64,000 nt of DNA from Saccharopolyspora aridisoli. Lineage in GTDB: Bacteria; Actinomycetota; Actinomycetes; Mycobacteriales; Pseudonocardiaceae. The notes under the pieces are model-generated. The model was given only the letters and a program-made list of their open reading frames with translations, ran no database searches and was not told the origin of the DNA. The stretch covers positions 1 to 64,000 of the forward strand of contig NZ_SMKV01000028.1 in assembly GCF_004348445.1 (NCBI RefSeq). The letters run 5' to 3'. Positions within the stretch are counted from its first letter, which is position 1, and every line of letters starts with the position of its first letter. Below, one piece after another: positions 1 through 64,000 of the stretch. Position numbers and translations under genes: made by a program.

Positions 1-367
1 GGTCAGTTCCCGAACTATTGTGATCTGTTCCTGTTGACTGCGAGGCAGCTTTGAGCATTCTCGGCACCCGGGTCCAACGTGTCGAAGACCCGCGCCTTCT
101 CACAGTCGGCGGTGAAGACCCCGTGCACGCCGGGAGCCGACTTGGCTTCATCGACGTCCACTTCGGTGATGGTGGCGTTCGCCAGCGGGCTGCGGACGAA
201 GAGGACGTGCAGTGCGCCCCGGAGGGCGGGTTCACGCAGGTCGTCCACGTAGGTGCCGCCGACTGTGAGAAGGCGCGGGTCTTCGACACGTTGGACCCGG
301 GTGCCGAGAATGCTCAAAGCTGCCTCGCAGTCAACAGGAACAGATCACAATAGTTCGGGAACTGACC
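1..367. repeat. 112-bp perfect inverted repeat (fold-back) at left edge
   Basis: Bases 1-112 are the exact reverse complement of bases 256-367, separated by a unique 143-bp centre (113-255). The left arm may continue beyond the window. The right arm and centre form one continuous reading frame on the minus strand (CoxL N-terminus), so the right arm is the original and the left arm is the inverted copy that breaks the gene. A perfect inverted copy of coding DNA with no transposase or target duplication is typical of a fold-back assembly or amplification chimera near a contig end. A real inverted duplication is possible. Confidence 0.9.
113..317 (-). pseudogene. N-terminal fragment of CoxL-type molybdenum hydroxylase large subunit
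   Basis: From a TTG start at 317 the minus strand encodes about 68 residues beginning MSILGTRVQRVEDPRLLTVG, followed by a TYVDDL motif and a region reading HVLFVRSPLANA. This is the characteristic start of the CoxL family (aerobic carbon monoxide dehydrogenase large subunits and related molybdenum hydroxylases), which are normally about 780-800 residues. The frame is cut at position 113 where the inverted-repeat copy begins, so only the extreme N-terminus remains. It is not the partner of the oxidoreductase subunits at the right edge, whose PaoC-type large subunit should start differently. Family assignment is firm; whether the truncation is biological or an assembly edge is unknown. Confidence 0.7.
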
Positions 368-489
368 GAGAGTCTTGTGGTCCGGACTGTGAGCCACAAG
401 ACTTGACGCCTGGAGAAGTCGGCGTGCCGCGGATTTCGCGGGGCGGGAGGAGCACGGAAGGATTCCCCTCTTCGGGTGAACCCACACTC

Positions 490-528
490 TGACAACGTTG
501 AATGTCACAGTAAGACCTGACATTGTCG
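490..528. promoter_or_regulatory. Candidate operator with two TGACA/TGTCA dyads
   Basis: The dyad TGACAACGTTGAATGTCA (490-507) is followed by a second near-palindrome, TGACATTGTCG (518-528). Both lie just upstream of, or over, the start of the membrane-protein gene. Repeated TGACA-type half-sites suggest binding by a dimeric repressor. The regulator is not identifiable from this window. Confidence 0.35.
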
Positions 529-536
529 AAGGTTTA

Positions 537-2363
537 GTGTTCGATCACGTCATGACCTCGTTCCTCCAGCAGCTGTCGGGCCCTGCCCCGGCGGATGGCG
601 CGAACCTGGTCCAGATCCTCATCGCCGCGGGAAGTGCCGGACTGCTGGCCGCACTGCTGATCGCGCTCGGATACGGCCACCGCACCGGGAAGATCACGGT
701 GCTCGCCCGCCTCGCCGAACGATCCGAGCGCTCCTGGTTGCTGCGAGGACTCCCCGGCTGGGCCGCGCTCCCGCTGCGGCTGGCGCTGACCTCGCTGCTG
801 GTGACGCTGCTGGGTCTCTACTGGGACATCGCGCTGCGCATCACGCAGGAACGCGAATCCGGACCGCTGTCCAACATCGCGCACTACCCGATCCTGTTCG
901 GGATCTTCGGGCTCTGCGTCGCGGGCACGCTCGCGATGGTGCTGCCCGTCGGCGAGCACCCTGGCCGCGCCGCGCTGCGCATCACCAAGTGCTGGGAAGC
1001 GCCCACCAGCGGACTCCTGCTGGGAATCGCCGGCTTCTTCTCGCTGCTCGGTTTCCCGCTCGACGCCGTGTGGCAGCGGCTCTTCGGTCAGGACGTCACG
1101 CTGTGGGGTCCCGCGCGGTTGATGGTCATCGGCGGCGTCTCGCTGTCGCTGGTGGCGATGGGTCTGCTGGAACGCGAGGGCAGGTTCGTGCGCACCGGCT
1201 GCGCCGAGACGATGCGCGCGCTGTACGTCCGGCGCGGCCTGCTCTGCGGGGCGCTGCTGGTCGGGATGTCGGTCTTCCAAGCGGAGTGGGACTTCGGCGT
1301 CCCGCAGTTCCGGATGGTCCTCCAGCCGCTGCTGATCGCCGTCTCCGCCGGCTGCGCGCTGGTGGCCGCGCGGCTGTGGGTCGGGCCCGGCGGCGCGGTG
1401 CTCGCGGTCGCGCTGTTCGTGCTCACCCGCGGCTGCACCACCCTGCTCGTCGGGCCGGTGCTCGGCGGACCGGCTGCGGCGATGCCGATGTACGTGATCG
1501 AGGCGCTGTGCGTGGAGCTGGCCGCGACCGCGCTGGCCCGGCGACCGCTTGCGCTGGGCGTGTTCTCCGGACTCCTGATCGGAACCATCGGCTACACCAG
1601 CGAATACCTGTGGACCGCCGCGGCCTACCGGCTGCCGTGGTCGCCGGACATGCTGCCGGAAGGCGTGCTGATGTCGCTGACCGGCGGCGTCTGCGGCGGT
1701 CTGCTCGGGGCGCTGCTGGTGCGGGCGCTGCGCGGTGAGCTACCGCCCGCCCGCACGCGCAACGCCCTGTTCGGGCTGGCGGTCACCGGGATCGCGGTCG
1801 CCGTCGCCAACGGGCTGGCCGACACCTCGCCGGACGGCGTCCGCACCAGCGTGGCCGTCGACGAGCGGACCAAGCAGGCCGTGGTGCGCATCGAACCGAT
1901 CCCGATCGCCCAGCACCCGACCTGGCTGACCATCACCGGCTGGCACGGCGGTTCACTGCACGTCGACCGGCTCACCGAGGTGGAGCCCGGCGTCTACCGC
2001 ACCAACCAGCCGATGCCGGTGCACCGGCCGTGGAAGACGATCATCCGACTGCACTCCGGCCGCGCGATCCTCGCGACCCCGGTGTTCTTCCCCGCCGACG
2101 AGGTCGGGAACGAGCCGGGCGTCGCGACGCCGTCGCAGTTCACCCGCGACGCGCTGCCGGAGCACCAGCTGCTGCGCCGCGAAGCGGCTCCCAGCGTCCC
2201 GGATTGGCTCTGGCCCGCCGCCTCGGCGGTGGTCGCGCTCCTCTCCCTGTCCTACGTCCTGGCGCTGGGGTGGGGCGGCCAGCGCATCGGCCGGGCCATC
2301 TCGGGCCCGCCGTGCGCCGAACGAGGCCGGACCCCGTCCGGCCTCGCGACCGACTCCCCGTAG
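537..2363 (+). CDS. Polytopic membrane protein with C-terminal extracytoplasmic domain
   Basis: About 608 residues. The first ~440 are dominated by hydrophobic segments (roughly ten), including a conserved-looking stretch around GLYWDIALRITQERESGPLS with nearby HY residues. Residues ~445-560 form a soluble region, with a VEPGVYRT...PVHRPWKT pattern like that of small YtkA/FixH-type copper-associated domains. A last transmembrane helix and a short basic tail follow. I chose GTG 537, preceded by GAAGG; ATG 552 and TTG 498 are alternatives in the same frame. The family is not one I can name. A metal or respiratory-assembly role is only a guess from the ectodomain. The upstream dyads suggest regulation. 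Confidence 0.7.
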   Translation: MFDHVMTSFLQQLSGPAPADGANLVQILIAAGSAGLLAALLIALGYGHRTGKITVLARLAERSERSWLLRGLPGWAALPLRLALTSLLVTLLGLYWDIALRITQERESGPLSNIAHYPILFGIFGLCVAGTLAMVLPVGEHPGRAALRITKCWEAPTSGLLLGIAGFFSLLGFPLDAVWQRLFGQDVTLWGPARLMVIGGVSLSLVAMGLLEREGRFVRTGCAETMRALYVRRGLLCGALLVGMSVFQAEWDFGVPQFRMVLQPLLIAVSAGCALVAARLWVGPGGAVLAVALFVLTRGCTTLLVGPVLGGPAAAMPMYVIEALCVELAATALARRPLALGVFSGLLIGTIGYTSEYLWTAAAYRLPWSPDMLPEGVLMSLTGGVCGGLLGALLVRALRGELPPARTRNALFGLAVTGIAVAVANGLADTSPDGVRTSVAVDERTKQAVVRIEPIPIAQHPTWLTITGWHGGSLHVDRLTEVEPGVYRTNQPMPVHRPWKTIIRLHSGRAILATPVFFPADEVGNEPGVATPSQFTRDALPEHQLLRREAAPSVPDWLWPAASAVVALLSLSYVLALGWGGQRIGRAISGPPCAERGRTPSGLATDSP

Positions 2364-2479
2364 TGGCTCGTTCGAGGGATCGGGCAGGGTGATCGTTTGA
2401 TGTGGTACTTGTCACATTTGGCCGTGGCGGGCAGAGTCTAGGCGGAGGTCCCACCACCTAGGCGCGAGAGGTGTTCGCG

Positions 2480-2770
2480 ATGGCCCGGACGACGACCGAA
2501 CTGGCCGAGTTCCAACGGGTGCTGGCGCAGCTGCGGACCAGTGCAGGAGCGCTGCGGCACCGCTACGGCGACGCCGCGGTGGTGCGCCGGATCCAGAACG
2601 ACATCGAGCGGCTCGACATCGACGCCGCCGAGCTGTCCGCCGTGGTTCCCGCCCCGCGGACCGGCGATGACGCCCGCGACGACGTGGTGATCGTGCCGGA
2701 CACCCCCTACGACCCGTCGCTCTGGCAGGACGCCGACGACGAGGGGCTGGGAGGCCAGTTCCGGCACTGA
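2480..2770 (+). CDS. Small conserved actinobacterial protein, unknown function
   Basis: A 96-residue acidic soluble protein. The N-terminal half is helical (TTTELAEFQRVLAQLRTSAG, then RIQNDIERLDIDAAEL). The C-terminal half is acidic and proline-containing and ends PYDPSLWQDADDEGLGGQFRH. ATG 2480 follows GAGAGG at good spacing, so I prefer it to the upstream GTG 2471. No catalytic motif or membrane segment is visible. It stands alone between the membrane protein and the Sdh operon, so context says little about its job. Confidence 0.65.
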   Translation: MARTTTELAEFQRVLAQLRTSAGALRHRYGDAAVVRRIQNDIERLDIDAAELSAVVPAPRTGDDARDDVVIVPDTPYDPSLWQDADDEGLGGQFRH

Positions 2771-2778
2771 ACCGAGCG

Positions 2779-2960
2779 GTCGGATGCGGCGCAACCGCTG
2801 GTGGACTCAGATGCACCGCCGCGGGTTCTGAGACGTCGGCCTGGCGAGCACGCCGCGACGAGGTGTCCGCCCCTGGGGTGGACGGCATGCACGAGGAGTG
2901 GCGCCCCGAGCCCAGGCGGCGTGTCATCAGGTTCCGCTACCTGCACCGCCGAGCAGAGCG
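2779..2960 (+). repeat. Dispersed intergenic repeat, copy 1
   Basis: This fills the 314-bp gap before the Sdh operon. It holds the family's landmarks in order: CCGCGGGTTCTGAGACGTCG (~2818), a CGAGCACGCCGCG block, GAGTGGCGCCCCGAGCC (~2896) and GGTTCCGCTACCTGCACCGC (~2930). The same order recurs at 23.2 kb and, more degenerate, at 8.3 and 37.7 kb. No reading frame in it is convincing. Confidence 0.6.
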
Positions 2961-3084
2961 ATCGCGCAACCTCATCGAACGAAGTTGCGCCCTTTGGGGG
3001 ACTACCTGGCGCGGTGCGACCTGATCCACAATGAGCGGCCTCATGCTGAGCACGTCGGACGACTCCTGACAACGAGGTCGACGC

Positions 3085-3885
3085 ATGTCCGCACTCGCTA
3101 GCTCCACAGGCCGGGCCCGCATCGGCGTGCGCACGCTGCGCACGGACCGCTGGTGGCTTCCGCCGCTGATGACCTTCCTCGGCCTGACGGCCTTCGTGGT
3201 CTACGGCCTGGTCCGCACGTTCATGAACCAGTGGTACTGGGTACCGGAGCACAACTACCTGGCGCCGTTCTTCTCGCCGTGCCTGTCCGCGGCATGCGTG
3301 CCGGGGTCCAGCCACTTCGGTCAACCGTTCCCGGACCTGGGATGGCTGGTCCCGCCGCCGATCTTCGTGCTGCCGTTCGTGCTCGGGTTCCGGCTGACCT
3401 GCTACTACTACCGCAAGGCGTACTACCGGGCGTTCTGGGCGTCGCCGCCGGCCTGCGCGGTCGGCGAGCCGCACGGCCGCTACACCGGCGAGTCCCGGTT
3501 CCCGCTGATCATGCAGAACGCGCACCGCTACTTCTTCTACGCGGCGATGCTGGTCGCGGCGGTGCTCACCTACGACACCGCGATCGCCTTCAAGGGCACC
3601 GACGGCGGTGTCGGCGCCGGGCTGGGCACGCTGCTGATGGTGGTCAACGTGGTGCTGCTGTGGGCGTACACGCTGTCCTGCCACTCCTGCCGCCACCTCG
3701 TCGGCGGACGCCTCAACCACTTCTCCAAGCACCCGGTGCGCTACTGGCTCTGGACCAAGATCACCTGGCTCAACGGCAAGCACATGCTGCTGGCCTGGTG
3801 CTCGCTCGCCTCGGTGGCGCTGGTCGACCTGTACGTGATGTTGGTGGCCGGCGGATTCATCAGCGATCTCAGACTGGTCAACTGA
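3085..3885 (+). CDS. sdhC: Succinate dehydrogenase membrane anchor subunit (Sdh1 type)
   Basis: A 266-residue integral membrane protein with about five hydrophobic helices (starting near residues 27, 88, 150, 185 and 240) and several histidines in or near them (NAHRYFF, CHSCRHL, GKHML) that could ligate haem. Lying directly before the flavoprotein and iron-sulphur genes identifies it as the quinone-binding anchor of the complex. It resembles the long anchor of mycobacterial Sdh1 (Rv0249c type), not the short SdhC/SdhD pair. The ATG is 20 bp after a run resembling the intergenic repeat. The ~210-bp gap before sdhA is unusual for this operon and holds a repeat copy. Confidence 0.85.
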   Translation: MSALASSTGRARIGVRTLRTDRWWLPPLMTFLGLTAFVVYGLVRTFMNQWYWVPEHNYLAPFFSPCLSAACVPGSSHFGQPFPDLGWLVPPPIFVLPFVLGFRLTCYYYRKAYYRAFWASPPACAVGEPHGRYTGESRFPLIMQNAHRYFFYAAMLVAAVLTYDTAIAFKGTDGGVGAGLGTLLMVVNVVLLWAYTLSCHSCRHLVGGRLNHFSKHPVRYWLWTKITWLNGKHMLLAWCSLASVALVDLYVMLVAGGFISDLRLVN

Positions 3886-3959
3886 CATTCCCGGGGTGGT
3901 CCGCGTTGCGGTGCAGGTGGGAGGACCCGAGCGCGTCCCTGGCTGTGGGACCTCCTCCT

Positions 3960-4072
3960 CGTGAACGTCGAATCGCGGCGTCGGAGTGGTCCTCGCCAGG
4001 AACGCGCTCACAACCCCCGGCGGTGCGGGTGGCGAGGGTGGTCGGCGAAAGAGAGAGCGGCTCCGCCGCTTC
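3960..4072 (-). repeat. Dispersed intergenic repeat, copy inside the sdh operon
   Basis: In the 211-bp gap between the anchor and flavoprotein genes. It shares with the 12.3-kb copy the order CTCGCCA, an RACCC-CGGCGGTGCG block and the small palindrome AGCGGCTCCGCCGCTT (~4052-4070). Landing inside an operon, it may affect transcript processing between sdhC and sdhA. Confidence 0.5.
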
Positions 4073-4096
4073 CCAACGAATGCTGAAGGACTGGAT

Positions 4097-5989
4097 GTGG
4101 AGATCGAACGGCACGAGTACGACGTGGTCGTGATCGGCGCCGGTGGCGCGGGTCTGCGCGCGGCGATCGAGACGCGTTCGAAGGGGCTGCGGACCGCCGT
4201 GGTGTGCAAGTCCCTGTTCGGCAAGGCGCACACGGTGATGGCCGAGGGCGGCATCGCCGCCTCGATGGGCAACGTCAACTCCCGCGACGACTGGCAGGTG
4301 CACTTCCGCGACACCATGCGCGGCGGGAAGTTCCTGAACAACTGGCGGATGGCCGAGCTGCACGCGCGCGAGGCGCCGCAGCGGGTGTGGGAGCTGGAGA
4401 CCTACGGGGCGCTGTTCGACCGGACCCCGGACGGCCGGATCAGCCAGCGCAACTTCGGCGGCCACGAGTACCCGAGGCTCGCGCACGTCGGCGACCGGAC
4501 CGGCCTGGAGCTGATCCGCACGTTGCAGCAGAAGATCGTCTCGTTGCAGCAGGAGGACCACGCGGAGTTCGGCGACTACGAGGCGCGCATCAAGGTCTTC
4601 CAGGAGTGCGCGGTCACCGAACTGCTCAAGGACGGCCCCGCTGTCTCCGGGGCGTTCGGTTACTGGCGGGAGTCCGGGCGGTACGTGCTCTTCGACGCGC
4701 CCGCGATCATCCTCGCCACCGGTGGCATCGGCAAGTCGTTCAAGGTCACCTCGAACTCCTGGGAGTACACCGGCGACGGGCACGCGCTTGCCCTGCGCGC
4801 CGGGGCCTCGCTGATCAACATGGAGTTCGTGCAGTTCCACCCGACCGGCATGGTGTGGCCGCCGAGCGTGAAGGGAATCCTGGTCACCGAATCGGTGCGC
4901 GGTGACGGAGGTGTGCTGCGCAACTCCGAGGGCCGCCGGTTCATGTTCAACTACATCCCCGAGGTGTTTAAGGACAACTACGCCGACAGCGAGGCCGAGG
5001 CGGACCGTTGGTACGACGACCCGGACAACAACCGCAGACCGCCCGAACTGCTGCCGCGCGACGAGGTCGCGCGCGCCATCAACAACGAGGTCAAGGAAGG
5101 CCGGGGCTCTGAGCACGGCGGCGTCTTCCTCGACGTGGCGACCCGTTTGCCCGCCGAGGCCATCATCAAGCGACTGCCGTCGATGCACCACCAGTTCAAG
5201 GAACTGGCCGATGTGGACATCACCGCCGAATCCATGGAGGTCGGACCGACCTGCCACTACGTGATGGGCGGGGTCGAGGTCGAGCCCGATACCGCGGCTT
5301 CCCGGGTGCCCGGTCTGTTCGCCGCGGGTGAGGTCGCCGGCGGCATGCACGGGTCGAACCGGTTGGGCGGCAACTCGTTGTCGGACCTGCTGGTCTTCGG
5401 CCGCCGCGCCGGAGCGGGCGCGGCCGGGTACGTGCGGGGTCTGTCGGCACGACCGTCGATCAGCTCGTCCGATGTGGACGCTGCGGCCGTGCGCGCCGCC
5501 GACCCGTTCAACCCCGTCGACGGGCGGAGCGAGAACCCCTACGCGCTGCACTCCGAGTTGCAGCAGGCGATGAACGACCTCGTCGGCATCATCCGGAAGG
5601 GGGAGGAGATGCGGGAAGCGCTGGACCGGCTGCGCGAGCTGGTGGGGCGAGCCGAACACCTCGAGGTGGAGGGCAACCGCCAGTTCAACCCGGGCTGGCA
5701 CCTGGCCATCGACCTGCGCAACATGCTGCTGGTCAGCGAATGCGTGGCCCGCGCCGCCCTGCTGCGCACTGAGAGCCGGGGCGGCCACACCCGCGACGAC
5801 CACCCGGCGATGGAAGCCCGGTGGCGCCGAAAACTGCTGGTCTGCCAGCAGTCCGGGGACGGCGTCGAGGTCACCGAGCAGCCGCAGGTGCCGATGCGGC
5901 CGGACCTGCTGGAGCTGTTCAAGCTGGAAGAGCTGCGCAAGTACTACACCGAGGACGAGCTCTCGGACGTCCAGGCGAAGGAGCTGTGA
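4097..5989 (+). CDS. sdhA: Succinate dehydrogenase flavoprotein subunit
   Basis: A 630-residue flavoprotein that oxidises succinate to fumarate and passes electrons to the iron-sulphur subunit. The Rossmann motif GAGGAGLRAA lies near residues 14-23. The GKAHTVMAEGG segment (~45-55) carries the histidine used for covalent FAD in this family, and HPTGM and the LGGNSLSD motif are present. GTG 4097 is chosen because GAAGGA lies six bases upstream and the protein then begins MEIERHEYDVVVIG; the in-frame extension to 3986 is repeat-derived. Its stop overlaps the sdhB ATG (TGATG), so the two are translationally coupled. Closest architecture is the mycobacterial Sdh1 (Rv0248c) type. Confidence 0.93.
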   Translation: MEIERHEYDVVVIGAGGAGLRAAIETRSKGLRTAVVCKSLFGKAHTVMAEGGIAASMGNVNSRDDWQVHFRDTMRGGKFLNNWRMAELHAREAPQRVWELETYGALFDRTPDGRISQRNFGGHEYPRLAHVGDRTGLELIRTLQQKIVSLQQEDHAEFGDYEARIKVFQECAVTELLKDGPAVSGAFGYWRESGRYVLFDAPAIILATGGIGKSFKVTSNSWEYTGDGHALALRAGASLINMEFVQFHPTGMVWPPSVKGILVTESVRGDGGVLRNSEGRRFMFNYIPEVFKDNYADSEAEADRWYDDPDNNRRPPELLPRDEVARAINNEVKEGRGSEHGGVFLDVATRLPAEAIIKRLPSMHHQFKELADVDITAESMEVGPTCHYVMGGVEVEPDTAASRVPGLFAAGEVAGGMHGSNRLGGNSLSDLLVFGRRAGAGAAGYVRGLSARPSISSSDVDAAAVRAADPFNPVDGRSENPYALHSELQQAMNDLVGIIRKGEEMREALDRLRELVGRAEHLEVEGNRQFNPGWHLAIDLRNMLLVSECVARAALLRTESRGGHTRDDHPAMEARWRRKLLVCQQSGDGVEVTEQPQVPMRPDLLELFKLEELRKYYTEDELSDVQAKEL

Positions 5990-6732
5990 TGGGGTACCAG
6001 GCGCACTTCCGGGTGTGGCGCGGCGCCGACGACGGCGAGCTGCGGGACTACACCGTCGAGGTCAACGAGGGCGAGGTCGTCCTCGACGTCGTCCACCGCT
6101 TGCAGGCGACGCAGGCCCCGGACATGGCGGTCCGCTGGAACTGCAAGGCGGGCAAATGCGGCTCCTGCTCGGCCGAGATCAACGGGCGGCCGCGGCTGAT
6201 GTGCATGGCCCGGATGTCCACCTTCACCGAGGCCGAGACCGTCACGATCACCCCGATGCGCACGTTCCCCCTGATCAAGGACCTGGTGACGGACGTGTCC
6301 TACAACTACGTCAAGTCCCGAGAGGTCCCGGCGTTCACACCGCCCGCCGATCTCGAACCCGGTGAGTACCGGATGCAGCAGGTCGATGTGCAGCGCTCGC
6401 AGGAGTTCCGCAAGTGCATCGAGTGCTTCCTCTGCCAGGACACCTGCCACGTCATCCGCGACCACGAGGAGAACAAGGAGACCTTCTCCGGTCCCCGCTA
6501 CCTGCTGCGCGTCGCAGAGCTCGAGATGCACCCGCTCGACGAGGCCCGCGGCCGTCCCGAACAAGCGAGGGGCGACCACGGGCTCGGGTTGTGCAACATC
6601 ACCAAGTGCTGCAGCGAGGTGTGCCCGGAGAACATCCGCATCACCGACAACGCCCTCATCCCGCTGAAAGAACGAGTCGCCGACACGCGCTACGACCCGA
6701 TCCTCCGGTTCTTCAGGAAGAAGGAGGAGTGA
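5989..6732 (+). CDS. sdhB: Succinate dehydrogenase iron-sulphur subunit
   Basis: A 247-residue electron-transfer subunit linking the flavoprotein to the membrane quinone site. The N-terminal ferredoxin domain carries CKAGKCGSC and a later single Cys for a [2Fe-2S] cluster. The C-terminal domain has CIECFLCQDTC and CNITKCCSEVC for the [4Fe-4S] and third clusters. The ATG overlaps the sdhA stop. A strong terminator follows 11 bp after the stop, closing a three-gene operon. Confidence 0.93.
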   Translation: MGYQAHFRVWRGADDGELRDYTVEVNEGEVVLDVVHRLQATQAPDMAVRWNCKAGKCGSCSAEINGRPRLMCMARMSTFTEAETVTITPMRTFPLIKDLVTDVSYNYVKSREVPAFTPPADLEPGEYRMQQVDVQRSQEFRKCIECFLCQDTCHVIRDHEENKETFSGPRYLLRVAELEMHPLDEARGRPEQARGDHGLGLCNITKCCSEVCPENIRITDNALIPLKERVADTRYDPILRFFRKKEE

Positions 6733-6743
6733 TCTTCGATCCC

Positions 6744-6779
6744 GAGAAGGCCCACCGGTGAGCATCGGTGGGCCTTCTC
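6744..6779 (+). terminator. Intrinsic terminator of the sdh operon
   Basis: A 14-bp perfect stem, GAGAAGGCCCACCG (6744-6757) pairing with 6766-6779 across an 8-nt loop, directly after sdhB. No long T-tract follows, as is common in high-GC actinobacteria. Confidence 0.85.
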
Positions 6780-7492
6780 AGTTCGGGCGTGAGTCGCTGC
6801 GTGGGAGATCCGGCCGTGTAGGTTGAGCTGGCGGGCGCCGTCCGGATGTCGACCGAGCTCGCGCGGAGCTGGCGGTTCCCCGAATTCCCCATTATTCACG
6901 GTACTTCTCATCGCGTTCACCTGCGGTTGCGCGCAATTCACGATCACCCGCGCGCTGGCAAAGCTGTGAATTTTCCTGGCGAATTTGCGCGAGTATTTCG
7001 CGCTGCTCTCGAGAATCGCAGATCGCGACCGTTCCCCCGCTGTTTCGCGTCCATTGTGGAGATCCTCGCGCGCTATGGCGTTTTCTTGCCATGGCTGTCG
7101 TTCGACGGGCATCGCCGGTTACGTTCCAAAGCGAACGGAGTCGATTCAGATGGACATCAACCGACCAGTCGCGGGGACCGCGCCGAGGTCGGCCGGACAG
7201 CGGATGGGACCCGTACCTCGACGAGGGCCCAGCACTCCGCCGAATGGCTTCCCACCTCGCGAATCCCCGCCCTGTCGCCGGCTCGGTGACAGGGGCCGGC
7301 GGCCGGACGTCGCGAAACCCCGAGGCGGCGTCCGGCCGCCACCGGCCGATGCAGACCCCCAGAAGATCTCGGTCAACGCCGACCGCTGGAAATGACGATT
7401 CCCAACGGTTTCCAGGTATTCGGGAGATCCGTTGCGGATTGAACGAGTTCCTCGTGGTTCTGGCGCTGGCTGCCAGAGGAAGTGCGGCGGAC
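6780..7492. other. Long non-coding stretch with a lower-GC core
   Basis: About 700 bp with no convincing gene. Bases ~6870-7130 are clearly richer in A/T than their surroundings (runs such as ATTATTCACGG and GTGAATTTTCC), which suggests promoter or regulatory DNA, or foreign origin. Open frames on both strands here show no recognisable motif. Confidence 0.5.
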
Positions 7493-8278
7493 GTGCAGCA
7501 GATTCTCGTGGCATTCGACGGATTCGTTCCGGTGGTGACGACACTGCTCTTGATCGCGGTCGCCGTCGGATTCGGATCAGGATTGCTCCGCGGCTATTCG
7601 ACCGAGCCGTTCGTGATGCGGCAGCCGTTGATCGACGGCGCCCTGGCCTACTCGGTGCTGGTCGTGGGGTACCTGGTCTTCACGCCTCAGGTGCCGACCC
7701 TGGAGCCCTTCCGGCCCGACATCGGCAACGACGTCTCGGAGGCGCTCGCCGCCGCGCCGGGGGACTCGCAGCCGTGGCTCCAGCTGGCCGGCAACCTCGT
7801 GCTGCTGCTGCCTCTGAGCGTGCTGGTGCCGCAACGGGTTCCGTGGTTCGACAACCTGGCCAAGATCGCGTTGGGCGGCCTGGTGTGCTCGTCCTCGATC
7901 GAGGCGATCCAGTTCGCCGCGATCAGCGGCCGGGTCTGCTCCACCGATGACATCGTCTGCAACACCGTCGGCGCCGTGCTCGGCGGGATGCTGGTGCGGC
8001 TGCCGTGCTGGATCAGCCCCACCAGCCGTCCGCAGCACCGGCCCACCGGCGACAGCGATCCGACGGTCTGGCTGCTCATCGCCCGCGTGGAGCACGAGCG
8101 GCAATGCCGCCAGGCGGCAGCCCAGAGCCGTCAGAGCCTCCCGCGCCGGCGCCCGGTCCTGCCGCAGCAGCCGGTGTTCACCAAGCGCCCGGCGCTCGCA
8201 GGCCAAGACGCCTTCCACCAGCCGCCTCGCCTGGTCGGGCCGCCGCAGCAGCGGCGCCCGCTGCAACGCACCCGCTGA
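7493..8278 (+). CDS. VanZ-like membrane protein
   Basis: About 261 residues from GTG 7493 (GTG 7454 is an in-frame alternative; longer frames reach into non-coding DNA). The hydrophobic core, with segments near residues 12-30, 46-62 and 95-125, contains the VanZ-family signature: NLVLLLPLSVLVP, then SSIEAIQF, then STDDIVCNTVGAVLGG. VanZ-family proteins are small integral membrane proteins; the founding member gives low-level teicoplanin resistance. Most chromosomal homologues have no known role. The tail after residue ~180 is unusual: about 80 residues rich in Pro, Arg and Gln. A terminator follows at once, so the gene is probably monocistronic. Confidence 0.75.
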   Translation: MQQILVAFDGFVPVVTTLLLIAVAVGFGSGLLRGYSTEPFVMRQPLIDGALAYSVLVVGYLVFTPQVPTLEPFRPDIGNDVSEALAAAPGDSQPWLQLAGNLVLLLPLSVLVPQRVPWFDNLAKIALGGLVCSSSIEAIQFAAISGRVCSTDDIVCNTVGAVLGGMLVRLPCWISPTSRPQHRPTGDSDPTVWLLIARVEHERQCRQAAAQSRQSLPRRRPVLPQQPVFTKRPALAGQDAFHQPPRLVGPPQQRRPLQRTR

Positions 8279-8280
8279 CC

Positions 8281-8321
8281 CCGGTGGTCGGGGCCCCTCC
8301 CGTCGCGCTCCCGACCACCGG
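8281..8321 (+). terminator. Terminator after VanZ-like gene
   Basis: A 12-bp perfect stem, CCGGTGGTCGGG (8281-8292) pairing with 8310-8321 across a 17-nt loop, starting two bases after the stop codon. Confidence 0.75.
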
Positions 8322-8332
8322 CCCAGCGGGCG

Positions 8333-8462
8333 CGAGCGGCGCAGCCGCGAGTGGTCACTGAGCAGCCCGGCTCCGCTGCGGGTCCTGAGACGTCGTCCGA
8401 TGCTTGCAAATGTTGCAACAGGAGTGGTGCCCGGAGTCAGGCCTCTGCACGACTGCAGGAAC
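8333..8462 (+). repeat. Dispersed intergenic repeat, degenerate copy
   Basis: Starts with the palindromic block GAGCGGCGCAGCCGCGAG (~8334), then CTGCGGGTCCTGAGACGTCG (~8377), then GGAGTGGTGCCCGGAGTCAG (~8421). The order matches the copies at 23.2 and 2.8 kb. It lies between two convergent genes. Confidence 0.55.
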
Positions 8463-8464
8463 CA

Positions 8465-9337
8465 CTAGGAGTTGAGCTTCTGGTTCCGCTCGCTCATGTA
8501 CCGCCCGAGGTCGCGGACCTCCTGCTCCAGCTGCGGGATGAGCTTGATCAGCTGCCGCCGCATGAACAGCTCCACCAGCGCCGAGCCCGGCAGGTTGCGC
8601 AGCCAGTGCATGAGCATGACGCCGCGCGGGACGTAGACGCGGCGCTTGCGGCGCTCGACGGCGTTGGCGAAGGCCCGCGCGCACGCGTCCGGGGTGGTGA
8701 TCGCGCGCATCGGCCACGGCAGGCGCTCGCGCATCTCGGTGAAGGTCTTGAGGTCGCCGGCGACCTCGCGCACCAGGTCGGTGTCGATCCACGACGGGTG
8801 CGCCGAACCGACCGACACGCCCAGGTGCAGCACCTCCATGCGCAGCGCCGACGCGAACGCCTCGGACGCGGCCTTGCTCGCGGTGTAGGCGGCCATGCCG
8901 CCGATCGGGGCGAACGCCGACAGGGAGGACACCACCAGCAGGTAGCCCTTGCTCGCGGCCAGCTCCGGCATCACCGCGCGGGCGGTGTGGAACACGCCGT
9001 TGACGTTGACGTCCATGGTCTTGAGGAACCCGCGCGGGTCGCTCTCCCGGACGCTGCCCAGCGGCGCGATGCCCGCGTTGGCGATGGCGGCGTCGATGCG
9101 GCCGAACTTCGCCGTCGCGGCGTCGACGGCGGCCTGCAGCGAGTCGGGGTCAGTGACGTCCGCTTCGGCCCAGAAGTGGCCCTCGCCGAGCTCGGCGGTG
9201 ACCTTGGCCAGTTCCTCGGGCTCCAGGCCGACCAGGGCGAGCTTGGCGCCGCGCTTGGCGAGCTCGCGCGCGGTCTCGGCGCCGATACCCCTGGCGCCTC
9301 CCGTGATCAGGACGACCTTGCCGGACACGTTCGGCAT
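8465..9337 (-). CDS. SDR-family oxidoreductase
   Basis: A 290-residue classical short-chain dehydrogenase/reductase. The cofactor motif TGGARGIG is at ~13-20, the structural motif ANAG at ~87-90, the catalytic Ser lies in the VVSSLSA segment, and the YTASK catalytic pair is at ~151-155. The acidic residue expected at the end of strand 2 is replaced by a VGLEPEE segment, so NAD versus NADP preference is unclear. The 50-residue C-terminal extension with a basic helix (RKRRVYVPRG...RRQLIKLIPQL) is common in actinobacterial lipid-related SDRs. The upstream region holds repeated TACT-type half-sites. The substrate cannot be read from sequence. Confidence 0.85.
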   Translation of the reverse strand: MPNVSGKVVLITGGARGIGAETARELAKRGAKLALVGLEPEELAKVTAELGEGHFWAEADVTDPDSLQAAVDAATAKFGRIDAAIANAGIAPLGSVRESDPRGFLKTMDVNVNGVFHTARAVMPELAASKGYLLVVSSLSAFAPIGGMAAYTASKAASEAFASALRMEVLHLGVSVGSAHPSWIDTDLVREVAGDLKTFTEMRERLPWPMRAITTPDACARAFANAVERRKRRVYVPRGVMLMHWLRNLPGSALVELFMRRQLIKLIPQLEQEVRDLGRYMSERNQKLNS

Positions 9338-9364
9338 CTGCTCTCCCTCGAGTCAGCCCGCTTA

Positions 9365-9410
9365 TCTACTCCGCAGTAGCTTACTTGCAGTAGCTTACTC
9401 TCGGTAGGTT
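9365..9410 (-). promoter_or_regulatory. Candidate operator upstream of the SDR gene
   Basis: Two tandem copies of GCAGTAGCTTACT (~9372 and ~9386) lie 30-60 bp before the SDR start. Each contains the small dyad AGTA-N3-TACT. Tandem dyads in this position fit cooperative binding by a repressor, for example a TetR-family protein, but no regulator gene is adjacent. Confidence 0.45.
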
Positions 9411-9431
9411 GTGGCGGGAAGAGCGAAGGAA

Positions 9432-9463
9432 AAGGGCACCCGCGACGAATCGCGGGTGCCCTT
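9432..9463 (-). terminator. Terminator of the lipoprotein gene
   Basis: A 14-bp perfect stem (9432-9445 with 9450-9463) and a 4-nt loop. On the minus strand it is followed by TTTTCC. It lies 18 bp beyond the lipoprotein stop and also insulates the SDR promoter. Confidence 0.85.
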
Positions 9464-9481
9464 CCTGGAACGAGGGGAGGA

Positions 9482-10015
9482 TCAGGCCATCGCGTTGAGC
9501 TTCGCGGTGATCTCCTGCTGCTCGGTCGCGAGCTCGGTGGCGAGCTCGGTGAGCTCTGCGTCGTTCTGGGCCGACTTGGCCAGCGTGGCGGCCTCGTTGA
9601 CCAGGGTCAGCACCTCCTGCTTCCACTGCGCGTCGAAGGCCGGGCCGCTCAGCGCGGACAGCGCGGCGTCGGCGGACGCGGGCTGCCCGGTGCCGCCACC
9701 GTGCTGCTGGAGCTCGGTGACCTGCTCGGTCGCCGACTGCTTGAGCTCCGCCGCGACCTCCTTGGCCTGCGGGCTGGTCGCCTTGGTGACGGCGAGCTCG
9801 GCCAGCGCCAGCACCTGCTGGCGGTTGCTCAGCAGCTGAGCGGCGGGGCCGCTCGCGCCGTGCTCGCCGGTCGAGGCCTGACCGGCCATCTTCGGCGCGT
9901 CGGCGGGCGGGGTGCCCGGGGCCGGCGGCTGGTCGCTGTCGTACTCGGCCGGTGTGCAGCCCGCGAGTGCGATACCGCCGACCAGCACAGCGCCGATGAT
10001 CGTGCTCTTCCGCAC
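9482..10015 (-). CDS. Secreted lipoprotein, alpha-helical, unknown function
   Basis: A 177-residue protein. The signal peptide MRKSTIIGAVLVGGIALAGC ends in a lipobox (LAGC), so Cys20 should be lipidated and anchor it outside the membrane. Residues ~20-60 are a Pro/Ala-rich linker. The rest is predominantly helical and rich in Ala, Glu, Gln and Leu, with a pattern reminiscent of DUF4142-like four-helix proteins (AELAVTKATSPQAKEVAAEL). No metal-binding histidine cluster is evident. It is a single gene with its own terminator. Confidence 0.7.
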   Translation of the reverse strand: MRKSTIIGAVLVGGIALAGCTPAEYDSDQPPAPGTPPADAPKMAGQASTGEHGASGPAAQLLSNRQQVLALAELAVTKATSPQAKEVAAELKQSATEQVTELQQHGGGTGQPASADAALSALSGPAFDAQWKQEVLTLVNEAATLAKSAQNDAELTELATELATEQQEITAKLNAMA

Positions 10016-10382
10016 GTGCTTCCCCTCCAGGATCTGGTGGACGTCGTCCCAGGGCTGCCCCGTGCGAACGCAGGCGGGCTGCCGGACCTGTTGCCACGTA
10101 GGTTATCTGTCCGCCTCGTGGGCGGTTCGCCCGACGTCTTCCTGGTCGCCGTGTGTCTGATGGATCTCACCGCGGGTGACGATCGAGCGCGCGATGAATA
10201 GGGTGGCTACGGCCCGGCCGAACTCCGGCCGGACCCCGGGACTAGTATCCGCACTCGGCGGCATCGCGACCGGCTCCCCGGCAGGGCTCCTGCCGGGCGT
10301 CGCGTGCGGTCACCGACCCAACCCGGGTCGGGGCGGATCCGTCCGGGTCCGAGAAGGCTTCAAAGGGAGTGCAGGAGGCACC
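10016..10382 (+). promoter_or_regulatory. Structured leader region of ctaD
   Basis: Non-coding 367 bp between the divergent lipoprotein gene and ctaD. It contains two tight hairpins: CCGGCAGG-GCT-CCTGCCGG (~10278-10297) and CCGACCC/GGGTCGG (~10314-10332). They lie 50-100 bp before the ctaD start and may form a structured 5' untranslated region. A perfect ribosome-binding site (AGGAGG) is at ~10373. Confidence 0.4.
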
Positions 10383-12173
10383 GTGACGGCCGTCGCGCCA
10401 CAGCCGATCGCCACGCGCCCCTATCCGGTGCGCAAAACGGTTAAGGGGTCGTTCCTGGCGCGGATGTTCCGCACCACGGACCACAAGCAGATCGGCATCC
10501 TCTACCTGGTCACCTCGATCGCGTTCTTCCTGGTCGGCGGCCTGATGGCGATGCTGATCCGCGGCGAGCTGGCCGTTCCGGGACTTCAGTTCCTGTCGCA
10601 GGAGCAGTACAACCAGCTGTTCACCATGCACGGCACGATCATGCTGCTGCTGTACGCGACCCCGATCCTGTTCGGTTTCGCGAACTACATCCTTCCGCTG
10701 CAGATCGGCTCGCCGGACGTCGCGTTCCCGCGGCTGAACGCGTTCGGGTACTGGCTCTACTTGTTCGGCGGCCTGATGGTCGTCAGCGGCTTCCTGCTGC
10801 CGGGTGGCGCGGCCGACTTCGGTTGGTTCGCCTACACCCCGCTGTCGGACGCGCTGCACTCGCCGGGACACGGCGCGGACATGTGGATCGCCGGTCTGGC
10901 CGTCTCCGGTCTGGGCACGATCCTCGGTGCGGTCAACATGCTGACCACCGTTGTCTGCTTGCGCGCGCCGGGCATGACGATGTTCCGGATGCCGATCTTC
11001 ACCTGGAACATCCTGGTCACCAGCGTGCTGATCCTGATGGCGTTCCCGATCCTGACCGCCGCGCTGTTCGGTCTCATGGCCGACCGCCACCTGGGCGCCC
11101 ACGTCTTCGACCCGGCCAACGGCGGCGTCATCCTGTGGCAGCACCTGTTCTGGTTCTTCGGTCACCCCGAGGTCTACATCGTCGCGCTGCCGTTCTTCGG
11201 CATCGTCTCGGAGATCTTCCCGGTGTTCAGCCGCAAGCCGCTGTTCGGCTACTCGGGCCTGGTCTACGCGACCCTGGGCATCGCCGCGCTGTCGGTCGTC
11301 GTGTGGGCGCACCACATGTACGCCACCGGCGCCGTGCTGCTGCCGTTCTTCGCGTTCACCACGTTCCTGATCGCGGTCCCGACCGGTGTGAAGTTCTTCA
11401 ACTGGATCGGCACCATGTGGAAGGGGCAGCTGACCTTCGAGTCGCCGATGATCTTCAGCGTCGGCTTCCTGGTCACCTTCCTCTTCGGTGGTCTCACCGG
11501 TGTCCTGCTGGCCATGCCGCCGGTCGACTTCCACGTGTCGGACACCTACTTCGTGGTCGCGCACTTCCACTACGTGCTCTACGGCACGATCGTGTTCGCC
11601 ACCTTCGCCGGCATCTACTTCTGGTTCCCGAAGATGACGGGCCGGATGATGGACGAGCGGCTCGGCAAGCTGCACTTCTGGTTGACCTTCATCGGCTTCC
11701 ACGGCACGTTCCTGGTCCAGCACTGGCTGGGCAACGAGGGCATGCCGCGCCGGTACGCCGACTACCTGGAGTCCGACGGCTTCACCGCCCTGAACACGGT
11801 CTCCACGATCGGCGCGTTCATCCTGGGCGCCTCGATGCTCCCGTTCATCTACAACATCTTCAAGAGCTACCGGTACGGCGAGGTCGCCGAGGTCGACGAC
11901 CCGTGGGGCTACGGCAACTCGCTGGAGTGGGCGACCTCCTGCCCGCCGCCGCGGCACAACTTCAAGGAGCTGCCGCGGATCCGCTCCGAGCGTCCGGCGT
12001 TCGAGCTGCACTACCCGCACATCTCCGAGCGGATTCGGCTCGAGGCTCACCTGTCCCTGACCGGCAAGACCTTGGCGCACAAGCACGAGGAAGGCAGTGG
12101 CGGTACCGCCACCCTGACTCAGCCGCCCAAGACCAAGGGCGACTCGGACCGGGACGACACCACCGAGAAGTGA
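10383..12173 (+). CDS. ctaD: Cytochrome c oxidase subunit I (aa3 type)
   Basis: A 596-residue membrane protein with about twelve helices, the catalytic subunit that reduces O2 to water and pumps protons in the respiratory chain. GTG 10383 follows AGGAGG by five bases. Visible landmarks are the low-spin haem histidine in [10 protein letters not shown], the Cu-B/Tyr motif HPEVY in [10 protein letters not shown], the HH pair in [10 protein letters not shown], and the haem a/a3 pair in [11 protein letters not shown]. The C-terminal ~90 residues are hydrophilic and charged, as in actinobacterial CtaD. It is transcribed alone here; the other oxidase subunits are not in this window. Confidence 0.96.
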
Positions 12174-12229
12174 CCTCGTCGATAGCCCCGAACGGCACGG
12201 TTGTGCCAGGGTAGGGCTAGCTCGACGGC

Positions 12230-12262
12230 GAGCCCCGGCGGGCCACAGGCCTGCCGGGGCTC
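12230..12262 (+). terminator. Terminator of ctaD
   Basis: A 10-bp perfect stem, GAGCCCCGGC (12230-12239) pairing with 12253-12262, located 56 bp after the ctaD stop. Confidence 0.8.
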
Positions 12263-12311
12263 GTTGCGTTCTTCCCAGAGGGTGAGGTGAATGGCAAACG
12301 TAGCGGCGCGG

Positions 12312-12470
12312 TTAGCGGAACCCGACGGCTTCCGTGGACTCCGTGCGCCACGCCTCATGCGTGCCAACACACGGCGTCGCGGCGTACTCGCCACGAGAGC
12401 CTTGAGGACCCGCGGCGGTGCGAGCTGCTCGGGTGTTGGAGGAGGAAGCGGCTTCGCCGCTTGGCCACAG
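12312..12470 (-). repeat. Dispersed intergenic repeat, inverted orientation
   Basis: Occupies most of the gap between ctaD and serB. Landmarks read in the reverse sense to the 23.2-kb copy: GCGGAACCCGACGGCTTCCG (~12317), a GTGCCAACACACGGCGTCG block, CGCGGCGTACTCGCCA (~12380), TTGAGGACCCGCGGCGGTG (~12402) and the palindrome AAGCGGCTTCGCCGCTT (~12448). No gene is visible. Confidence 0.6.
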
Positions 12471-12508
12471 CCGTTCCCACGCCCTCTGAGTCCACCTTTC
12501 TCGGTTAG

Positions 12509-13753
<1,245 letters not shown>

Positions 13754-13771
13754 TTCCGGAACACCTGCGGC

Positions 13772-14575
13772 GTGGCGGGAGTTGAGCAGATCGTGTTGCC
13801 GCTTTCCGTGCTCGACCCGCTCCTCCCCCGCTACGCCCAGTGGCTCGCGCTGCCGGGCGAGGCCACTTCCGACACCTCGGACGAGGACCCCGACAACGTG
13901 GTGCTGATGCCGGTGGTGCTGCGCATCGAGCGCCGCGAACCCCCGGCTCGCACGGCGCTGCTGGAGGCGGCGGCCGCTGCCGCGCTCGCCGCCTGCCTCG
14001 ACGAGCGCTGCGCTCCTGGAGGGGAGTGGCACGAGGCGATGCACGGCTGGATCTCCGGCCGCATCCGCAAGGTCACCCGCCGCGCGCGGGGCGCGCACTG
14101 GGAGGCGGTGCAGGCGCTGCCCGGCATCACCGTCGAGGTCGGTGGCGCCGAGGTCCGCGCGCTGCTGCCGGTGCGGGTGGCGGACATGCCCAAGGAGCTC
14201 AGCCGCCTGCAGATCTCGGGCAGCGAACTCGAGCCCGACGAGCCGGGCCCGGTCCAGGCCGGCGCACCGGTCCTGTGGCTCAACCCCGACGTCCCCATGA
14301 GCGCGGGCAAGTCCGCAGCGCAGGTAGGGCACGCCACGATGATCCTGGCGGCGCAGCTGCACGGCGAAGGGCTCGACGCGGAGCTGGAGCGGTGGGCGGT
14401 CGACGGCTACCCGTGTGCGGTCCGCGAAGCGTCCCCGGAGACGTGGGCCGACCTGCATCCCGCGGACGACCCTGGAACGGCCTGGCGCGAGTCCCGGATC
14501 GCCGTGGTCAGAGACGCGGGCTTCACCGAAGTCGACCCGGGCACCGTCACCGTCCTCGCCCAGTGGCCCGGGTGA
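13772..14575 (+). CDS. Protein with C-terminal Pth2-type peptidyl-tRNA hydrolase domain
   Basis: A 267-residue protein. Residues ~170-267 match the Pth2 (PTH2) family: LWLNPDVPMSAGKSAAQVGHATM, with the conserved Lys/Gln/His pattern near the start of the domain, and a VRDAGFTEVDPGT strand near the end. The N-terminal ~165 residues are unlike the archaeal enzyme and have no obvious motif, so this is a fused or extended form common in actinobacteria. Peptidyl-tRNA hydrolase activity is plausible but unproven for this subgroup. It starts 19 bp after serB and may be co-transcribed with it. Confidence 0.75.
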   Translation: MAGVEQIVLPLSVLDPLLPRYAQWLALPGEATSDTSDEDPDNVVLMPVVLRIERREPPARTALLEAAAAAALAACLDERCAPGGEWHEAMHGWISGRIRKVTRRARGAHWEAVQALPGITVEVGGAEVRALLPVRVADMPKELSRLQISGSELEPDEPGPVQAGAPVLWLNPDVPMSAGKSAAQVGHATMILAAQLHGEGLDAELERWAVDGYPCAVREASPETWADLHPADDPGTAWRESRIAVVRDAGFTEVDPGTVTVLAQWPG

Positions 14576-14601
14576 CCGGATTCCAGTGGAAGTCCGGTCA
14601 C
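14572..14601. terminator. Bidirectional terminator between pth2-like and bioN genes
   Basis: GTGACCGGA (14572-14580) pairs perfectly with 14593-14601. The inner TTCC-AGT-GGAA extends the stem past a single bulge. The hairpin overlaps the stop codon of the upstream gene and sits between convergent operons. The following ~100 bp repeat the short motif CCCATTGAA and hold nothing else. Confidence 0.75.
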
Positions 14602-14695
14602 TGATCCCCATTGAACTCGGAGACCCGATTCCCATTGAAATCCCGTCACCGCGTACGGGCGCGTGGTTGATCGTCCACCTCTGAGGAGGGGGCGG

Positions 14696-15301
14696 TCAGT
14701 CGGCGCCGAGGCCTCGGGCTGCGAGGGCTTCGCCGAGGTCGTCGGCGTGGCGGAGGGTCCGGACGAGGAAGGGGATGGCGAAGGCCGGCAGGGAGCGGTC
14801 CGCGCCTCTCGCCCGCTGGGCTTCCCGGACCTGGGTGGCGATCGTGGAGAGCGCCGCGATCGCTTGCACCGTGAGACCCACCAGCAGACCGACCCGTTCC
14901 GGGCGGACGCCGAAGCGGCTGAAGGGCGTGAGCGCTCGCTCCACCGAGGTGACCAGGTCGTCGACCCTGGTGACCAGGGTGAAGAGGTTCGCCGCCGCGA
15001 GGGTCGCCAGCAGCCGGAGGCTGATCGTCTCGGCTCGGGCGAGGTCGAGCATCCACCACTGGAGGGCGAAGACGATCGCGACCAGCGGAACCAGGAACCG
15101 GCCGATCTGCCAGGCGCGGCGCAGCGGAATCCGCCCGACCGCGTAGCCGCCGACCGCCGCCAGCACGCACACCACCAGCGGAGACGGGGCGCTCAGGGCG
15201 AACGTGACGATCGCGAAGACCAGCAGCGCCAGCAGCTTCCAGCCCGCGCCGAAGCGGTGGAGCGGGCTGGTCCCCGGCTCGTAGAGGCCCAGCGGGTTCA
15301 C
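14696..15301 (-). CDS. bioN: Biotin ECF transporter transmembrane T-component
   Basis: A 201-residue membrane protein of the EcfT/CbiQ family, with hydrophobic segments at ~22-37, 42-58, 65-85, 94-112 and ~140-155. The cytoplasmic coupling helices carry the family's Ala-Arg-Gly signatures (AQRARGADR and a final EALAARGLGAD). It couples the ATPase BioM to the substrate-binding subunit BioY. Its GTG start overlaps the BioM stop by four bases (GTGA), and it is the last gene of the operon. Confidence 0.9.
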   Translation of the reverse strand: MNPLGLYEPGTSPLHRFGAGWKLLALLVFAIVTFALSAPSPLVVCVLAAVGGYAVGRIPLRRAWQIGRFLVPLVAIVFALQWWMLDLARAETISLRLLATLAAANLFTLVTRVDDLVTSVERALTPFSRFGVRPERVGLLVGLTVQAIAALSTIATQVREAQRARGADRSLPAFAIPFLVRTLRHADDLGEALAARGLGAD

Positions 15302-15987
15302 CCGATCAGCTCCCGGTAGAAGCCAACCGCCGACTCCGGGGTGTCATCGGCGACGACCCGCCCCCGGTCCAGGACGATGACGCGGTCGAAATCGGCGAGC
15401 AGGTCGAGGTCGTGGGTGACCAGCACGACCTGCTGCTCCAGCCCGGACAGCACCTCGGCGAAGTGCCGCTTGTTGCGCAGGTCCAGCAGGGTCGTGGGCT
15501 CGTCGCAGACCAGGACGTCGGGTTCCAGCACGAGCATCGAGCACAGCGCGAGCAGCTGCTTCTGCCCGCCGGAGAGCTGGTGCGCGGGATGCTCGGCGTA
15601 GCCCGCCAGCCCGTGCAGGGCCAGCACCTCGACCGCGCGCTGCTGACGCTCGGCCTTCGACAGGCCCTGCTTGCGCAGCGAGAACGCGACGTCCTCACCG
15701 GCGGTGGGCATGACGATCTGGCTGTCGGGGTGGGTGAAGACGAACCCGACGCGGCGCCGGACCTCGCGGCCGTTGCGAGCCACGTCGAGACCGTCGACGA
15801 GCACCCGGCCCCGGCTCGGCCGCACCAGACCGTTGATCATCCGAGCGAGCGTGGACTTGCCGGAGCCGTTGGCGCCGACGAACGCCACCCGCCGCTCGGG
15901 CAGCCGCAGATCCACGCCGTCCAGCACCGCGCGCCCGTCGTAGCTGTGCCCGACGCGTTCGAATTCGATCAACCCACTCGCTCCCAC
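15298..15987 (-). CDS. bioM: Biotin ECF transporter ATPase
   Basis: A 229-residue ABC ATPase energising biotin uptake. Walker A GANGSGKST is at ~38-46, the Q-loop lies in the HPDSQIVM segment, the signature LSGGQKQ at ~132-138, Walker B VLVCDEP follows, and the switch His is in LVTHDLD. I chose GTG 15987, which overlaps the 3' end of the thiolase gene by 19 bp; the much longer open frame upstream is only the antisense-free third frame of the thiolase. Confidence 0.9.
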   Translation of the reverse strand: MGASGLIEFERVGHSYDGRAVLDGVDLRLPERRVAFVGANGSGKSTLARMINGLVRPSRGRVLVDGLDVARNGREVRRRVGFVFTHPDSQIVMPTAGEDVAFSLRKQGLSKAERQQRAVEVLALHGLAGYAEHPAHQLSGGQKQLLALCSMLVLEPDVLVCDEPTTLLDLRNKRHFAEVLSGLEQQVVLVTHDLDLLADFDRVIVLDRGRVVADDTPESAVGFYRELIG

Positions 15988-17078
15988 ATCGTCGCCACGC
16001 CCAGCCCGCCGCCGGAGGACAGCGCGGCCATGCCGATCCGCGGCCCGTCCTGCCGGACCATCCGGCTGAACAACCGGACCACCAGCACCGCGCCCGACGC
16101 GCCCCACGGGTGCCCGAGCGCGATCGCGCCGCCGTCCGGTCCGGCCAGCTCGTGATCGAGGCCGGCCGCGTCCAGGCACGCGAGGGCCTGACCGGCGAAC
16201 GCCTCGTTGAACTCGACGACCTCCGGGCTGTGCCGCTCGCGCAGCGCCCGCATCGCGGGGACCGCGCCCAGTCCGAGCCGGTTCGGACTCACCCCTGAGT
16301 TTCGCCAGCCGATCAGCCGCAGCCCCGGCACACCCAGTTCCGCGCGCTGCTCCTCGCTGGTGACCAGCACCGCCGCGGCACCGTCGCTGATGCCGCAGGA
16401 GTTCGCGGCGGTCGCCGTCCCGTCGGGGGTGAAGGCCGGGCGGAACCGGGCCAGGCGCTCCGGGGTGAAGCCCCGGCGGGGACGTTCGTCCTTCGTCGCG
16501 GAGCCGATCGGCACCAGCTCGGCGTCGAAGCGACCCGCGTCCTGGGCCGCGACGGCGCGCGCATGGCTGCGGGCGGCGAAGGCGTCCTGGCGCTCCCGGT
16601 CGATGCCGGCTTCGGCGGCGACCAGGTCGGCGGCCGGACCCATGTCGGGATCGCCGATGTCGGCGGGGGCGAACGGGGCGCGCTGGTAGAAGCGCGGCGG
16701 CTCGGTCGCGTTCCTCGGCCGCCACGCCCGCCACGGCGCCGTTGACGGGCTCTCCACGCCTCCCGCCAAGAAGAACTCGTCGCCGGAAACCATCGAGGCG
16801 GCAGTGGTGATGGCCGAGAGCCCGCTGGCGCACTGGCGGTCGATCGTCATGCCCGGCGTCGCCTCACCGAGTCCGGCGCGAAGCGCGGCCACCCGGGCGG
16901 GGTTGCCACCGGGCCCGAGGACGTTGCCCAGCAGCACGTCGTCGACGCGCTCGATCCCGGCGTCGTCGAGGACCGCGCGCAGCACCGGGGCAGCGAGCCG
17001 GTCGGCCTCGACGTCGCGGAGAAGACCGCCCGCCTCACCGATGGGGGAGCGGCGGGCCGCGATGATCACCGGGCTCAC
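15969..17078 (-). CDS. Thiolase-family protein lacking the second catalytic cysteine
   Basis: A 369-residue thiolase fold, somewhat shorter than typical acetyl-CoA acetyltransferases (~390). The nucleophile motif DRQCASGLSA (Cys83), the NEAF motif and GGAIALGHPWGASG (His323) are intact. At the position of the acid/base Cys (normally C-x-GGG near the C-terminus) the sequence is SSGGG, with Ser354 in its place. The gene sits between the acyl-CoA ligase and bioM with GTGA/19-bp overlaps. Bacillus subtilis has a comparable biotin-controlled set, yhfUTS (BioY, AMP-ligase, thiolase). The role is probably in acyl-CoA chemistry linked to biotin, but the altered active site makes ordinary thiolase activity doubtful. 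Confidence 0.85.
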   Translation of the reverse strand: MSPVIIAARRSPIGEAGGLLRDVEADRLAAPVLRAVLDDAGIERVDDVLLGNVLGPGGNPARVAALRAGLGEATPGMTIDRQCASGLSAITTAASMVSGDEFFLAGGVESPSTAPWRAWRPRNATEPPRFYQRAPFAPADIGDPDMGPAADLVAAEAGIDRERQDAFAARSHARAVAAQDAGRFDAELVPIGSATKDERPRRGFTPERLARFRPAFTPDGTATAANSCGISDGAAAVLVTSEEQRAELGVPGLRLIGWRNSGVSPNRLGLGAVPAMRALRERHSPEVVEFNEAFAGQALACLDAAGLDHELAGPDGGAIALGHPWGASGAVLVVRLFSRMVRQDGPRIGMAALSSGGGLGVATMWERVG

Positions 17079-18352
17079 AACCGCTGCCCACTGCTCAGCC
17101 GCTCGGCGATCACCGCGCGGGCGGGCTTGCCGGAGGCCGTGCGGGGCAGCGCGCCGACGGTCAGCCAGCGGCGCGGGCGCTCGGCTGGGTGCAGCTTCGC
17201 GCGGGCGTGGGCGCGCAGCTCGGGCAGCCGCGCGTCGCCCTCGACGATCGCGGTGACCAGCGAGCCGAAGCGTGGATGAGGGGTGGCGGCGACGACCACG
17301 TCCAGCACGCCGTCGACCTCCCGGAGCACCGACTCCACGGCCTCGACCGCGACCAGCCGGGCACCGGTGTCGATCACTGCACCAGCGCGTCCCAGGACCT
17401 CCAGCGAGCCGTCGGGATGCTGAACGGCCTGGTCACCGGTCCAGTCGGTGGAGGCGGGGACGAGTGCGCCGCGTTCCAGGTATCCGTCGAAGGCGAGGTC
17501 GGAGCGGACCAACAGGCGCCCGTCGAGGACCGCGACGTCGACCACCGGCATCAGGCGCTCGTCGTGGCGGACCGCGATCAGAGACTGCTCGGCCGAACCG
17601 TAGTACTCGACCAGCCGGCAGCCCGGAAGGGCTTCTGCCAGCCGTGCCTCCAACACCGGATCGACCTTCGCGCCACCGCACACCACCAGTCGCAGCGCGC
17701 AGCGCGACCGCAGCAGCGGATCGCGCTCCAGCACGGCCAGCAGCGCCGACAGCTGGGCCGGGACCAGGTGGACCACCGTCGCGTCGCGCGTGGCCTCGGC
17801 GGCCGTCGACGCCGACCAGCGGCCCAGCAGGCGCAGGTCAGCGGCGCCGCCGTTGAGGGCGTGCAGGGCGCCGAAGAGGAACAGCGACGAGCTGAGCGGC
17901 CCGGGGATCAGCACCCGGTCGTCGGGTTCCAGCGGCAGGCCGAGGGCGGCGAAGCTGCGCAGCCACGAACCCCGCGACCGCGCCAGCACCTTCGGCCGTC
18001 CCGTGCTCCCCGAGGTCGTGGGCAGGTAGAACCACGTCGACTCGTCGCCCACCGGCACCTCGGTGCCCACGTCCTCGCCCAGGGGCGCGTCGGCGTCGAG
18101 GAACACGTCCGGGCGGGCGTCGTCCAGCACCGCGTCGAGGTCCGGCCAGTCCGGGTCGACCAGCAACGAGGCGCATCCGGCCAGGTCAGCGCCCAGGAAG
18201 TGGATCAGCCGGGCGGTCTCGTCCGCACCGGAGATCGCCACCCGCGAGCCCGGCGGCAGCCGTCGGGCGACCCGGTGCGCGGCCGAGGCCAGCTCGGGTC
18301 CGGTCAGGTCACCGACGCGCGAGGCGGGCGCGCGCCCGAGGATCGGCAGCAC
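17075..18352 (-). CDS. AMP-forming acyl-CoA synthetase in biotin operon (YhfT-like)
   Basis: A 425-residue ANL-superfamily ligase, short for the family (usually 500 or more). The P-loop TSGSTGRPK, the A5-like YYGSAEQ, a DWTGDQA motif corresponding to the A7 Asp, and the C-terminal lysine in PRTASGKPAR are all visible, so adenylation and thioesterification should be possible. GTG 18352 lies one base after the bioY stop; a longer start at 18382 would overlap bioY. Position between bioY and the thiolase mirrors Bacillus yhfT. The acid substrate, perhaps a fatty or pimelate-like acid, is not determinable here. Confidence 0.8.
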   Translation of the reverse strand: MLPILGRAPASRVGDLTGPELASAAHRVARRLPPGSRVAISGADETARLIHFLGADLAGCASLLVDPDWPDLDAVLDDARPDVFLDADAPLGEDVGTEVPVGDESTWFYLPTTSGSTGRPKVLARSRGSWLRSFAALGLPLEPDDRVLIPGPLSSSLFLFGALHALNGGAADLRLLGRWSASTAAEATRDATVVHLVPAQLSALLAVLERDPLLRSRCALRLVVCGGAKVDPVLEARLAEALPGCRLVEYYGSAEQSLIAVRHDERLMPVVDVAVLDGRLLVRSDLAFDGYLERGALVPASTDWTGDQAVQHPDGSLEVLGRAGAVIDTGARLVAVEAVESVLREVDGVLDVVVAATPHPRFGSLVTAIVEGDARLPELRAHARAKLHPAERPRRWLTVGALPRTASGKPARAVIAERLSSGQRL

Positions 18353-18353
18353 G

Positions 18354-18932
18354 TCAGTTCTCGGCCGGCCGCCGCGCAGCACCCGTCAACGCCTGCGGGA
18401 CCGCCCGGTGCACGGCCACCGCCACCAGCGAGACCGCCACCAGCTTCACCGCATCGCCCGGCAGGAACACCAGCGACTGCACCGCCGCCGACGGCAGATC
18501 ACCGATCATCAGGCCCCAGTACGGGATGCCGATCAGGTAGTCGGCGGCCACGCCCGCGAGGTTCGCCAGCAGCAGCACCGGGAGCCCCGGCTGCGCTGCG
18601 CGCTGCACGATCAGGCCCACGACCAGCGCGGAGAGGATCCAGCCGAGCAGGAAACCGCCGCTCGGGCCCAGGAACGGGGCGATGCCGCCGCGCCCACCGG
18701 ACAGCAGCGGCAGGCCGATCGCGGTCAGCGCGACGAACAGCAGCACTGACGCGGTCCCACGCCGGGCGCCGAGGATGCTGCCCGCCAGCAGCGGTCCGGC
18801 GTTCTGCAGGACGACCGGTACAGCGGCACCGGCGAGGTAGAAGCCCGGGAAGATCCCGAGCACGGCGATGAAGGCGGCGAACACCACGGTGCGCGCGAGG
18901 TTCGCGGCCGTAGGGGACGGGCGTTCGGACAC
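18354..18932 (-). CDS. bioY: Biotin transporter substrate-binding S-component
   Basis: A 192-residue membrane protein with about six helices. It shows BioY family marks: VPVVLQNAGPLLAG, the glycine-rich GIAPFLGPSGGFLLGW segment, and a C-terminal GDAVKLVAVSLVA. It binds biotin with high affinity and works with BioM and BioN. GTG 18932 follows GGGAG. It is the first gene of the operon bioY, ligase, thiolase, bioM, bioN, which has tandem dyads directly upstream. Confidence 0.92.
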   Translation of the reverse strand: MSERPSPTAANLARTVVFAAFIAVLGIFPGFYLAGAAVPVVLQNAGPLLAGSILGARRGTASVLLFVALTAIGLPLLSGGRGGIAPFLGPSGGFLLGWILSALVVGLIVQRAAQPGLPVLLLANLAGVAADYLIGIPYWGLMIGDLPSAAVQSLVFLPGDAVKLVAVSLVAVAVHRAVPQALTGAARRPAEN

Positions 18933-18966
18933 GGCAGCGCTCCCAGGGGTCGAGGGGGACCGGATG

Positions 18967-19014
18967 AAACTACCCGCAGTCGAGCGCGCGGCGTGAGCGA
19001 CTGTGGGCAGTTTT
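18967..19014 (-). promoter_or_regulatory. Tandem operator-like dyads upstream of bioY
   Basis: AAACTACCCGCAGTCG (18967-18982) and CGACTGTGGGCAGTTT (18999-19014) form an inverted repeat with 14 of 16 matching positions. Each arm is itself a small palindrome, ACT(G/A)-N4-CAGT. Their centres are about 32 bp apart, close to three DNA turns. The elements lie 35-80 bp before bioY, where a biotin-responsive repressor would act (BioQ-type TetR in actinobacteria, or BirA in Bacillus). The motif does not match a canonical site I can name. Confidence 0.5.
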
Positions 19015-19024
19015 ACCCGCTCGG

Positions 19025-21178
19025 TCAGCCCGAGGTGAGGCGCTTCAGCGCGCCGCGAACCACGTCGGGGTCGTGGGTGGTCCAGAACGGCGGGAGCGAC
19101 GCCCGGAGGAAACCGCCGTAGCGGGCGGTGGCCAGTCGAGGGTCCAGGACCGCGATCACGCCCCGGTCGTTCGGCGACCGCAGCAGCCGACCGGCGCCTT
19201 GGGCCAGCAGCAACGCCGCGTGCGTCCCGGCGACGGTGAGGAATCCGTTCCCGCCGTGCTCGGAGATCCGCTGCTGGCGGGCCGAGGCCAACGGATCGTC
19301 GGGCCGGGGGAACGGGATCCGGTCCATGATCACCAGTTGCAGCGAGTCGCCCGGCACGTCCACGCCCTGCCACAGCGACAAGGTCCCGAACAGCGAGGTC
19401 TCCGGGTCCTCGGCGAAGCGCTTGATCAGCAGCGCCGTGGTGTCGTCGCCCTGGCACAGCACCGGCGTGGACAGCCGCTTGCGCAGCTCCTCGCCCGCCT
19501 GCTCGGCGGCGCGGCGGGACGAGAACAAGCCCAGCGTGCGGCCTCCTGCGGCCTGCACGAGCTCGGTGATCTCGTCGAGGACCTGCGGTGGGAGCCCGTC
19601 GCGGCCGGGTGGGGGCAGGTGGCGCCCGATGTAGAGGATGCCGCTGCGCTCGTGCTCGAACGGCGAGCCGACGTCCATCCCGGTCCACTTCAGCGTTCCG
19701 CCGTCCGAGGGCGCCTCCTTCGCGGTGGCCATCCCGGCCGCGGACTCGACCTGCTGCTGCGGCGGCAGGCCCCACTGGCGGGCCAGCGTGTCGAACGACC
19801 CACCCAGCGACAGCGTCGCCGAGGTCAGCACCGTCGTGCGCTGGCCGAACAACCGGTCGCGCAGCAGGCCGCCGACGCCGATCGGCGCCACCCGCACCGC
19901 CTTGGGCCGGTTCGGCTCGTTGGAGACCCACACGACGTCGTGCTGCTGCGCCTCGTCGAAGGCCTCCAGCAGCCGGACCGCGGTGTCGTGCACGTCCTCG
20001 GTGAGCGCGTGCGCGAGCTTGCGAGCGGTGCTGCCCTCGACGTCCTCCTTGCGCTCCGGGCCCAGCGCCGAGATGCACGCCCACGCGGAGTCGCGGACCA
20101 CGGTCACCGCGCCGCCCAGCGCTTCCGGAAGCTCCTCCAACCGGCCGGGCGCGGAGTCTTCGAGGACCAGTCCCAGTCCTTCGGCGGCCTCGTCGAGGCG
20201 GTCGGCGGTCTCCTCGTCGATGGCCCGGCCGCAGCGCCGGGCGGCCAGCTTCACCGCCTTCGCGGTGAGTTCGCCGGTGGCGGCGGAGGTGACCCGGTCC
20301 ACCAGGTCATGGGCCTCGTCGACCAGCACCACGTCGTGCTCGGGCAGCACCGGGCGGTCGTCGAGGGCGTCGATCGCCAGCAGTGCGTGGTTGGTGACCA
20401 CGATGTCCGCGCGACCGGCCGTGGCGCGGGCGCGCTCGGCGAAGCAGTCGGTGCCGACCGGGCAGCGGTGCACGCCCAGGCATTCCTTCGCCGTGACCGA
20501 CAGCTGTCGCCACGCCTGATCGGTCACGCCCGGCACCAGCTCGTCGCGGTCACCGGTCTCGGTCTCGGTCGACCACTCCTGCACCCGCTGCACCTGGCGT
20601 TCCAGGGCGGAGGCGGCGAAGGCGTCGAACAGCGCGTCCTCGTCCGGCTCCGACGGCGCGTTGCCGTGGACGCGGTTCAGGCACAGGTAGTTGCGGCGTC
20701 CCTTGAGGATCGCGAACGTCGGCTTGCGGCCCAGGGTTTCGGCCAGCGCCTCCGACAACCGCGGCAGATCGCGGTCCACCAGCTGGCGTTGCAGCGCGAT
20801 CGTGGCGGTCGACACGACCACGGTCGTGCCGTCGGCCACCGCGTGCCGGATCGCCGGGACCAGGTAGGCCAGCGACTTGCCGGTGCCGGTGCCCGCCTGC
20901 ACGGCGAGGTGCTCACCGGTGGTGATGGTGTGCTCCACGGCTTCGGCCATCTGCGCCTGACCCTCACGCGGTACGCCGCCGACGGCCTCCACGGCGACCT
21001 CCATCAGGGTCGCGAGGTCGGGGATGTCCCGGCGTGCTCTGCCCAGTGGCAGCGAGGGCTCGTCGGAGTCGGCCCGGTTCGCGCGCTCCAAGTCGGCAAC
21101 GATCTCCGGTGGGAGCTCGTCGGCGTCATCGGACTCGAACGCGACCGGGTCGGACCATCGCGGGACAGAGGTGGGCAC
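19025..21178 (-). CDS. dinG: DinG/XPD-family ATP-dependent DNA helicase
   Basis: A 717-residue superfamily 2 helicase. Walker A GTGTGKS is at 96-102, the DEAH box VDEAHD at ~286-291, and motifs V/VI lie in the LSLWQGVDVPGDSL and QGAGRLLRS segments. Four cysteines (166, 233, 239, 245) between the Walker A and DEAH motifs fit the [4Fe-4S] domain of DinG/XPD enzymes. These unwind 5' overhang, D-loop and R-loop structures. It is the third gene of a pncB-pncA-dinG unit on the minus strand. Rv1329c has the same neighbourhood in mycobacteria. Confidence 0.92.
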   Translation of the reverse strand: MPTSVPRWSDPVAFESDDADELPPEIVADLERANRADSDEPSLPLGRARRDIPDLATLMEVAVEAVGGVPREGQAQMAEAVEHTITTGEHLAVQAGTGTGKSLAYLVPAIRHAVADGTTVVVSTATIALQRQLVDRDLPRLSEALAETLGRKPTFAILKGRRNYLCLNRVHGNAPSEPDEDALFDAFAASALERQVQRVQEWSTETETGDRDELVPGVTDQAWRQLSVTAKECLGVHRCPVGTDCFAERARATAGRADIVVTNHALLAIDALDDRPVLPEHDVVLVDEAHDLVDRVTSAATGELTAKAVKLAARRCGRAIDEETADRLDEAAEGLGLVLEDSAPGRLEELPEALGGAVTVVRDSAWACISALGPERKEDVEGSTARKLAHALTEDVHDTAVRLLEAFDEAQQHDVVWVSNEPNRPKAVRVAPIGVGGLLRDRLFGQRTTVLTSATLSLGGSFDTLARQWGLPPQQQVESAAGMATAKEAPSDGGTLKWTGMDVGSPFEHERSGILYIGRHLPPPGRDGLPPQVLDEITELVQAAGGRTLGLFSSRRAAEQAGEELRKRLSTPVLCQGDDTTALLIKRFAEDPETSLFGTLSLWQGVDVPGDSLQLVIMDRIPFPRPDDPLASARQQRISEHGGNGFLTVAGTHAALLLAQGAGRLLRSPNDRGVIAVLDPRLATARYGGFLRASLPPFWTTHDPDVVRGALKRLTSG

Positions 21179-21213
21179 CCGGAAAACCTACCGCCGACCC
21201 CCGACGCGACGTG

Positions 21214-21786
21214 TCAGGAGACCACCACGGGTTCTCCCCGGAGCTTCGCTCCAGCTCCGTCGAGGTCGTTGAGGGCCTGCTCGACGGTCGCGCGCGACAC
21301 GCCGGCGGTGAGTTGGAGGTGCACGGTGGTGTCCAGGTCCGCCTCCAGCGCGTCGAGCGCGGTCGCGCGGACGCAGTGGTCGGTGGCGATGCCGACGACG
21401 TCGACCTCGTGCACGTTGCGCTCCCGCAGCCAGGTCAGCAGCTCCAGGTCGGTGCGGTCCACGCCCTCGAAACCGGAGTAGCCGTCGCTGTACTGGCCCT
21501 TGGAGAACACCGCGGTCACCGGGCCGACATCCAGTTCCGGGTGGAACGCCGCGCCTGCCGTGCCCGCCACGCAGTGCTTCGGCCAGGAGCGCACGAAGTC
21601 CGGGTCGTCGCTGAAGTGGGCACCCGGGTCGACGTGGTAGTCGCGGGTGGCCACGACGTGCTCGTGCTCGGAGACGGCCAGGAATTCCGAGATCGCGGCC
21701 GCGACCCCAGCGCCTCCGGCGACGGCGAGCGCTCCGCCCTCGCAGAAGTCGTTCTGCACGTCCACGATGATCAACGCCCTGCTCAT
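21214..21786 (-). CDS. pncA: Nicotinamidase (pyrazinamidase)
   Basis: A 190-residue isochorismatase-fold amidase converting nicotinamide to nicotinate; in other species the same enzyme activates pyrazinamide. The catalytic triad Asp9, Lys96 and Cys138 is visible in IVDVQND, SKGQ and ATDHCVRATA. The metal site is in TRDYHVDPGAHF (Asp49, His51, His57). It lies 47 bp after pncB and 35 bp before dinG on the same strand, making a direct salvage pair with the phosphoribosyltransferase. In M. tuberculosis pncA is elsewhere, so this arrangement is a local difference. Confidence 0.93.
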   Translation of the reverse strand: MSRALIIVDVQNDFCEGGALAVAGGAGVAAAISEFLAVSEHEHVVATRDYHVDPGAHFSDDPDFVRSWPKHCVAGTAGAAFHPELDVGPVTAVFSKGQYSDGYSGFEGVDRTDLELLTWLRERNVHEVDVVGIATDHCVRATALDALEADLDTTVHLQLTAGVSRATVEQALNDLDGAGAKLRGEPVVVS

Positions 21787-21833
21787 CGCGCCTCACCTCC
21801 TGCGCGGATCCGATGCCCGATTCTTTCGCAGTA

Positions 21834-23120
21834 TCAGGCCCCTAGGAAGGTCGTGGGGATGGCGGGTTCGCCGTTGGACAGCTTCAGGCCCTCCCACGGC
21901 AAGGTCACCAGAGCGCGGCGCAGCCGTTCGCGGTCCTGCTCCAGCGTCGGCAGGTCGTCGGCGAGCTTGCCGTCGCGGATCAGCGGGATCTGCAGGTGGC
22001 GGTCGTGCGGTCCGAGCGCCGGCTCGGCCTCGACGCCGTAGACGACCTCCTCGACGGCCGTGCCGGTCTCCTTGTAGCGGCGGATGGCGGCCTTGCGGCC
22101 ACCGCGCGACTCCTTGTGCGAGCTGCGCTTGGCCACCGGGCGGCCGTCGACCTCCACCAGCTTGTAGACCATCTCCGCCGTGGGCGCCCCCGATCCGGTG
22201 ACCAGCGACGTTCCGACGCCGTAGCCGTCCACGGGCTCCGCGCGCAGCGAGGCGATGGCGTACTCGTCGAGGTCGCCGGAGACCACGACCCGGGTGTTGG
22301 TGGCGCCGAGGCGGTCGAGCTGCTCACGGGCCTGGCGGGCCAGCACGCCCACGTCGCCGGAGTCGATGCGCACCGCTCCCAGACCGGTCCCGGCGGTCTG
22401 CACGGCCAGGTCGATGCCCCGGCTGATGTCGTAGGTGTCGACCAGCAGCGTGGTGCCGGTGCCCAGCGCGGCGATCTGCGACTCGAAGGCCGACTGCTCC
22501 GAGTCGTGCAGCAGGGTGAAGGCGTGCGCGGCCGTGCCCGTGGTGGGGATGCCGTAGCGGCGCCCGGCCTCCAGGTTGGAGGTGGCGGTGAACCCGGCCA
22601 GGTAGGCGATGCGCGCCGCCGAGACCGCGGATTCCTCGTGCGTGCGGCGCGAGCCCATCTCGATGATCCGTCGTCCGTTGGCGGCCGAGACCATGCGCGC
22701 GGCAGCGGCGGCGATGGCGCTGTCGTGGTTGAGGATCGACAGCACCACGGTTTCCAGCACGACGGCCTCGGCGAAGGTGCCGCGCACCGTCAGCAGCGGC
22801 GAGCCGGGGAAGAACAGCTCACCCTCGGGGTAGCCGTCGATCTGCCCGCTGAACCGGTAGTCGCGCAGCCACTCCGAGGTGAGCTCGTCGACCACGCCGT
22901 GCTCGGCGAGCTGGGCGATCTCGGCTTCGCCGAACCGGAAGTTCTGCACCGCGTCCAGCACTCGGCCGATGCCGCCGGTCACGCCGTAGCGGCGCCCGTT
23001 GGGCAGCCGCCGGGTGAACACCTCGAACGTGCACTCGCGGTGCGCGGTCCCGTCACGCAGAGCGCTGGCCAACATCGTCAACTCGTAGTGGTCGGTCAGC
23101 AGCGCGGTGCTAGAGCTCAT
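21834..23120 (-). CDS. pncB: Nicotinate phosphoribosyltransferase
   Basis: A 428-residue enzyme adding phosphoribose to nicotinate in NAD salvage. The N-terminal [10 protein letters not shown], the [13 protein letters not shown] region, the [10 protein letters not shown] strand and the [19 protein letters not shown] phosphate-binding segment are those of the family. I chose ATG 23120 (ATG 23126 is possible); the longer frame runs into a dispersed repeat. It leads the pncB-pncA-dinG operon and corresponds to Rv1330c. Confidence 0.93.
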
Positions 23121-23183
23121 GAGCATGAGATTACGTGGTGCGTGTGGGGGATCCGAGAGCGTCGTCCTCGAACCTCCAGCGGG

Positions 23184-23352
23184 ACGGCGCCGCGGCGCAG
23201 CCGCGAGCGGTCCACCTTCGCGACCCCCGCGGGTTCTGAGACGTCGCTTGGTGAGTACGCCGCGTGGCCGTGCATCAGCCGGCACCACGGAGGAGTGGCG
23301 CCCGGAGCCAGGCGGCTGTTCCGCTACCCGCACCGCTGCGCAGGAGGACCAC
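23184..23352 (+). repeat. Dispersed intergenic repeat, well-preserved copy
   Basis: Between divergent pncB and clpS. It starts with GCGGCGCAGCCGCGAGCGG (~23190), then CCCGCGGGTTCTGAGACGTC (~23226), TGAGTACGCCGCGTGG, GGAGTGGCGCCCGGAGCC (~23292) and GTTCCGCTACCCGCACCGC (~23318). Best match in order and sequence to the 2.8-kb copy. Confidence 0.65.
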
Positions 23353-23430
23353 GACCAGACTCCTCCGGTGTTGTCAGGATTTGTTCGTGCGGTGGGCACA
23401 CCTGTTATGGGGTCGTGCGACGATGGGGGC

Positions 23431-23724
23431 ATGACCTCGCCCGCTGAAATCGAGCGCGCGCAACTCGAGCAGGACGCCGAAGGCACGACGGACAAGCCGT
23501 GGGTGACCGTGGTCTGGAACGACCCGGTCAACCTCATGTCCTATGTGACCTACGTGCTCCAGAAGATCTTCGGCTACTCCCGGGATCACGCTACGAAGTT
23601 GATGCTGGACGTGCACCACAAGGGCAAGGCGGTGGTTTCCTCGGGTTCCAAGGAGAAGGTCGAGGGCGATGTGGCGAAGCTGCATTCCGCCGGCTTGTGG
23701 GCGACGATGCAGAAGGATTCGTGA
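23431..23724 (+). CDS. clpS: ATP-dependent Clp protease adaptor ClpS
   Basis: A 97-residue adaptor that binds N-degron substrates and delivers them to ClpC/ClpA. The [17 protein letters not shown] segment (~29-45) contains the conserved N-end-recognition Asn/Asp pair, and HHKGKAVV and the [15 protein letters not shown] helix follow. I chose ATG 23431; ATG 23407 is in frame. A plausible promoter (TTGTTC, 16-bp gap, TGTTAT) lies at ~23380-23407. It abuts the DUF2017 gene, as Rv1331-Rv1332 do. Confidence 0.92.
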
Positions 23725-24288
23725 GTGGACGGTTGGACCCGCAAGAACGGTCACGTGCAGGCCGAGCTCTCCCAACAGGAGGCGGCCGTCATCCGCGGCT
23801 TGGTCGGGCAGATCAAGGACATGCTCACCGCCCGCGGAGACGAGGCACCCAAGGATGAGCTCGCGGAGCTGACCGGCATCCGCACCGGACCGTCCACGCC
23901 CCCGGAGGACCGGGTGGTCGCGCGGTTGCTGCCGGACTTCTACCGGCGCGACCCGGTCACCGGCGACACCGACGAGGAGGAGACCGACGCCGCAGGCGCG
24001 ATGCGTTCGCTGCACGAACCGGCGTTGCTGGAGGCCAAGACCGGCGCGGCCCAGCTCGTCCTGGAGACCTGCCCGCCGATGGGCGGCAAGGTCAAGCTGA
24101 CCAGCGAGCAGGCCGACAACTGGCTGACCGCCCTCAACGACGTGCGCCTGGCGCTGGGCACGGCGCTGGACGTCGAGGACGACATGCCCGAGGAGCTCCC
24201 CGAGGACGACCTCCGCCGCGAGCACCTCGGGGTCTACCAGTGGCTCACCTGGGTCCAGGACTCCCTCGTGGGAGCCGTGCTCGGCTGA
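23725..24288 (+). CDS. DUF2017 family protein
   Basis: A 187-residue acidic protein that starts (GTG) on the base after the clpS stop, so the two are almost surely co-translated. It has the family's features: LSQQEAAVIRGLVGQIKDML, RLLPDFYRRD, LTSEQADNWLTALNDVRLALG and a C-terminal LGVYQWLTWVQDSL. DUF2017 proteins have no established function, but their linkage to clpS is widespread in actinobacteria and suggests a role near protein degradation. Confidence 0.85.
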   Translation: MDGWTRKNGHVQAELSQQEAAVIRGLVGQIKDMLTARGDEAPKDELAELTGIRTGPSTPPEDRVVARLLPDFYRRDPVTGDTDEEETDAAGAMRSLHEPALLEAKTGAAQLVLETCPPMGGKVKLTSEQADNWLTALNDVRLALGTALDVEDDMPEELPEDDLRREHLGVYQWLTWVQDSLVGAVLG

Positions 24289-24474
24289 CACCGCGAGCTT
24301 TCGGCGCCGAGGCCCCACCAGCGGGCGGTCCCGGTTCGAACAGCCCGGGGTCGATGCTCGCTCTGCCAGGTCGGTTCGAACCGAAGTCGCGCAGGGGCAA
24401 CGGACGTCGAGATCGGCACGGCCGCTGCGGTTCCGCCACCGGCGCCGTCACGCGAGCCGATTCCTCAAGGGTTC

Positions 24475-25368
24475 TCAGCCGTGCAGGTCGCGGTAGGTGC
24501 TCGTGGCGCCTGGGTGGAGGGGGACCTCGCCGGTGCCGATGAGGTTGCGGACGTCCAGGAACTGGGTCCCGACGGTTTCGCGGGGCACCAGGAACGGAGC
24601 CCGGCGCACCAGCACCCGGACCACCGCCGCCGCGAGGTCGTCGGGCAGGTCCGGGGTGCAGGCGAGGATGTTCGGGACGCCGATGGTCGCCGTCCCCGAG
24701 GTGTTCCGGTACGCGCCAGGGGGCACCTGGAGCTGGTCGCAGACGGGGGTGCAGCGGGCGGCCGCCGCGTTGAGCGGGAGCAGGCGGATCCCGATCCGGT
24801 CGTCGAGGGTCTTCAGCAGCGGAGTCGGAAGTCCGCCCGACCACAGGAAAGCCTCGATGCGGCCCTGCTCCAGCGACCGGACCGCCTCCAGCAGCGGGAG
24901 CATCTCGGTGCGCAGTTCGAGCCGGTCGGCGAACAGGCGCGCACCCATCAGCGCCGTGCCTGACCGCGGAGCGCCGATGGACACCGAACGCAGCTCGGAG
25001 AGGTCCTGGACCGGGGAGTCGGCGGGCACCACGAGCTGCGTGTAGTTCTCGTAGACACGGCCGACGGCCCGCAGCGGGACTTGCGTCCCGAGCTCTCCGG
25101 CGAGAGCGGCGTGCGCGGCGTCGGCCAGCACCATGCCCAGGTCGGCGCGGCCGTCGCGAAGCATCTCCAGGTTGTCCACGCTGCCCTGGCTGGGCAGCAC
25201 CACCGGGTGCACGTCGGGTTCCGCGGTTGCGATCTCGGCGCCGAGCAGCCTGCCGAAAGCCGTGTAGAAACCGCCGGGTTCGCCCGAGGCGATGCGCAGC
25301 TCGCGCACCGGCTCGGTGCGTCCGCACGCGGCCAGCAGACCCAGTCCCAGGAACGCACGCCGTCGCAT
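24475..25368 (-). CDS. TAXI-family solute-binding lipoprotein
   Basis: A 297-residue extracytoplasmic binding protein. The short signal ends LGLLAACG, a lipobox, so it is probably lipid-anchored. The GEPGGFYTAFGRLLG motif (~30-44) is the TAXI signature. The LPSQGSVDNLEMLRDGRADLGMV and GAPRSGTALMGARLF segments are also family marks. TAXI proteins usually serve TRAP transporters, but no TRAP membrane gene is present. Instead it overlaps the histidine kinase, so it may act as a ligand sensor for that kinase. ATG 25368 (with GGAGG) is preferred over GTG 25371. Confidence 0.85.
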   Translation of the reverse strand: MRRRAFLGLGLLAACGRTEPVRELRIASGEPGGFYTAFGRLLGAEIATAEPDVHPVVLPSQGSVDNLEMLRDGRADLGMVLADAAHAALAGELGTQVPLRAVGRVYENYTQLVVPADSPVQDLSELRSVSIGAPRSGTALMGARLFADRLELRTEMLPLLEAVRSLEQGRIEAFLWSGGLPTPLLKTLDDRIGIRLLPLNAAAARCTPVCDQLQVPPGAYRNTSGTATIGVPNILACTPDLPDDLAAAVVRVLVRRAPFLVPRETVGTQFLDVRNLIGTGEVPLHPGATSTYRDLHG

Positions 25369-26714
25369 CACCGCACCTCCGGCAGGTCGAGGTGCACGGT
25401 CAGCCCGTGCGGTCGCGTGCGCGCGATGCGCATTTCGCCGCCGTGCGCGGCGAGCAGCTGCCCGGCGATGGCCAGCCCGAGCCCGCTGCCCCGGCTGCCG
25501 CGGTGGTGATCGGCGCGCCAGAAGCGTTGCGCCGCGAGCGAGATCTCGTCGTCCGACAACCCGGGCCCGGTGTCGGCGACGGTGAGCGCACGCCCGTCCC
25601 AGCTCACCTCCACAGAGGCGCCGGGCGCGTACTTCACCGCGTTGTCCAGCAGGACGTCCAGCACCTGCGCCAGGTCCTCAGTGGACAGCGCCACCCGCGC
25701 GCGTGCCGCCTCGGGTGCGGTCAGCGAGATCCCGGCGTCCTCGGCCGCGGAGCGCCACGCCTGCACGCGGTCGGCGATCGCCGCCGCCACGTCGCCCGGC
25801 TCGCCGGACGCCGGTGCCTGGTCGGCGTTGGCCAACGCCAGCAGCCGGTCCAGCAGCGCTTCCAGCCGGTCGACCTCGCCGACCGTGGAGCGGTAGGTCC
25901 GCTCGCCGTCGGGGGTGATGCGCTGCTCCAGCGCGTCGACCCGCAGCCGGAGCGCGGCCATCGGGTTGCGCAGCTGGTGCGAGGCGTCGGCGACCAGGCG
26001 TCGCTGCCGCTCGTCCGCCTCGGCCACCGCCTTCGACATGCGGTTGAACGACGCCGCGAGTTCTCGCAGTTCAGGTGGGCCGGCATCGACCGGGACCCGG
26101 GAACGCCGGGATCCCGCGCTGATCGCCCGAACTCCGGCGCCGAGGTCGGCCAGCGGCCGCAGCACCCAGCGGGCCAGCACCAGCGCGAGCAACCCGCACG
26201 CCACCAGCGCGGTCAACGCGCCCAGCGCGATCAGCGCCCAGCGCGCGGCGATGTCGGCGGTGGCCCGCCGCACGGAGGCTTCCAGCACGACCACACCGGT
26301 CACCTGCGTCCCGTCGCCCACCGGCCGGTAGCGGACCAGCTCCTCCCGCGACCACGGACGCAGCCACTGCACCGCCCCGGCGGGCTCGTTGCGCAGGGCC
26401 TTGTCGATCGGCCCCGCGACGTCGGCGGCGCGCACCCCGCCGGTCTCCACCACAGGTGCGCGGGCGGCGTCGACGACGACCAGCGGTTCGCCGTAGAGAT
26501 CCGTGTAGCGGCGGGCCTCGGCCCGCAGCACCGCGGCGTCACCGGTGCCGAAGGCGTGATCGGCCAGCGCGGCGAAGCGGTCCAGGTCGGCGTTGCGGGC
26601 CAGCACCAGCTGCTGGGTGCGCTCGGCAGCGGTGGCGCGCAGCAGCGGCGCGGCGAAGCCGGCCACCGCCAGCACCGAGAACGTGAGCAGCACCAGCAGC
26701 AGCCGCTTACGCAT
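25368..26714 (-). CDS. Sensor histidine kinase (TctE-like)
   Basis: A 448-residue membrane kinase. TM1 is at ~4-24, an extracytoplasmic domain at ~25-157, TM2 at ~158-181 and HAMP at ~182-235. The phosphoacceptor is His246 in DASHQLRNP, followed by N (LDNAVKYAP), DTGPG and GSGLGLAIA boxes for ATP binding. It overlaps both the response regulator (8 bp) and the TAXI gene. The architecture and partner resemble TctDE-type tricarboxylate sensing, which fits the dicarboxylate-type permease in the same operon. Confidence 0.92.
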   Translation of the reverse strand: MRKRLLLVLLTFSVLAVAGFAAPLLRATAAERTQQLVLARNADLDRFAALADHAFGTGDAAVLRAEARRYTDLYGEPLVVVDAARAPVVETGGVRAADVAGPIDKALRNEPAGAVQWLRPWSREELVRYRPVGDGTQVTGVVVLEASVRRATADIAARWALIALGALTALVACGLLALVLARWVLRPLADLGAGVRAISAGSRRSRVPVDAGPPELRELAASFNRMSKAVAEADERQRRLVADASHQLRNPMAALRLRVDALEQRITPDGERTYRSTVGEVDRLEALLDRLLALANADQAPASGEPGDVAAAIADRVQAWRSAAEDAGISLTAPEAARARVALSTEDLAQVLDVLLDNAVKYAPGASVEVSWDGRALTVADTGPGLSDDEISLAAQRFWRADHHRGSRGSGLGLAIAGQLLAAHGGEMRIARTRPHGLTVHLDLPEVR

Positions 26715-27369
26715 CGTCGCCCAGCCGGTAGCCGAAGCCGCGGATGGTCACCAGCAGACCCGGGCGGTCGAGCTTGGCCCGCAGCTGCGCGATGTGCACG
26801 TCCAGCGACCGCGACACCGCCAGGTAGGCGTCACCCCACACCTCGTCCATCAGCCGCTGCCTGCTCACCGCCGTGCCCGCCTCCGCCGCGAGGACCGCCA
26901 GGACGTCGAACTCCTTGGGTGTGAGCTCCACCTCGTATCCGGCGACCTGCACACGCCGGGTACGCAGGTCGATCCGCACGTCGGCGACCTCGACCTGCTC
27001 GGAACCGGGCGAGGGGCGCCTGCCGCGCCGGACGACGGCCTCGATGCGGGCCAGCAGCTCGGCCATCCGAACGGGTTTGACCAGGTAGTCGTCGGCGCCG
27101 GAGCGAAGGCCGCGCACGACCATCCGCTCCTCGCCGCGCGCGGTGAGCACCACGACGGGCACCGGGCCGATGCGCCGGAGCTTTCGCAGCACCTCCAGGC
27201 CGTCGGTGTCCGGCAAGCCGAGGTCGAGCAGCACCAGGTCGTGGTCCCGGTGCCGCAGCAGGGCATCCGAACCGCGGCTGACGCGCGTCGTCCGGTGCCC
27301 GTGGGAGTCGAGGACGTCGACGAGCGCGTCCGCCACGCCGTCGTCGTCCTCGACCAGCAGAACCCGCAC
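26707..27369 (-). CDS. OmpR-family response regulator
   Basis: A 220-residue regulator with receiver Asp49 in LVLLDLGLP, the conserved Lys in YLVKPV, and a winged-helix C-terminal domain (ELTPKEFDVLAVLA, then SLDVHIAQLRAKL and IRGFGYRL). GTG 27369 gives MRVLLVEDDD; the longer upstream frame overlaps the permease. It is cotranscribed with the kinase and is expected to control this operon. Confidence 0.92.
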   Translation of the reverse strand: MRVLLVEDDDGVADALVDVLDSHGHRTTRVSRGSDALLRHRDHDLVLLDLGLPDTDGLEVLRKLRRIGPVPVVVLTARGEERMVVRGLRSGADDYLVKPVRMAELLARIEAVVRRGRRPSPGSEQVEVADVRIDLRTRRVQVAGYEVELTPKEFDVLAVLAAEAGTAVSRQRLMDEVWGDAYLAVSRSLDVHIAQLRAKLDRPGLLVTIRGFGYRLGDDA

Positions 27370-27407
27370 CGGCCACACCTCCGAGGGCAGAGTATGGCCG
27401 GTGCCGG

Positions 27408-28706
27408 TCAGCTCCCCATCCGGGAATCCTTCGAGGTCTCCCGCATCCGCAGGTAGACCAGCAGGGAGATCAGCACGCAGCCGGAGACGTAGTAGAAGAA
27501 CGCGCTCTCCATGCCCGCCTGCTTGAGCCACAGCGCCACGTACTCCGACGTGCCGCCGAAGATCGCCACGGTCAGCGCGTAAGGCAGACCGACGCCGAGG
27601 GCTCGGATGTTGGTCGGGAACAACTCGGCCTTCACGATCGCGTTGATCGAGGTGTAGCCGGTGACGATGATCAGACCGCCCATCATCAGCAGGAACGCCG
27701 CGAACGGGTTCTGCGTGCCGCCGAGCACCGTCATCAGCGGGACGGTCAGCAGCGTGCCGGTGACGCCGAAGAACATCAGCAGCTTGCGGCGCCCGATCCG
27801 GTCGGACAGCGCACCCGCCAGCGGCTGCAGGACACCGAAGACCAGCAGGGCGGCGAAGTTGATCCACGCGGCCGTGGGCTTGTCGATGCCGCCCGTGTTG
27901 ACCATGTACTTCTGCAGGTAGGTGGTGTAGGTGTAGAACGCCACCGTGCCGCCGAGGGTCAGACCGACCACCAGCAGGCATTCCCGCGGGTACTGCAGCA
28001 GCGCCTTGACCGTGCCCTGCTCGGCGCCGGACTCCGACGAGGTCTTGTAGCTCTCGGTCTCGTCCATGCCGCGCCGCAGCCAGAGCACGACCAGCGCGCC
28101 GACAGCGCCGATGACGAACGGGATTCGCCAGCCCCAGGCATCCATCTCGTCGCCGGTGAGCACCTGCTGCAGGATGATCTGCACGCCCAGCGCGACCAGC
28201 TGCCCGGACACCAGCGTCACGTACTGGAAGCTGGAGTAGAAACCTCGCTTGCCCTCGGTGGCGACCTCGGAGAGGTAGGTCGCCGACGTCGAGTACTCAC
28301 CGCCGACCGAGATCCCCTGCAGCAGCCGAGCGGCCACCAGCAGCGCGGGCGCGGCCAGTCCGATCGAGTCGTAGCCCGGGGTCAGCGCGATGACCAGCGA
28401 GCCGAACGCCATCAGCGTCACCGACAGGGTCAGCGCCGCACGCCTGCCGAAGCGGTCGGCGTAGCGGCCCAGCATCCAGCCGCCCAGGGGACGCATCAGG
28501 AACCCGACGGCGAACACGGCTGCGGTGTTGAGCAGTTGCGCGGTCGAGTCACCCTTCGGGAAGAACGTCGCCGCGAAGTAGACGCTGAACGCCGTGTAGG
28601 CGTACCAGTCGTACCACTCGATGAGGTTCCCGATGGAACCTCGCACGACATTGCCGATCACTCGGCGTTCGGAGCGCACCGCCACATCGCGGCTTGCAGT
28701 CGTCAT
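27408..28706 (-). CDS. MFS transporter, metabolite:H+ symporter family
   Basis: A 432-residue, 12-helix permease of the MHS family, which includes KgtP (alpha-ketoglutarate), ProP and CitA. Marks are NLIEWYDWYAY at ~27-37, the loop motif GRYADRFGRRAAL, LLQGISVGGEYSTS, and DRIGRRKLLMFF in the second half. First gene of the operon MFS, response regulator, kinase, TAXI lipoprotein (38 bp to the regulator). The probable substrate is a carboxylate. Family-level call is firm; substrate is inference. Confidence 0.85.
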   Translation of the reverse strand: MTTASRDVAVRSERRVIGNVVRGSIGNLIEWYDWYAYTAFSVYFAATFFPKGDSTAQLLNTAAVFAVGFLMRPLGGWMLGRYADRFGRRAALTLSVTLMAFGSLVIALTPGYDSIGLAAPALLVAARLLQGISVGGEYSTSATYLSEVATEGKRGFYSSFQYVTLVSGQLVALGVQIILQQVLTGDEMDAWGWRIPFVIGAVGALVVLWLRRGMDETESYKTSSESGAEQGTVKALLQYPRECLLVVGLTLGGTVAFYTYTTYLQKYMVNTGGIDKPTAAWINFAALLVFGVLQPLAGALSDRIGRRKLLMFFGVTGTLLTVPLMTVLGGTQNPFAAFLLMMGGLIIVTGYTSINAIVKAELFPTNIRALGVGLPYALTVAIFGGTSEYVALWLKQAGMESAFFYYVSGCVLISLLVYLRMRETSKDSRMGS

Positions 28707-28779
28707 CTCGGCCTCCAGGTCTTGCGAGCTGAGAAGTGACGATGAACAGGCGGAGACGGCAGGACAACGGTCGGCGGGT

Positions 28780-28990
28780 TTCCTTTACATCGGGCTAACT
28801 TGAATCCTCGCCTGGAGGCCGGGGATTCCTGGCTCAGGCAGCACGGTCGCGCAGAGCACGACCGGGACTGCCACCCTCGATCCTTCGCATCCACCAACCG
28901 CAGGTCCCTGCCGTGCTCATGGGCCCGCTCGACGGCCCCGATCGCCGCATCAGCGGCCTTGCGAGTCAATGCGCGCTTCCTCCCCGCACT
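28780..28990 (-). mobile_element. Possible IS200/IS605-type right-end remnant
   Basis: On the minus strand the sequence GAATCCCCGGCCTCCAGGCG (~28808-28827), then AGGATTC, forms an imperfect hairpin. It closely resembles the subterminal hairpin at the right end of actinobacterial IS200/IS605-family elements. It is preceded by ~150 bp of basic, Cys-containing coding remnants (GRKRALTRKAADAA, then a CSARPCC cluster) in a broken frame. No intact TnpA or TnpB is present. It sits exactly between the inserted MFS/TAXI operon and the conserved P1-peptidase block. Confidence 0.35.
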
Positions 28991-29041
28991 GGAGCGAGGC
29001 CTCCGCGCTACGTTCTCCAGGTGATCGACAGGAGGTGCGCG

Positions 29042-30073
29042 ATGCCGTTGCAGCCGGGTGAACTGGACGCGCTGGTCGACGTGGAGGGCCTGCTGGTGGG
29101 CCATGACCAGCGGCTCGACGACCACTGGGCGACCGGGGCGACCGCCGTGATCGCCCCAGGCGGTGCCACCGCGGCCGTCGACGTGCGCGGGGGAGGGCCG
29201 GGCACGCGCGAGACCGACGTGCTCGAACCCAGCCACCTCGTGCAGCGGGTGAACGGCGTGGTGCTCGCCGGTGGCAGCGCCTACGGGCTCGCCGCCGCCG
29301 ACGGCGCCATGCGCTGGCTCGGTGAGCGCGGTCACGGCGTCCCCGTCGGCGGACCGGGCCAGGTCGTGCCGGTGGTGCCCGCGGCGGTGATCTTCGACGT
29401 GCCGATGAACGACTGGGGCAACCGGCCCGACGCCGACTTCGGCTACCGGGCCTGCGACAACGCCACCCGGACCGAGACCCGGCAGGGCAACGTCGGCGCC
29501 GGGACGGGCGCCGTGGTCGGGCCTGTCAAGGGCGGTGTGGGCACCGCCAGCGCCGTGCTGCCCGACGGCACCACAGTCGCCGCGCTGGTCGTGGTCAACG
29601 CCGCCGGGTCGGCCATCGATCCCGACACCGGGCTGCCCTGGACGTCCACTCCCGGGCTCCGCGCGCCCGATTCCCACGAGGTGGAAGCCGCGCGACCGCG
29701 CTACGAGGGGCGGCCCGGCCGCAACGGACCCGTCGACCGGCCGCTCAACACGACCCTCGGCGTCGTGGCCACCGATCTGGAGCTGAGCAAGTCCGAGTGC
29801 AGGCGCTTGGCCGTGGCCGGGCACGACGCGCTGGCCCGCGCCGTCCGGCCCGCTCACCTGCTCGTGGACGGCGACACCGTGTTCGGCCTGTCCACGGGCA
29901 CCGGTCACGCCCTCCCAGAGCCCGGAGCGCCTGGCTGGGCGGTTCGACTGGACCAGGTCAGCGTGGTGGCGGCCGAGGTCGTCGAACGCGCCATCGTCCG
30001 CGGGATGCTCGCGGCCGAGCCGGTCGGGGAGGTGATGTGCTACACGCGCCTCTATCCCTCCGCGCGGGAATGA
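29042..30073 (+). CDS. P1-family N-terminal-nucleophile peptidase/hydrolase
   Basis: A 343-residue Ntn hydrolase of the DmpA/NylC family, made as a proenzyme and self-cleaved. The expected cleavage site is Asn236-Thr237 in RPLNTTLGVVATD, so Thr237 would become the catalytic N-terminus. The upstream half has the typical LAGGSAYGLAAADGAMRWL and QGNVGAGTGAVVG segments. ATG 29042 follows AGGAGG at 5 bp. It matches Rv1333 in position, next to the mec-cysO-cysM genes. The natural substrate is unknown; family members cleave D-aminopeptides or nylon oligomers. Confidence 0.9.
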   Translation: MPLQPGELDALVDVEGLLVGHDQRLDDHWATGATAVIAPGGATAAVDVRGGGPGTRETDVLEPSHLVQRVNGVVLAGGSAYGLAAADGAMRWLGERGHGVPVGGPGQVVPVVPAAVIFDVPMNDWGNRPDADFGYRACDNATRTETRQGNVGAGTGAVVGPVKGGVGTASAVLPDGTTVAALVVVNAAGSAIDPDTGLPWTSTPGLRAPDSHEVEAARPRYEGRPGRNGPVDRPLNTTLGVVATDLELSKSECRRLAVAGHDALARAVRPAHLLVDGDTVFGLSTGTGHALPEPGAPGWAVRLDQVSVVAAEVVERAIVRGMLAAEPVGEVMCYTRLYPSARE

Positions 30074-30165
30074 ATCATCGTGGAACGTCGTTTGCCGGAA
30101 CGACGAACCCGCACCGGTTCGCCCGCGGTTCCAAATGCTGGGAGACCGGTGCCCCACCTACTAGG

Positions 30166-30630
30166 ATGGTTGCTGTGCTGGTGATCCGACGCGACCTCGT
30201 GGATGCGATGGTCGCGCATGCCCGACGGGACCACCCGGATGAGGCGTGCGGCGTGATTGCCGGACCGGAAGGGTCCGACCGTCCGGAACGCTTGATCGAA
30301 ATGATCAACGCCGAGCGTTCGCCCACCTTCTACCGGTTCGACTCCGCCGAGCAGTTGAAGGTGTGGCGGGGCATGGACGCCGCCGATGAAGAGCCGGTGG
30401 TCATCTACCACTCGCACACCTCTACCGAGGCCTACCCGTCGCGCACCGACGTCTCCTACGCCTCGGAGCCCAACGCGCACTACGTGCTCGTGTCCACGCG
30501 GGACCCGCAGACCCATGAGCTGCGTTCCTACCGCATCCTCGATGGCCAGGTCACCGAGGAGCCGGTGGAGGTCGTGGAGTCGTACATGTTCGCCCACACC
30601 GGTAGCGACGAGGTTCCCGACCGCGGCTGA
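30166..30630 (+). CDS. mec: JAMM metalloprotease of the CysO-cysteine pathway (Mec)
   Basis: A 154-residue MPN+/JAMM zinc protease that releases cysteine from the CysO-cysteine adduct in the mycobacterial pathway (Rv1334). The complete motif is visible: Glu26 in DEACG, then H82-x-H84 and Asp95 in YHSHTSTEAYPSRTD. It lies directly before cysO and cysM. GTG 30175 is an alternative start; the TAGGAT at 30163-30168 could be a -10 element giving a leaderless message from it. Because CysO here has residues beyond its GG, this protease may also process the CysO precursor. Confidence 0.9.
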   Translation: MVAVLVIRRDLVDAMVAHARRDHPDEACGVIAGPEGSDRPERLIEMINAERSPTFYRFDSAEQLKVWRGMDAADEEPVVIYHSHTSTEAYPSRTDVSYASEPNAHYVLVSTRDPQTHELRSYRILDGQVTEEPVEVVESYMFAHTGSDEVPDRG

Positions 30631-30672
30631 TCCGCGGCTCGCCCAAGACCGTTGTTCGCGTTCCCTATGTAG

Positions 30673-31941
<1,269 letters not shown>

Positions 31942-31949
31942 CCCACCGG

Positions 31950-31985
31950 AAGACCCCGCCTCCCCGAGGAGGCGGGGTCTTTTCT
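31950..31985 (+). terminator. Rho-independent terminator of mec-cysO-cysM
   Basis: A 14-bp perfect stem, AAGACCCCGCCTCC (31950-31963) pairing with 31968-31981 around a CCGA loop, then TTTT. It begins nine bases after the cysM stop. Confidence 0.93.
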
Positions 31986-32047
31986 GGTGTGGGTCAGCCC
32001 CCGGAGGGTTTGGACGACCCGGATGACCCCCGTGATCCAACCCTGAT

Positions 32048-32081
32048 CACCGCCGTGATCGGGTCCCCGATCACGGCGGTG
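32048..32081. terminator. 16-bp perfect hairpin, likely terminator of the SMP-30 gene
   Basis: CACCGCCGTGATCGGG (32048-32063) pairs perfectly with 32066-32081, leaving a nominal 2-nt gap that in RNA would open to a 4-nt loop. It lies 54 bp beyond the 3' end of the minus-strand SMP-30 gene and after the cysM terminator. There is no T-tract on either side. An alternative reading is a protein-binding palindrome. Confidence 0.55.
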
Positions 32082-32134
32082 TCCGTGTCACCCCGAGCCC
32101 GAGCCCTAGCTGGGGTCGTGGTCGGGGCGGGTGG

Positions 32135-32977
32135 TCAACCCGTGAAGGCGAAGGCTCTCAGGCCTTCTGCGGTGGTGCGGAGGGTCAAGAGCGTGCCGTC
32201 CGTGGTGGTGGGGGAGGGGAGACCCTCCCGAGCCGTGGTGATGTAGAGGTCTTGGAGGTCCTGGCCGCCGAAGCAGAGGCCGGTGGGGCGCTGAGCCGGT
32301 AGGGGGATCGTCTCCGCGAGCTCGCCGTTGGGGGCGTAGCGGTGGAGTTCGCCCTTGTCGCGGACCGCCGTCCACAGGGAGCCGTCGGTGGCCACCGCCA
32401 GGCCGGAGGGCTGGCCGCCGACCTCGCAGAGGGTGCGCCGGTTGCCCAGCATGCCCGCGTCGACGTCGAAGTCGAGGACCTCGATGCGGCTGGTGCCCGC
32501 GTCGGCGACGTAGAACCGGGAGTCGTCAGGGCTGGTGGCCAGCCCGAGCCCGGCCCCGAGGTCCTTGATGATCACACCCGCCGAGCCGTCCGGGTTCACC
32601 CGCGCCAGCCAGCCGTCGCCGGACTCGTCCTCGCGCATCGTCGTGGCCCAGAGCCGACCCTTGCGGTCGATCATCGTGGCACCGGCCTGCACGCCCTCGC
32701 GGGCCCAGTAGACCAGCCAGGTGCGCTGCTCGCCGTGGGCGTCGAACAGCGCGATGCCCTCCCGCAGGTGCAGCACCAGGCCACCTCGGCTGCGGGGCTT
32801 CGCGCCACCGGTCTGCTGCTGCAACGTCATCGTCGCGTTCGCGTGACCCGGGCGGTAGCGGTGCACCTCCCCCGCCTGCGGATCCGTCCACAGCAGGGTT
32901 TCGGTGCCTACGTCCCAAGTGGGCGCCTGTCCGGAACGCGCCGTCGCCTGAACTGCGATGTCGACCTGGGCGTGCAC
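32135..32977 (-). CDS. SMP-30/gluconolactonase-family protein
   Basis: A 280-residue six-bladed beta-propeller. Family marks are the N-terminal GQAPTWDVGTETLLWTD (bearing the likely metal Glu), MIDRKGRLWATTM, a TSPDDSRFYVADAGTSRI blade, and GGQPSGLAVATDGSLWTA. Enzymes of this family are calcium- or zinc-dependent lactonases. It stands alone on the minus strand and interrupts the order cysM-rhomboid that is conserved in mycobacteria. The substrate is unknown. Confidence 0.85.
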   Translation of the reverse strand: MHAQVDIAVQATARSGQAPTWDVGTETLLWTDPQAGEVHRYRPGHANATMTLQQQTGGAKPRSRGGLVLHLREGIALFDAHGEQRTWLVYWAREGVQAGATMIDRKGRLWATTMREDESGDGWLARVNPDGSAGVIIKDLGAGLGLATSPDDSRFYVADAGTSRIEVLDFDVDAGMLGNRRTLCEVGGQPSGLAVATDGSLWTAVRDKGELHRYAPNGELAETIPLPAQRPTGLCFGGQDLQDLYITTAREGLPSPTTTDGTLLTLRTTAEGLRAFAFTG

Positions 32978-33155
32978 ACTTCACCTTTCGACCACCGGAC
33001 GCAACGGTGACGAACCCTACCGCGAAGATCATCCGATGGGGCCATATGGCGCAAACCCCGATGATCCGAAATCCACTCGATGCTCAATCGCGGCGCGGTC
33101 GGAATCAGGGTCGATCCCGATCCCCGGGGTCGTTCCTGGCGCTAGGCTCGAAGGC

Positions 33156-33797
33156 GTGACACGCCCGATGGAACGTCCACGTCCGCGAGTGCTGCCCGCG
33201 CACCCGCTGCGGGCCGCGTTCGGCATGCTCGTCTGCATCGCGGTGCTGTTCGGCATCGAGTTCTACGACGTGGCGACCCCGGCGCCCAACCCGGCGATGG
33301 ACCTCGACGCCAACGGCATCAACCCGCGCACCGTCGACGGCCTCGACGGCATCCTCTGGGCGCCGCTGCTGCACTTCGGCTGGCAGCACCTGATCGGCAA
33401 CTCGCTGCCGCTGTTCGTGCTCGGCTGGCTGCTGCTCGCGGGTGGGGTCCGCCAGTTCATCGGCGTCACCGCCGTGGTGTGGATCGTCGCCGGCATCGGG
33501 ACGTGGTCGATCGGCGCACCCGGCTACCACGTCGGGGCCTCCGGCGTGATCTTCGGCTGGATGGTGTTCCTGCTGCTGCGAGGATTCGCCCAGCGCAGCA
33601 TCGCCCAGGTGCTGGTCGCCGTGGTGCTGTTCTTCTACTGGGGCGGCATGCTCTGGGGCGTGCTGCCCGGCCAGCCCGGCATCTCCTGGGAGGGTCACCT
33701 CTTCGGCGCGGTCGGCGGGGCCATGGCCACGTGGCTGGTGGCGCGCAGCACCAGGCGGCGGGTTTCGGGCCCCGGGCCTGGCACACTGAGCGGGTGA
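33156..33797 (+). CDS. Rhomboid-family intramembrane serine protease
   Basis: A 213-residue membrane protein with six hydrophobic helices. The catalytic dyad is Ser129 in [11 protein letters not shown] and His181 in [11 protein letters not shown]. The upstream [14 protein letters not shown] gives the conserved His/Asn of the oxyanion side. It corresponds to Rv1337. GTG 33156 is chosen; the last four bases overlap murI (GTGA). Its substrate is unknown. Confidence 0.9.
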
Positions 33798-34609
33798 CCA
33801 ACGCTCCGATCGGGATCTTCGATTCCGGCGTAGGCGGGCTGACCGTGAGCCGAGCGATCATGGACCAGCTGCCTGCTGAGACCGTCCACTACGTGGGTGA
33901 CACCGCCAACGCGCCCTACGGGCCGATGCCGCTGGCCGAAATCCGCTCCCGCACCTTGGCGATCACCGACGCGATGGTCGACGAAGGCGTGAAGATGCTG
34001 GTCATCGCCTGCAACACCGCCTCATCGGCCTGCCTGCGCGACGCGCGCGAGCGCTACTCGATCCCCGTGGTGGAAGTCGTGCTGCCCGCGGTCCGCAGGG
34101 CCGTGTCCACCACGCGCAACCGGCGCGTCGGCGTCATCGGCACCGACGCCACCATCCGCTCCCGCGCCTACGACGACGCCTTCACCGCAGCGCCGGACAT
34201 CGAGCTGACCACGGCGGCCTGCCCGCGGTTCGCCGACTTCGTCGAGCGCGGCATCACCAGCGGTCGGCAGGTGCTGGGACTCGCGCAGAACTACCTCGAC
34301 CCGTTGCAGCAGGCCGACGTCGACACCCTCGTGCTGGGGTGCACGCACTACCCGCTGCTGACGGGTGTGCTGCAACTGGCGATGGGTGAGCAGGTGACGC
34401 TGGTGTCCAGCGCGGAGGAGACCGCCAAGGACGTCGTCCGGGTGCTCACCGAGCAGGACCGGCTCGCCGAACCGGAGAACCTGCCCGCGCACGAGTTCCG
34501 GGTCACCGGCGCACCCGAGCGCTTCGCCCGGTTGGCCCGCCGCTTTCTCGGTCCGGCTCCCTCGGCCGATGCCGTTCTGCCGCTTCGCGTGTCAGGCTCT
34601 GTCGCATGA
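33794..34609 (+). CDS. murI: Glutamate racemase
   Basis: A 271-residue enzyme making D-glutamate for peptidoglycan. The two catalytic cysteines are Cys73 (VIACNTAS) and Cys183 ([10 protein letters not shown]). The N-terminal [13 protein letters not shown] and [10 protein letters not shown] motifs are intact. It overlaps the rhomboid gene by four bases and the next gene by four, forming a tight cluster as in Rv1337-Rv1339. Confidence 0.95.
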
Positions 34610-35376
34610 AGCTGACGGTCCTCGGCTGCGCCGGGAGCATTCCCGGGCCAGACTCGCCCGCGTCCGGATACCTCCTGGAATTCGGTGACACCCGCATCGC
34701 GCTGGATCTGGGCAACGGCACGCTCGGCGCGATGCAGCGCTTCATCGACCCGTTCGACCTCGACGCGCTGCTCTTCAGCCACCTGCACCCCGACCACTGC
34801 GCCGACTTCGGCGCGCTGACGGTCTACCGGCGCTACCGGCCTCACCCGCCGTACGACGCGCGCGCCCGGCGGCTGCCGGTGTTCGGCCCGGACAACGCCC
34901 CGGAACGGCTCGCCGCGCTGTACGCGCCGACCGCTGCTGAGCTCGCCGAGACCGACCTGTCCGACGTCTTCGACTTCCGCCCCGTCGGCACCGAGCCGGT
35001 GACCGTCGGGCCGTTCACCATCCGCGCGGTCGAGGTCGCCCACCTGTGCCCGACCTGGGGGTTCCGCGTCGAGGCGGAGGGCCGGGTGCTCGCCTACACC
35101 GGCGACACCGGGCCGTGCGGCCAGCTCGACGAGCTGGCGGCCGGTGCCCACGTGCTGCTCGCCGAGGCGTCCTGGGAGCACCACGAGGACGCCCCGATGA
35201 ACGTCCACCTCTCGGGCCGCCAGGCCGCCGAGGTCGCCAAGACCGCGGCCGTCGAGCGCCTCCTGATCACCCACCTGGTGCCCTGGACCGACCACAGCGC
35301 CATCCACGCGGAGGCCAGGGCCGCCTTCGACGGCCCCACCCAACTCGTCCAGGCGGGCGCCACCTACGAGGTGTGA
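34606..35376 (+). CDS. Metallo-beta-lactamase-fold cyclic-nucleotide phosphodiesterase (Rv1339-like)
   Basis: A 256-residue MBL-fold hydrolase. The metal motif [10 protein letters not shown] (~59-68), the AYTGDTGP motif and a final TPH-like LLITHLVPW give the two-metal site. Position after murI and before rph matches mycobacterial Rv1339, reported as an atypical cAMP phosphodiesterase, so the same activity is likely. It lacks the ribonuclease Z insertion. Confidence 0.85.
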
Positions 35377-35470
35377 AGGATGCGAACTCCGGCCGGGGGG
35401 TCAGAGGTGACCTCCGTGCGGTGGTTGGGGGCTGCGACGGCTCGTTGGGGCCTGGGCTTAGGGTTGAGCC

Positions 35471-36226
35471 GTGGCTAGAGCGGATGGGCGTAGTGATGAT
35501 CAGCTTCGCGATGTGAAGATCACGCGGGGATACCAGGACTGGCCTGCGGGTTCGGTGCTGGTGGAGTTCGGCCGTACCCGGGTGCTCTGCGCGGCCAGCG
35601 TGCAGGAGGGCGTTCCGCGCTGGCGGACCGGCTCCGGGCTGGGCTGGGTCACCGCCGAGTACGCGATGCTGCCCTCGGCGACCAACACGCGCGGCTCCCG
35701 CGAGTCGGTGAAGGGCCGCATCGGCGGCCGCACCCACGAGATCTCCCGGCTGATCGGCCGGTCCCTGCGCGCCTGCATCGACATGGCGGCGCTGGGCGAG
35801 AACACCATCACCCTGGACTGCGACGTGATCCAGGCCGACGGCGGAACCCGCACCGCCGCGATCACCGGCGCCTACGTGGCGCTGGCCGACGCGGTGACGT
35901 GGCTGGGCGCTGCCGGCCGGCTGTCCGACCCGAAGCCGCTGTCGTGCGCGATCCAGGCGGTCAGCGTCGGCGTCGTCGACGGCCGCGTGCGCCTGGACCT
36001 GCCCTACGAGGAGGACTCGCGCGCCGAGGTCGACATGAACGTGGTCGCCACCGACCACGGCACCCTGGTCGAGGTGCAGGGCACCGGCGAGGGCGCCACC
36101 TACACCCGCTCCACCATGGACAAGATGCTCGACTTCGCGCTGGCCGGATGCGGTGAGCTCGCTCGCCTGCAGGAATCCGCGCTCGCCGAGCCGTACCCGG
36201 GTGAGCTGCCCGGGGGCGTGGCATGA
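35471..36226 (+). CDS. rph: Ribonuclease PH
   Basis: A 251-residue phosphorolytic 3' exoribonuclease that trims tRNA precursors. The N-terminal [33 protein letters not shown], the [20 protein letters not shown] segment and the acidic [19 protein letters not shown] motif are those of the family. GTG start. It overlaps rdgB by four bases, matching Rv1340-Rv1341. Confidence 0.95.
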
Positions 36227-36828
36227 GCCGGTTGCTGCTGGCCACCCGCAACCAGAAGAAGCTGGTGGAGCTGCGCCGCATCCTCGAAGCCGAGGGCGTC
36301 ACGGGCCTGGAGGTCATCGGACTGGCCGACGTGCCGGAGTTCCCGGAGGCGCCGGAGACCGGTGCCACCTTCGAGGACAACGCCCTGGCCAAGGCCGCCG
36401 ACGCGGCTCGGGCCACGGGCCTGCCCGCCGTCGCCGACGACTCGGGCCTGGAGATCGACGCGCTCAACGGGATGCCGGGTGTGCTCTCGGCCCGCTGGGC
36501 CGGTGCGCACGGCGATGACCAGGCGAACCTGGAACTCGTGCTAGGGCAGATCAGGGACGTGCCGGACGAGCGGCGCGGTGGGGCGTTCGTCTCCGCCGCC
36601 GCGCTCGTGCTGCCCGACGGCGGCGGAACCGTGGTGCGAGGTGAGTGGCGCGGCACGATCATCCGGGATCCGCGGGGAGCCAACGGGTTCGGCTACGACC
36701 CGATCTTCGTGCCCGAGGGCGAGACCCGCACCTCCGCCGAGCTCTCCCCGGAGGAGAAGGACGCCGACTCGCACCGCGGCCGGGCCCTTCGCCTTCTGCT
36801 CCCGTCGTTGCGCGAGCTCACCGGCTGA
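36223..36828 (+). CDS. rdgB: XTP/dITP diphosphatase (HAM1/RdgB)
   Basis: A 201-residue house-cleaning nucleotide pyrophosphatase that removes dITP and XTP. The [18 protein letters not shown] motif, [39 protein letters not shown] and the SHRGRAL C-terminal motif are all present. ATG overlaps the rph stop. Confidence 0.95.
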
Positions 36829-36885
36829 CGTGATGTCGCTCGCCCCGGTGGGGGCCTGACCGGGATCGCCCGTTAACTTCGGTGC

Positions 36886-37644
36886 GTGTTCACCGATTGG
36901 TTTGAACTGGTCCTGCTCGTCGTCGTCGGCTTCCTGTCCGGCGCGGTGAACGCGGTGGCCGGTGGCGGCTCCTTGCTGGTGTTCCCGGCGCTGCTGGCGA
37001 CCGGGATGACGCCGCTGGTGGCCAACGTGACCAACTCGGTGGCGCAGGGACCCGGTTTCGTGGGCGCGGCGGTCAGCCAGCGCGGCGACCTCACCGGCAG
37101 TCCGCGCCGGATTCGGACCACCTCGATCGCGGCGGGCGTGGGCTCAGCTGTTGGCTGCGTGCTGCTGATGGTGCTGCCGGGTGAGGTCTTCGACGCCGTG
37201 GTCCCGGCGCTGGTCGGGTTGTCGGCGGTGCTGATGGCCTTCCAGAACACGATCCGCGAGTGGCTCGGCGCACCGGCCGAGGGCGCCCCGGACCGCACGG
37301 TGTTGCTCACCGTCGGGATCTTCCTCGCCTCGGTCTACGGCGGGTACTTCGGCGGAGCGCGCAGCGTCATCCTGATCGCGATCCTGGTGCTGGCCGCGAC
37401 CGACAGCATGCGCAGGCTCAACGCGCTCAAGAGCTGGCTGGGAATGATCGGCAGCGCCGCCACGCTCGTCGTCTACGCGCTCATCGCCCCGGTGGACTGG
37501 GTCGCGGTGGCGATGCTGGTGCCCACCACGGTCATCGGCGGCTACGCGGGCGGAAAGCTCGCCCAGCGCCTCCCGTCGACCCTGCTCCGCTACTTGGTGG
37601 TCGTCATCGCAGCAGGCGTAGCCATCCACATGGTCCTGGACTAG
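36886..37644 (+). CDS. TauE/SafE-family sulfite/anion exporter
   Basis: A 252-residue membrane protein with eight or so helices. The two family repeats are visible: VVGFLSGAVNAVAGGGSLL near the N-terminus and LASVYGGYFGGARSVILI in the second half. Family members export sulphite or organosulphonates. It starts (GTG) 57 bp after rdgB and may be the end of that transcript. The nearby cysteine genes make a sulphur role reasonable but not proven. Confidence 0.88.
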   Translation: MFTDWFELVLLVVVGFLSGAVNAVAGGGSLLVFPALLATGMTPLVANVTNSVAQGPGFVGAAVSQRGDLTGSPRRIRTTSIAAGVGSAVGCVLLMVLPGEVFDAVVPALVGLSAVLMAFQNTIREWLGAPAEGAPDRTVLLTVGIFLASVYGGYFGGARSVILIAILVLAATDSMRRLNALKSWLGMIGSAATLVVYALIAPVDWVAVAMLVPTTVIGGYAGGKLAQRLPSTLLRYLVVVIAAGVAIHMVLD

Positions 37645-37689
37645 TAGGGCCCCGGTCGGCGGTAGCCGCCGTTCGAGTGAGGACTCAGC

Positions 37690-37792
37690 TCGCAGCGCCG
37701 CGGGTGCTCAGACGTCTTCCGGGGAGGACCGCCGCAGCGCCGCGCATGTGGGGCATGCGCGGTCGGATCCCGGAGCCAGCAGACGTCTGAGG
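37690..37792 (+). repeat. Dispersed intergenic repeat, shortened copy
   Basis: Contains GCCGCGGGTGCTCAGACGTC (~37698) and CGGAGCCAGCAGACGTCTGAG (~37769, 20 bases shown of the matching run), the same start and end landmarks as the larger copies with the middle reduced. The preceding CGGCGG-TAG-CCGCCG hairpin (~37657) may end the TauE transcript. Confidence 0.45.
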
Positions 37793-37835
37793 TCCCGTTA
37801 CCAGCGCTCCTGACCAAGGTGATCGCTGAGGAGGA

Positions 37836-38309
37836 TCAGGCCCCGATCTCCCTGCGGAGCCTGTCGACGTGGCCTGTGGCCTTGACGTTGTAGAGGGCCT
37901 TGGCGATCTTGCCGTCGGGGTCGACGACGAAGGTCGAGCGGATGACGCCCTGCACGACCCTGCCGTAGTTCTTCTTCTCGCCGAAGGCGCCCCAAGCGGT
38001 CATGACGGCGCGGTCCTCGTCGGACAGCAGCGGGAACGTGAGCCCCTCGGCGTCGCGGAACTTCGCGAGCTTCGCCGGCTTGTCCGGGGAGATGCCGAGC
38101 ACGTCGAAACCGGCATCGGTGAGCTCGGCGAGGCTGTCGCGGAAGTCGCACGCCTCCTTGGTGCAGCCCGGGGTGCTCGCGGCGGGGTAGAAGTAGACGA
38201 CCACCGAGCGGCCGCGGAAATCGCTCAGCGAGACGATGTTGCCGTCGGCGTCCGGCAGCGCGAACTCGGGTGCGGGGTCGCCGTCGGAGAGTCGGTTCTG
38301 TTCGCTCAT
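37836..38309 (-). CDS. bcp: Thioredoxin-dependent peroxiredoxin (BCP/PrxQ)
   Basis: A 157-residue peroxiredoxin that reduces hydroperoxides. The peroxidatic Cys49 lies in STPGCTKEACDF with the resolving Cys54 five residues later, the pattern of atypical 2-Cys BCP enzymes. The GRSVVVYFYP strand precedes it. ATG 38309. Confidence 0.93.
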   Translation of the reverse strand: MSEQNRLSDGDPAPEFALPDADGNIVSLSDFRGRSVVVYFYPAASTPGCTKEACDFRDSLAELTDAGFDVLGISPDKPAKLAKFRDAEGLTFPLLSDEDRAVMTAWGAFGEKKNYGRVVQGVIRSTFVVDPDGKIAKALYNVKATGHVDRLRREIGA

Positions 38310-38340
38310 GCCCGCGACGCTAGCCGATGAGCCGGACGGG

Positions 38341-38508
38341 TCATTCGGGCAGCGCCGCGCCGCCCGCGGCGGGGGTGAGCTGCGACACCTGCTCGATGGC
38401 CGGCTGCGTCGGCTCCTGCTGGGCGACGATGAATCCGCCGAGGACCAGTCCGGCCAGCGCCGAAGTCGTCACGGCAATGGCGCACCTTGTGTAGACGCGG
38501 ACGGACAC
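38341..38508 (-). CDS. Small membrane or secreted protein (55 residues)
   Basis: GTG 38508 to TGA 38341. The start is preceded by AAAGGAA at nine bases, a good ribosome-binding site. The product begins MSVRVYTRCAIAVTTSALAG, continues with a hydrophobic helix to LGGFIVAQQ, and ends in a polar Gln/Pro/Ala-rich tail (LTPAAGGAALPE). This fits a signal-anchored or secreted small protein. It lies 31 bp upstream of bcp on the same strand, so the two may share a transcript. Function unknown. Coding is inferred from the start context and the clean amphipathic layout. Confidence 0.55.
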   Translation of the reverse strand: MSVRVYTRCAIAVTTSALAGLVLGGFIVAQQEPTQPAIEQVSQLTPAAGGAALPE

Positions 38509-38685
38509 CGTCGAAATTCCTTTCGCAGAGCGGGAATCCGCAATTCGAGGCGGACATGGTGGTGATCGCCGGTATCGCGTGGATCGTTACCCGGGTCCCT
38601 CGAACGGGCTACCAGGTTGCGGGGGTGATGTGCCGCGCGTAGACGGGAGGGTGGCCCATTGGAGCGTGGTTCACGGAGGAAGCGC

Positions 38686-40419
38686 ATGCCGACCGTCGCC
38701 GAACAATTCATCGAAGTCCTCGTGCAGGCCGGTGTGAAGCGCATCTACGGGATCGTCGGAGACAGCCTCAACCCGGTGGTCGACGCGGTCCGCCGGACCG
38801 AGGGCATCGAGTGGGTGCACACCCGGCACGAGGAGGCGGCGGCGTTCGCCGCGGGTGCCGAAGCGCAGGTCACCGGCCGGCTCGCGGTGTGCGCGGGCAG
38901 CTGCGGTCCGGGCAACCTGCACCTGATCAACGGGCTCTACGACGCGCACCGCAGCAGCGCGCCGGTGCTGGCGCTGGCCTCGCACATCCCGTCTGCGCAG
39001 ATCGGCACCGGATTCTTCCAGGAGACGCATCCGGAGGAGCTGTTCAACGAGTGCAGCCACTTCTGCGAGATGCTCTCCCAGCCCGAGCAGATGCCGAGGC
39101 TGCTGCGCTCGGCGATCCAGACCGCGGTCGGTCGTCGCGGGGTGTCGGTGCTGGTGCTGCCTGGTGACGTGGCCGAGGAGTCGGCGGCCAAGCCGACCGG
39201 CCACGGGGTGGTCGACTCCGATCCGCCGACGCTGCTGCCCTCGGCCGAGCAGGTCGCGGCGCTGGCGGACAAGATCAACCGTGCCGAGCGGCCGATGATG
39301 TTCTGCGGAGCGGGCTCTCGCGGTGCGCACGCCGATGTGATGGAGCTCGCGGAGAAGATCAAGGCGCCGGTCGGGCACGCGCTGCGAGGCAAGGAGTGGA
39401 TCCAGTACGACAACCCCTACGACGTCGGCATGAGCGGGCTGCTGGGCTACGGCGCCTGCCACGAGGCGATGCACAAGGCCGACATGGTGCTGCTGATGGG
39501 CACCGACTTCCCGTACGACAACTTCCTGCCGCAGGCCAACACGGTGCAGGTCGACATCGAGCCGACGCACCTGGGCCGCCGCACGGTGCTGGACCTGGCG
39601 GTGCACGGGGACGTCGCCGAGACGATCCGCGCGGTGCTGCCGAAGGTCAGCGCCAAGACCGACCTCTCCTTCCTGGACCGGATGCTGCGCGAGCACGCCG
39701 GTCAGCTGGAGAAGGTCGTCGACGCCTACACCCGCAACGTCGAGTCGCAGGTGCCCATCCACCCCGAGTACGTCGCCGACGTGCTCGACGACCTCGCCGC
39801 CGACGACGCGGTCTTCACAGTGGATACCGGGATGTGCAACGTGTGGGCGGCCCGCTACATCACGCCCAACGGGCGTCGCCGGGTGCTCGGGTCCTTCGTG
39901 CACGGGTCGATGGCCAACGCGTTGCCGCAGGCCATCGGCGCGCAGCTGGCCGCGCCGGACCGCCAGGTGGTGTCGATGTCCGGAGACGGCGGCCTGGCGA
40001 TGCTGCTGGGCGACCTGCTGAGCCTGCGGACCCACCGGCTGCCGGTGAAGACCGTGGTGTTCAACAACTCGTCGTTGGGCATGGTGAAGCTGGAGATGCT
40101 GGTCGACGGGATGCCGGACTTCGGCACCGACCAGGAGGGCGTCGACTTCGCCGCGATCGCCCGCGCGGCCGGGATCAACTCGATCAGGGTGGAGAAGCCC
40201 GGTGAGGTCCGTGACGCGCTCGCCGATGCGCTGTCGCGACCGGGCCCGGCGCTGGTGGACGTGGTGACCGACGCGAACGCGCTCTCGCTGCCGCCGCACA
40301 TCACCGGCGATCAGGTCAAGGGATTCGCCCTCGCCGTCAGCCGAACGGTCCTGTCGGGAGGCGTGGGAAAGATGGTGCAGCTGGCCCGAAGCAACCTCCG
40401 CAACGTACCGAGGCCGTGA
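38686..40419 (+). CDS. poxB: Pyruvate dehydrogenase (quinone), PoxB-like ThDP enzyme
   Basis: A 577-residue thiamine-diphosphate enzyme. The N-terminal domain has the catalytic Glu in HTRHEEAAAFAAGAEA and the GSCGPGNLHLINGLYDA loop. The C-terminal PP domain has SMSGDGGLAMLLGDLLSL and FNNSSLGMVKLE, the ThDP motif. The GFFQETHPEELF region is typical of PoxB, which feeds electrons from pyruvate to quinone and makes acetate. ATG 38686 follows GGAGGA by six bases. Acetolactate synthase is less likely because the sequence lacks its usual FAD-region marks and has no small-subunit gene. Confidence 0.85.
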   Translation: MPTVAEQFIEVLVQAGVKRIYGIVGDSLNPVVDAVRRTEGIEWVHTRHEEAAAFAAGAEAQVTGRLAVCAGSCGPGNLHLINGLYDAHRSSAPVLALASHIPSAQIGTGFFQETHPEELFNECSHFCEMLSQPEQMPRLLRSAIQTAVGRRGVSVLVLPGDVAEESAAKPTGHGVVDSDPPTLLPSAEQVAALADKINRAERPMMFCGAGSRGAHADVMELAEKIKAPVGHALRGKEWIQYDNPYDVGMSGLLGYGACHEAMHKADMVLLMGTDFPYDNFLPQANTVQVDIEPTHLGRRTVLDLAVHGDVAETIRAVLPKVSAKTDLSFLDRMLREHAGQLEKVVDAYTRNVESQVPIHPEYVADVLDDLAADDAVFTVDTGMCNVWAARYITPNGRRRVLGSFVHGSMANALPQAIGAQLAAPDRQVVSMSGDGGLAMLLGDLLSLRTHRLPVKTVVFNNSSLGMVKLEMLVDGMPDFGTDQEGVDFAAIARAAGINSIRVEKPGEVRDALADALSRPGPALVDVVTDANALSLPPHITGDQVKGFALAVSRTVLSGGVGKMVQLARSNLRNVPRP

Positions 40420-40443
40420 CCGACGAAGCGCTCATCCCGGGAT

Positions 40444-40524
40444 CTGCGAGCGGCGCAGCCGCGAGCCGTGAGAACCACCCTCGCTACCCGCGCTGACGAG
40501 CAAGAAGACCGCGGATGTCCGCGG
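40444..40524. repeat. Fragment of dispersed repeat plus palindrome
   Basis: GCGAGCGGCGCAGCCGCGAG (~40446) is the same palindromic block that opens the copies at 8.3 and 23.2 kb, followed by GAGAACCACCCTCGCTACCC. CCGCGGA-TG-TCCGCGG (40509-40524) is a tight hairpin that could end transcription from both sides. Confidence 0.45.
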
Positions 40525-40530
40525 ACTGCC

Positions 40531-40653
40531 TCAGTCGCGGTTGCGGCGGGGGGTGAGGCGTCCCGCTCGCAGCCAGAGGAGCAGCCCCATCCCGAAGAAC
40601 ACGGCCCAGACCAGCACGGACACGACCATCAGCAGATACACCTGGAATGTCAC
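40531..40653 (-). CDS. 40-residue single-span membrane protein
   Basis: GTG 40653 to TGA 40531 gives MTFQVYLLMVVSVLVWAVFF, then a continuing hydrophobic run GMGLLLWLRAG and a strongly basic tail (RLTPRRNRD). This is a clean inside-positive single transmembrane helix. The GAGG before the GTG is too close to be ideal; an internal GTG or ATG is possible. It lies between poxB (convergent) and the XRE regulator (divergent). Too short for usual gene callers; function unknown. Confidence 0.45.
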   Translation of the reverse strand: MTFQVYLLMVVSVLVWAVFFGMGLLLWLRAGRLTPRRNRD

Positions 40654-40787
40654 CCCTCATGACGCGGCGGTCCTGCCCTCCGCTCGGACCGCCACGCCAA
40701 GCATCCCGCCGCAGAAGCTTCCCGTGAAGATGTCGTACGGGTGATCAGGATGTGACTCGTTGTGGTGGGCCGGGCAGGATGGGGGCC

Positions 40788-41636
40788 ATGACAGTCAGCC
40801 CCACGGTTCGCCGCCGCAGGCTGGCCGCCGAACTGCGCAGACTGCGCGCGCATTCGGAGGTCACCCAGCAGCAGGCGGCCAGCCACCTCGGTTGCACGCA
40901 GGCGAAGATCGGCCGGTTCGAGACCGCGAAGAGATCTCCGTCGGTCGGCGACGTCTCCGCGTTGCTGGACTTCTACGGGGTGAACAACGCGGAGCGCGAG
41001 CAGTTGATCAACCTCGCGCGCGACGCCCGCAAGCGAGGCTGGTGGCACTCCTACAGCGACGTGCTGCCCGAGTGGTACGAGACCTACGTGGGTCTTGAGG
41101 CGGAGGCGTCCAGCATTCACACCTACGAATCCGAAGCGATCCCCGGGTTGCTGCAGACGCGTGAATATGCCTACGCCATCACCAAATCCACGCTCATCCG
41201 CGCGCACGACGCGGAGATCGGCCGTCGCGTCGACCTGCGGATCCAGCGGCAGGGGCGGGTCACCGGCGACAACCCGCTGGAGCTCTGGGCGGTGGTCGGC
41301 GAGGCCGCGCTGCGCCGTCCCGTCGGCGGTGACGGCGTGCTGCGCAGGCAGCTGGAGCACATCCTCAAGCTCGGTCAGCTGCCGAACGTGACGTTGCAGG
41401 TGATGCCGTTGGACGCCGGAGCGCATCCGGCGCAGGCAGGTCCGTTCGTGATCCTGCGCTACTCCAACCACATTGACCCGGACGTGGTGTACCTGGAGAC
41501 CCATGTGGGTGGGCTGTACTTGGAGCGTGAGATCGAGCTGACGAACTACGCCACGATGATGGACCATCTGAAAGCGCATGCGGTAGACCCGGGAGGTTCG
41601 ATCGATTTCATCCACCAACGCATAGGAGAGCTCTAG
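40788..41636 (+). CDS. XRE-family regulator with DUF5753 domain
   Basis: A 282-residue DNA-binding protein. The helix-turn-helix is at ~11-66 (RRRRLAAELRRLRAHSEVTQ, QAASHLGCTQAKIGRFETAK). The DUF5753 sensory/regulatory domain fills the rest, from the WYETYVGLEAEASSIHTYES motif through IPGLLQTREYA to YLETHVGGLYLE. It abuts a DUF397 gene with no gap. Such pairs (WhiJ/BldB-associated in Streptomyces) often control development or antibiotic production. ATG 40788. Confidence 0.9.
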   Translation: MTVSPTVRRRRLAAELRRLRAHSEVTQQQAASHLGCTQAKIGRFETAKRSPSVGDVSALLDFYGVNNAEREQLINLARDARKRGWWHSYSDVLPEWYETYVGLEAEASSIHTYESEAIPGLLQTREYAYAITKSTLIRAHDAEIGRRVDLRIQRQGRVTGDNPLELWAVVGEAALRRPVGGDGVLRRQLEHILKLGQLPNVTLQVMPLDAGAHPAQAGPFVILRYSNHIDPDVVYLETHVGGLYLEREIELTNYATMMDHLKAHAVDPGGSIDFIHQRIGEL

Positions 41637-41831
41637 ATGGCAGAAATATCCGGCTGGCGCACCAGTTCCCGCTCGCAGGGGCAGGGCCAGTGCGTCGAGG
41701 TCGGCTTCGGGTCCGATCACGTGGGTGTGCGGGACACCAAGAACCGGGGGGCGGGGCGCATCGAGTTCGCTTCGCAGTTGTGGCAGGAGTTCGTCGGCGG
41801 CCTCAAGAGCGGCCGGTTCGACCTGGACTGA
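41637..41831 (+). CDS. DUF397 small partner protein
   Basis: A 64-residue protein with the DUF397 signature: an opening GWRTSSRSQGQGQCVEVGF, VGVRDTKNR and a C-terminal WQEFVGGLKSGRFD. The ATG follows the regulator's stop directly. In Streptomyces, DUF397 proteins work with, or antagonise, the adjacent XRE regulator. A terminator follows at 7 bp. Confidence 0.9.
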   Translation: MAEISGWRTSSRSQGQGQCVEVGFGSDHVGVRDTKNRGAGRIEFASQLWQEFVGGLKSGRFDLD

Positions 41832-41837
41832 ACCAGA

Positions 41838-41868
41838 GGGGAGCGCGCTAATTCGGGGGGCGCTCCCC
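41838..41868. terminator. Bidirectional terminator between DUF397 and bPH2 genes
   Basis: GGGGAGCGC (41838-41846) pairs with GCGCTCCCC (41860-41868). The hairpin overlaps the stop codon of the minus-strand bPH2 gene and follows the DUF397 stop by six bases, so it serves both converging transcripts. Confidence 0.7.
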
Positions 41869-43365
41869 GCCGGAGCCCGGAACCTGTTCTGCCGCAATCC
41901 GTTCCAGGAACGGCGTGAGCAGGCCCGGGACGGCTTCGTCGGCCAGCGCCAGGCCTTCGCCGGTGCGGACGTCGTAGATCCGGTAGAGGCTCGACCCGGC
42001 CGCCGTGGTCGCACCGACGGTCATCAGGTCCGAGCGGCGTTGGAACACCGTGCGGGAGATCCGCCAGCCGATGATGTTCTCGCGTTGCAGCGCGACGGTG
42101 CGGCGAACCGCGCTTCCGTTGCGCGCCACCAAGTACCGCTCGTCCATCGCGTGCCCGAGGGCGCGGTGCGCGTCGAGGGCGAAGCCCAGGCCCGCCAGCA
42201 GCGCCAGCACCACGAGGGCGATGGCGAAGGTGGCCGGGACCCAGCCCGGCACCGCCGGGACCGCCACCACGACCGCGACCGCCAGGGCGCTGAGCAGCGC
42301 CCAGCCGATCCGGCGCCGCAGCGCGGCGCTCGGGTGCGACGTGAGGGCGATGTCGAAGGGCTGATCGCGCAGCACCGCCGCCGCGACCCGCCAGGCCTCC
42401 GGACGGGGAGCGGGCGGCAGCAGGACCTTGCTGTCCGGCTGCTTGTTGTTCTGCTCCTGCTGCTGCAGGCCGGTCGCCACTGCCGCCAGCTTGGCGCCGC
42501 CGGCCAGCCGCAGCGGCAGCGGTTCGCACAGTTCGACGCCGCGCAGCCTGCGCTCCTCCAGCGACAGCGACCTGGTGGTCAGCAGGCCGCGCTTGACCCG
42601 GAGGGCACCCGGTTCGCGGGTGAGCTGGAAACCCCACCACATCTCCAGCGACAGCAGGAACGCCCCGATCACCCCGACGACCAGTGCGATGGCGGCCACC
42701 ACGAGCACGAACGCCACGACGCCCAGCGATGTGGCGGCGTCGCCGAGCGCGTCGAAAGCGCCCCACTTGCGCAGCAGCTGGTCGAAGGAGCCGACCGCCG
42801 ATCCGATGGCGCCCCAGACCACCAGCATCAGCGACACGGTCAGCGCCGAGTAGCCGAGCCACTTCGGCTCGAGCCGCGACAGCACGCCCTCGTCCGGCGA
42901 TCCCTCCACAGTGGACCCGCCGAGGGCCATGTCGCGGCGCAGCGCCTCGGCCGCCGAGCGCCTGATCGACTGCAACCGGATGGTGGCCTCGGTGCCCTGC
43001 GCGCCGGTGCTGATCTTCACCGTGGTGAGGGCGAACAGCCGCTCGTGCGGCGCCGCGGTCAGGTCCACGGTGCGGATGCGGTCGCGCGCGAGGGACCGGT
43101 GGTTGCGGAACAGGCCGCCGAGCCGCTGCTCGAAGCGCTCCTCGGTGATCCGGTACCGGTAGAACACCCACTGGTAGGTGGCGGCGCCCGCGACGAGGAG
43201 CACGGTCCCCGTGCCGATCAGGAACGTGATGAGCACCGGCGTGGTGCCGGCACCCGCGACGACCATGACCAGCAGCGTCGCCAGCGCGGGGGCGGCCACG
43301 ACGGCACCCGCCGACGGGATCGATCTGGCATCCAGCCGGTGCCACTGCCCGTCGACGGCGCTCAC
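41848..43365 (-). CDS. Membrane protein with tandem bacterial PH-like (bPH2, DUF304) domains
   Basis: A 505-residue YdbT-type protein. Three bPH2-like segments alternate with transmembrane hairpins. Typical marks are the post-helix YRYRITEERFEQRLGGLFRN with RDRIRTVDLTAAP, then GALRVKRGLLTTRSLSLEERR, and finally ERYLVARNGSAVRRTVALQR with ENIIGWRISRTVFQRRSDL. GTG 43365 overlaps the upstream partner by GTGA. In Bacillus the ydbST pair gives resistance to certain bacteriocins; the role here is unknown. Confidence 0.85.
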   Translation of the reverse strand: MSAVDGQWHRLDARSIPSAGAVVAAPALATLLVMVVAGAGTTPVLITFLIGTGTVLLVAGAATYQWVFYRYRITEERFEQRLGGLFRNHRSLARDRIRTVDLTAAPHERLFALTTVKISTGAQGTEATIRLQSIRRSAAEALRRDMALGGSTVEGSPDEGVLSRLEPKWLGYSALTVSLMLVVWGAIGSAVGSFDQLLRKWGAFDALGDAATSLGVVAFVLVVAAIALVVGVIGAFLLSLEMWWGFQLTREPGALRVKRGLLTTRSLSLEERRLRGVELCEPLPLRLAGGAKLAAVATGLQQQEQNNKQPDSKVLLPPAPRPEAWRVAAAVLRDQPFDIALTSHPSAALRRRIGWALLSALAVAVVVAVPAVPGWVPATFAIALVVLALLAGLGFALDAHRALGHAMDERYLVARNGSAVRRTVALQRENIIGWRISRTVFQRRSDLMTVGATTAAGSSLYRIYDVRTGEGLALADEAVPGLLTPFLERIAAEQVPGSGGERPPN

Positions 43366-43859
43366 GTCGCGTCTCCCGGCGTCGCCTGGGTCGCGGTGGT
43401 GAGCTGCTCTACGACGGCCGCCGCCTGCTCGCGGTCCATGCCGTCGATGTTCAGCGGTCCGGCCGCCGACGCGGTGGTGACGGTCACGCTGGAGAGGTCG
43501 AACAGCTGCTGGAGCGGTCCGCGCACGGTGTCGACGGTCTGGATCCGCGACATCGGCGCGATGCGCCACTCCTGCCGCAGCCAGCCCGCCGAGGTGTAGA
43601 CGGCGTCGTCGGTGATCTCCCAGCGGTGCACCCGGTAGCGCCACTGCGGCATGACCGCGGTGTAGACCGCACCGAGCACGGCGATCAGCACCGCGGGCAG
43701 CAGCAGCCAGAAGCGGGCGGGTGCGATGAGGATCCCCAGCACCACGAGCACGATCAACGGCGGCAGCACCAGCGCGAGGGCCTGCGTCGTCCACCAGGCG
43801 ATCGCCCGGCGTTCCACCCGGTTGCGGGGCGGGCGGAGCCGCAGTCCGTCTTCAGGCAT
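43362..43859 (-). CDS. Membrane protein with one bPH2 domain (YdbS-like)
   Basis: A 165-residue partner with two transmembrane helices (~22-42 and ~46-68), then a bPH2 domain that opens with WRYRVHRWEITDDAVYTSAG and includes SRIQTVDTVRGPLQQLFDLS. ATG 43859 gives MPEDGLRLRPPRN; the longer frame enters a repeat. Operon with the larger bPH2 protein. Confidence 0.85.
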   Translation of the reverse strand: MPEDGLRLRPPRNRVERRAIAWWTTQALALVLPPLIVLVVLGILIAPARFWLLLPAVLIAVLGAVYTAVMPQWRYRVHRWEITDDAVYTSAGWLRQEWRIAPMSRIQTVDTVRGPLQQLFDLSSVTVTTASAAGPLNIDGMDREQAAAVVEQLTTATQATPGDAT

Positions 43860-43967
43860 CGTCGAGGCCCCTTCCGTGGGCTGTCCCCCGAATTGTGGCG
43901 ATCTTCCCGCAATCGCGTGTGGGTTGGGGGCTTGTTCGAGAGGTCGCTCCGCTCGGGTGTTGTGGGT

Positions 43968-44042
43968 GGCGGAACCCGACCGGTTCCGTGGGCTCCCCTC
44001 CTGATGTGTTCCGCGCACCGGAACAGCGGCTCCGCCGCATCC
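43968..44042 (-). repeat. Dispersed intergenic repeat, short inverted copy
   Basis: GGCGGAACCCGACCGGTTCC (~43971), GTGGGCTCC and the palindrome AGCGGCTCCGCCGC (~44026) occur in the same order as at 12.3 kb, with the middle deleted. It fills the gap between the GT39 gene and the bPH2 operon. Confidence 0.5.
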
Positions 44043-45539
44043 CTAGAGAGATCTCAGCGCGGGCCAGATCGTCGACCAGGGCTGGGTCTTGCCGGTGGCG
44101 ATCCAGCCCTTGAGACCCTCGCCGGGCGTCGCGGGCCGGATGTCGGTGAAGTACGGCCGGAGCTCCTCGGCGTCGCGTCCGTAGTAGACGATCGTGTCGA
44201 TCTCGTCGGACGGTGCGTCGAAGTAGCCGTAGCCCCGGTGCGGGCTGAACACCTCGGGCAGCGGGTGGTGCTCGCTGCCGACGTCGAGCATCGCGGCGGA
44301 GACGTAGCTCTCGCCGATCACCGCCGTGCGGGTGCGCTGCTCGGCGGGCAGCGACAGGTAGGCGCCGGAGACGTCCTGGGCGATCCTGTCGCTGACCCGG
44401 TCGCTGTCGATCCGGGTGATCGCGGCAGAGAACTCCCGGTTGATCGACCCGCCGGCGTAGATCAGCATTCCGGCCGTGACCAGCGAGATCGCGTAGACGG
44501 GCCAAGCCGCCCACCCCCAGCCGGGCGGCTTGGCCTCCCTGCGCCGCTGCAGGCCCACCGTCGCCGCCGCGATCGGCAGGCCGTACATGCCGATCAGGTA
44601 GTACGGCCGACCGGCGGTGACGACGAAGAAGACCCACAGCAGGATCGCGGTGACCGCGAGCATCCGGTACGGGCGCAGCCACGACCTGCTCAGCAGCAAC
44701 CACAGCCCGGCCAGCACCAGCGCGGTCCCGAGCACCCCGGCGTAGACGACGAGCTGCACGGCGGTCCCGCCGCGACCACCGGAGAGCATCGGGGACTCCT
44801 GCGCGACGATCGACGACATCGCCAGCTGCGGCCACCCGTTCAGCGCCTGCCAGATCAGCGCCGGCGAACCGATCAGCAGCGCGATCCCGGCGCCCGCCCA
44901 CAGCATGGGCCGGGTCAGCACGGCTCGGGGGCCCACCGCCAGGGCGCTGATCAGCAGTGCCGCGCAGAGGATCACGACCTGGAACTTCAACTGCAGGTTG
45001 ATGCCCAGCAGCGCCCCGAACACCAGCAGCAGCCGGTCGTCGGCGACGCCCTGCGCGTGCTGCCGGAGCCAGCGCACCAGCGGTAGCAGCAGCGCGGTCC
45101 ACAGCAGCGGCTCGAAGGTGTAGGGCGCCAGCCAGTGCCCGATCAGGTTGCTCCACAACCCGGTTGCGCCGGCGAACGCCGCGATGGTCTGCGCGCGGCG
45201 GTCGGCTCCCAGCTCGCGGGCCAGCAGCGCGATCAGCACCACCGCACCGCCGGTGGCGAGCGCGGCAGGCAGCCGGAGCACGAACATCGAATCCGGCGCG
45301 ATGAAGTCCATCGCGGCGGCGATCACCGGCGTCAGCGGCGGCTGGTCGACGTATCCCCAGTTCGGGTGGTACTTCCCGGCCGCGAGCATGTAGACCTCGT
45401 CGATCCAGTAGTCCCCGAAGGCGCCCGCGATGGCGTGCGCCAGGGTGAGGACGCCGGCGATGCCGAGCACCGGCCACTTCGCCAGCGGGTGCAGCGTTCG
45501 CTGCGTTCGGCGCCGGGTGCCCGGTTCGTCGATGAGCAT
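44043..45539 (-). CDS. Glycosyltransferase family 39-like membrane protein
   Basis: A 498-residue protein with about ten hydrophobic helices and a C-terminal extracytoplasmic domain of ~120 residues. The first external loop has GDYWIDEVYMLAAGKYHPNW with GYVDQPPLTP, the acidic motif expected for PMT/ArnT-type transferases that use polyprenyl-phosphate sugars. ATG 45539 follows GGGGGAT. Acceptor and sugar are unknown. Standalone gene, divergent from the NarL-type kinase. Confidence 0.82.
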   Translation of the reverse strand: MLIDEPGTRRRTQRTLHPLAKWPVLGIAGVLTLAHAIAGAFGDYWIDEVYMLAAGKYHPNWGYVDQPPLTPVIAAAMDFIAPDSMFVLRLPAALATGGAVVLIALLARELGADRRAQTIAAFAGATGLWSNLIGHWLAPYTFEPLLWTALLLPLVRWLRQHAQGVADDRLLLVFGALLGINLQLKFQVVILCAALLISALAVGPRAVLTRPMLWAGAGIALLIGSPALIWQALNGWPQLAMSSIVAQESPMLSGGRGGTAVQLVVYAGVLGTALVLAGLWLLLSRSWLRPYRMLAVTAILLWVFFVVTAGRPYYLIGMYGLPIAAATVGLQRRREAKPPGWGWAAWPVYAISLVTAGMLIYAGGSINREFSAAITRIDSDRVSDRIAQDVSGAYLSLPAEQRTRTAVIGESYVSAAMLDVGSEHHPLPEVFSPHRGYGYFDAPSDEIDTIVYYGRDAEELRPYFTDIRPATPGEGLKGWIATGKTQPWSTIWPALRSL

Positions 45540-45731
45540 GGATCCCCCCAGGAACTTCGGGTGTGCCACCAGTCAACCCGGATCGTGCTCTGATCAACAC
45601 CGCGATTGGTCGCGTGCTCCGGAGACGAAGGTTGCGTCCGCTCGCGCCCGGTGCAACTTTCGTCTAGACCTGGGCGAGGTGCGGTGGGGTTCGGCTTCGC
45701 AACCGAGCGCGGCGGCCCTAACGTGGGCCTG

Positions 45732-46994
45732 GTGCAACGACCGCTCTGGCGGCTTCTTTGGAACACCCCGCGAGAGGCCGTTTTCGACATCTGCCTGGTC
45801 ATCGCGCTGCTCGTGTTCCCGCGAGTGGTCGCGGGCTACTACCCAACCGACGCGCTGCCGGGCACCTACGACTGGATCGGCGGGCTGTGGTTCAGCCACG
45901 TCGCCAACGACCTGCTGTGCCTGGGGCTGCTCGTGCGCCGCCGCTACCCGAGGTTGCTGCTGTGGGTCGTCGCCCTGCTCTCGGTCGCGCAGGCGCTGCT
46001 GATCCAGTTCGGCCCCGGCCCGTTGTTGCAGATCAACGTCTCGACGGACCCCTGGGTCCCCGGTGCCACGCCGTGGGTGCTCTACGCGGTGATCGTCCAC
46101 GGGCGCGGCCACCGGTACCTCACCTGGGCGTTGATCGCCGTGGTGACCGCGATCAGCCTGCGGCTGGGCAACGCGCCTCACCCCGACGTGGTGATCACCG
46201 GTGCGGCCTGGACGATCTTCCCGGTCGTGCTCGGGCTCTACGCCGCGGAGCGCGGCAGGCTCGCCGACGCGCTGCGGGAACGCGCCGAGCGCGCCGAGCA
46301 CGAACGCGAACTGCTCGCCGAGCAGGCCCGCGCCGACGAGCGCGCCCGGCTGGCCGTGGAGATGCACGACGTGGTCACCCACCGCGTCAACCTGATGGTG
46401 CTGCAGGCCGGTGCGCTCGGTGTGGCCAGCGACGACCCGGCGGTGCACAGCGCCGCCGAGGACCTGCGCGCCAGCGGCGGCGAAGCGCTCGCCGAACTGC
46501 GCGACCTGGTCGGCGTGCTGCGCCGCAGCGACGACGAGCGCGGCGTTCCCAGCGTGGAGACGGCCGGCGCGGACACCCCCAGCGACGTGCCGGACTTCCG
46601 CGAGCTCATCGGTCAGTCCGAGTCCGTGGGCATGTCCGTGCAGTTCACGGCGGAGGGAAACCCCGGGCCGGTCACCCCGGCCGTCGGCAGGACCGCCTAC
46701 CGCGTGGTGCAGGAAGGGCTGACCAACGCCCACAAGCACGCGCCCGGCGCCGACGTGCACGTCCGGGTGCTCTACAGCGACGACCGGGTGCGCGTGAGCG
46801 TCCGCAACACCGCGCCCACCGGCCCCGCGCCCGACCTCGCCCACAGCGGAGGGGGAGTGGGGCTGCTCGGGTTGCAGCAGCGAGTCGAGCTCGTCGGCGG
46901 GACGTTCCGCTCGGGCGCCACCGACGGCGACGGATTCGAGGTGGAGGCCATACTGCCCGGGTACGTGCCCACCGAGGAGACCGCCGATGCCTGA
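45732..46994 (+). CDS. NarL-type sensor histidine kinase
   Basis: A 420-residue kinase with five or six N-terminal membrane helices (~15-175) and a HisKA_3 domain. His212 lies in LAVEMHDVVTHRVNLM after a coiled stretch, and the GVGLLGLQQRVELVGG motif is the ATPase G-box. GTG 45732. It overlaps the response regulator by eight bases. Without a periplasmic domain, the signal is probably sensed in the membrane or inside the cell. Confidence 0.92.
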   Translation: MQRPLWRLLWNTPREAVFDICLVIALLVFPRVVAGYYPTDALPGTYDWIGGLWFSHVANDLLCLGLLVRRRYPRLLLWVVALLSVAQALLIQFGPGPLLQINVSTDPWVPGATPWVLYAVIVHGRGHRYLTWALIAVVTAISLRLGNAPHPDVVITGAAWTIFPVVLGLYAAERGRLADALRERAERAEHERELLAEQARADERARLAVEMHDVVTHRVNLMVLQAGALGVASDDPAVHSAAEDLRASGGEALAELRDLVGVLRRSDDERGVPSVETAGADTPSDVPDFRELIGQSESVGMSVQFTAEGNPGPVTPAVGRTAYRVVQEGLTNAHKHAPGADVHVRVLYSDDRVRVSVRNTAPTGPAPDLAHSGGGVGLLGLQQRVELVGGTFRSGATDGDGFEVEAILPGYVPTEETADA

Positions 46995-47646
46995 GACGAT
47001 CCGGGTGCTCGTCGTCGACGACGAACCGATGGTCTGCGCGCACCTGCGCACGATCCTCGGCTCGGTGCCCGACATCGAGGTCGTCGACGAGGCGCAGGAC
47101 GGTGCCGCCGCCGTGGAAGCCGTCGTGCGGCACCGGCCCGACGTCGTGCTGATGGACCTGCGGATGCCCGGGGTCGACGGGCTCACCGCCACCGAGCGGA
47201 TCTGCACCATGCCCGACGCTCCCGCCGTGGTCGCGCTGACCACCTTCGACGCCGACAAGTACGTGCTGCGCGCGCTGCGAGCCGGGGCCGTCGGGTTCCT
47301 GGTCAAGTCCACGCCGCCGCAGGACCTCATCGGGCTTGTGCGGGTCGCCGCGGACGGGCACACGGTCCTCTCGGAGGAGGCGAAGCGGCGCCTGCTGGCG
47401 GCCACCGGCGGAGAGCAGAGCGCTCGGGAACGCGCGGTCGGGCTGACCCGCGAGCTCACCGAGCGGGAGATCGAGGTGCTCACCTGCCTCGGTCGCGGCA
47501 TGTCCAACGCGCAGATCGCCGCGCGGCTGCACCTCTCGGAGGCGACCGTGAAGAGCTACGTGTCGCGCATGCTGGTCAAGCTCGACTGCGAGAACCGCTT
47601 GCAGGCCGGGCTGCTCGCCTACGACGCGGGCCTCGTTCCCCGGTGA
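46987..47646 (+). CDS. NarL/LuxR-type response regulator
   Basis: A 219-residue regulator. The receiver has Asp57 in VVLMDLRMPG and Lys in VGFLVKSTPP. The LuxR-type HTH is ELTEREIEVLTCLGRGMSNA, then QIAARLHLSEATVKSYVSRM. Cotranscribed with the kinase above. Confidence 0.94.
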   Translation: MPETIRVLVVDDEPMVCAHLRTILGSVPDIEVVDEAQDGAAAVEAVVRHRPDVVLMDLRMPGVDGLTATERICTMPDAPAVVALTTFDADKYVLRALRAGAVGFLVKSTPPQDLIGLVRVAADGHTVLSEEAKRRLLAATGGEQSARERAVGLTRELTEREIEVLTCLGRGMSNAQIAARLHLSEATVKSYVSRMLVKLDCENRLQAGLLAYDAGLVPR

Positions 47647-47865
47647 CGCGTGGGACCTGCGTGATCGTTGGACCATCCGGGTGGATTGGTCCAACAGGTT
47701 GAACGATCAATCGAGTGAGCTCCACCGATTGGCTCTGGAATATTCCACCCAAGATCGGTACACCAGAGGTGACGCGTTCCGAACGGTTGTCGGGGCCGGG
47801 AACGCGTCAGCGCCGTCGGTCTCGGGGATCGATGGCGGACAGGTCGGAGGGGTCCGGCCGCAACG

Positions 47866-47904
47866 AGGTGCCCTCGGCGCAATCGGGGTGCGCCGAGGGC
47901 ACCT
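47866..47904 (+). terminator. Strong hairpin 220 bp from the nearest gene
   Basis: AGGTGCCCTCGGCGCA (47866-47881) pairs perfectly with 47889-47904 across seven bases, followed by TTTCC. It is 219 bp after the response-regulator stop, so it either ends a long 3' untranslated region or terminates an unrecognised small RNA from ~47700. Confidence 0.75.
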
Positions 47905-47939
47905 TTCCTCCTTCCCCGGATGTCTGTGGTTGGGTTGCT

Positions 47940-48127
47940 CGGTGGTGCGGGGGCGGAACCTCTCGCCCTCGGGGCCCGGGCGTCAGTCCTGATGTATGCC
48001 AACACGGCGTCGCCGCGTCCTTCCAGAGAACGTTTGAGAACTCGCGGCCGTGACATTGCTTCGGTGCGCAACATTGCTTCGGGGCACATTGCTTCGGTGG
48101 TGCTGAGAAAGCGACTTCGTCGCTTGC
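47940..48127 (-). repeat. Dispersed intergenic repeat with internal tandem repeat
   Basis: GGGGCGGAACC (~47951), a GTATGCCAACACGGCGTCGC block (~47995), TTGAGAACTCGCGGCCGTG (~48034) and AAGCGACTTCGTCGCTT (~48109) follow the order of the 12.3-kb copy. Inside it, ACATTGCTTCGG occurs three times (48053, 48071 and 48086). Confidence 0.6.
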
Positions 48128-48356
48128 CTGACGTTGGTCCTTTCTGGTTGAGCAGTTTTCGCCTCGGTGTTGCTTTTTTCGTCCTTGGCCTTGTGACCTG
48201 CGGGTCAATGGGGAAAAGCGGCAAAATCCATCTCTTTCGCGGCTGTTCTCGGGTTGGTTAGTGTTCGATCAAGATTGCTGCGGCGAGCCGGGTTGGGGGA
48301 AGGCAGGCCCTCGGTTCGAGTTCTCGCGGCAAGACCTTCGGACAAGGAGATTCACG

Positions 48357-49145
48357 ATGGTCGATGCCCCACGTCGCCTCGCCCGGATCGCCGGTGTTGC
48401 CGCGATCGCCGTTGCCGCGCTCACGTCGGCTTCGGTCGCCCAGGCGGCCCCGGCTGACGTCAACCCGTACATCGTCGGCGGGCAGGACGCCGAGATCGCG
48501 GACCACCCGTTCACCGTCGCGCTGACCACGCCCGACGGTCAGCAGTTCTGCGGTGGCTCGCTGGTGTCCCCGACCAAGGTCCTCACCGCCGCCCACTGCA
48601 CCACCGGTCAGCAGCCCACCGACATCAAGATCGTCAGCGGCCGCACCACCATGAGCACCACCGAGGGCACGGTTTCCGACGTCACCAACGTCTGGATCCA
48701 CCCGGAGTACACCGACGCCACCAAGGGCTTCGACGTCTCCGTGCTGACCCTCGGCGCCCCGGTGCAGGAGCAGCCCATCGAGCTCGCCACCGCCGACGAC
48801 GCGGCTTACGCCCCCGACACCCAGGCCACCATCCTGGGCTGGGGGAACACCTCCGAGGGCGGTCAGCAGGCCGACCACCTGCAGATGGCTCAGCTGCCGG
48901 TGACCTCGGACGACACCTGCTCGAAGGCGTACCCGGAGTACAGCAACCAGTCGATGGTCTGCGCCGGTGTGCCGGAAGGCGGGATCGACAGCTGCCAGGG
49001 TGACTCGGGCGGCCCGATGGTCGCCGACGGTCGCCTGATCGGCGTCGTTTCCTGGGGCCAGGGTTGCGCGCAGCCCGGCTTCCCGGGTGTCTACGCCCGC
49101 GTCGGCGCCTACAACGACGTGATCACCGAGCAGATCAACTCCTGA
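48357..49145 (+). CDS. Secreted trypsin-like serine protease (S1 family)
   Basis: A 262-residue protein. The signal peptide runs to about Ala30 (VAQA), an eight-residue propeptide follows, and mature IVGG begins at 39. The triad is His80 (TAAHC), Asp126 (FDVSVL) and Ser217 (GDSGGP). Asp211 in the S1 pocket (IDSCQGDSGG) predicts cleavage after Arg or Lys. Six cysteines fit three disulphides. ATG 48357 with AAGGAG. The terminator at 49205 ends the transcript. Confidence 0.94.
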   Translation: MVDAPRRLARIAGVAAIAVAALTSASVAQAAPADVNPYIVGGQDAEIADHPFTVALTTPDGQQFCGGSLVSPTKVLTAAHCTTGQQPTDIKIVSGRTTMSTTEGTVSDVTNVWIHPEYTDATKGFDVSVLTLGAPVQEQPIELATADDAAYAPDTQATILGWGNTSEGGQQADHLQMAQLPVTSDDTCSKAYPEYSNQSMVCAGVPEGGIDSCQGDSGGPMVADGRLIGVVSWGQGCAQPGFPGVYARVGAYNDVITEQINS

Positions 49146-49204
49146 CGAGCGAACCGGCCGGGTTTGTCATCCCGCTGGCTTTGGCCGGGCCCGCTCCAGG
49201 TGGG

Positions 49205-49243
49205 GGAAGGCCGTGGACGCTCGCTCGCCGTCCACGGCCTTCC
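49205..49243 (+). terminator. Terminator of the trypsin gene
   Basis: GGAAGGCCGTGGACG (49205-49219) pairs perfectly with 49229-49243, 59 bp after the stop. Confidence 0.82.
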
Positions 49244-49249
49244 GCCATG

Positions 49250-49803
49250 TCCGGACCAGCGCACCGACATGCCCAGGCGTCGGCGCTCTCGACGTCCTCG
49301 GTCGCCAGCACGGCAGCGGCGTTGCCTCCCGATGCGCCCTCAGCGCCGCCCCGATCTTCGCGGAACCGCTCCAGCGCGACGATCTTTCGTTCGGTGATCT
49401 CCAGGCCGTCCTGCTCGCGGAAGTTCTGCACGAACCGGGTGGTCTCCCGCGCAAGCCCGGCCTGCCGAAGTTCCGCGTTATCGCGGTGTCCAGCGCGATC
49501 GAGACCTCCCTTCGCTCCTCCGACGGCCACCCGGGCTCCACGTCAGGTGTGCCCGCTAAGCCCCAGTCAGCACTCCACCGCCGGCTCGACCGGCAGGCCG
49601 TGGCAGTCCCAGCCCGTCCGGCGCGGCACCCGGAAGCCCTCCATGGTGCGGAAGCGGCTGAAGACGTCCTCGCGCACCCGGGCTTCCACGAGGCGGGTCC
49701 CGGGGCGGACCGGGTGCTCGCGCCACCACTCGATGCGCCGCCGCTCGGCCTCCGGCAAGTCGATCGCCGAAGCCAGCGGGTGGAACGCAGAAGCCGTTCT
49801 CAT
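49250..49803 (-). pseudogene. Decayed isoleucyl-tRNA synthetase remnant
   Basis: The minus strand from 49803 reads [27 protein letters not shown], then [20 protein letters not shown] and [11 protein letters not shown]. This is the N-terminus of an IleRS, but the ATP-binding HIGH segment is missing or altered. An in-frame TGA (49567) interrupts it, although LGLSG continues beyond in the same frame as in real IleRS. About 30 codons later the C-terminal domain appears (REVSIALDTAITR, then after a frameshift AELRQAGLARETTRFVQNFR and EQDGLEITER). Some 800 central codons are gone. It was presumably a second, dispensable ileS. Confidence 0.78.
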
Positions 49804-49895
49804 GCCCCCGAGGTGGAGCCGCGCGGTCGCTCCGCGCTCGCTGTACTGTTCGGAAGTCCCGCCCGGGACGACGAGGGAGCAGGAGGATTCGAGGG

Positions 49896-50675
49896 GTGAC
49901 GGCTGACGAAGCGGCCAGCTCGCACGGGCACAACCTGGTGAAGTCCGCGGACCGCGCGCTGATCATTCTGGAACTGCTCTCCCGTGGGAGGCACCGTCTC
50001 AGCGACATCGCCGAGACGCTGCGGCTGCCGCTGTCCAGCGTGCACGGGCTGCTCGGCACCCTCGTGCACCGCGGCTTCGCCGAGTTCGACCCGACCACCC
50101 GCACCTACGGCCTCGGGCTCAAGGCCTGGACCGTCGGGCAGGGCTACACCGGGCACCGCGACATCGTCGGCCTGGCGCTGCCGCTGATGGAACGCCTCGC
50201 GCAGCAGACCGGCGAGACCGTGCAGCTGTCCCGGCTCGACGGCATCGAGAACGTCTACATCGCCATCGCCGAGTCCCCGCAGCCGATGAAGCTCGTCTCC
50301 GCCGTCGGCATGCGGCTTCCCGCACACTCCGTCGCGCTCGGCAAGGCGCTGCTGGCCGGGCTGACCGACGACGAGGTCGTGGCCCGCTACGAGGACGTCG
50401 AGCTGGAGCGCTTCACCGACAACACGATCACCGCGCTGCCGGAACTGCTCGCCCAGCTCGACGACGTGCGTCGCGACGGTTACGCCGTCGACGACGAGGA
50501 GTACATCATCGGCTGCCGCTGCCTGGCGGTACCGATCCGGGACCACGCGGGCGAGGTGGTCGCGGGCATGTCGGTCTCAGCCCCCACTCCCCGCTGCGGC
50601 GAGAGCTGGACCGAGGAGACCCGAGCTCCGCTCACCGAGGTGGTCGACGCGGTCCACCGCCAACTCCGCCACTGA
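49896..50675 (+). CDS. IclR-family transcriptional regulator
   Basis: A 259-residue regulator. The N-terminal winged helix ([39 protein letters not shown]) is followed by an effector domain opening with [20 protein letters not shown] and containing [17 protein letters not shown] and [17 protein letters not shown]. IclR proteins often control nearby catabolic genes; the DODA dioxygenase and FAH hydrolase downstream are candidate targets. GTG 49896. Confidence 0.9.
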
Positions 50676-50814
50676 GCTCCGCCTTTCGACAGCGCCGAGG
50701 TGCCCCGGCCGGGAGGCGGTCCTCGGTCCGAATAGACGGGGCTGAACGGACTTCCGATCACGGGCGGTCCGGGCCGAACCGGCCGCTGCCACCGGACGTC
50801 GTGCTGGGTGGTGC

Positions 50815-51582
50815 TCAGCCGAACTGCACCGAGCGCTTGGCCAGGCCCCACCAGAAGCCCTCGATCGGGACGCGCTGGGCGTCGAGGTCCTCGTCGGCGG
50901 CTCCGAGGGTCACGAACAGCGGCGCGAAGTGCTCGGTGCGCGGGTGGGCCAGACTGCCTGCCGGGGCCTTGTGCTCGAAGTCCAGGAGCGCGTCGATGTC
51001 GCGCGAGGCCAAGGCGCGGCCGCCCCAGTCGTCGAACTCGACCGACCAGCTCGGCGTCGACACCGAGCGCAGGGCCGAGAGGTTGTGGGTGAAGAACCCG
51101 CTGCCAACGATCAGCACGCCCTCGTCGCGCAGCGGCGCGAGCGACCGCCCCACGCGCATCAGGGCCGCCGGTTCCAGGGTCGGCATCGAGATCTGCAGGA
51201 CCGGGACGTCGGCGTCGGGGTACATCTCCTTCAGCGGAACGTAGGCGCCGTGGTCGAGTCCGCGATCGGGAACGTCGACCACCGGCGTCTCGGCGCCGCC
51301 GAGCAGCGCGCGCACCCGTTCGGCCAGGGCTGGAGCCCCGGGCGCGGCGTAGCGGACGTCGTAGTACCGGTCGGGGAAGCCCCAGAAGTCGTAGACCAGC
51401 GGAACGGTGCTGGTCGCACCGATGGCCAGCGGTGCTTCCTCCCAGTGCGCGGAGATGATCAGGATCGCCTTGGGGCGAGGCAGGTCGGCCGACCAGGCCG
51501 CCAGCTCGCCGGGCCAGAGCTCGTCGTCGGCCAGCGGCGGGGCGCCGTGGCTGAGGTACAGGGTGGGCATGCGCTCGGCCAT
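50815..51582 (-). CDS. DODA-type class III extradiol dioxygenase
   Basis: A 255-residue LigB-superfamily protein. Metal histidines are visible in the N-terminal LYLSHGAPPL, the ISAHWEE segment and GLDHGAYVPL, with a FFTHNL motif further on. The family cleaves catechol-type rings or acts as a DOPA 4,5-dioxygenase. ATG 51582 with AGGAGG. It diverges from a marR gene, and a MarR-type dyad lies in the gap. Confidence 0.88.
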   Translation of the reverse strand: MAERMPTLYLSHGAPPLADDELWPGELAAWSADLPRPKAILIISAHWEEAPLAIGATSTVPLVYDFWGFPDRYYDVRYAAPGAPALAERVRALLGGAETPVVDVPDRGLDHGAYVPLKEMYPDADVPVLQISMPTLEPAALMRVGRSLAPLRDEGVLIVGSGFFTHNLSALRSVSTPSWSVEFDDWGGRALASRDIDALLDFEHKAPAGSLAHPRTEHFAPLFVTLGAADEDLDAQRVPIEGFWWGLAKRSVQFG

Positions 51583-51602
51583 CGGGGACCTCCTCGTTCG
51601 AC

Positions 51603-51630
51603 TTTGAACCAAAGTACCTCGTGGTTCAAA
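51603..51630. promoter_or_regulatory. MarR operator in the DODA-marR intergenic region
   Basis: TTTGAACCA (51603-51611) and TGGTTCAAA (51622-51630) form a perfect inverted repeat with a 10-bp spacer, midway between the divergent starts. Site position and symmetry fit autoregulation by the adjacent MarR protein with joint control of the dioxygenase. Confidence 0.75.
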
Positions 51631-51653
51631 TTCGAACAAGCTAGAATGGGGTC

Positions 51654-52112
51654 GTGACCGAACCGCGCTGGCTCGACGCCGACGAGATGGCCGCCTGGAA
51701 CGCCTTCGTCGAGGCGGGCAACCTCGTGAACCGCCGCATCGAGCAGCAGCTCCGCGAACAGGCGGGTTTGTCCCACCCGCAGTACGAGATCCTGGTCCGC
51801 CTCTCGGCGGCACCCGAGGGCGAGATCCGCATGTCCGAGCTCGCTCAGCTCGTGGTGACCTCCAAGAGCGGCCTGACCTACCAGGTCACGCAGCTGGAGA
51901 AGGCCGGGCTCGTGGGGCGTCGCACCTGCGAGACCGACGACCGGGGCGTCATCGCCCGCCTGACCGAGGCGGGCAGGCACAAGCTGGAGGAGGCAGCGCC
52001 GGGGCACGTCGAACTGGTCCGCGAGCACCTCATCGACGTGCTCGACCGCGACCAGCTGCGTGCGCTCACCGATGCGCTGGGGGTGGTCTCGCGCAAGTTG
52101 CGCGGGTCTTGA
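51654..52112 (+). CDS. MarR-family regulator
   Basis: A 152-residue winged-helix repressor with LSHPQYEILVRLSAA, RMSELAQLVVTSKSGLTYQV and the wing motif RRTCETDDRGVIARLT. GTG 51654 lies 23 bp after the TTTGAACCA dyad. Probably represses itself and the divergent dioxygenase until a phenolic ligand binds. Confidence 0.92.
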   Translation: MTEPRWLDADEMAAWNAFVEAGNLVNRRIEQQLREQAGLSHPQYEILVRLSAAPEGEIRMSELAQLVVTSKSGLTYQVTQLEKAGLVGRRTCETDDRGVIARLTEAGRHKLEEAAPGHVELVREHLIDVLDRDQLRALTDALGVVSRKLRGS

Positions 52113-52182
52113 CGCGCTCCGTCCGCGCTGATCGAATTTCGCTGGCTTGAACAGGTTTCACAAAGGCGAAACGGGGTCGGTC

Positions 52183-53046
52183 ATGAAGTTCCTGAGGCTG
52201 GGGTCGTTCTCGGAGGAGCGCCCGCACGTGCTCGACGATCGTGGGCGGTTGTTCGACCTGGGCACGCTGACCGGCGACATCGACGGCGCGTTCCTCGCGG
52301 GTGACGGCGTCGCCCGCACCCGCGCAGCCCTCGCCGCGGGCGAGCTGACCGCCGTCGACGACCCGGCCGACGGCACGGCGATGCGGGTGGGCGCGCCGAT
52401 CGCGCGGCCGATGGCGGTGCTGTGCATCGGGCAGAACTACGTCGCCCACGCCGCCGAATCCGGTTCAGCGCCCCCGGAAGTGCCGATCCTGTTCTTCAAG
52501 CACCCCAACACGGTCGTCGGTCCGCACGACGACGTGGTGATCCCGCGCGGCGCCGAGCAGGTGGACTGGGAGGTCGAGCTCGGCGTGGTCATCGGGCAGC
52601 GCGCGAGCTACCTCGACAGCGCCGAGCAGGCCCTGTCGCACGTGGCCGGTTACGTGCTCGCCGACGACGTCTCCGAGCGCTCGTTCCAGAAGGAGCAGTC
52701 CGGCGGCCAGTGGTCGAAGGGCAAGTGCGCGCCGACGTTCAACCCGGTCGGTCCGTGGTTGGTCCCGGCCGACGAGGTCGCCGACCCGCAGGCGTTGCGG
52801 CTGCGCAGTTGGGTCAACGGCGAGCCGAGGCAGGATTCCAGCACCGCCGACATGATCTTCGGCGTCGGCGAGGTCGTCCGCCACCTCTCGCAGTACCTGA
52901 CGTTGGAGCCGGGAGATCTGGTCATCACCGGCACCCCGGAGGGTGTGGCGATGTCCGGGCGCTTCCCGTTCCTGGCGCCGGGTGACGTGGTCGAGATGGA
53001 GATCGACGGGCTCGGCCGTCAGCGCAGCGGCGTGAAGTCGGCCTGA
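52183..53046 (+). CDS. Fumarylacetoacetate hydrolase-family protein
   Basis: A 287-residue FAH-fold enzyme. Metal and catalytic motifs are CIGQNYVAHAAE, DWEVELGVVIG, the YVLADDVSERSFQ segment and VITGTPEGVAMS. The family includes hydratases and decarboxylases for meta-cleavage products as well as acylpyruvases. Linked with the dioxygenase and its MarR/IclR regulators, it could handle the ring-opened product. ATG 52183. Confidence 0.88.
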   Translation: MKFLRLGSFSEERPHVLDDRGRLFDLGTLTGDIDGAFLAGDGVARTRAALAAGELTAVDDPADGTAMRVGAPIARPMAVLCIGQNYVAHAAESGSAPPEVPILFFKHPNTVVGPHDDVVIPRGAEQVDWEVELGVVIGQRASYLDSAEQALSHVAGYVLADDVSERSFQKEQSGGQWSKGKCAPTFNPVGPWLVPADEVADPQALRLRSWVNGEPRQDSSTADMIFGVGEVVRHLSQYLTLEPGDLVITGTPEGVAMSGRFPFLAPGDVVEMEIDGLGRQRSGVKSA

Positions 53047-53150
53047 GGTTGGGCCGATCGGACCAAGGACAATGTGAATGTCTTTCAATTCGCCGTCGGG
53101 GTAGCTAGCGTGCCGGTGCCGGAGCAGTTCCGCATCGGAAAGGGCGTGGC

Positions 53151-55937
53151 ATGGCGCGACGTTCACTGGTCGTCACCCTCGTGGCGGTCATCGCGGGATC
53201 CCTGTTGATCGCCCCGGGGGCCAACGCCCAACCTCCGGAGGACTACTGCCGCCAGCAGTGCCACGACGTCCTCCCGCCCGGCCAGAACGGCAACGCGACC
53301 TTCGCCGAGCTGGTCTCGCACATGCTGCTGGGCACGCGCCCGAAGCACTCCGACGACCAGCTCGGCAGGTACGACGCGCTGGCAGGCGGGTACCGCGAGC
53401 TGACCACCGGCACCATCCAGCGCTTCTTCAACGACCACTCCTTCGGCGTGCGGCCGGACGACGTTGAGCGCACCTACCGGCCGCGCGCGGACGTCACCGT
53501 CGTCCGCGACAAGACCGCCGGCGTCCCGCACGTCTACGGCGACACCCGGTCCGGGACGACCTTCGGCGCGGGCTACACCACCGCCGAGGACAAGCTGTTC
53601 CTGATGGACGCGCTGCGCCACGCCGGTCGCGGCGAGATCACGCCGTTCGCCGGGGGCGCGCCCGCCAACCGGGAGCTGGAGCAGAGCTTCTTCTCCGCCT
53701 CGCCCTACACAGCCGAGGAGCTGCAGGACCAGATCGACCGGGTCGCGGCCCAGGGCGAGCGCGGCCGGATGGCGCTGCAGGACGCGCAGTCCTACGTCGA
53801 CGGCATCAACGCCTACATCCAGGAGTCCCACCGGGGCCGCTACTTCCCGGGCGAGTACGTCGCGACCGGTCACGTGGACCCGGTGACCAACGAGGGCCGC
53901 ATCGAGCCGTTCCAGCTCACCGACCTGGTGGTGCTGGCGTCGCTGATCGGAGCCCAGTTCGGCGGTGGCGGCGGGGGAGAGGTGCAGAACGCCGTCGCCA
54001 GGATGTCGTTGCACGAGCGCTTCGGGCCCGAGCGCGGTGAGCAGGTCTGGGCCGCCTTCCGCTCGGAGAACGACCCGGAGGCCATCAGCACCGTCCACGA
54101 TGGACGCTCCTTCGAGTACGGCAACGCCCCGGCGAACCCGGGGGGCGCGGCGCTGCCGGACCCGGGGTCGGTCGCGGACCAGCAGCTCGTCTTCGACCCG
54201 ACCGGCTCGGCGACCCAACCCGACGAGAAGCCCTCGCGGCCGGTCGTCGACCCCGACGACCCGCTGCGCGGCATCTTCGACGACGGCGTCCTGCCCGCCG
54301 ACATGGCCGAGCGCAGGGGCATGTCGAACGCCCTCGTGGTCTCCGGCGCGCACACCGAGAGCGGCCACCCGGTGGCGGTGTTCGGCCCGCAGACGGGTTA
54401 CTTCTCGCCGCAGCTGCTGACCTTGCAGGAGCTGCAGGGGCCGGGCATCTCCTCGAAAGGTGCCTCGTTCGCGGGCCTGAGCTTCTACACGTTGCTCGGA
54501 CGCGGCCAGGACTACTCGTGGAGCGCCACAACCGCCTCGCAGGACATGATCGACACCTACGCGGTCGAGCTGTGCTCACCCGACGGCGGACCGGTCACCG
54601 AGGACTCGAACTCCTACCGCTTCCACGGCGAATGCCTGCCGATGCAGACCATCGAGCGGCGGAACGCTTGGAAGCCCAACCTCGGCGACGACACCCCGGA
54701 GGGCTCCTACCGGCTGGTGTCCTTCCGCACCCGCTACGGCCCCGTCACGCACCGGGCCACTGTGGACGGTGATCCGGTCGCCTACACCACCGCCCGGTCG
54801 ACCTTCCTGCACGAGGTGGACTCGATCATCGGTTTCCAGAAGTTCAACGACCCGTCGGCGGTGTCCTCGGCGGAGGACTTCCAGCGCGCGGCGCACGACA
54901 TCAACTACACGTTCAACTGGTTCTACGCCGATTCCCGCGACACCGCGTACTTCAACTCCGGGGCGAACGTGGTGCGCCGACCCCACGTCGACCCGAGCAT
55001 GCCGATCGTCTCGGACCCGGCCCACGAGTGGCCGGGTTGGGACCCGGAGACCAACACGGCGACCTACCAGCCCTTCGCCGAGCACCCGCACTCCGTCAAC
55101 CAGGACTACTACATCAGCTGGAACAACAAGCAGGCCCCGGGGACCGCGGGCGACCGGGCGGAGAAGGGCGCGGTGCAGCGCGGTGATCTGCTCGATCGTC
55201 GGGTGCGCGAGCAGATCACCTCGGGTGATGAGTTCAACCGCGCCGAGCTCGTGCGGGCCATGGCCGACGCCGCGATCACCGACCTGCGCGCCGAACGGGT
55301 CCTGCCCGACCTGCTGCGCGTCATCGGCGAACCCGACGAGCGCTCGAAACCGCTGGTCGACGAGCTGCGCGCGTGGCTGGCCGACGGCGGCAAGCGCACC
55401 GAGACCTCGCCGGGCAGCAGGTCCTACGCGCACGCCGGGGCCATCGAGCTGCTCGACGCGTGGTGGCCGCTGCTGGTCCGCGGTGAGTTCGAACCTGCCG
55501 TCGGAACCGCCGCCTACCGGGCGATGACCGCGATGATGCAGATCAACGAGTCGCCGTCGGGATGGCAGAACGGCGAACCCGGGTTGCACGTCGGCCAGGG
55601 CCACCAGGGTTCGACCTTCCAGTTCGGCTGGTTCGGCCAGGTCTCCAAGGACATCCGCGCCGTTCTCGGCGAGCAGGTCCCGGGCGGTTTCGGCGCACCG
55701 CTGTGCGGCGGTGGTGACCTGGGCGCGTGCCGCCAGATGCTGCTCGACACCCTCGCCCAGGCTGCCGCGACCCCGTCGGAGGAGACCTACCCGGGCGACG
55801 CCGACTGCGACCCCGGCGACCAGTGGTGCGCGGACTCCATCGTGCAGAACGAGGTCGGCGGCATCGAGCAGGACAAGATCTCCTGGCAGAACCGCCCCAC
55901 CTACCAGCAGGTCATCGAGTTCCCCGCCCACCGCTGA
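53151..55937 (+). CDS. Secreted penicillin acylase-family Ntn hydrolase
   Basis: A 928-residue precursor of peptidase family S45. A signal peptide (LVVTLVAVIAGSLLIAPGANA) ends near residue 26. The alpha chain has the substrate-pocket start DKTAGVPHVYGDT. The beta chain should begin at Ser392 in RRGMSNALVVSGAHTESG; that Ser is the nucleophile after autocleavage. The residue before it is Met instead of the more usual Gly. The usual PH motif after the nucleophile reads PQTGY here. Substrate could be a beta-lactam, an acyl-homoserine lactone or a cyclic lipopeptide. Confidence 0.88.
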   Translation: MARRSLVVTLVAVIAGSLLIAPGANAQPPEDYCRQQCHDVLPPGQNGNATFAELVSHMLLGTRPKHSDDQLGRYDALAGGYRELTTGTIQRFFNDHSFGVRPDDVERTYRPRADVTVVRDKTAGVPHVYGDTRSGTTFGAGYTTAEDKLFLMDALRHAGRGEITPFAGGAPANRELEQSFFSASPYTAEELQDQIDRVAAQGERGRMALQDAQSYVDGINAYIQESHRGRYFPGEYVATGHVDPVTNEGRIEPFQLTDLVVLASLIGAQFGGGGGGEVQNAVARMSLHERFGPERGEQVWAAFRSENDPEAISTVHDGRSFEYGNAPANPGGAALPDPGSVADQQLVFDPTGSATQPDEKPSRPVVDPDDPLRGIFDDGVLPADMAERRGMSNALVVSGAHTESGHPVAVFGPQTGYFSPQLLTLQELQGPGISSKGASFAGLSFYTLLGRGQDYSWSATTASQDMIDTYAVELCSPDGGPVTEDSNSYRFHGECLPMQTIERRNAWKPNLGDDTPEGSYRLVSFRTRYGPVTHRATVDGDPVAYTTARSTFLHEVDSIIGFQKFNDPSAVSSAEDFQRAAHDINYTFNWFYADSRDTAYFNSGANVVRRPHVDPSMPIVSDPAHEWPGWDPETNTATYQPFAEHPHSVNQDYYISWNNKQAPGTAGDRAEKGAVQRGDLLDRRVREQITSGDEFNRAELVRAMADAAITDLRAERVLPDLLRVIGEPDERSKPLVDELRAWLADGGKRTETSPGSRSYAHAGAIELLDAWWPLLVRGEFEPAVGTAAYRAMTAMMQINESPSGWQNGEPGLHVGQGHQGSTFQFGWFGQVSKDIRAVLGEQVPGGFGAPLCGGGDLGACRQMLLDTLAQAAATPSEETYPGDADCDPGDQWCADSIVQNEVGGIEQDKISWQNRPTYQQVIEFPAHR

Positions 55938-56044
55938 GCCGCTCGCCGCAGGCGTTCTCGGCGAAACGGCCCCACGCCGTCTCCCCGCCCCCGTAGGATC
56001 GACGGTCAATTCGGGCAGCGGTGTCCGAGGCGAAGGGGATGCGG

Positions 56045-58045
56045 ATGACGGAGCCCGTGCGGTTGACCGACAGCGCCATGCTCGCCCGACGCCTCTTGTG
56101 GGACCGGGCAACCGACGAACCTCCCAGCGCCCAACCGATCATGGTGCTGCTCGGACCGACGGGCTCGGGCAAAACCCGCGCTTTGCAGTCCATCTCGCAG
56201 GACTGCGGGAACAGCGTGGTGCACGCCAAACCGTTCGACTTCGGGCGCGAGCAGCCCGCGACCACGGTCGTGGCGCTGGCCGCGATATCCGAAGACCTCT
56301 CCCGGCGGTGGCGCGCTCGGCGCAGTGCGAAGTTCACCCGGTTCGCGCTCGGGCTGGTCGCCGTGCAGGCCAACCTCGACACCTTCGACCGGGTGAAGGC
56401 CAGGGCAGAGATGAGCGCCGCGTTGCGCGAGTTCGCCGAGAGCCCGCGTGCGAACGACATCGCAGTTCAGGTGGATTCCACCGCCGACGCGGTCGAACCG
56501 GTGCTGGACCCGGTGCTGGTCACCGCCGCGAAGTTGGTGCTACCGCGACTGATCCGCACGATCGGCCGGAGGTCGCTCGCCAGCGCCAAGCGCTGGCACG
56601 CCGACATCCCGGAGGCCGAGGGCGCCGAGCCGCTGGACGCGCTGATCCAGCTCAGCCGGCGGGCCCGCAACGAACCGGAGGCCATGACGGCCTGGCTGAC
56701 CTCGGCTTTCCTGGCCGATGTGCGGGAGAGCCACCCGGTCATGGCACGCCCGGAACTGGGCAGCCCGTGCTCCTGCGAGAACGAGGCGGGCAAGACCCAC
56801 TCGCACAACTGGGTGGTCTTGCTGGACAACCTCGACCATCCCGGCGGGTACGAGTTCCTCAGCGACATCATCGCCGCGCGAGAACGACATCTGAGGCAGC
56901 ACAACGAGCGCGATCCGCTGCTGTTCATCGGCACCAGCGGCCGGTGGAACCCCGAGTGGGAATCGCACTGGCACGCACCGTGGAAGTCCGCTGCCACCAG
57001 ATCCGACGAGGTCCTGGTGGTGCCGCGCTGCCGCGACGCGGGCCACTGGCGCAACAACCCCGAAGTGGGCAGACCGCACGCCCCCGTGCACCCGGTTCTG
57101 CTGGAACCGCTGGAGATCGAGGAGACCGCGAGCCTGATCGGGCGCAGCCCGTACTTCAGCGAGGCGAAGCTGGCTCAGCGCGCCACCGCCGGGCTCCCGA
57201 AGGCGGTCGAGGCTGTTTCCGGAATACTGCCCACCTCCCGCTTGCGGGAAGGTAGGCGCGACATCCTCGAACCCGCCGAGTCGACCCCCGAAGCGTGGCA
57301 GCAACGCCTGACCGATCTGCGCGTCTCCGAGCAGCTGCAGGACGTGGACCTCGCGGAATTCGTCAACGCGGCTCCGTTCGCGACCGCGCCATGGCTGGTC
57401 CCGGCCGAGTCGACCAGCCTCGTGTCGCTGCCGCAGACCGGCCGCATCCTCACCGAGCTGCGCAGCGCGCTGTGGGTGATCGCCCCGGATCGCGACAGCG
57501 GGACCGAGGACCAGTCCCTGCTGCACCCGTGGATCGCGCGGACGCTGCTGTTCGCCCTCAACGCGCGCGGGGAGCAGGACGGGGGCTCGTACGAGACGCA
57601 GTTCGAGGCGCTGCTCAACGATCCGCACACCCAGCGCGACCTCGCCCGCACGTCCTACTGCCTGCTGGCGCTGGGCCGGTTCGGCGAGGTCGTCGAGACC
57701 CTGCGCGAACGCTTCGACCAGATGCCGCACCAGAGGTGGGTCGACCTGCTGGTCCTGGTCACCAGCGCCCCGGACGACAAACCGCTGCACCGCGACAACG
57801 CCCAGGTCTACGCCGATCTCGTCGAGCAGGACCTGCGTGACGGACCCGCCGAGCGGGACCAGGTGCGCAACGTGCTCGCCCGGTTGATCGCCGCGTACTG
57901 GCTGATCGCGAATCCGCTGGCCGGCCCCGACCGGGAGCGCAAGAACATCGTCGTGCAGAGCTTCCACGAACTCGCACCACTGTCACACCGCCCGGACGTC
58001 GCGGCGCTCTACGAAGCTGCACGCCGTGCTGACCAGCTGTTCTGA
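56045..58045 (+). CDS. Predicted P-loop ATPase, unknown function, paired with next gene
   Basis: A 666-residue soluble protein. Walker A GPTGSGKT is at 37-44 and a Walker B-like VVLLDNLD at ~257-264. Directly before the latter is a CSC-x7-HSH cluster (Cys242, Cys244, His252, His254) that could bind zinc. It lacks an ABC signature. The order and spacing resemble AAA+/STAND-type NTPases; the C-terminal ~280 residues are helical with TPR-like pieces (ARTSYCLLALGRFGEVVETL). ATG 56045 is chosen because AAGGGG lies six bases upstream. It is 20 bp from an anchored binding-fold gene, so the pair is probably one functional unit. I do not recognise a named family. Confidence 0.7.
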   Translation: MTEPVRLTDSAMLARRLLWDRATDEPPSAQPIMVLLGPTGSGKTRALQSISQDCGNSVVHAKPFDFGREQPATTVVALAAISEDLSRRWRARRSAKFTRFALGLVAVQANLDTFDRVKARAEMSAALREFAESPRANDIAVQVDSTADAVEPVLDPVLVTAAKLVLPRLIRTIGRRSLASAKRWHADIPEAEGAEPLDALIQLSRRARNEPEAMTAWLTSAFLADVRESHPVMARPELGSPCSCENEAGKTHSHNWVVLLDNLDHPGGYEFLSDIIAARERHLRQHNERDPLLFIGTSGRWNPEWESHWHAPWKSAATRSDEVLVVPRCRDAGHWRNNPEVGRPHAPVHPVLLEPLEIEETASLIGRSPYFSEAKLAQRATAGLPKAVEAVSGILPTSRLREGRRDILEPAESTPEAWQQRLTDLRVSEQLQDVDLAEFVNAAPFATAPWLVPAESTSLVSLPQTGRILTELRSALWVIAPDRDSGTEDQSLLHPWIARTLLFALNARGEQDGGSYETQFEALLNDPHTQRDLARTSYCLLALGRFGEVVETLRERFDQMPHQRWVDLLVLVTSAPDDKPLHRDNAQVYADLVEQDLRDGPAERDQVRNVLARLIAAYWLIANPLAGPDRERKNIVVQSFHELAPLSHRPDVAALYEAARRADQLF

Positions 58046-58065
58046 CCCTTCGGATTGGACCGGTC

Positions 58066-59622
58066 ATGCCCCTGTTCCGAAGCTCCACCTCGTCCGCTCC
58101 GGTGCAGCCCCGATCTTGGCTGCGCCGCCACAAGTTCATCGCCGCCGCAGTGGTCGTCGTGGTGGTCGCCGCCGGGCTGGCGGTGTGGCAACCCTGGGAA
58201 CCGTGCGACACGGGGATGAGGACGGTCGGAACCTCCCCGAACTGCGTCGGGATCGACGTCGAGAACACCTCGTTCGGCGCCAACGACGCGACACGCGACC
58301 TGAGAGCACTGATCGACGAGCACAACGCGAAGGTGGCCGGGCAGGACTCCGTCACCGTGGTGGTGCTGGACAACATGACCCCGAACGCCCGATTCGACAG
58401 CATCGACGCGAAGCATGTGCAGCACGGTGTGGCGGGCGCGCTCGCCGCCGCCTCGCGGGCCAACACCGAGCAGGTCGCGAGGGAAACCTCACCGCAGGTG
58501 AGGCTGAAGCTGGCAAACTACGGCGCCTCGAACGAGGAGGCGGAGGCCGCCGCGCAAGCGATCATCGACGCGCGCGCGAGCGAGCGCATCGTCGCGGTCG
58601 TGGGGTTGGGGCAGAGCCTGGGCCACACCCGGTTGGCGGCGACCCGGTTGTCCGATGCGGGTCTCGCGGTGGTCAGCGGGATGGCGAGCGCCGACGACAT
58701 GAATCGGCGCTTCCAGGACGACTCGACGCACACCGAGCGGTTCTACCGAATCACTCCGACCAACATCGACGCGGCCAAGGCTGCCGTGGGTCATCTGAAA
58801 TCCCGCAAGGGAAAGCTCGTGCTCGTCCACGACACGAACTCCGGCGACATCTATTCGCGCACGCTCGCTGAAGCGTTCAGGAGTGCCTACTGGACGGAGT
58901 TCGGCGAACGACCCGGTGAGGAGGATTTCAGCTCCCCGACGGATCTGGTCGGCATCTCGCGCGAGAAGTACATGGAGGACATGTTCGCCGACGTCTTCGC
59001 CAGGATCTGCGCTGAGCAACCCGACCAGGTCTACTTCGCCGGCCGGGGCAGCGACCTGGCGGTATTCCTGAAAACCATCGCGTCGAACGGCATCTGCGTC
59101 AACGATCTCGACCTGGACGTCATCACCAGCGATGACGCCAGCGCCCTCATGCACCGGCCGCTGCCCGACTTCTCGCCGAAGCAGGTCAGGGTCTTCTACA
59201 CCAGCGTCGCGACTCAGGGCCAGTGGGACCACGCCGACCCGCCTCAGCCTGACAGCCAGGCCCAGTACCGCAAGTTCGAGGAGGCGTTCAACGAGTTGGG
59301 TTTGACGGACAACGATCCCCTGACCGATGGTTACGCGATGTCTGTGCACGACGCGCTGCTGGTCGCCATCGCCGCCGCCCGCGGGTTCGAGGCTCCGGCG
59401 GAGAACTACAAGCAGGTGTCGAACTGGATCAGGAAGTTCGATTGCAAGGGGCCGTTTTCCGGCGCCACTGGCAAGATCGCCTACCAGGACGATGCTGGGA
59501 GCCAGGGCAACCCGGTGGGCAAGGCGATGCCGATCATGCGTATGGAGCCGAACGGACATCCGGTTCAGGAGAGCCTGGTCTGGACTCGCCACGGGGCGTC
59601 CGACCCGCAATCGTGCGGGTAG
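58066..59622 (+). CDS. Membrane-anchored periplasmic-binding-fold protein
   Basis: A 518-residue protein with one N-terminal transmembrane helix (~24-42) after a basic segment (RSWLRRHKF), so the rest lies outside. Residues ~60-500 look like a type 1 periplasmic-binding (Leu/Ile/Val-receptor-like) fold: VAVVGLGQSLGHTRLAATRL, DAGLAVVSGMAS, GKLVLVHDTNSGDIY and DPLTDGYAMSVHDALLVA. It lacks a lipobox and has no neighbouring permease. Ligand sensing seems more likely than transport. Coupled to the ATPase gene upstream. Confidence 0.75.
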   Translation: MPLFRSSTSSAPVQPRSWLRRHKFIAAAVVVVVVAAGLAVWQPWEPCDTGMRTVGTSPNCVGIDVENTSFGANDATRDLRALIDEHNAKVAGQDSVTVVVLDNMTPNARFDSIDAKHVQHGVAGALAAASRANTEQVARETSPQVRLKLANYGASNEEAEAAAQAIIDARASERIVAVVGLGQSLGHTRLAATRLSDAGLAVVSGMASADDMNRRFQDDSTHTERFYRITPTNIDAAKAAVGHLKSRKGKLVLVHDTNSGDIYSRTLAEAFRSAYWTEFGERPGEEDFSSPTDLVGISREKYMEDMFADVFARICAEQPDQVYFAGRGSDLAVFLKTIASNGICVNDLDLDVITSDDASALMHRPLPDFSPKQVRVFYTSVATQGQWDHADPPQPDSQAQYRKFEEAFNELGLTDNDPLTDGYAMSVHDALLVAIAAARGFEAPAENYKQVSNWIRKFDCKGPFSGATGKIAYQDDAGSQGNPVGKAMPIMRMEPNGHPVQESLVWTRHGASDPQSCG

Positions 59623-59640
59623 TCGGCGTATGGAGGGCTC

Positions 59641-60885
59641 ATGGACGACGTTTTCCGGCGGTTGGACGACATCCGCGACGACCTGGCAGCGCTGTACGAG
59701 GACCTGCACGCGCATCCTGAGCTGTCGTTCCAGGAGCACCGGACGGCTGCCGAGGTCGTGCGGCGGTTGGAGGCGCTGGGGCTGGAGGTCACCTCCGGCG
59801 TCGGCCGAACCGGTGTGGTGGGGGTGCTGCGCAACGGGACCGGGCCGACGGTGCTGCTGCGCGCGGACTTCGACGCGCTGCCGGTGCTGGAGCAGACCGG
59901 GCTGGACTACGCCAGCACGCAGCGGGCCACGGCCGCAGACGGCTCGGACGTCCCGGTGATGCACGCGTGCGGTCACGACATGCACGTCACCAGCCTGCTG
60001 GGCGCGATGGACCTGCTGATCACGGCGCGTTCTCGCTGGTCGGGGACGGTGGTGGCGGTGTTCCAGCCAGCCGAGGAGATCGGAGCCGGGGCACGGGCGA
60101 TGCTCGACGACGGGTTCTTGGAGCGCTTCCCACGACCGGACGTCTGCCTCGGGCAGCACGTCTTCCCGTTCCAGAGCGGCTTCGTGGGCATGATGAGCGG
60201 GCCTAGCATGTCGGCCGCCGACAGCGTGAAGATCACCATGTTCGGTCGCGGCGGGCACGGGTCGCAGCCGCAGAACGCGATCGATCCGGTGGTGATGGCC
60301 TCGGCGACGGTGATGCGGTTGCAGACGGTCGTCTCGCGCGAGGTCGCCGGTGATGACACCGCTGTGGTCACCGTCGGTTCGATCCGCGCGGGTACGAAGG
60401 AGAACATCATCCCCGACCAGGCGGAACTGCTGGTCAACATCCGGTCCTTCGACGAACGCGTCCGCGAGCGGGTCCTGGCGGCCGTCCGCCGCATCGTCCG
60501 GGCGGAGGCGATCGCCTCCGGTGCCGAGCGAGAGCCGGAGTTCGAACAGCTGACCCGGTTCCCGCTGCTGGTCAACGACCTCGACGCGACTTCCCGGACG
60601 ACCGGTGCCCTGCGCGCCGCGCTGGGCGACCACGCGGTGCTCGACCTGCCGCCCGCGATGGCCAGCGAGGACGTGGGCCTGTTCGGCGCGGCGGCGGGAG
60701 CCCCCACCTGCTACTGGTTCTTCGGTGGCACGGAGCCCGGCCGATTCCAGCGGGCCCTGGCCGAGGACCGGGTGGCTCAGGAGATCCCGGCCAACCACTC
60801 ACCGGGTTTCGCCCCGGCAATCGAACCGACCCTCACCACCGGCGTCAAAGCCCTCACCGCGGCCGCCCTGGAATGGCTCGCCTGA
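59641..60885 (+). CDS. M20-family amidohydrolase
   Basis: A 414-residue metallo-amidohydrolase of the M20D type (IAA-amino-acid or N-acyl-amino-acid hydrolases). Metal ligands are visible in VMHACGHDMH (~107-116), the QPAEEIGAGA motif, LGQHV, and a final His in PANHSPGF. The RFFGRGGHGSQP-like segment (FGRGGHGSQP) marks the dimerisation domain. ATG 59641 is 18 bp after the binding-fold gene, so it may be the third gene of that transcript. Confidence 0.9.
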   Translation: MDDVFRRLDDIRDDLAALYEDLHAHPELSFQEHRTAAEVVRRLEALGLEVTSGVGRTGVVGVLRNGTGPTVLLRADFDALPVLEQTGLDYASTQRATAADGSDVPVMHACGHDMHVTSLLGAMDLLITARSRWSGTVVAVFQPAEEIGAGARAMLDDGFLERFPRPDVCLGQHVFPFQSGFVGMMSGPSMSAADSVKITMFGRGGHGSQPQNAIDPVVMASATVMRLQTVVSREVAGDDTAVVTVGSIRAGTKENIIPDQAELLVNIRSFDERVRERVLAAVRRIVRAEAIASGAEREPEFEQLTRFPLLVNDLDATSRTTGALRAALGDHAVLDLPPAMASEDVGLFGAAAGAPTCYWFFGGTEPGRFQRALAEDRVAQEIPANHSPGFAPAIEPTLTTGVKALTAAALEWLA

Positions 60886-60924
60886 GCCAAGGAGCCCGAG
60901 GGCTCGGTGACGCCGGTGGGCCGG

Positions 60925-61818
60925 TCAGTTCGGGCTGGAACTGCCGCGGGCGAGCGCTCCTTGTTCGAGAGCGACCCAGAGCGTTCCGTCGGCAGTGAGC
61001 GTGAGTCCGTGGGGCTCGGAGGACGGATCGGGGAGCGCGTGGGTCTCGACGTGCCCATCGGGGGTGACGTGACCGAGGCGGCCCGTGGCCCACTCGGTGA
61101 ACCAGCAGGTCCCGTCGGGTGCCGAGGTGATCGCGTGCGGTCGGGAGGCGCGGTCGGGGAGCGGGAACTCGGCGATCTCGCCGTCCGGCCGGATGCGGCC
61201 GACCTGACCCGCGCCGATCTCGACGAACCACAACGCGTCGTCGGTGGCGGTGAGCCCGACCGGTGCCGCGTTCTCGGTGGGCAGCGGGAAGACCCGCACC
61301 TGGCCTCCGGTGCTGATGCGCCCGACCGCGTTGGCCTGGTTCAGGGTGAACCACAACGCCCCGTCCGGGCCGCTGCTGATCATCGAGGGGAAACCGCCCG
61401 CCTCAGGCAGGGCGAACTCGGTGATCTCGCCGTCGACGGTGATCCGGCCGATCCGGTCGGTGCTCATCGCCGTGAACCACAACGCGGAGTCCGGACCGAC
61501 CGCGAGCCCGCACGGGTTGGCGCCGGGCACGTCGAACCCGGTCACCGAACCGTCGGTGCCGATCCGCCCGATCCGGTCGCCCTGGTGCAGGGTGAACCAC
61601 AAGGCCTCGTCAGGTCCGGCGACGATCACCGTGGGACGGGAATCCGCCGGACCGGCCGGAAAGCCCCGGTAGCTCCCGTCGGGATCGAGGCGCCCGACTC
61701 GGCCGTGGTGCACCTCCGTGCACCAGATCGCACCGTCCGGCCCGGCTGCGACCCCGTACGGCCCGCACCCGGTTCCGCCGACCGGGATCTCCACGAATTC
61801 CACCCTCGCAGCCTTCAC
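60925..61818 (-). CDS. vgb: Streptogramin B lyase (Vgb family)
   Basis: A 297-residue seven-bladed beta-propeller that opens the macrocycle of type B streptogramins by an elimination. Blade repeats of the form GPDGALWFT...VGRI recur about every 42 residues. All four catalytic or magnesium residues known from staphylococcal Vgb are conserved at nearly identical positions: His228 (RPHAI), Glu268 and His270 (SEPHG) and Glu285 (VALEQ). It starts 51 bp after the tetR gene on the same strand, so both may be one transcript. Intrinsic resistance is the obvious role; actual substrate range is untested here. Confidence 0.85.
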   Translation of the reverse strand: MKAARVEFVEIPVGGTGCGPYGVAAGPDGAIWCTEVHHGRVGRLDPDGSYRGFPAGPADSRPTVIVAGPDEALWFTLHQGDRIGRIGTDGSVTGFDVPGANPCGLAVGPDSALWFTAMSTDRIGRITVDGEITEFALPEAGGFPSMISSGPDGALWFTLNQANAVGRISTGGQVRVFPLPTENAAPVGLTATDDALWFVEIGAGQVGRIRPDGEIAEFPLPDRASRPHAITSAPDGTCWFTEWATGRLGHVTPDGHVETHALPDPSSEPHGLTLTADGTLWVALEQGALARGSSSPN

Positions 61819-61869
61819 GACGAACGCGCCTGCGACAACTGGTTTTTCGCTTCCCCCGATCGACCCGCA

Positions 61870-62436
61870 CTAGACGCTCATGCCCCGCCAGATGAGGTCG
61901 AGGAGTTCGGCGGTCTCCTCCCGCCAGTTGCGCTTGGGGTTGAGGTAGAAGAGCCCGCCGAGGCCGCGCAGCACCGTTTCCGGGTTCACGTCCGAGCGGA
62001 TGTTGCCCGCCTCGACGTTGGCGCGCAGCAGCGCGGTGATCGCCTCGACCAGGGTTTCGTGGGCGTTGACCGGGAGTTCGGCGGGGGAGGACGTGGCGGC
62101 GACGAGCGCCTTGGCCAGGCCGCGCTTGGTCATCATGTAGTGCGCGAGGTGGTCGGTGACCCAGGTGCGGAGCGCTTCCTCGGGCTCGTGCTGTTCCAGC
62201 AGCTCCGGGACGACCTCGCCGAGGTGGTCCAGCTCGCGTTGGTAGACGGCGATGATGAGCGCCTCGGTGGTGGGGAAGTGCCGGTACACCGTGCCCACGC
62301 CGACGCCTGCCTGCTTGGCGATGTGGTTGAACGAGACCTGCTCCGAGCACGCCAGCGACCGGGCCGCGGTGGTCAGGATGGCCTCGTGGTTGCGCCGGGT
62401 GTCCGCGCGCCGGGGGTTCACAGAGCCCGTCGTCAT
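61870..62436 (-). CDS. TetR-family transcriptional regulator
   Basis: A 188-residue regulator with an N-terminal HTH (ILTTAARSLACSEQVSFNHI, then AKQAGVGVGTVYRHFPTTE). ATG 62436 has GGGAGGG upstream. It is divergent from the aldehyde oxidoreductase genes and 51 bp upstream of vgb on its own strand, so either or both may be controlled. Confidence 0.92.
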   Translation of the reverse strand: MTTGSVNPRRADTRRNHEAILTTAARSLACSEQVSFNHIAKQAGVGVGTVYRHFPTTEALIIAVYQRELDHLGEVVPELLEQHEPEEALRTWVTDHLAHYMMTKRGLAKALVAATSSPAELPVNAHETLVEAITALLRANVEAGNIRSDVNPETVLRGLGGLFYLNPKRNWREETAELLDLIWRGMSV

Positions 62437-62538
62437 CGTCCCTCCCCGGTCGGCTACCTGGTCCCGACCCGGAATGTAGTGCACCGCTCGCCGAACCTGG
62501 GCAGTCTTGAGGGTGAGAACACTCGCGCCCGTTGCGAA

Positions 62539-62554
62539 GCGGATAATAATCCGG
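62539..62554. promoter_or_regulatory. Palindrome in the tetR-oxidoreductase gap
   Basis: CGGAT-AATA-ATCCG (62540-62553) is a perfect 14-bp palindrome roughly midway in the 231-bp divergent gap, 103 bp before the tetR start and 115 bp before the 2Fe-2S subunit start. It is a candidate TetR operator and includes TAATAAT, which could be a -10 element. Confidence 0.5.
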
Positions 62555-62667
62555 TAGCTTCGATTCCAGCTGAAGTGGATGTGTATCCGGTTCAGCCTTC
62601 GAGTCTAGCTCCCACCACCACGAGCATTCCGCCCAACGCCACGGCGGAAGGGCGGGGAAGAGATTCT

Positions 62668-63111
62668 GTGGACCTCTCACTGGAAATCAACGGTAGGACG
62701 GAAGAGCTCAGCGTCGATCCCGGCGTGACCCTGCTCGACGCGCTGCGCGAGGAGCTCGGCGTCACCGGCCCCAAGAAGGGCTGCGATCGAGGTCAGTGCG
62801 GCGCTTGCACCGTGCACGTCGGCGGCCGTCCCGTCCTGTCCTGCCTCACGCTGGCGGCCACCGTGCAAGATTCGGTGACGACCGTCGAAGGGCTCGCCGA
62901 CGGCGAGTCGCTGCACCCGGTGCAGCGGGCCTTCCTCGACCAGGACGCGCTGCAGTGCGGTTTCTGCACGTCCGGCCAGGTCATGTCGGCCGTGGCCGCG
63001 GTCGAGCAGGACGTCGACGACGTCCGCGAGTTCATGTCCGGCAACATCTGCCGCTGCTCGGCCTACCCGAACATCGTGGCGGCAGTAGAACAGGCGAGGC
63101 AGGCGGGCTGA
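62668..63111 (+). CDS. Aldehyde oxidoreductase [2Fe-2S] subunit (PaoA/CoxS-like)
   Basis: A 147-residue iron-sulphur subunit of a molybdenum hydroxylase. The ferredoxin-type cluster uses Cys39, 44, 47 and 59 (KKGCDRGQCGACTV, LSCLT). The second cluster uses Cys97, 100, 128 and 130 (QCGFC, ICRC). GTG 62668 is chosen with GGGGAAGAG upstream. It overlaps the FAD subunit by one base (TGATG). Confidence 0.92.
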   Translation: MDLSLEINGRTEELSVDPGVTLLDALREELGVTGPKKGCDRGQCGACTVHVGGRPVLSCLTLAATVQDSVTTVEGLADGESLHPVQRAFLDQDALQCGFCTSGQVMSAVAAVEQDVDDVREFMSGNICRCSAYPNIVAAVEQARQAG

Positions 63112-64000
63112 TGCGCTCCTTCGAACTGACCGCACCCACCACGATCGACGAGGCGCTCGGCGACACCGGCACGTTCCTGGCCGGTGGCACCACGCTCGTC
63201 GACCTGATGAAGCTCGACGTGCTCACCCCGCAGCGGGTGCAGAACATCAACGGCCTGCCGCTGCGCGGGATCGACACCTCCGACGGGCTGCGCATCGGCG
63301 CGCTGGAGCGGATGAGCGACGTGGCCGCCAATCCCGGTGTGTACCCGGTGATCTCACGCGCGCTGCTGCAGAGCGCGTCGCAGCAGCTGCGCAACATGGC
63401 CAGCATCGGCGGGAACCTGGTGCAGCGCACGCGTTGCGGCTACTTCCGCGACGTCGACACGCCCTGCAACCGTCGTGACCCGGGCAGCGGGTGCCCGGCG
63501 ATCGGGGGAACCAACCGGATGCACGCGATCCTGGGCACCAGTGACGCGTGCGCGGCTACCCACGCCAGCGACCTGGCGGTCGCGCTGGTCGCGCTCGACG
63601 CCGAGGTCCGGCTGATCAGCACCGACGGCGAGCGCATGGTCAAGCTCGCCGACTTCTACATGCAGCCGGGCCAGACGCCCGAGGCCGAGCACGACCTGCG
63701 CGAGGGCGAGCTGATCGGCGAGGTCGTCGTGCCGAAGCTGGACTGGGCGACCAACTCCACCTACGTCAAGGTCCGCGACCGGCAGTCCTACGAGTTCGCG
63801 CTGACCTCGGCCGCCGTGGCGCTCGACGTCCGCGACGGGGTGATCGCCGACGCCCGCGTCGCCGCGGGCGGTGTGGCGACGGTGCCGTGGAAGCTCGGCG
63901 TCGTCGAGGACGTGCTGCGTGGCAAGCCCGCCAACCAGGAGACCTTCGAAGCCGCCGCCGCGCTCGCCGCCGAAGGGGCGAAGCCGTTGTCCGGCAACGC
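63111..64000 (+). CDS. Aldehyde oxidoreductase FAD subunit with [4Fe-4S] loop (PaoB-like), partial
   Basis: The first ~296 residues of the flavoprotein subunit, running off the window. The FAD-binding motif FLAGGTTLVDLMK lies at ~22-34 and MASIGGNLVQRTRCGYFRD follows. Cys109, Cys119, Cys128 and Cys147 are spaced as in E. coli PaoB (YagS), whose extra [4Fe-4S] cluster is unusual in this superfamily. The large molybdopterin subunit (PaoC-like) should follow beyond 64000. Confidence 0.92.
   Translation, partial: MRSFELTAPTTIDEALGDTGTFLAGGTTLVDLMKLDVLTPQRVQNINGLPLRGIDTSDGLRIGALERMSDVAANPGVYPVISRALLQSASQQLRNMASIGGNLVQRTRCGYFRDVDTPCNRRDPGSGCPAIGGTNRMHAILGTSDACAATHASDLAVALVALDAEVRLISTDGERMVKLADFYMQPGQTPEAEHDLREGELIGEVVVPKLDWATNSTYVKVRDRQSYEFALTSAAVALDVRDGVIADARVAAGGVATVPWKLGVVEDVLRGKPANQETFEAAAALAAEGAKPLSGN

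Follow-up and report, generated by a model that had tools for sequence, protein, structure and literature searches.

Introduction

The EACC1-caspase systems were proposed, in the parts of Kaur et al. (2020, eLife 9:e52696, PMC7159879) that deal with them, to be conflict or cell-suicide systems. In the form called 'System 4', as outlined in the same parts, the caspase component carries transmembrane (TM) helices at its C-terminus, with a downstream extracellular periplasmic-binding-protein (PBP) domain. The DNA analysed here, a stretch of 64,000 nucleotides from Saccharopolyspora aridisoli (the window), contains a unit that resembles System 4 as sketched there in being actinobacterial, two-gene and membrane-linked. 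It consists of an NTPase gene (A) and a gene for an anchored, PBP-like protein (P). The initial annotation had described the pair as a P-loop ATPase with a single-span receptor-like protein, and the open reading frames, motifs, hydropathy and a PBP-I profile all agree with that description. We found no account of the A–P pair as a unit in the literature searched, which lay mostly outside subscription journals, and the unit is apparently undescribed. We propose that A and P probably form a two-protein transmembrane receptor, with a PBP-type sensor outside the cell and a STAND/AAA_16-type NTPase inside.

Results

A and P form a recurrent two-gene unit

In the window, 20 bp separate A from P and 18 bp separate P from an M20 amidohydrolase gene (Table 1). 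Searching with A yielded 66 loci, and P was adjacent to A in all 64 that were long enough to tell. Counted from the other gene, 106 of 136 distinct P proteins had A directly upstream, 19 were A–TM–P fusions (one of them in the window's own genome) and 3 had a TIR-NTPase downstream; the remainder comprised 6 with other long N-termini and 2 without A (L070, L242). Among 20 later loci, two more P genes lacked a recognised A (L284, L293). The median A–P gap was 23.5 bp, and the genes overlapped by 1 or 4 bases in 22 of the 106 pairs. This pairing is far above chance, and A–P is confirmed as a strongly linked, widespread actinobacterial unit. The recurrence in varying contexts that the initial annotation looked for was thus recovered from either gene, and homologues are not usually unlinked, the outcome that it had named as speaking against a unit.

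Table 1. Features of the A–P locus (positions within the window)
Feature	Position	Strand	Basis
A, 666-aa P-loop NTPase (AAA_16/STAND-like)	56045..58045	+	ORF, domain models
Walker A region of A, VLLGPTGSGKTR	56144..56179	+	sequence
Putative metal site of A, CSCENEAGKTHSH, directly before Walker B	56768..56806	+	sequence
Walker B-like strand of A, VVLLDN	56813..56830	+	sequence, homologue alignment
P, 518-aa single-span membrane protein with presumed extracellular PBP-I (LivJ/ANF-type) ectodomain	58066..59622	+	
Predicted TM helix of P, residues 24-42, after basic N-terminal tail	58135..58191	+	hydropathy
Juxtamembrane Cys47–Cys60 loop of P, probable disulfide	58204..58245	+	conservation
Ectodomain of P	58246..59619	+	divergence between close species far exceeds that of flanks
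VVGLGQS block of P, with Ser184	58597..58617	+	Ser in 128/136
FAGRG block of P; Arg327 opposite LivJ Tyr202 in alignment	59035..59049	+	Arg in 136/136
M20 amidohydrolase, neighbour judged a bystander	59641..60885	+	domain models, neighbourhood count

In one genus, probably Streptomyces, 158 of 199 genomes carry the unit, and a phylum-wide search (E<=1e-10, three candidates scored per genome) gave a lower bound of at least 10 of 396. The genera with A–P loci are, we take it, mycelial actinobacteria. Four plasmid records matched P and one matched A; no phage record matched P. No third gene was consistently present at A–P loci, the most recurrent neighbour cluster occurring in 9 of 146, and in its main, two-gene form the unit lacks both a recognised effector domain and a constant further partner. 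By eye, that cluster, found at varying positions, resembles an ABC ATPase.

The M20 product, which the initial annotation had raised as a possible effector, was rejected in that role: it is an adjacent same-strand gene in 4 of 148 loci, the window's own and those of the three nearest relatives. In seven others a distant M20 relative sits at +1 to +4, encoded on the opposite strand. The four loci with adjacent M20 share a syntenic, co-directional set of an acylase gene, A, P and M20; the acylase is of the penicillin-amidase type (Penicil_amidase, E 1.7e-113). This arrangement could mean that A–P here belongs to an operon for N-acyl amino-acid metabolism, made up of acylase, receptor and M20 hydrolase. 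We regard this as quite improbable even for these four loci, since neither the acylase nor a same-strand M20 occurs at any other of the 148 and the M20 relative elsewhere is distant and oppositely oriented.

P carries a predicted PBP-I ectodomain behind a single span

Hydropathy analysis of P shows a single strong hydrophobic stretch (Kyte-Doolittle mean 2.45 from residue 24), and no segment past residue 80 exceeds 1.2. The two cysteines of the adjoining loop, Cys47 and Cys60, are Cys in 128 and 131 of 136 rows, respectively, gaps making up 11 of the 13 exceptions. A lipobox-like motif was seen in 1 of 106 P proteins.

Window P alone matched no PBP Pfam model; among 30 P homologues, 12 matched ANF_receptor and 6 matched Peripla_BP_6 (E<=0.1), window P being in neither group. 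A 30-member P profile compared with PDB sequences recovered a Leu/Ile/Val-binding protein (4n0q, E 5.8e-11), LivJ (1z15, E 1.8e-6) and mGluR5 (3lmk, E 2.8e-5). By this profile homology to solved members, P is predicted to have the PBP-I/ANF_receptor fold. Ser184 falls close to where LivJ has Ser79, which we take to be a pocket residue, just outside the aligned LivJ segment (starting at residue 81), and Ser/Thr208 is kept in 131 of 136 proteins. Only 80 of 136 retain Asp356, the candidate equivalent of LivJ Glu226; conservation of the amino-acid pocket is therefore incomplete.

A is an NTPase family with a distant STAND resemblance

A may also start in frame at 56039 or 56021. Its Walker A motif reads GPTGSGKT, and a canonical GK[ST] is present in 100 of 142 A homologues; the other 42 lack it, so NTP hydrolysis cannot be general, and we rejected it as a universal requirement of A. 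The Asp of the Walker B-like strand is conserved in 137 of 142. The CxC/HxH cluster to which the initial annotation drew attention is indeed present in window A, where it reads C-S-C...H-S-H, but it is confined to 12 of 142 homologues: eleven in the group nearest the window, whose ten other members are 30-96% identical to window A, plus L243. As a general feature of A it was therefore rejected.

Window A scored below the Pfam cut-off for every family among the matches listed, including AAA_16 (21.6 bits, cut-off 32.6), nSTAND5 (15.9, cut-off 34) and NACHT (14.1, cut-off 26.7). AAA_16 was matched at E<=0.1 by 29 of 30 aligned A homologues, and the L046 homologue barely exceeds its cut-off (32.9 bits). 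Profile comparison by hhalign gave probabilities of 25% for NACHT, 9% for NB-ARC and 7% for an ABC control, using sets built from relatives that included several very short sequences and one or more apparently out of frame. The apparent sequence relation of A to STAND proteins is thus weak. A KAP-type membrane insert was unsupported: hydropathy reached 1.6 or more (19 residues) in the insert between Walker A and Walker B of 12 of 141 proteins, and the KAP model was absent among the best 25 of 32 families listed for the homologue alignment. No ABC signature was seen in window A, which had no ABC_tran match at E<=1; 3 of the 30 proteins in the homologue alignment matched ABC_tran at E<=0.1.

Domain variants point to signalling

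The full-length A–TM–P chains (L059, L130, L150, L219) are 1132-1147 aa long and have a canonical Walker A; a single chain of this layout implies that A and P lie on opposite sides of one membrane. Further variants join members of either family to other modules. TIR_2 is found on the downstream NTPase-family gene of L066 (E 1.8e-9), L067 (E 2.7e-13) and L141 (E 1.1e-12), a layout that presumably resembles known TIR-STAND layouts, and the NTPase N-terminus of L058 is class III cyclase-like (E 2.4e-4). The P-family ectodomain occurs on caspase C14–TM–PBP proteins beside EACC1 (L281, E 8.3e-22); the corresponding protein of L103 adjoins an EACC1-like gene (22.8 bits, cut-off 23.6). An HTH–TM–P form was found in L285 (HTH_31, E 2.5e-7), and L231 resembles it by eye only. 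The initial annotation had foreseen neither the single-chain fusions nor the TIR, cyclase-like, caspase and HTH variants.

These data bear on whether P and A might serve a transporter as its binding protein and ATPase, with the permease encoded elsewhere, as the initial annotation had allowed. P is homologous to LivJ and the top neighbour cluster is ABC ATPase-like by eye, albeit at few loci and in varying positions. However, P is anchored by its N-terminal span and almost always free of a lipobox, its family is fused to NTPase, caspase or HTH domains that have no part in transport, and A is not ABC-like in appearance. The genome has nine matches to the BPD_transp_2 permease, none on the window's contig (neighbours at other loci were judged by eye), which agrees with the absence of a permease noted in the initial annotation. 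A transporter role is unlikely, and this split-permease version of it very remote. Signalling, also among the roles first suggested, is judged the best reading, from the recurrent linkage, the fusions and the variant modules.

The ectodomain diverges rapidly in the window's genus

Window A is 96% identical to that of L035, whereas the P proteins are 75% identical within flanks of about 95% DNA identity. Fast ectodomain divergence of this kind was seen in 11 of 15 pairs in the set of the window's genus and in 4 of 36 close pairs outside it, and was therefore rejected as a general rule. Where other stretches of the ectodomain vary, its pocket-type motifs are unchanged. L069 combines A and the P tail and TM segment of L046 type with an ectodomain of L060 type, a single recombinant joint parting NTPase plus TM from the ectodomain. 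Since its upstream flank is 94.4% identical to L060 and 90.4% to L046, the sequence suggests that NTPase plus TM, not the ectodomain, was the imported side, which disfavours an ectodomain swap; the downstream flank (about 93% to L060, about 92% to L046) hardly decides. Like the ectodomain shared with EACC1-caspase systems, the fast divergence was unforeseen in the initial annotation.

A receptor that senses an invader, competitor or kin, and whose NTPase triggers death or dormancy, is possible, but in our judgement less likely than not. It would fit the caspase–TM–PBP proteins beside EACC1, the TIR domains on NTPase-family genes, the fast-changing and mosaic ectodomain of the window's genus and the mycelial habit of the host genera. 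Against it, the pocket-type motifs stay identical, fast divergence is infrequent outside that genus, and the main two-gene form has no recognised effector. PADLOC models of known anti-phage defence gave only weak partial matches to A (best E 0.0018) and none to P, and inspection by eye of the 25 commonest neighbour clusters revealed no defence genes. We infer a conflict or cell-death output from the variants only.

Discussion

We favour a signalling receptor that has A on one side of the membrane and P on the other because of the linkage, the fusions, the span signal, the PBP-I homology and the TIR, cyclase-like, caspase and HTH variants. From these we infer the topology, a physical A–P complex, the ligand class, NTP switching and the nature of the output. 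A single N-terminal helix would hold P in the membrane. The short basic tail would lie inside the cell, and the two-lobed periplasmic-binding-type domain, which may bind a small, probably amino-acid-like ligand, would face outwards. A, the presumed cytoplasmic switch, would work with the tail and membrane helix of P. Ligand binding outside would be relayed to A and alter its nucleotide state or assembly, and the output would come from A itself or from effectors that it carries or recruits.

The signal could be a nutrient or autoinducer governing development or secondary metabolism, with no role in conflict. This is a credible reading, though we stop short of expecting it: amino-acid-type pocket residues are conserved in P, the ectodomain is borne by a DNA-binding domain in the HTH forms, and the unit is present in most genomes of the presumed Streptomyces set, but TIR and caspase variants exist and the ectodomain diverges in the window's genus. 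Rather unlikely, in our judgement, is a surface family for immune or kin recognition, pairing a rapidly diversifying, exchangeable ectodomain with a conserved NLR-like NTPase, and with sister systems whose outputs are of TIR, cyclase-like and caspase type; if true, intracellular STAND immunity would have an extracellular counterpart in A–P.

If the receptor reading is right, many actinomycetes possess a receptor class, PBP ectodomain plus STAND-like NTPase, that is neither kinase nor chemoreceptor. Orphan substrate-binding-like genes would then be tied to the conflict network of caspase/EACC1 and TIR systems, supplying a receptor side, with the ligand outside, for systems so far known mainly by their effectors. 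The modular ectodomain of P makes experiments on ligand and specificity direct.

Among known systems, P is like the ligand-binding domains of LivJ and mGluR in profile homology and in keeping pocket-type Ser/Thr positions. Unlike LivJ-type PBPs, it has an N-terminal helix, usually in place of a lipobox, extra Cys pairs, an Arg that never varies where LivJ has Tyr202 and linkage to an NTPase. The P-family TM-PBP ectodomain is common to the EACC1 System 4 caspase proteins of L281 and L103. The window unit differs in having neither EACC1 nor caspase, and no EACC1 with a caspase or cyclase gene was present among eight scanned proteins of its neighbourhood; its constant partner is instead a P-loop NTPase. 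No such partner is described for the System 4 PBP form in section 33 of Kaur et al. (2020, PMC7159879). With STAND and AAA_16 NTPases (NACHT, nSTAND5), its best generic matches, A shares a P-loop and an hhhhDN strand. It departs from them in the sub-threshold scores of window A, in the members without a canonical P-loop and in being paired with a separate TM receptor.

The A–P pair is a genuine and widespread unit

Both genes of the pair, A for the P-loop NTPase and P for the single-span membrane protein with a PBP-I ectodomain, are real open reading frames at the coordinates proposed by the initial annotation, and together they form a receptor-like unit that is genuine and widespread. An acylase gene lies directly upstream of A, in the same direction, both in the window and in the three loci most closely related to it (L035–L037).

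Genes in and around the A–P locus of the window
Feature	Coordinates	Strand	Description
Penicillin-amidase-type acylase	53151-55937	+	PF01804, E 1.7e-113; start signal-peptide-like
A	56045-58045	+	666 aa; P-loop GPTGSGKT, strand VVLLDN
P	58066-59622	+	518 aa; basic tail (RSWLRRHK), then single hydrophobic helix, then long ectodomain
M20 amidohydrolase	59641-60885	+	downstream of P
Virginiamycin B lyase family gene	60928-61818	-	PF24684, E 7.6e-130; convergent with M20 gene
Reading frame resembling, by eye, the 2Fe-2S subunit of molybdenum hydroxylase	62668-63111	+	following genes extend beyond the window end (L034 8112-11233)

When 150 related genomes were searched with P, 44 contained matches, frequently several each. 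For the reverse test, an alignment of 12 A proteins (A3) was scanned against 84,980 species genomes and returned 66 loci, partly on the same contigs as loci obtained earlier; two of them (L102 and L149) run off the contig. P adjoins A in all 64 remaining loci, a count that distant unlinked relatives of A could escape because A3 was built from P-linked proteins. P is directly downstream in 60, fused in two and upstream of a TIR-NTPase in two. The proposed recurrent adjacency was thus upheld by a search run from the A side. With 40 wider loci drawn from the P match list plus two from the window's genome, and 40 additional loci selected from the P matches of three wider searches, the pooled total reached 148 P proteins, present in 146 of 148 loci. 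Removal of copies identical over the last 300 residues left 136 distinct P, among which A is directly upstream on the same strand in 106; 19 are fusions, three have A downstream, six carry other long N-termini and two (L070 and L242) are without A. Another 20 loci were picked mostly for odd open frames and kept outside these counts. In 14 of them an A gene lies upstream of P; L299 is a fusion, L281 a caspase form and L285 an HTH form, and P in L284 and L293 lacks a recognised A partner. In L292 no P was called by the purpose-written script, checked on the window's known ORFs, that supplied the gene calls.

Fusions are the strongest sign that the separate A and P proteins would also work together. 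L059, L130, L150 and L219 encode full-length A–TM–P chains (1132-1147 aa) in which the Walker motifs are canonical. The second copy in the window's own genome (contig C16, L033 6297-9092) is a single chain of 931 aa in which a degenerate NTPase half is followed by a helix and then P. L222, L234 and L235 also have long P proteins (974-991 aa); by eye, their N-termini are strongly diverged but NTPase-like, with hydrophobic spans and no P-loop.

At E<=1e-10, a P search matched 109 of the 200 genomes taken from the family to which the window belongs and 158 of the 199 from one genus, probably Streptomyces; an even draw over the phylum gave at least 10 of 396 genomes. The named loci come from Saccharopolyspora, Nocardia, Amycolatopsis, Streptomyces, Salinispora and related genera. 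Plasmid records rarely carry the unit (P in four, A in one), and a search of phage records for P found none.

The NTPase partner

A is closest to AAA_16/STAND models, mostly under their cut-offs. The Walker A motif is canonical in only 100 of 142 A homologues, so part of the family probably consists of pseudo-NTPases; the Walker B aspartate is retained in 137. The CxC..HxH cluster pointed out by the initial annotation is present in the window but confined to 12 of the 142 homologues: eleven, the window among them, belong to the initial alignment of 34, and the twelfth is L243. In the A partners of L225, L226, L230 and L249 the Walker A motif is degenerate, reading GSGAS, GIGRS or GMGRS, and the Walker B aspartate is kept.

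Fold, presumed pocket and divergence of the P ectodomain

A 30-member P profile matches a Leu/Ile/Val-binding protein, LivJ and mGluR5. In the alignment, Thr/Ser208 of P falls on LivJ Thr102 and Arg327 on LivJ Tyr202, and Ser184 (in GLGxS) lies just before the aligned segment, which starts at LivJ residue 81; Ser79, Thr102, Tyr202 and Glu226 of LivJ are ligand contacts. Arg327 is conserved in 136/136 P, Ser184 in 128/136 and Ser/Thr208 in 131/136, as are two Cys pairs. This conservation of pocket-type residues suggests that the ligand may be amino-acid-like, although Asp356, the guessed counterpart of LivJ Glu226, is kept in only 80 of the 136.

Between the window and L035, DNA identity per 150 bp stays at 0.92-0.99 over almost the whole length of the acylase, A and M20 genes and falls to 0.67-0.91 in P past its helix. 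The dN/dS of P is 0.45 (acylase 0.22, A 0.12, M20 0.12); as dS in P is two- to threefold that of these adjacent genes, part of this value may stem from recombination or alignment problems. Of 51 pairs, not independent of one another, whose A proteins are at least 80% identical, 15 have a P identity at least 10 points below that of A and none has it higher by as much. Such a drop is seen in 11 of 15 pairs within a 16-locus set of the window's genus and in 4 of 36 elsewhere; the fast ectodomain is therefore a lineage feature and no general rule. Among the window, L035 and L036, the blocks surrounding the presumed pocket differ little or not at all, in contrast to other stretches, which hints that the change may affect the surface rather than the ligand.

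One clear case of a recombinant joint is L069. Trees of A join it to L046 and trees of P to L060 (support 100/100 each), and alternative groupings were rejected when forced (p-AU 4e-63 and 3e-5), the groups having been chosen with the identities already known. Everything from its NTPase through the P tail and helix to the first part outside the membrane resembles L046; from about codon 78 onwards the ectodomain matches L060, at 88-100% identity per 60 bp. Because the upstream flank is nearer L060 (94.4% against 90.4% to L046; the downstream flank, at about 93% against about 92%, hardly decides), the NTPase and transmembrane side is the likelier import. Whichever side was imported, the joint divides the signalling half from the sensing half.

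Sister architectures and relation to known systems

In L066, L067 and L141, P precedes a gene of the NTPase family whose product carries a TIR domain at its N-terminus (TIR_2, E 1.8e-9, 2.7e-13 and 1.1e-12). This gene is unsplit in L066; in L067 (8702-10089), which is the same contig as L152, it is broken into two ORFs (338 and 104 aa) while the adjacent P is intact. The N-terminal region of the L058 NTPase is class III cyclase-like (Ma1120, E 2.4e-4), and Pfam gave no cyclase match at E<=0.5. L285 encodes an HTH_31–TM–P protein (HTH_31, E 2.5e-7) that L231 resembles by eye; a Pfam scan of the L231 N-terminus gave no match. L103 contains A, P, an EACC1-like gene scoring just under the cut-off (22.8 against 23.6 bits) and a caspase–TM–P protein (Peptidase_C14, E 7.2e-15). 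In L281 (6482-9205), EACC1 (E 8.3e-22) precedes a caspase–TM–P protein (E 9.4e-11) whose PBP ectodomain is a member of the P family.

The best reading of these sequences is transmembrane sensing, in which the PBP ectodomain of P would act through its NTPase partner A. A conflict role is plausible in view of the unit's links with TIR and EACC1-caspase proteins, as is a regulatory role because the HTH form exists; defence, death and development are all candidate outputs.

EACC1-caspase systems were described by Kaur et al. 2020 (PMC7159879), who note that the caspase component has TM helices followed by a PBP domain on the outside of the cell. Section 33 of that article, on these systems, contains no NTPase–PBP pair. 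Since the P ectodomain is found on caspase–TM–P proteins beside EACC1, the P family bridges the EACC1-caspase system, as that section presents it, and the A–P unit.
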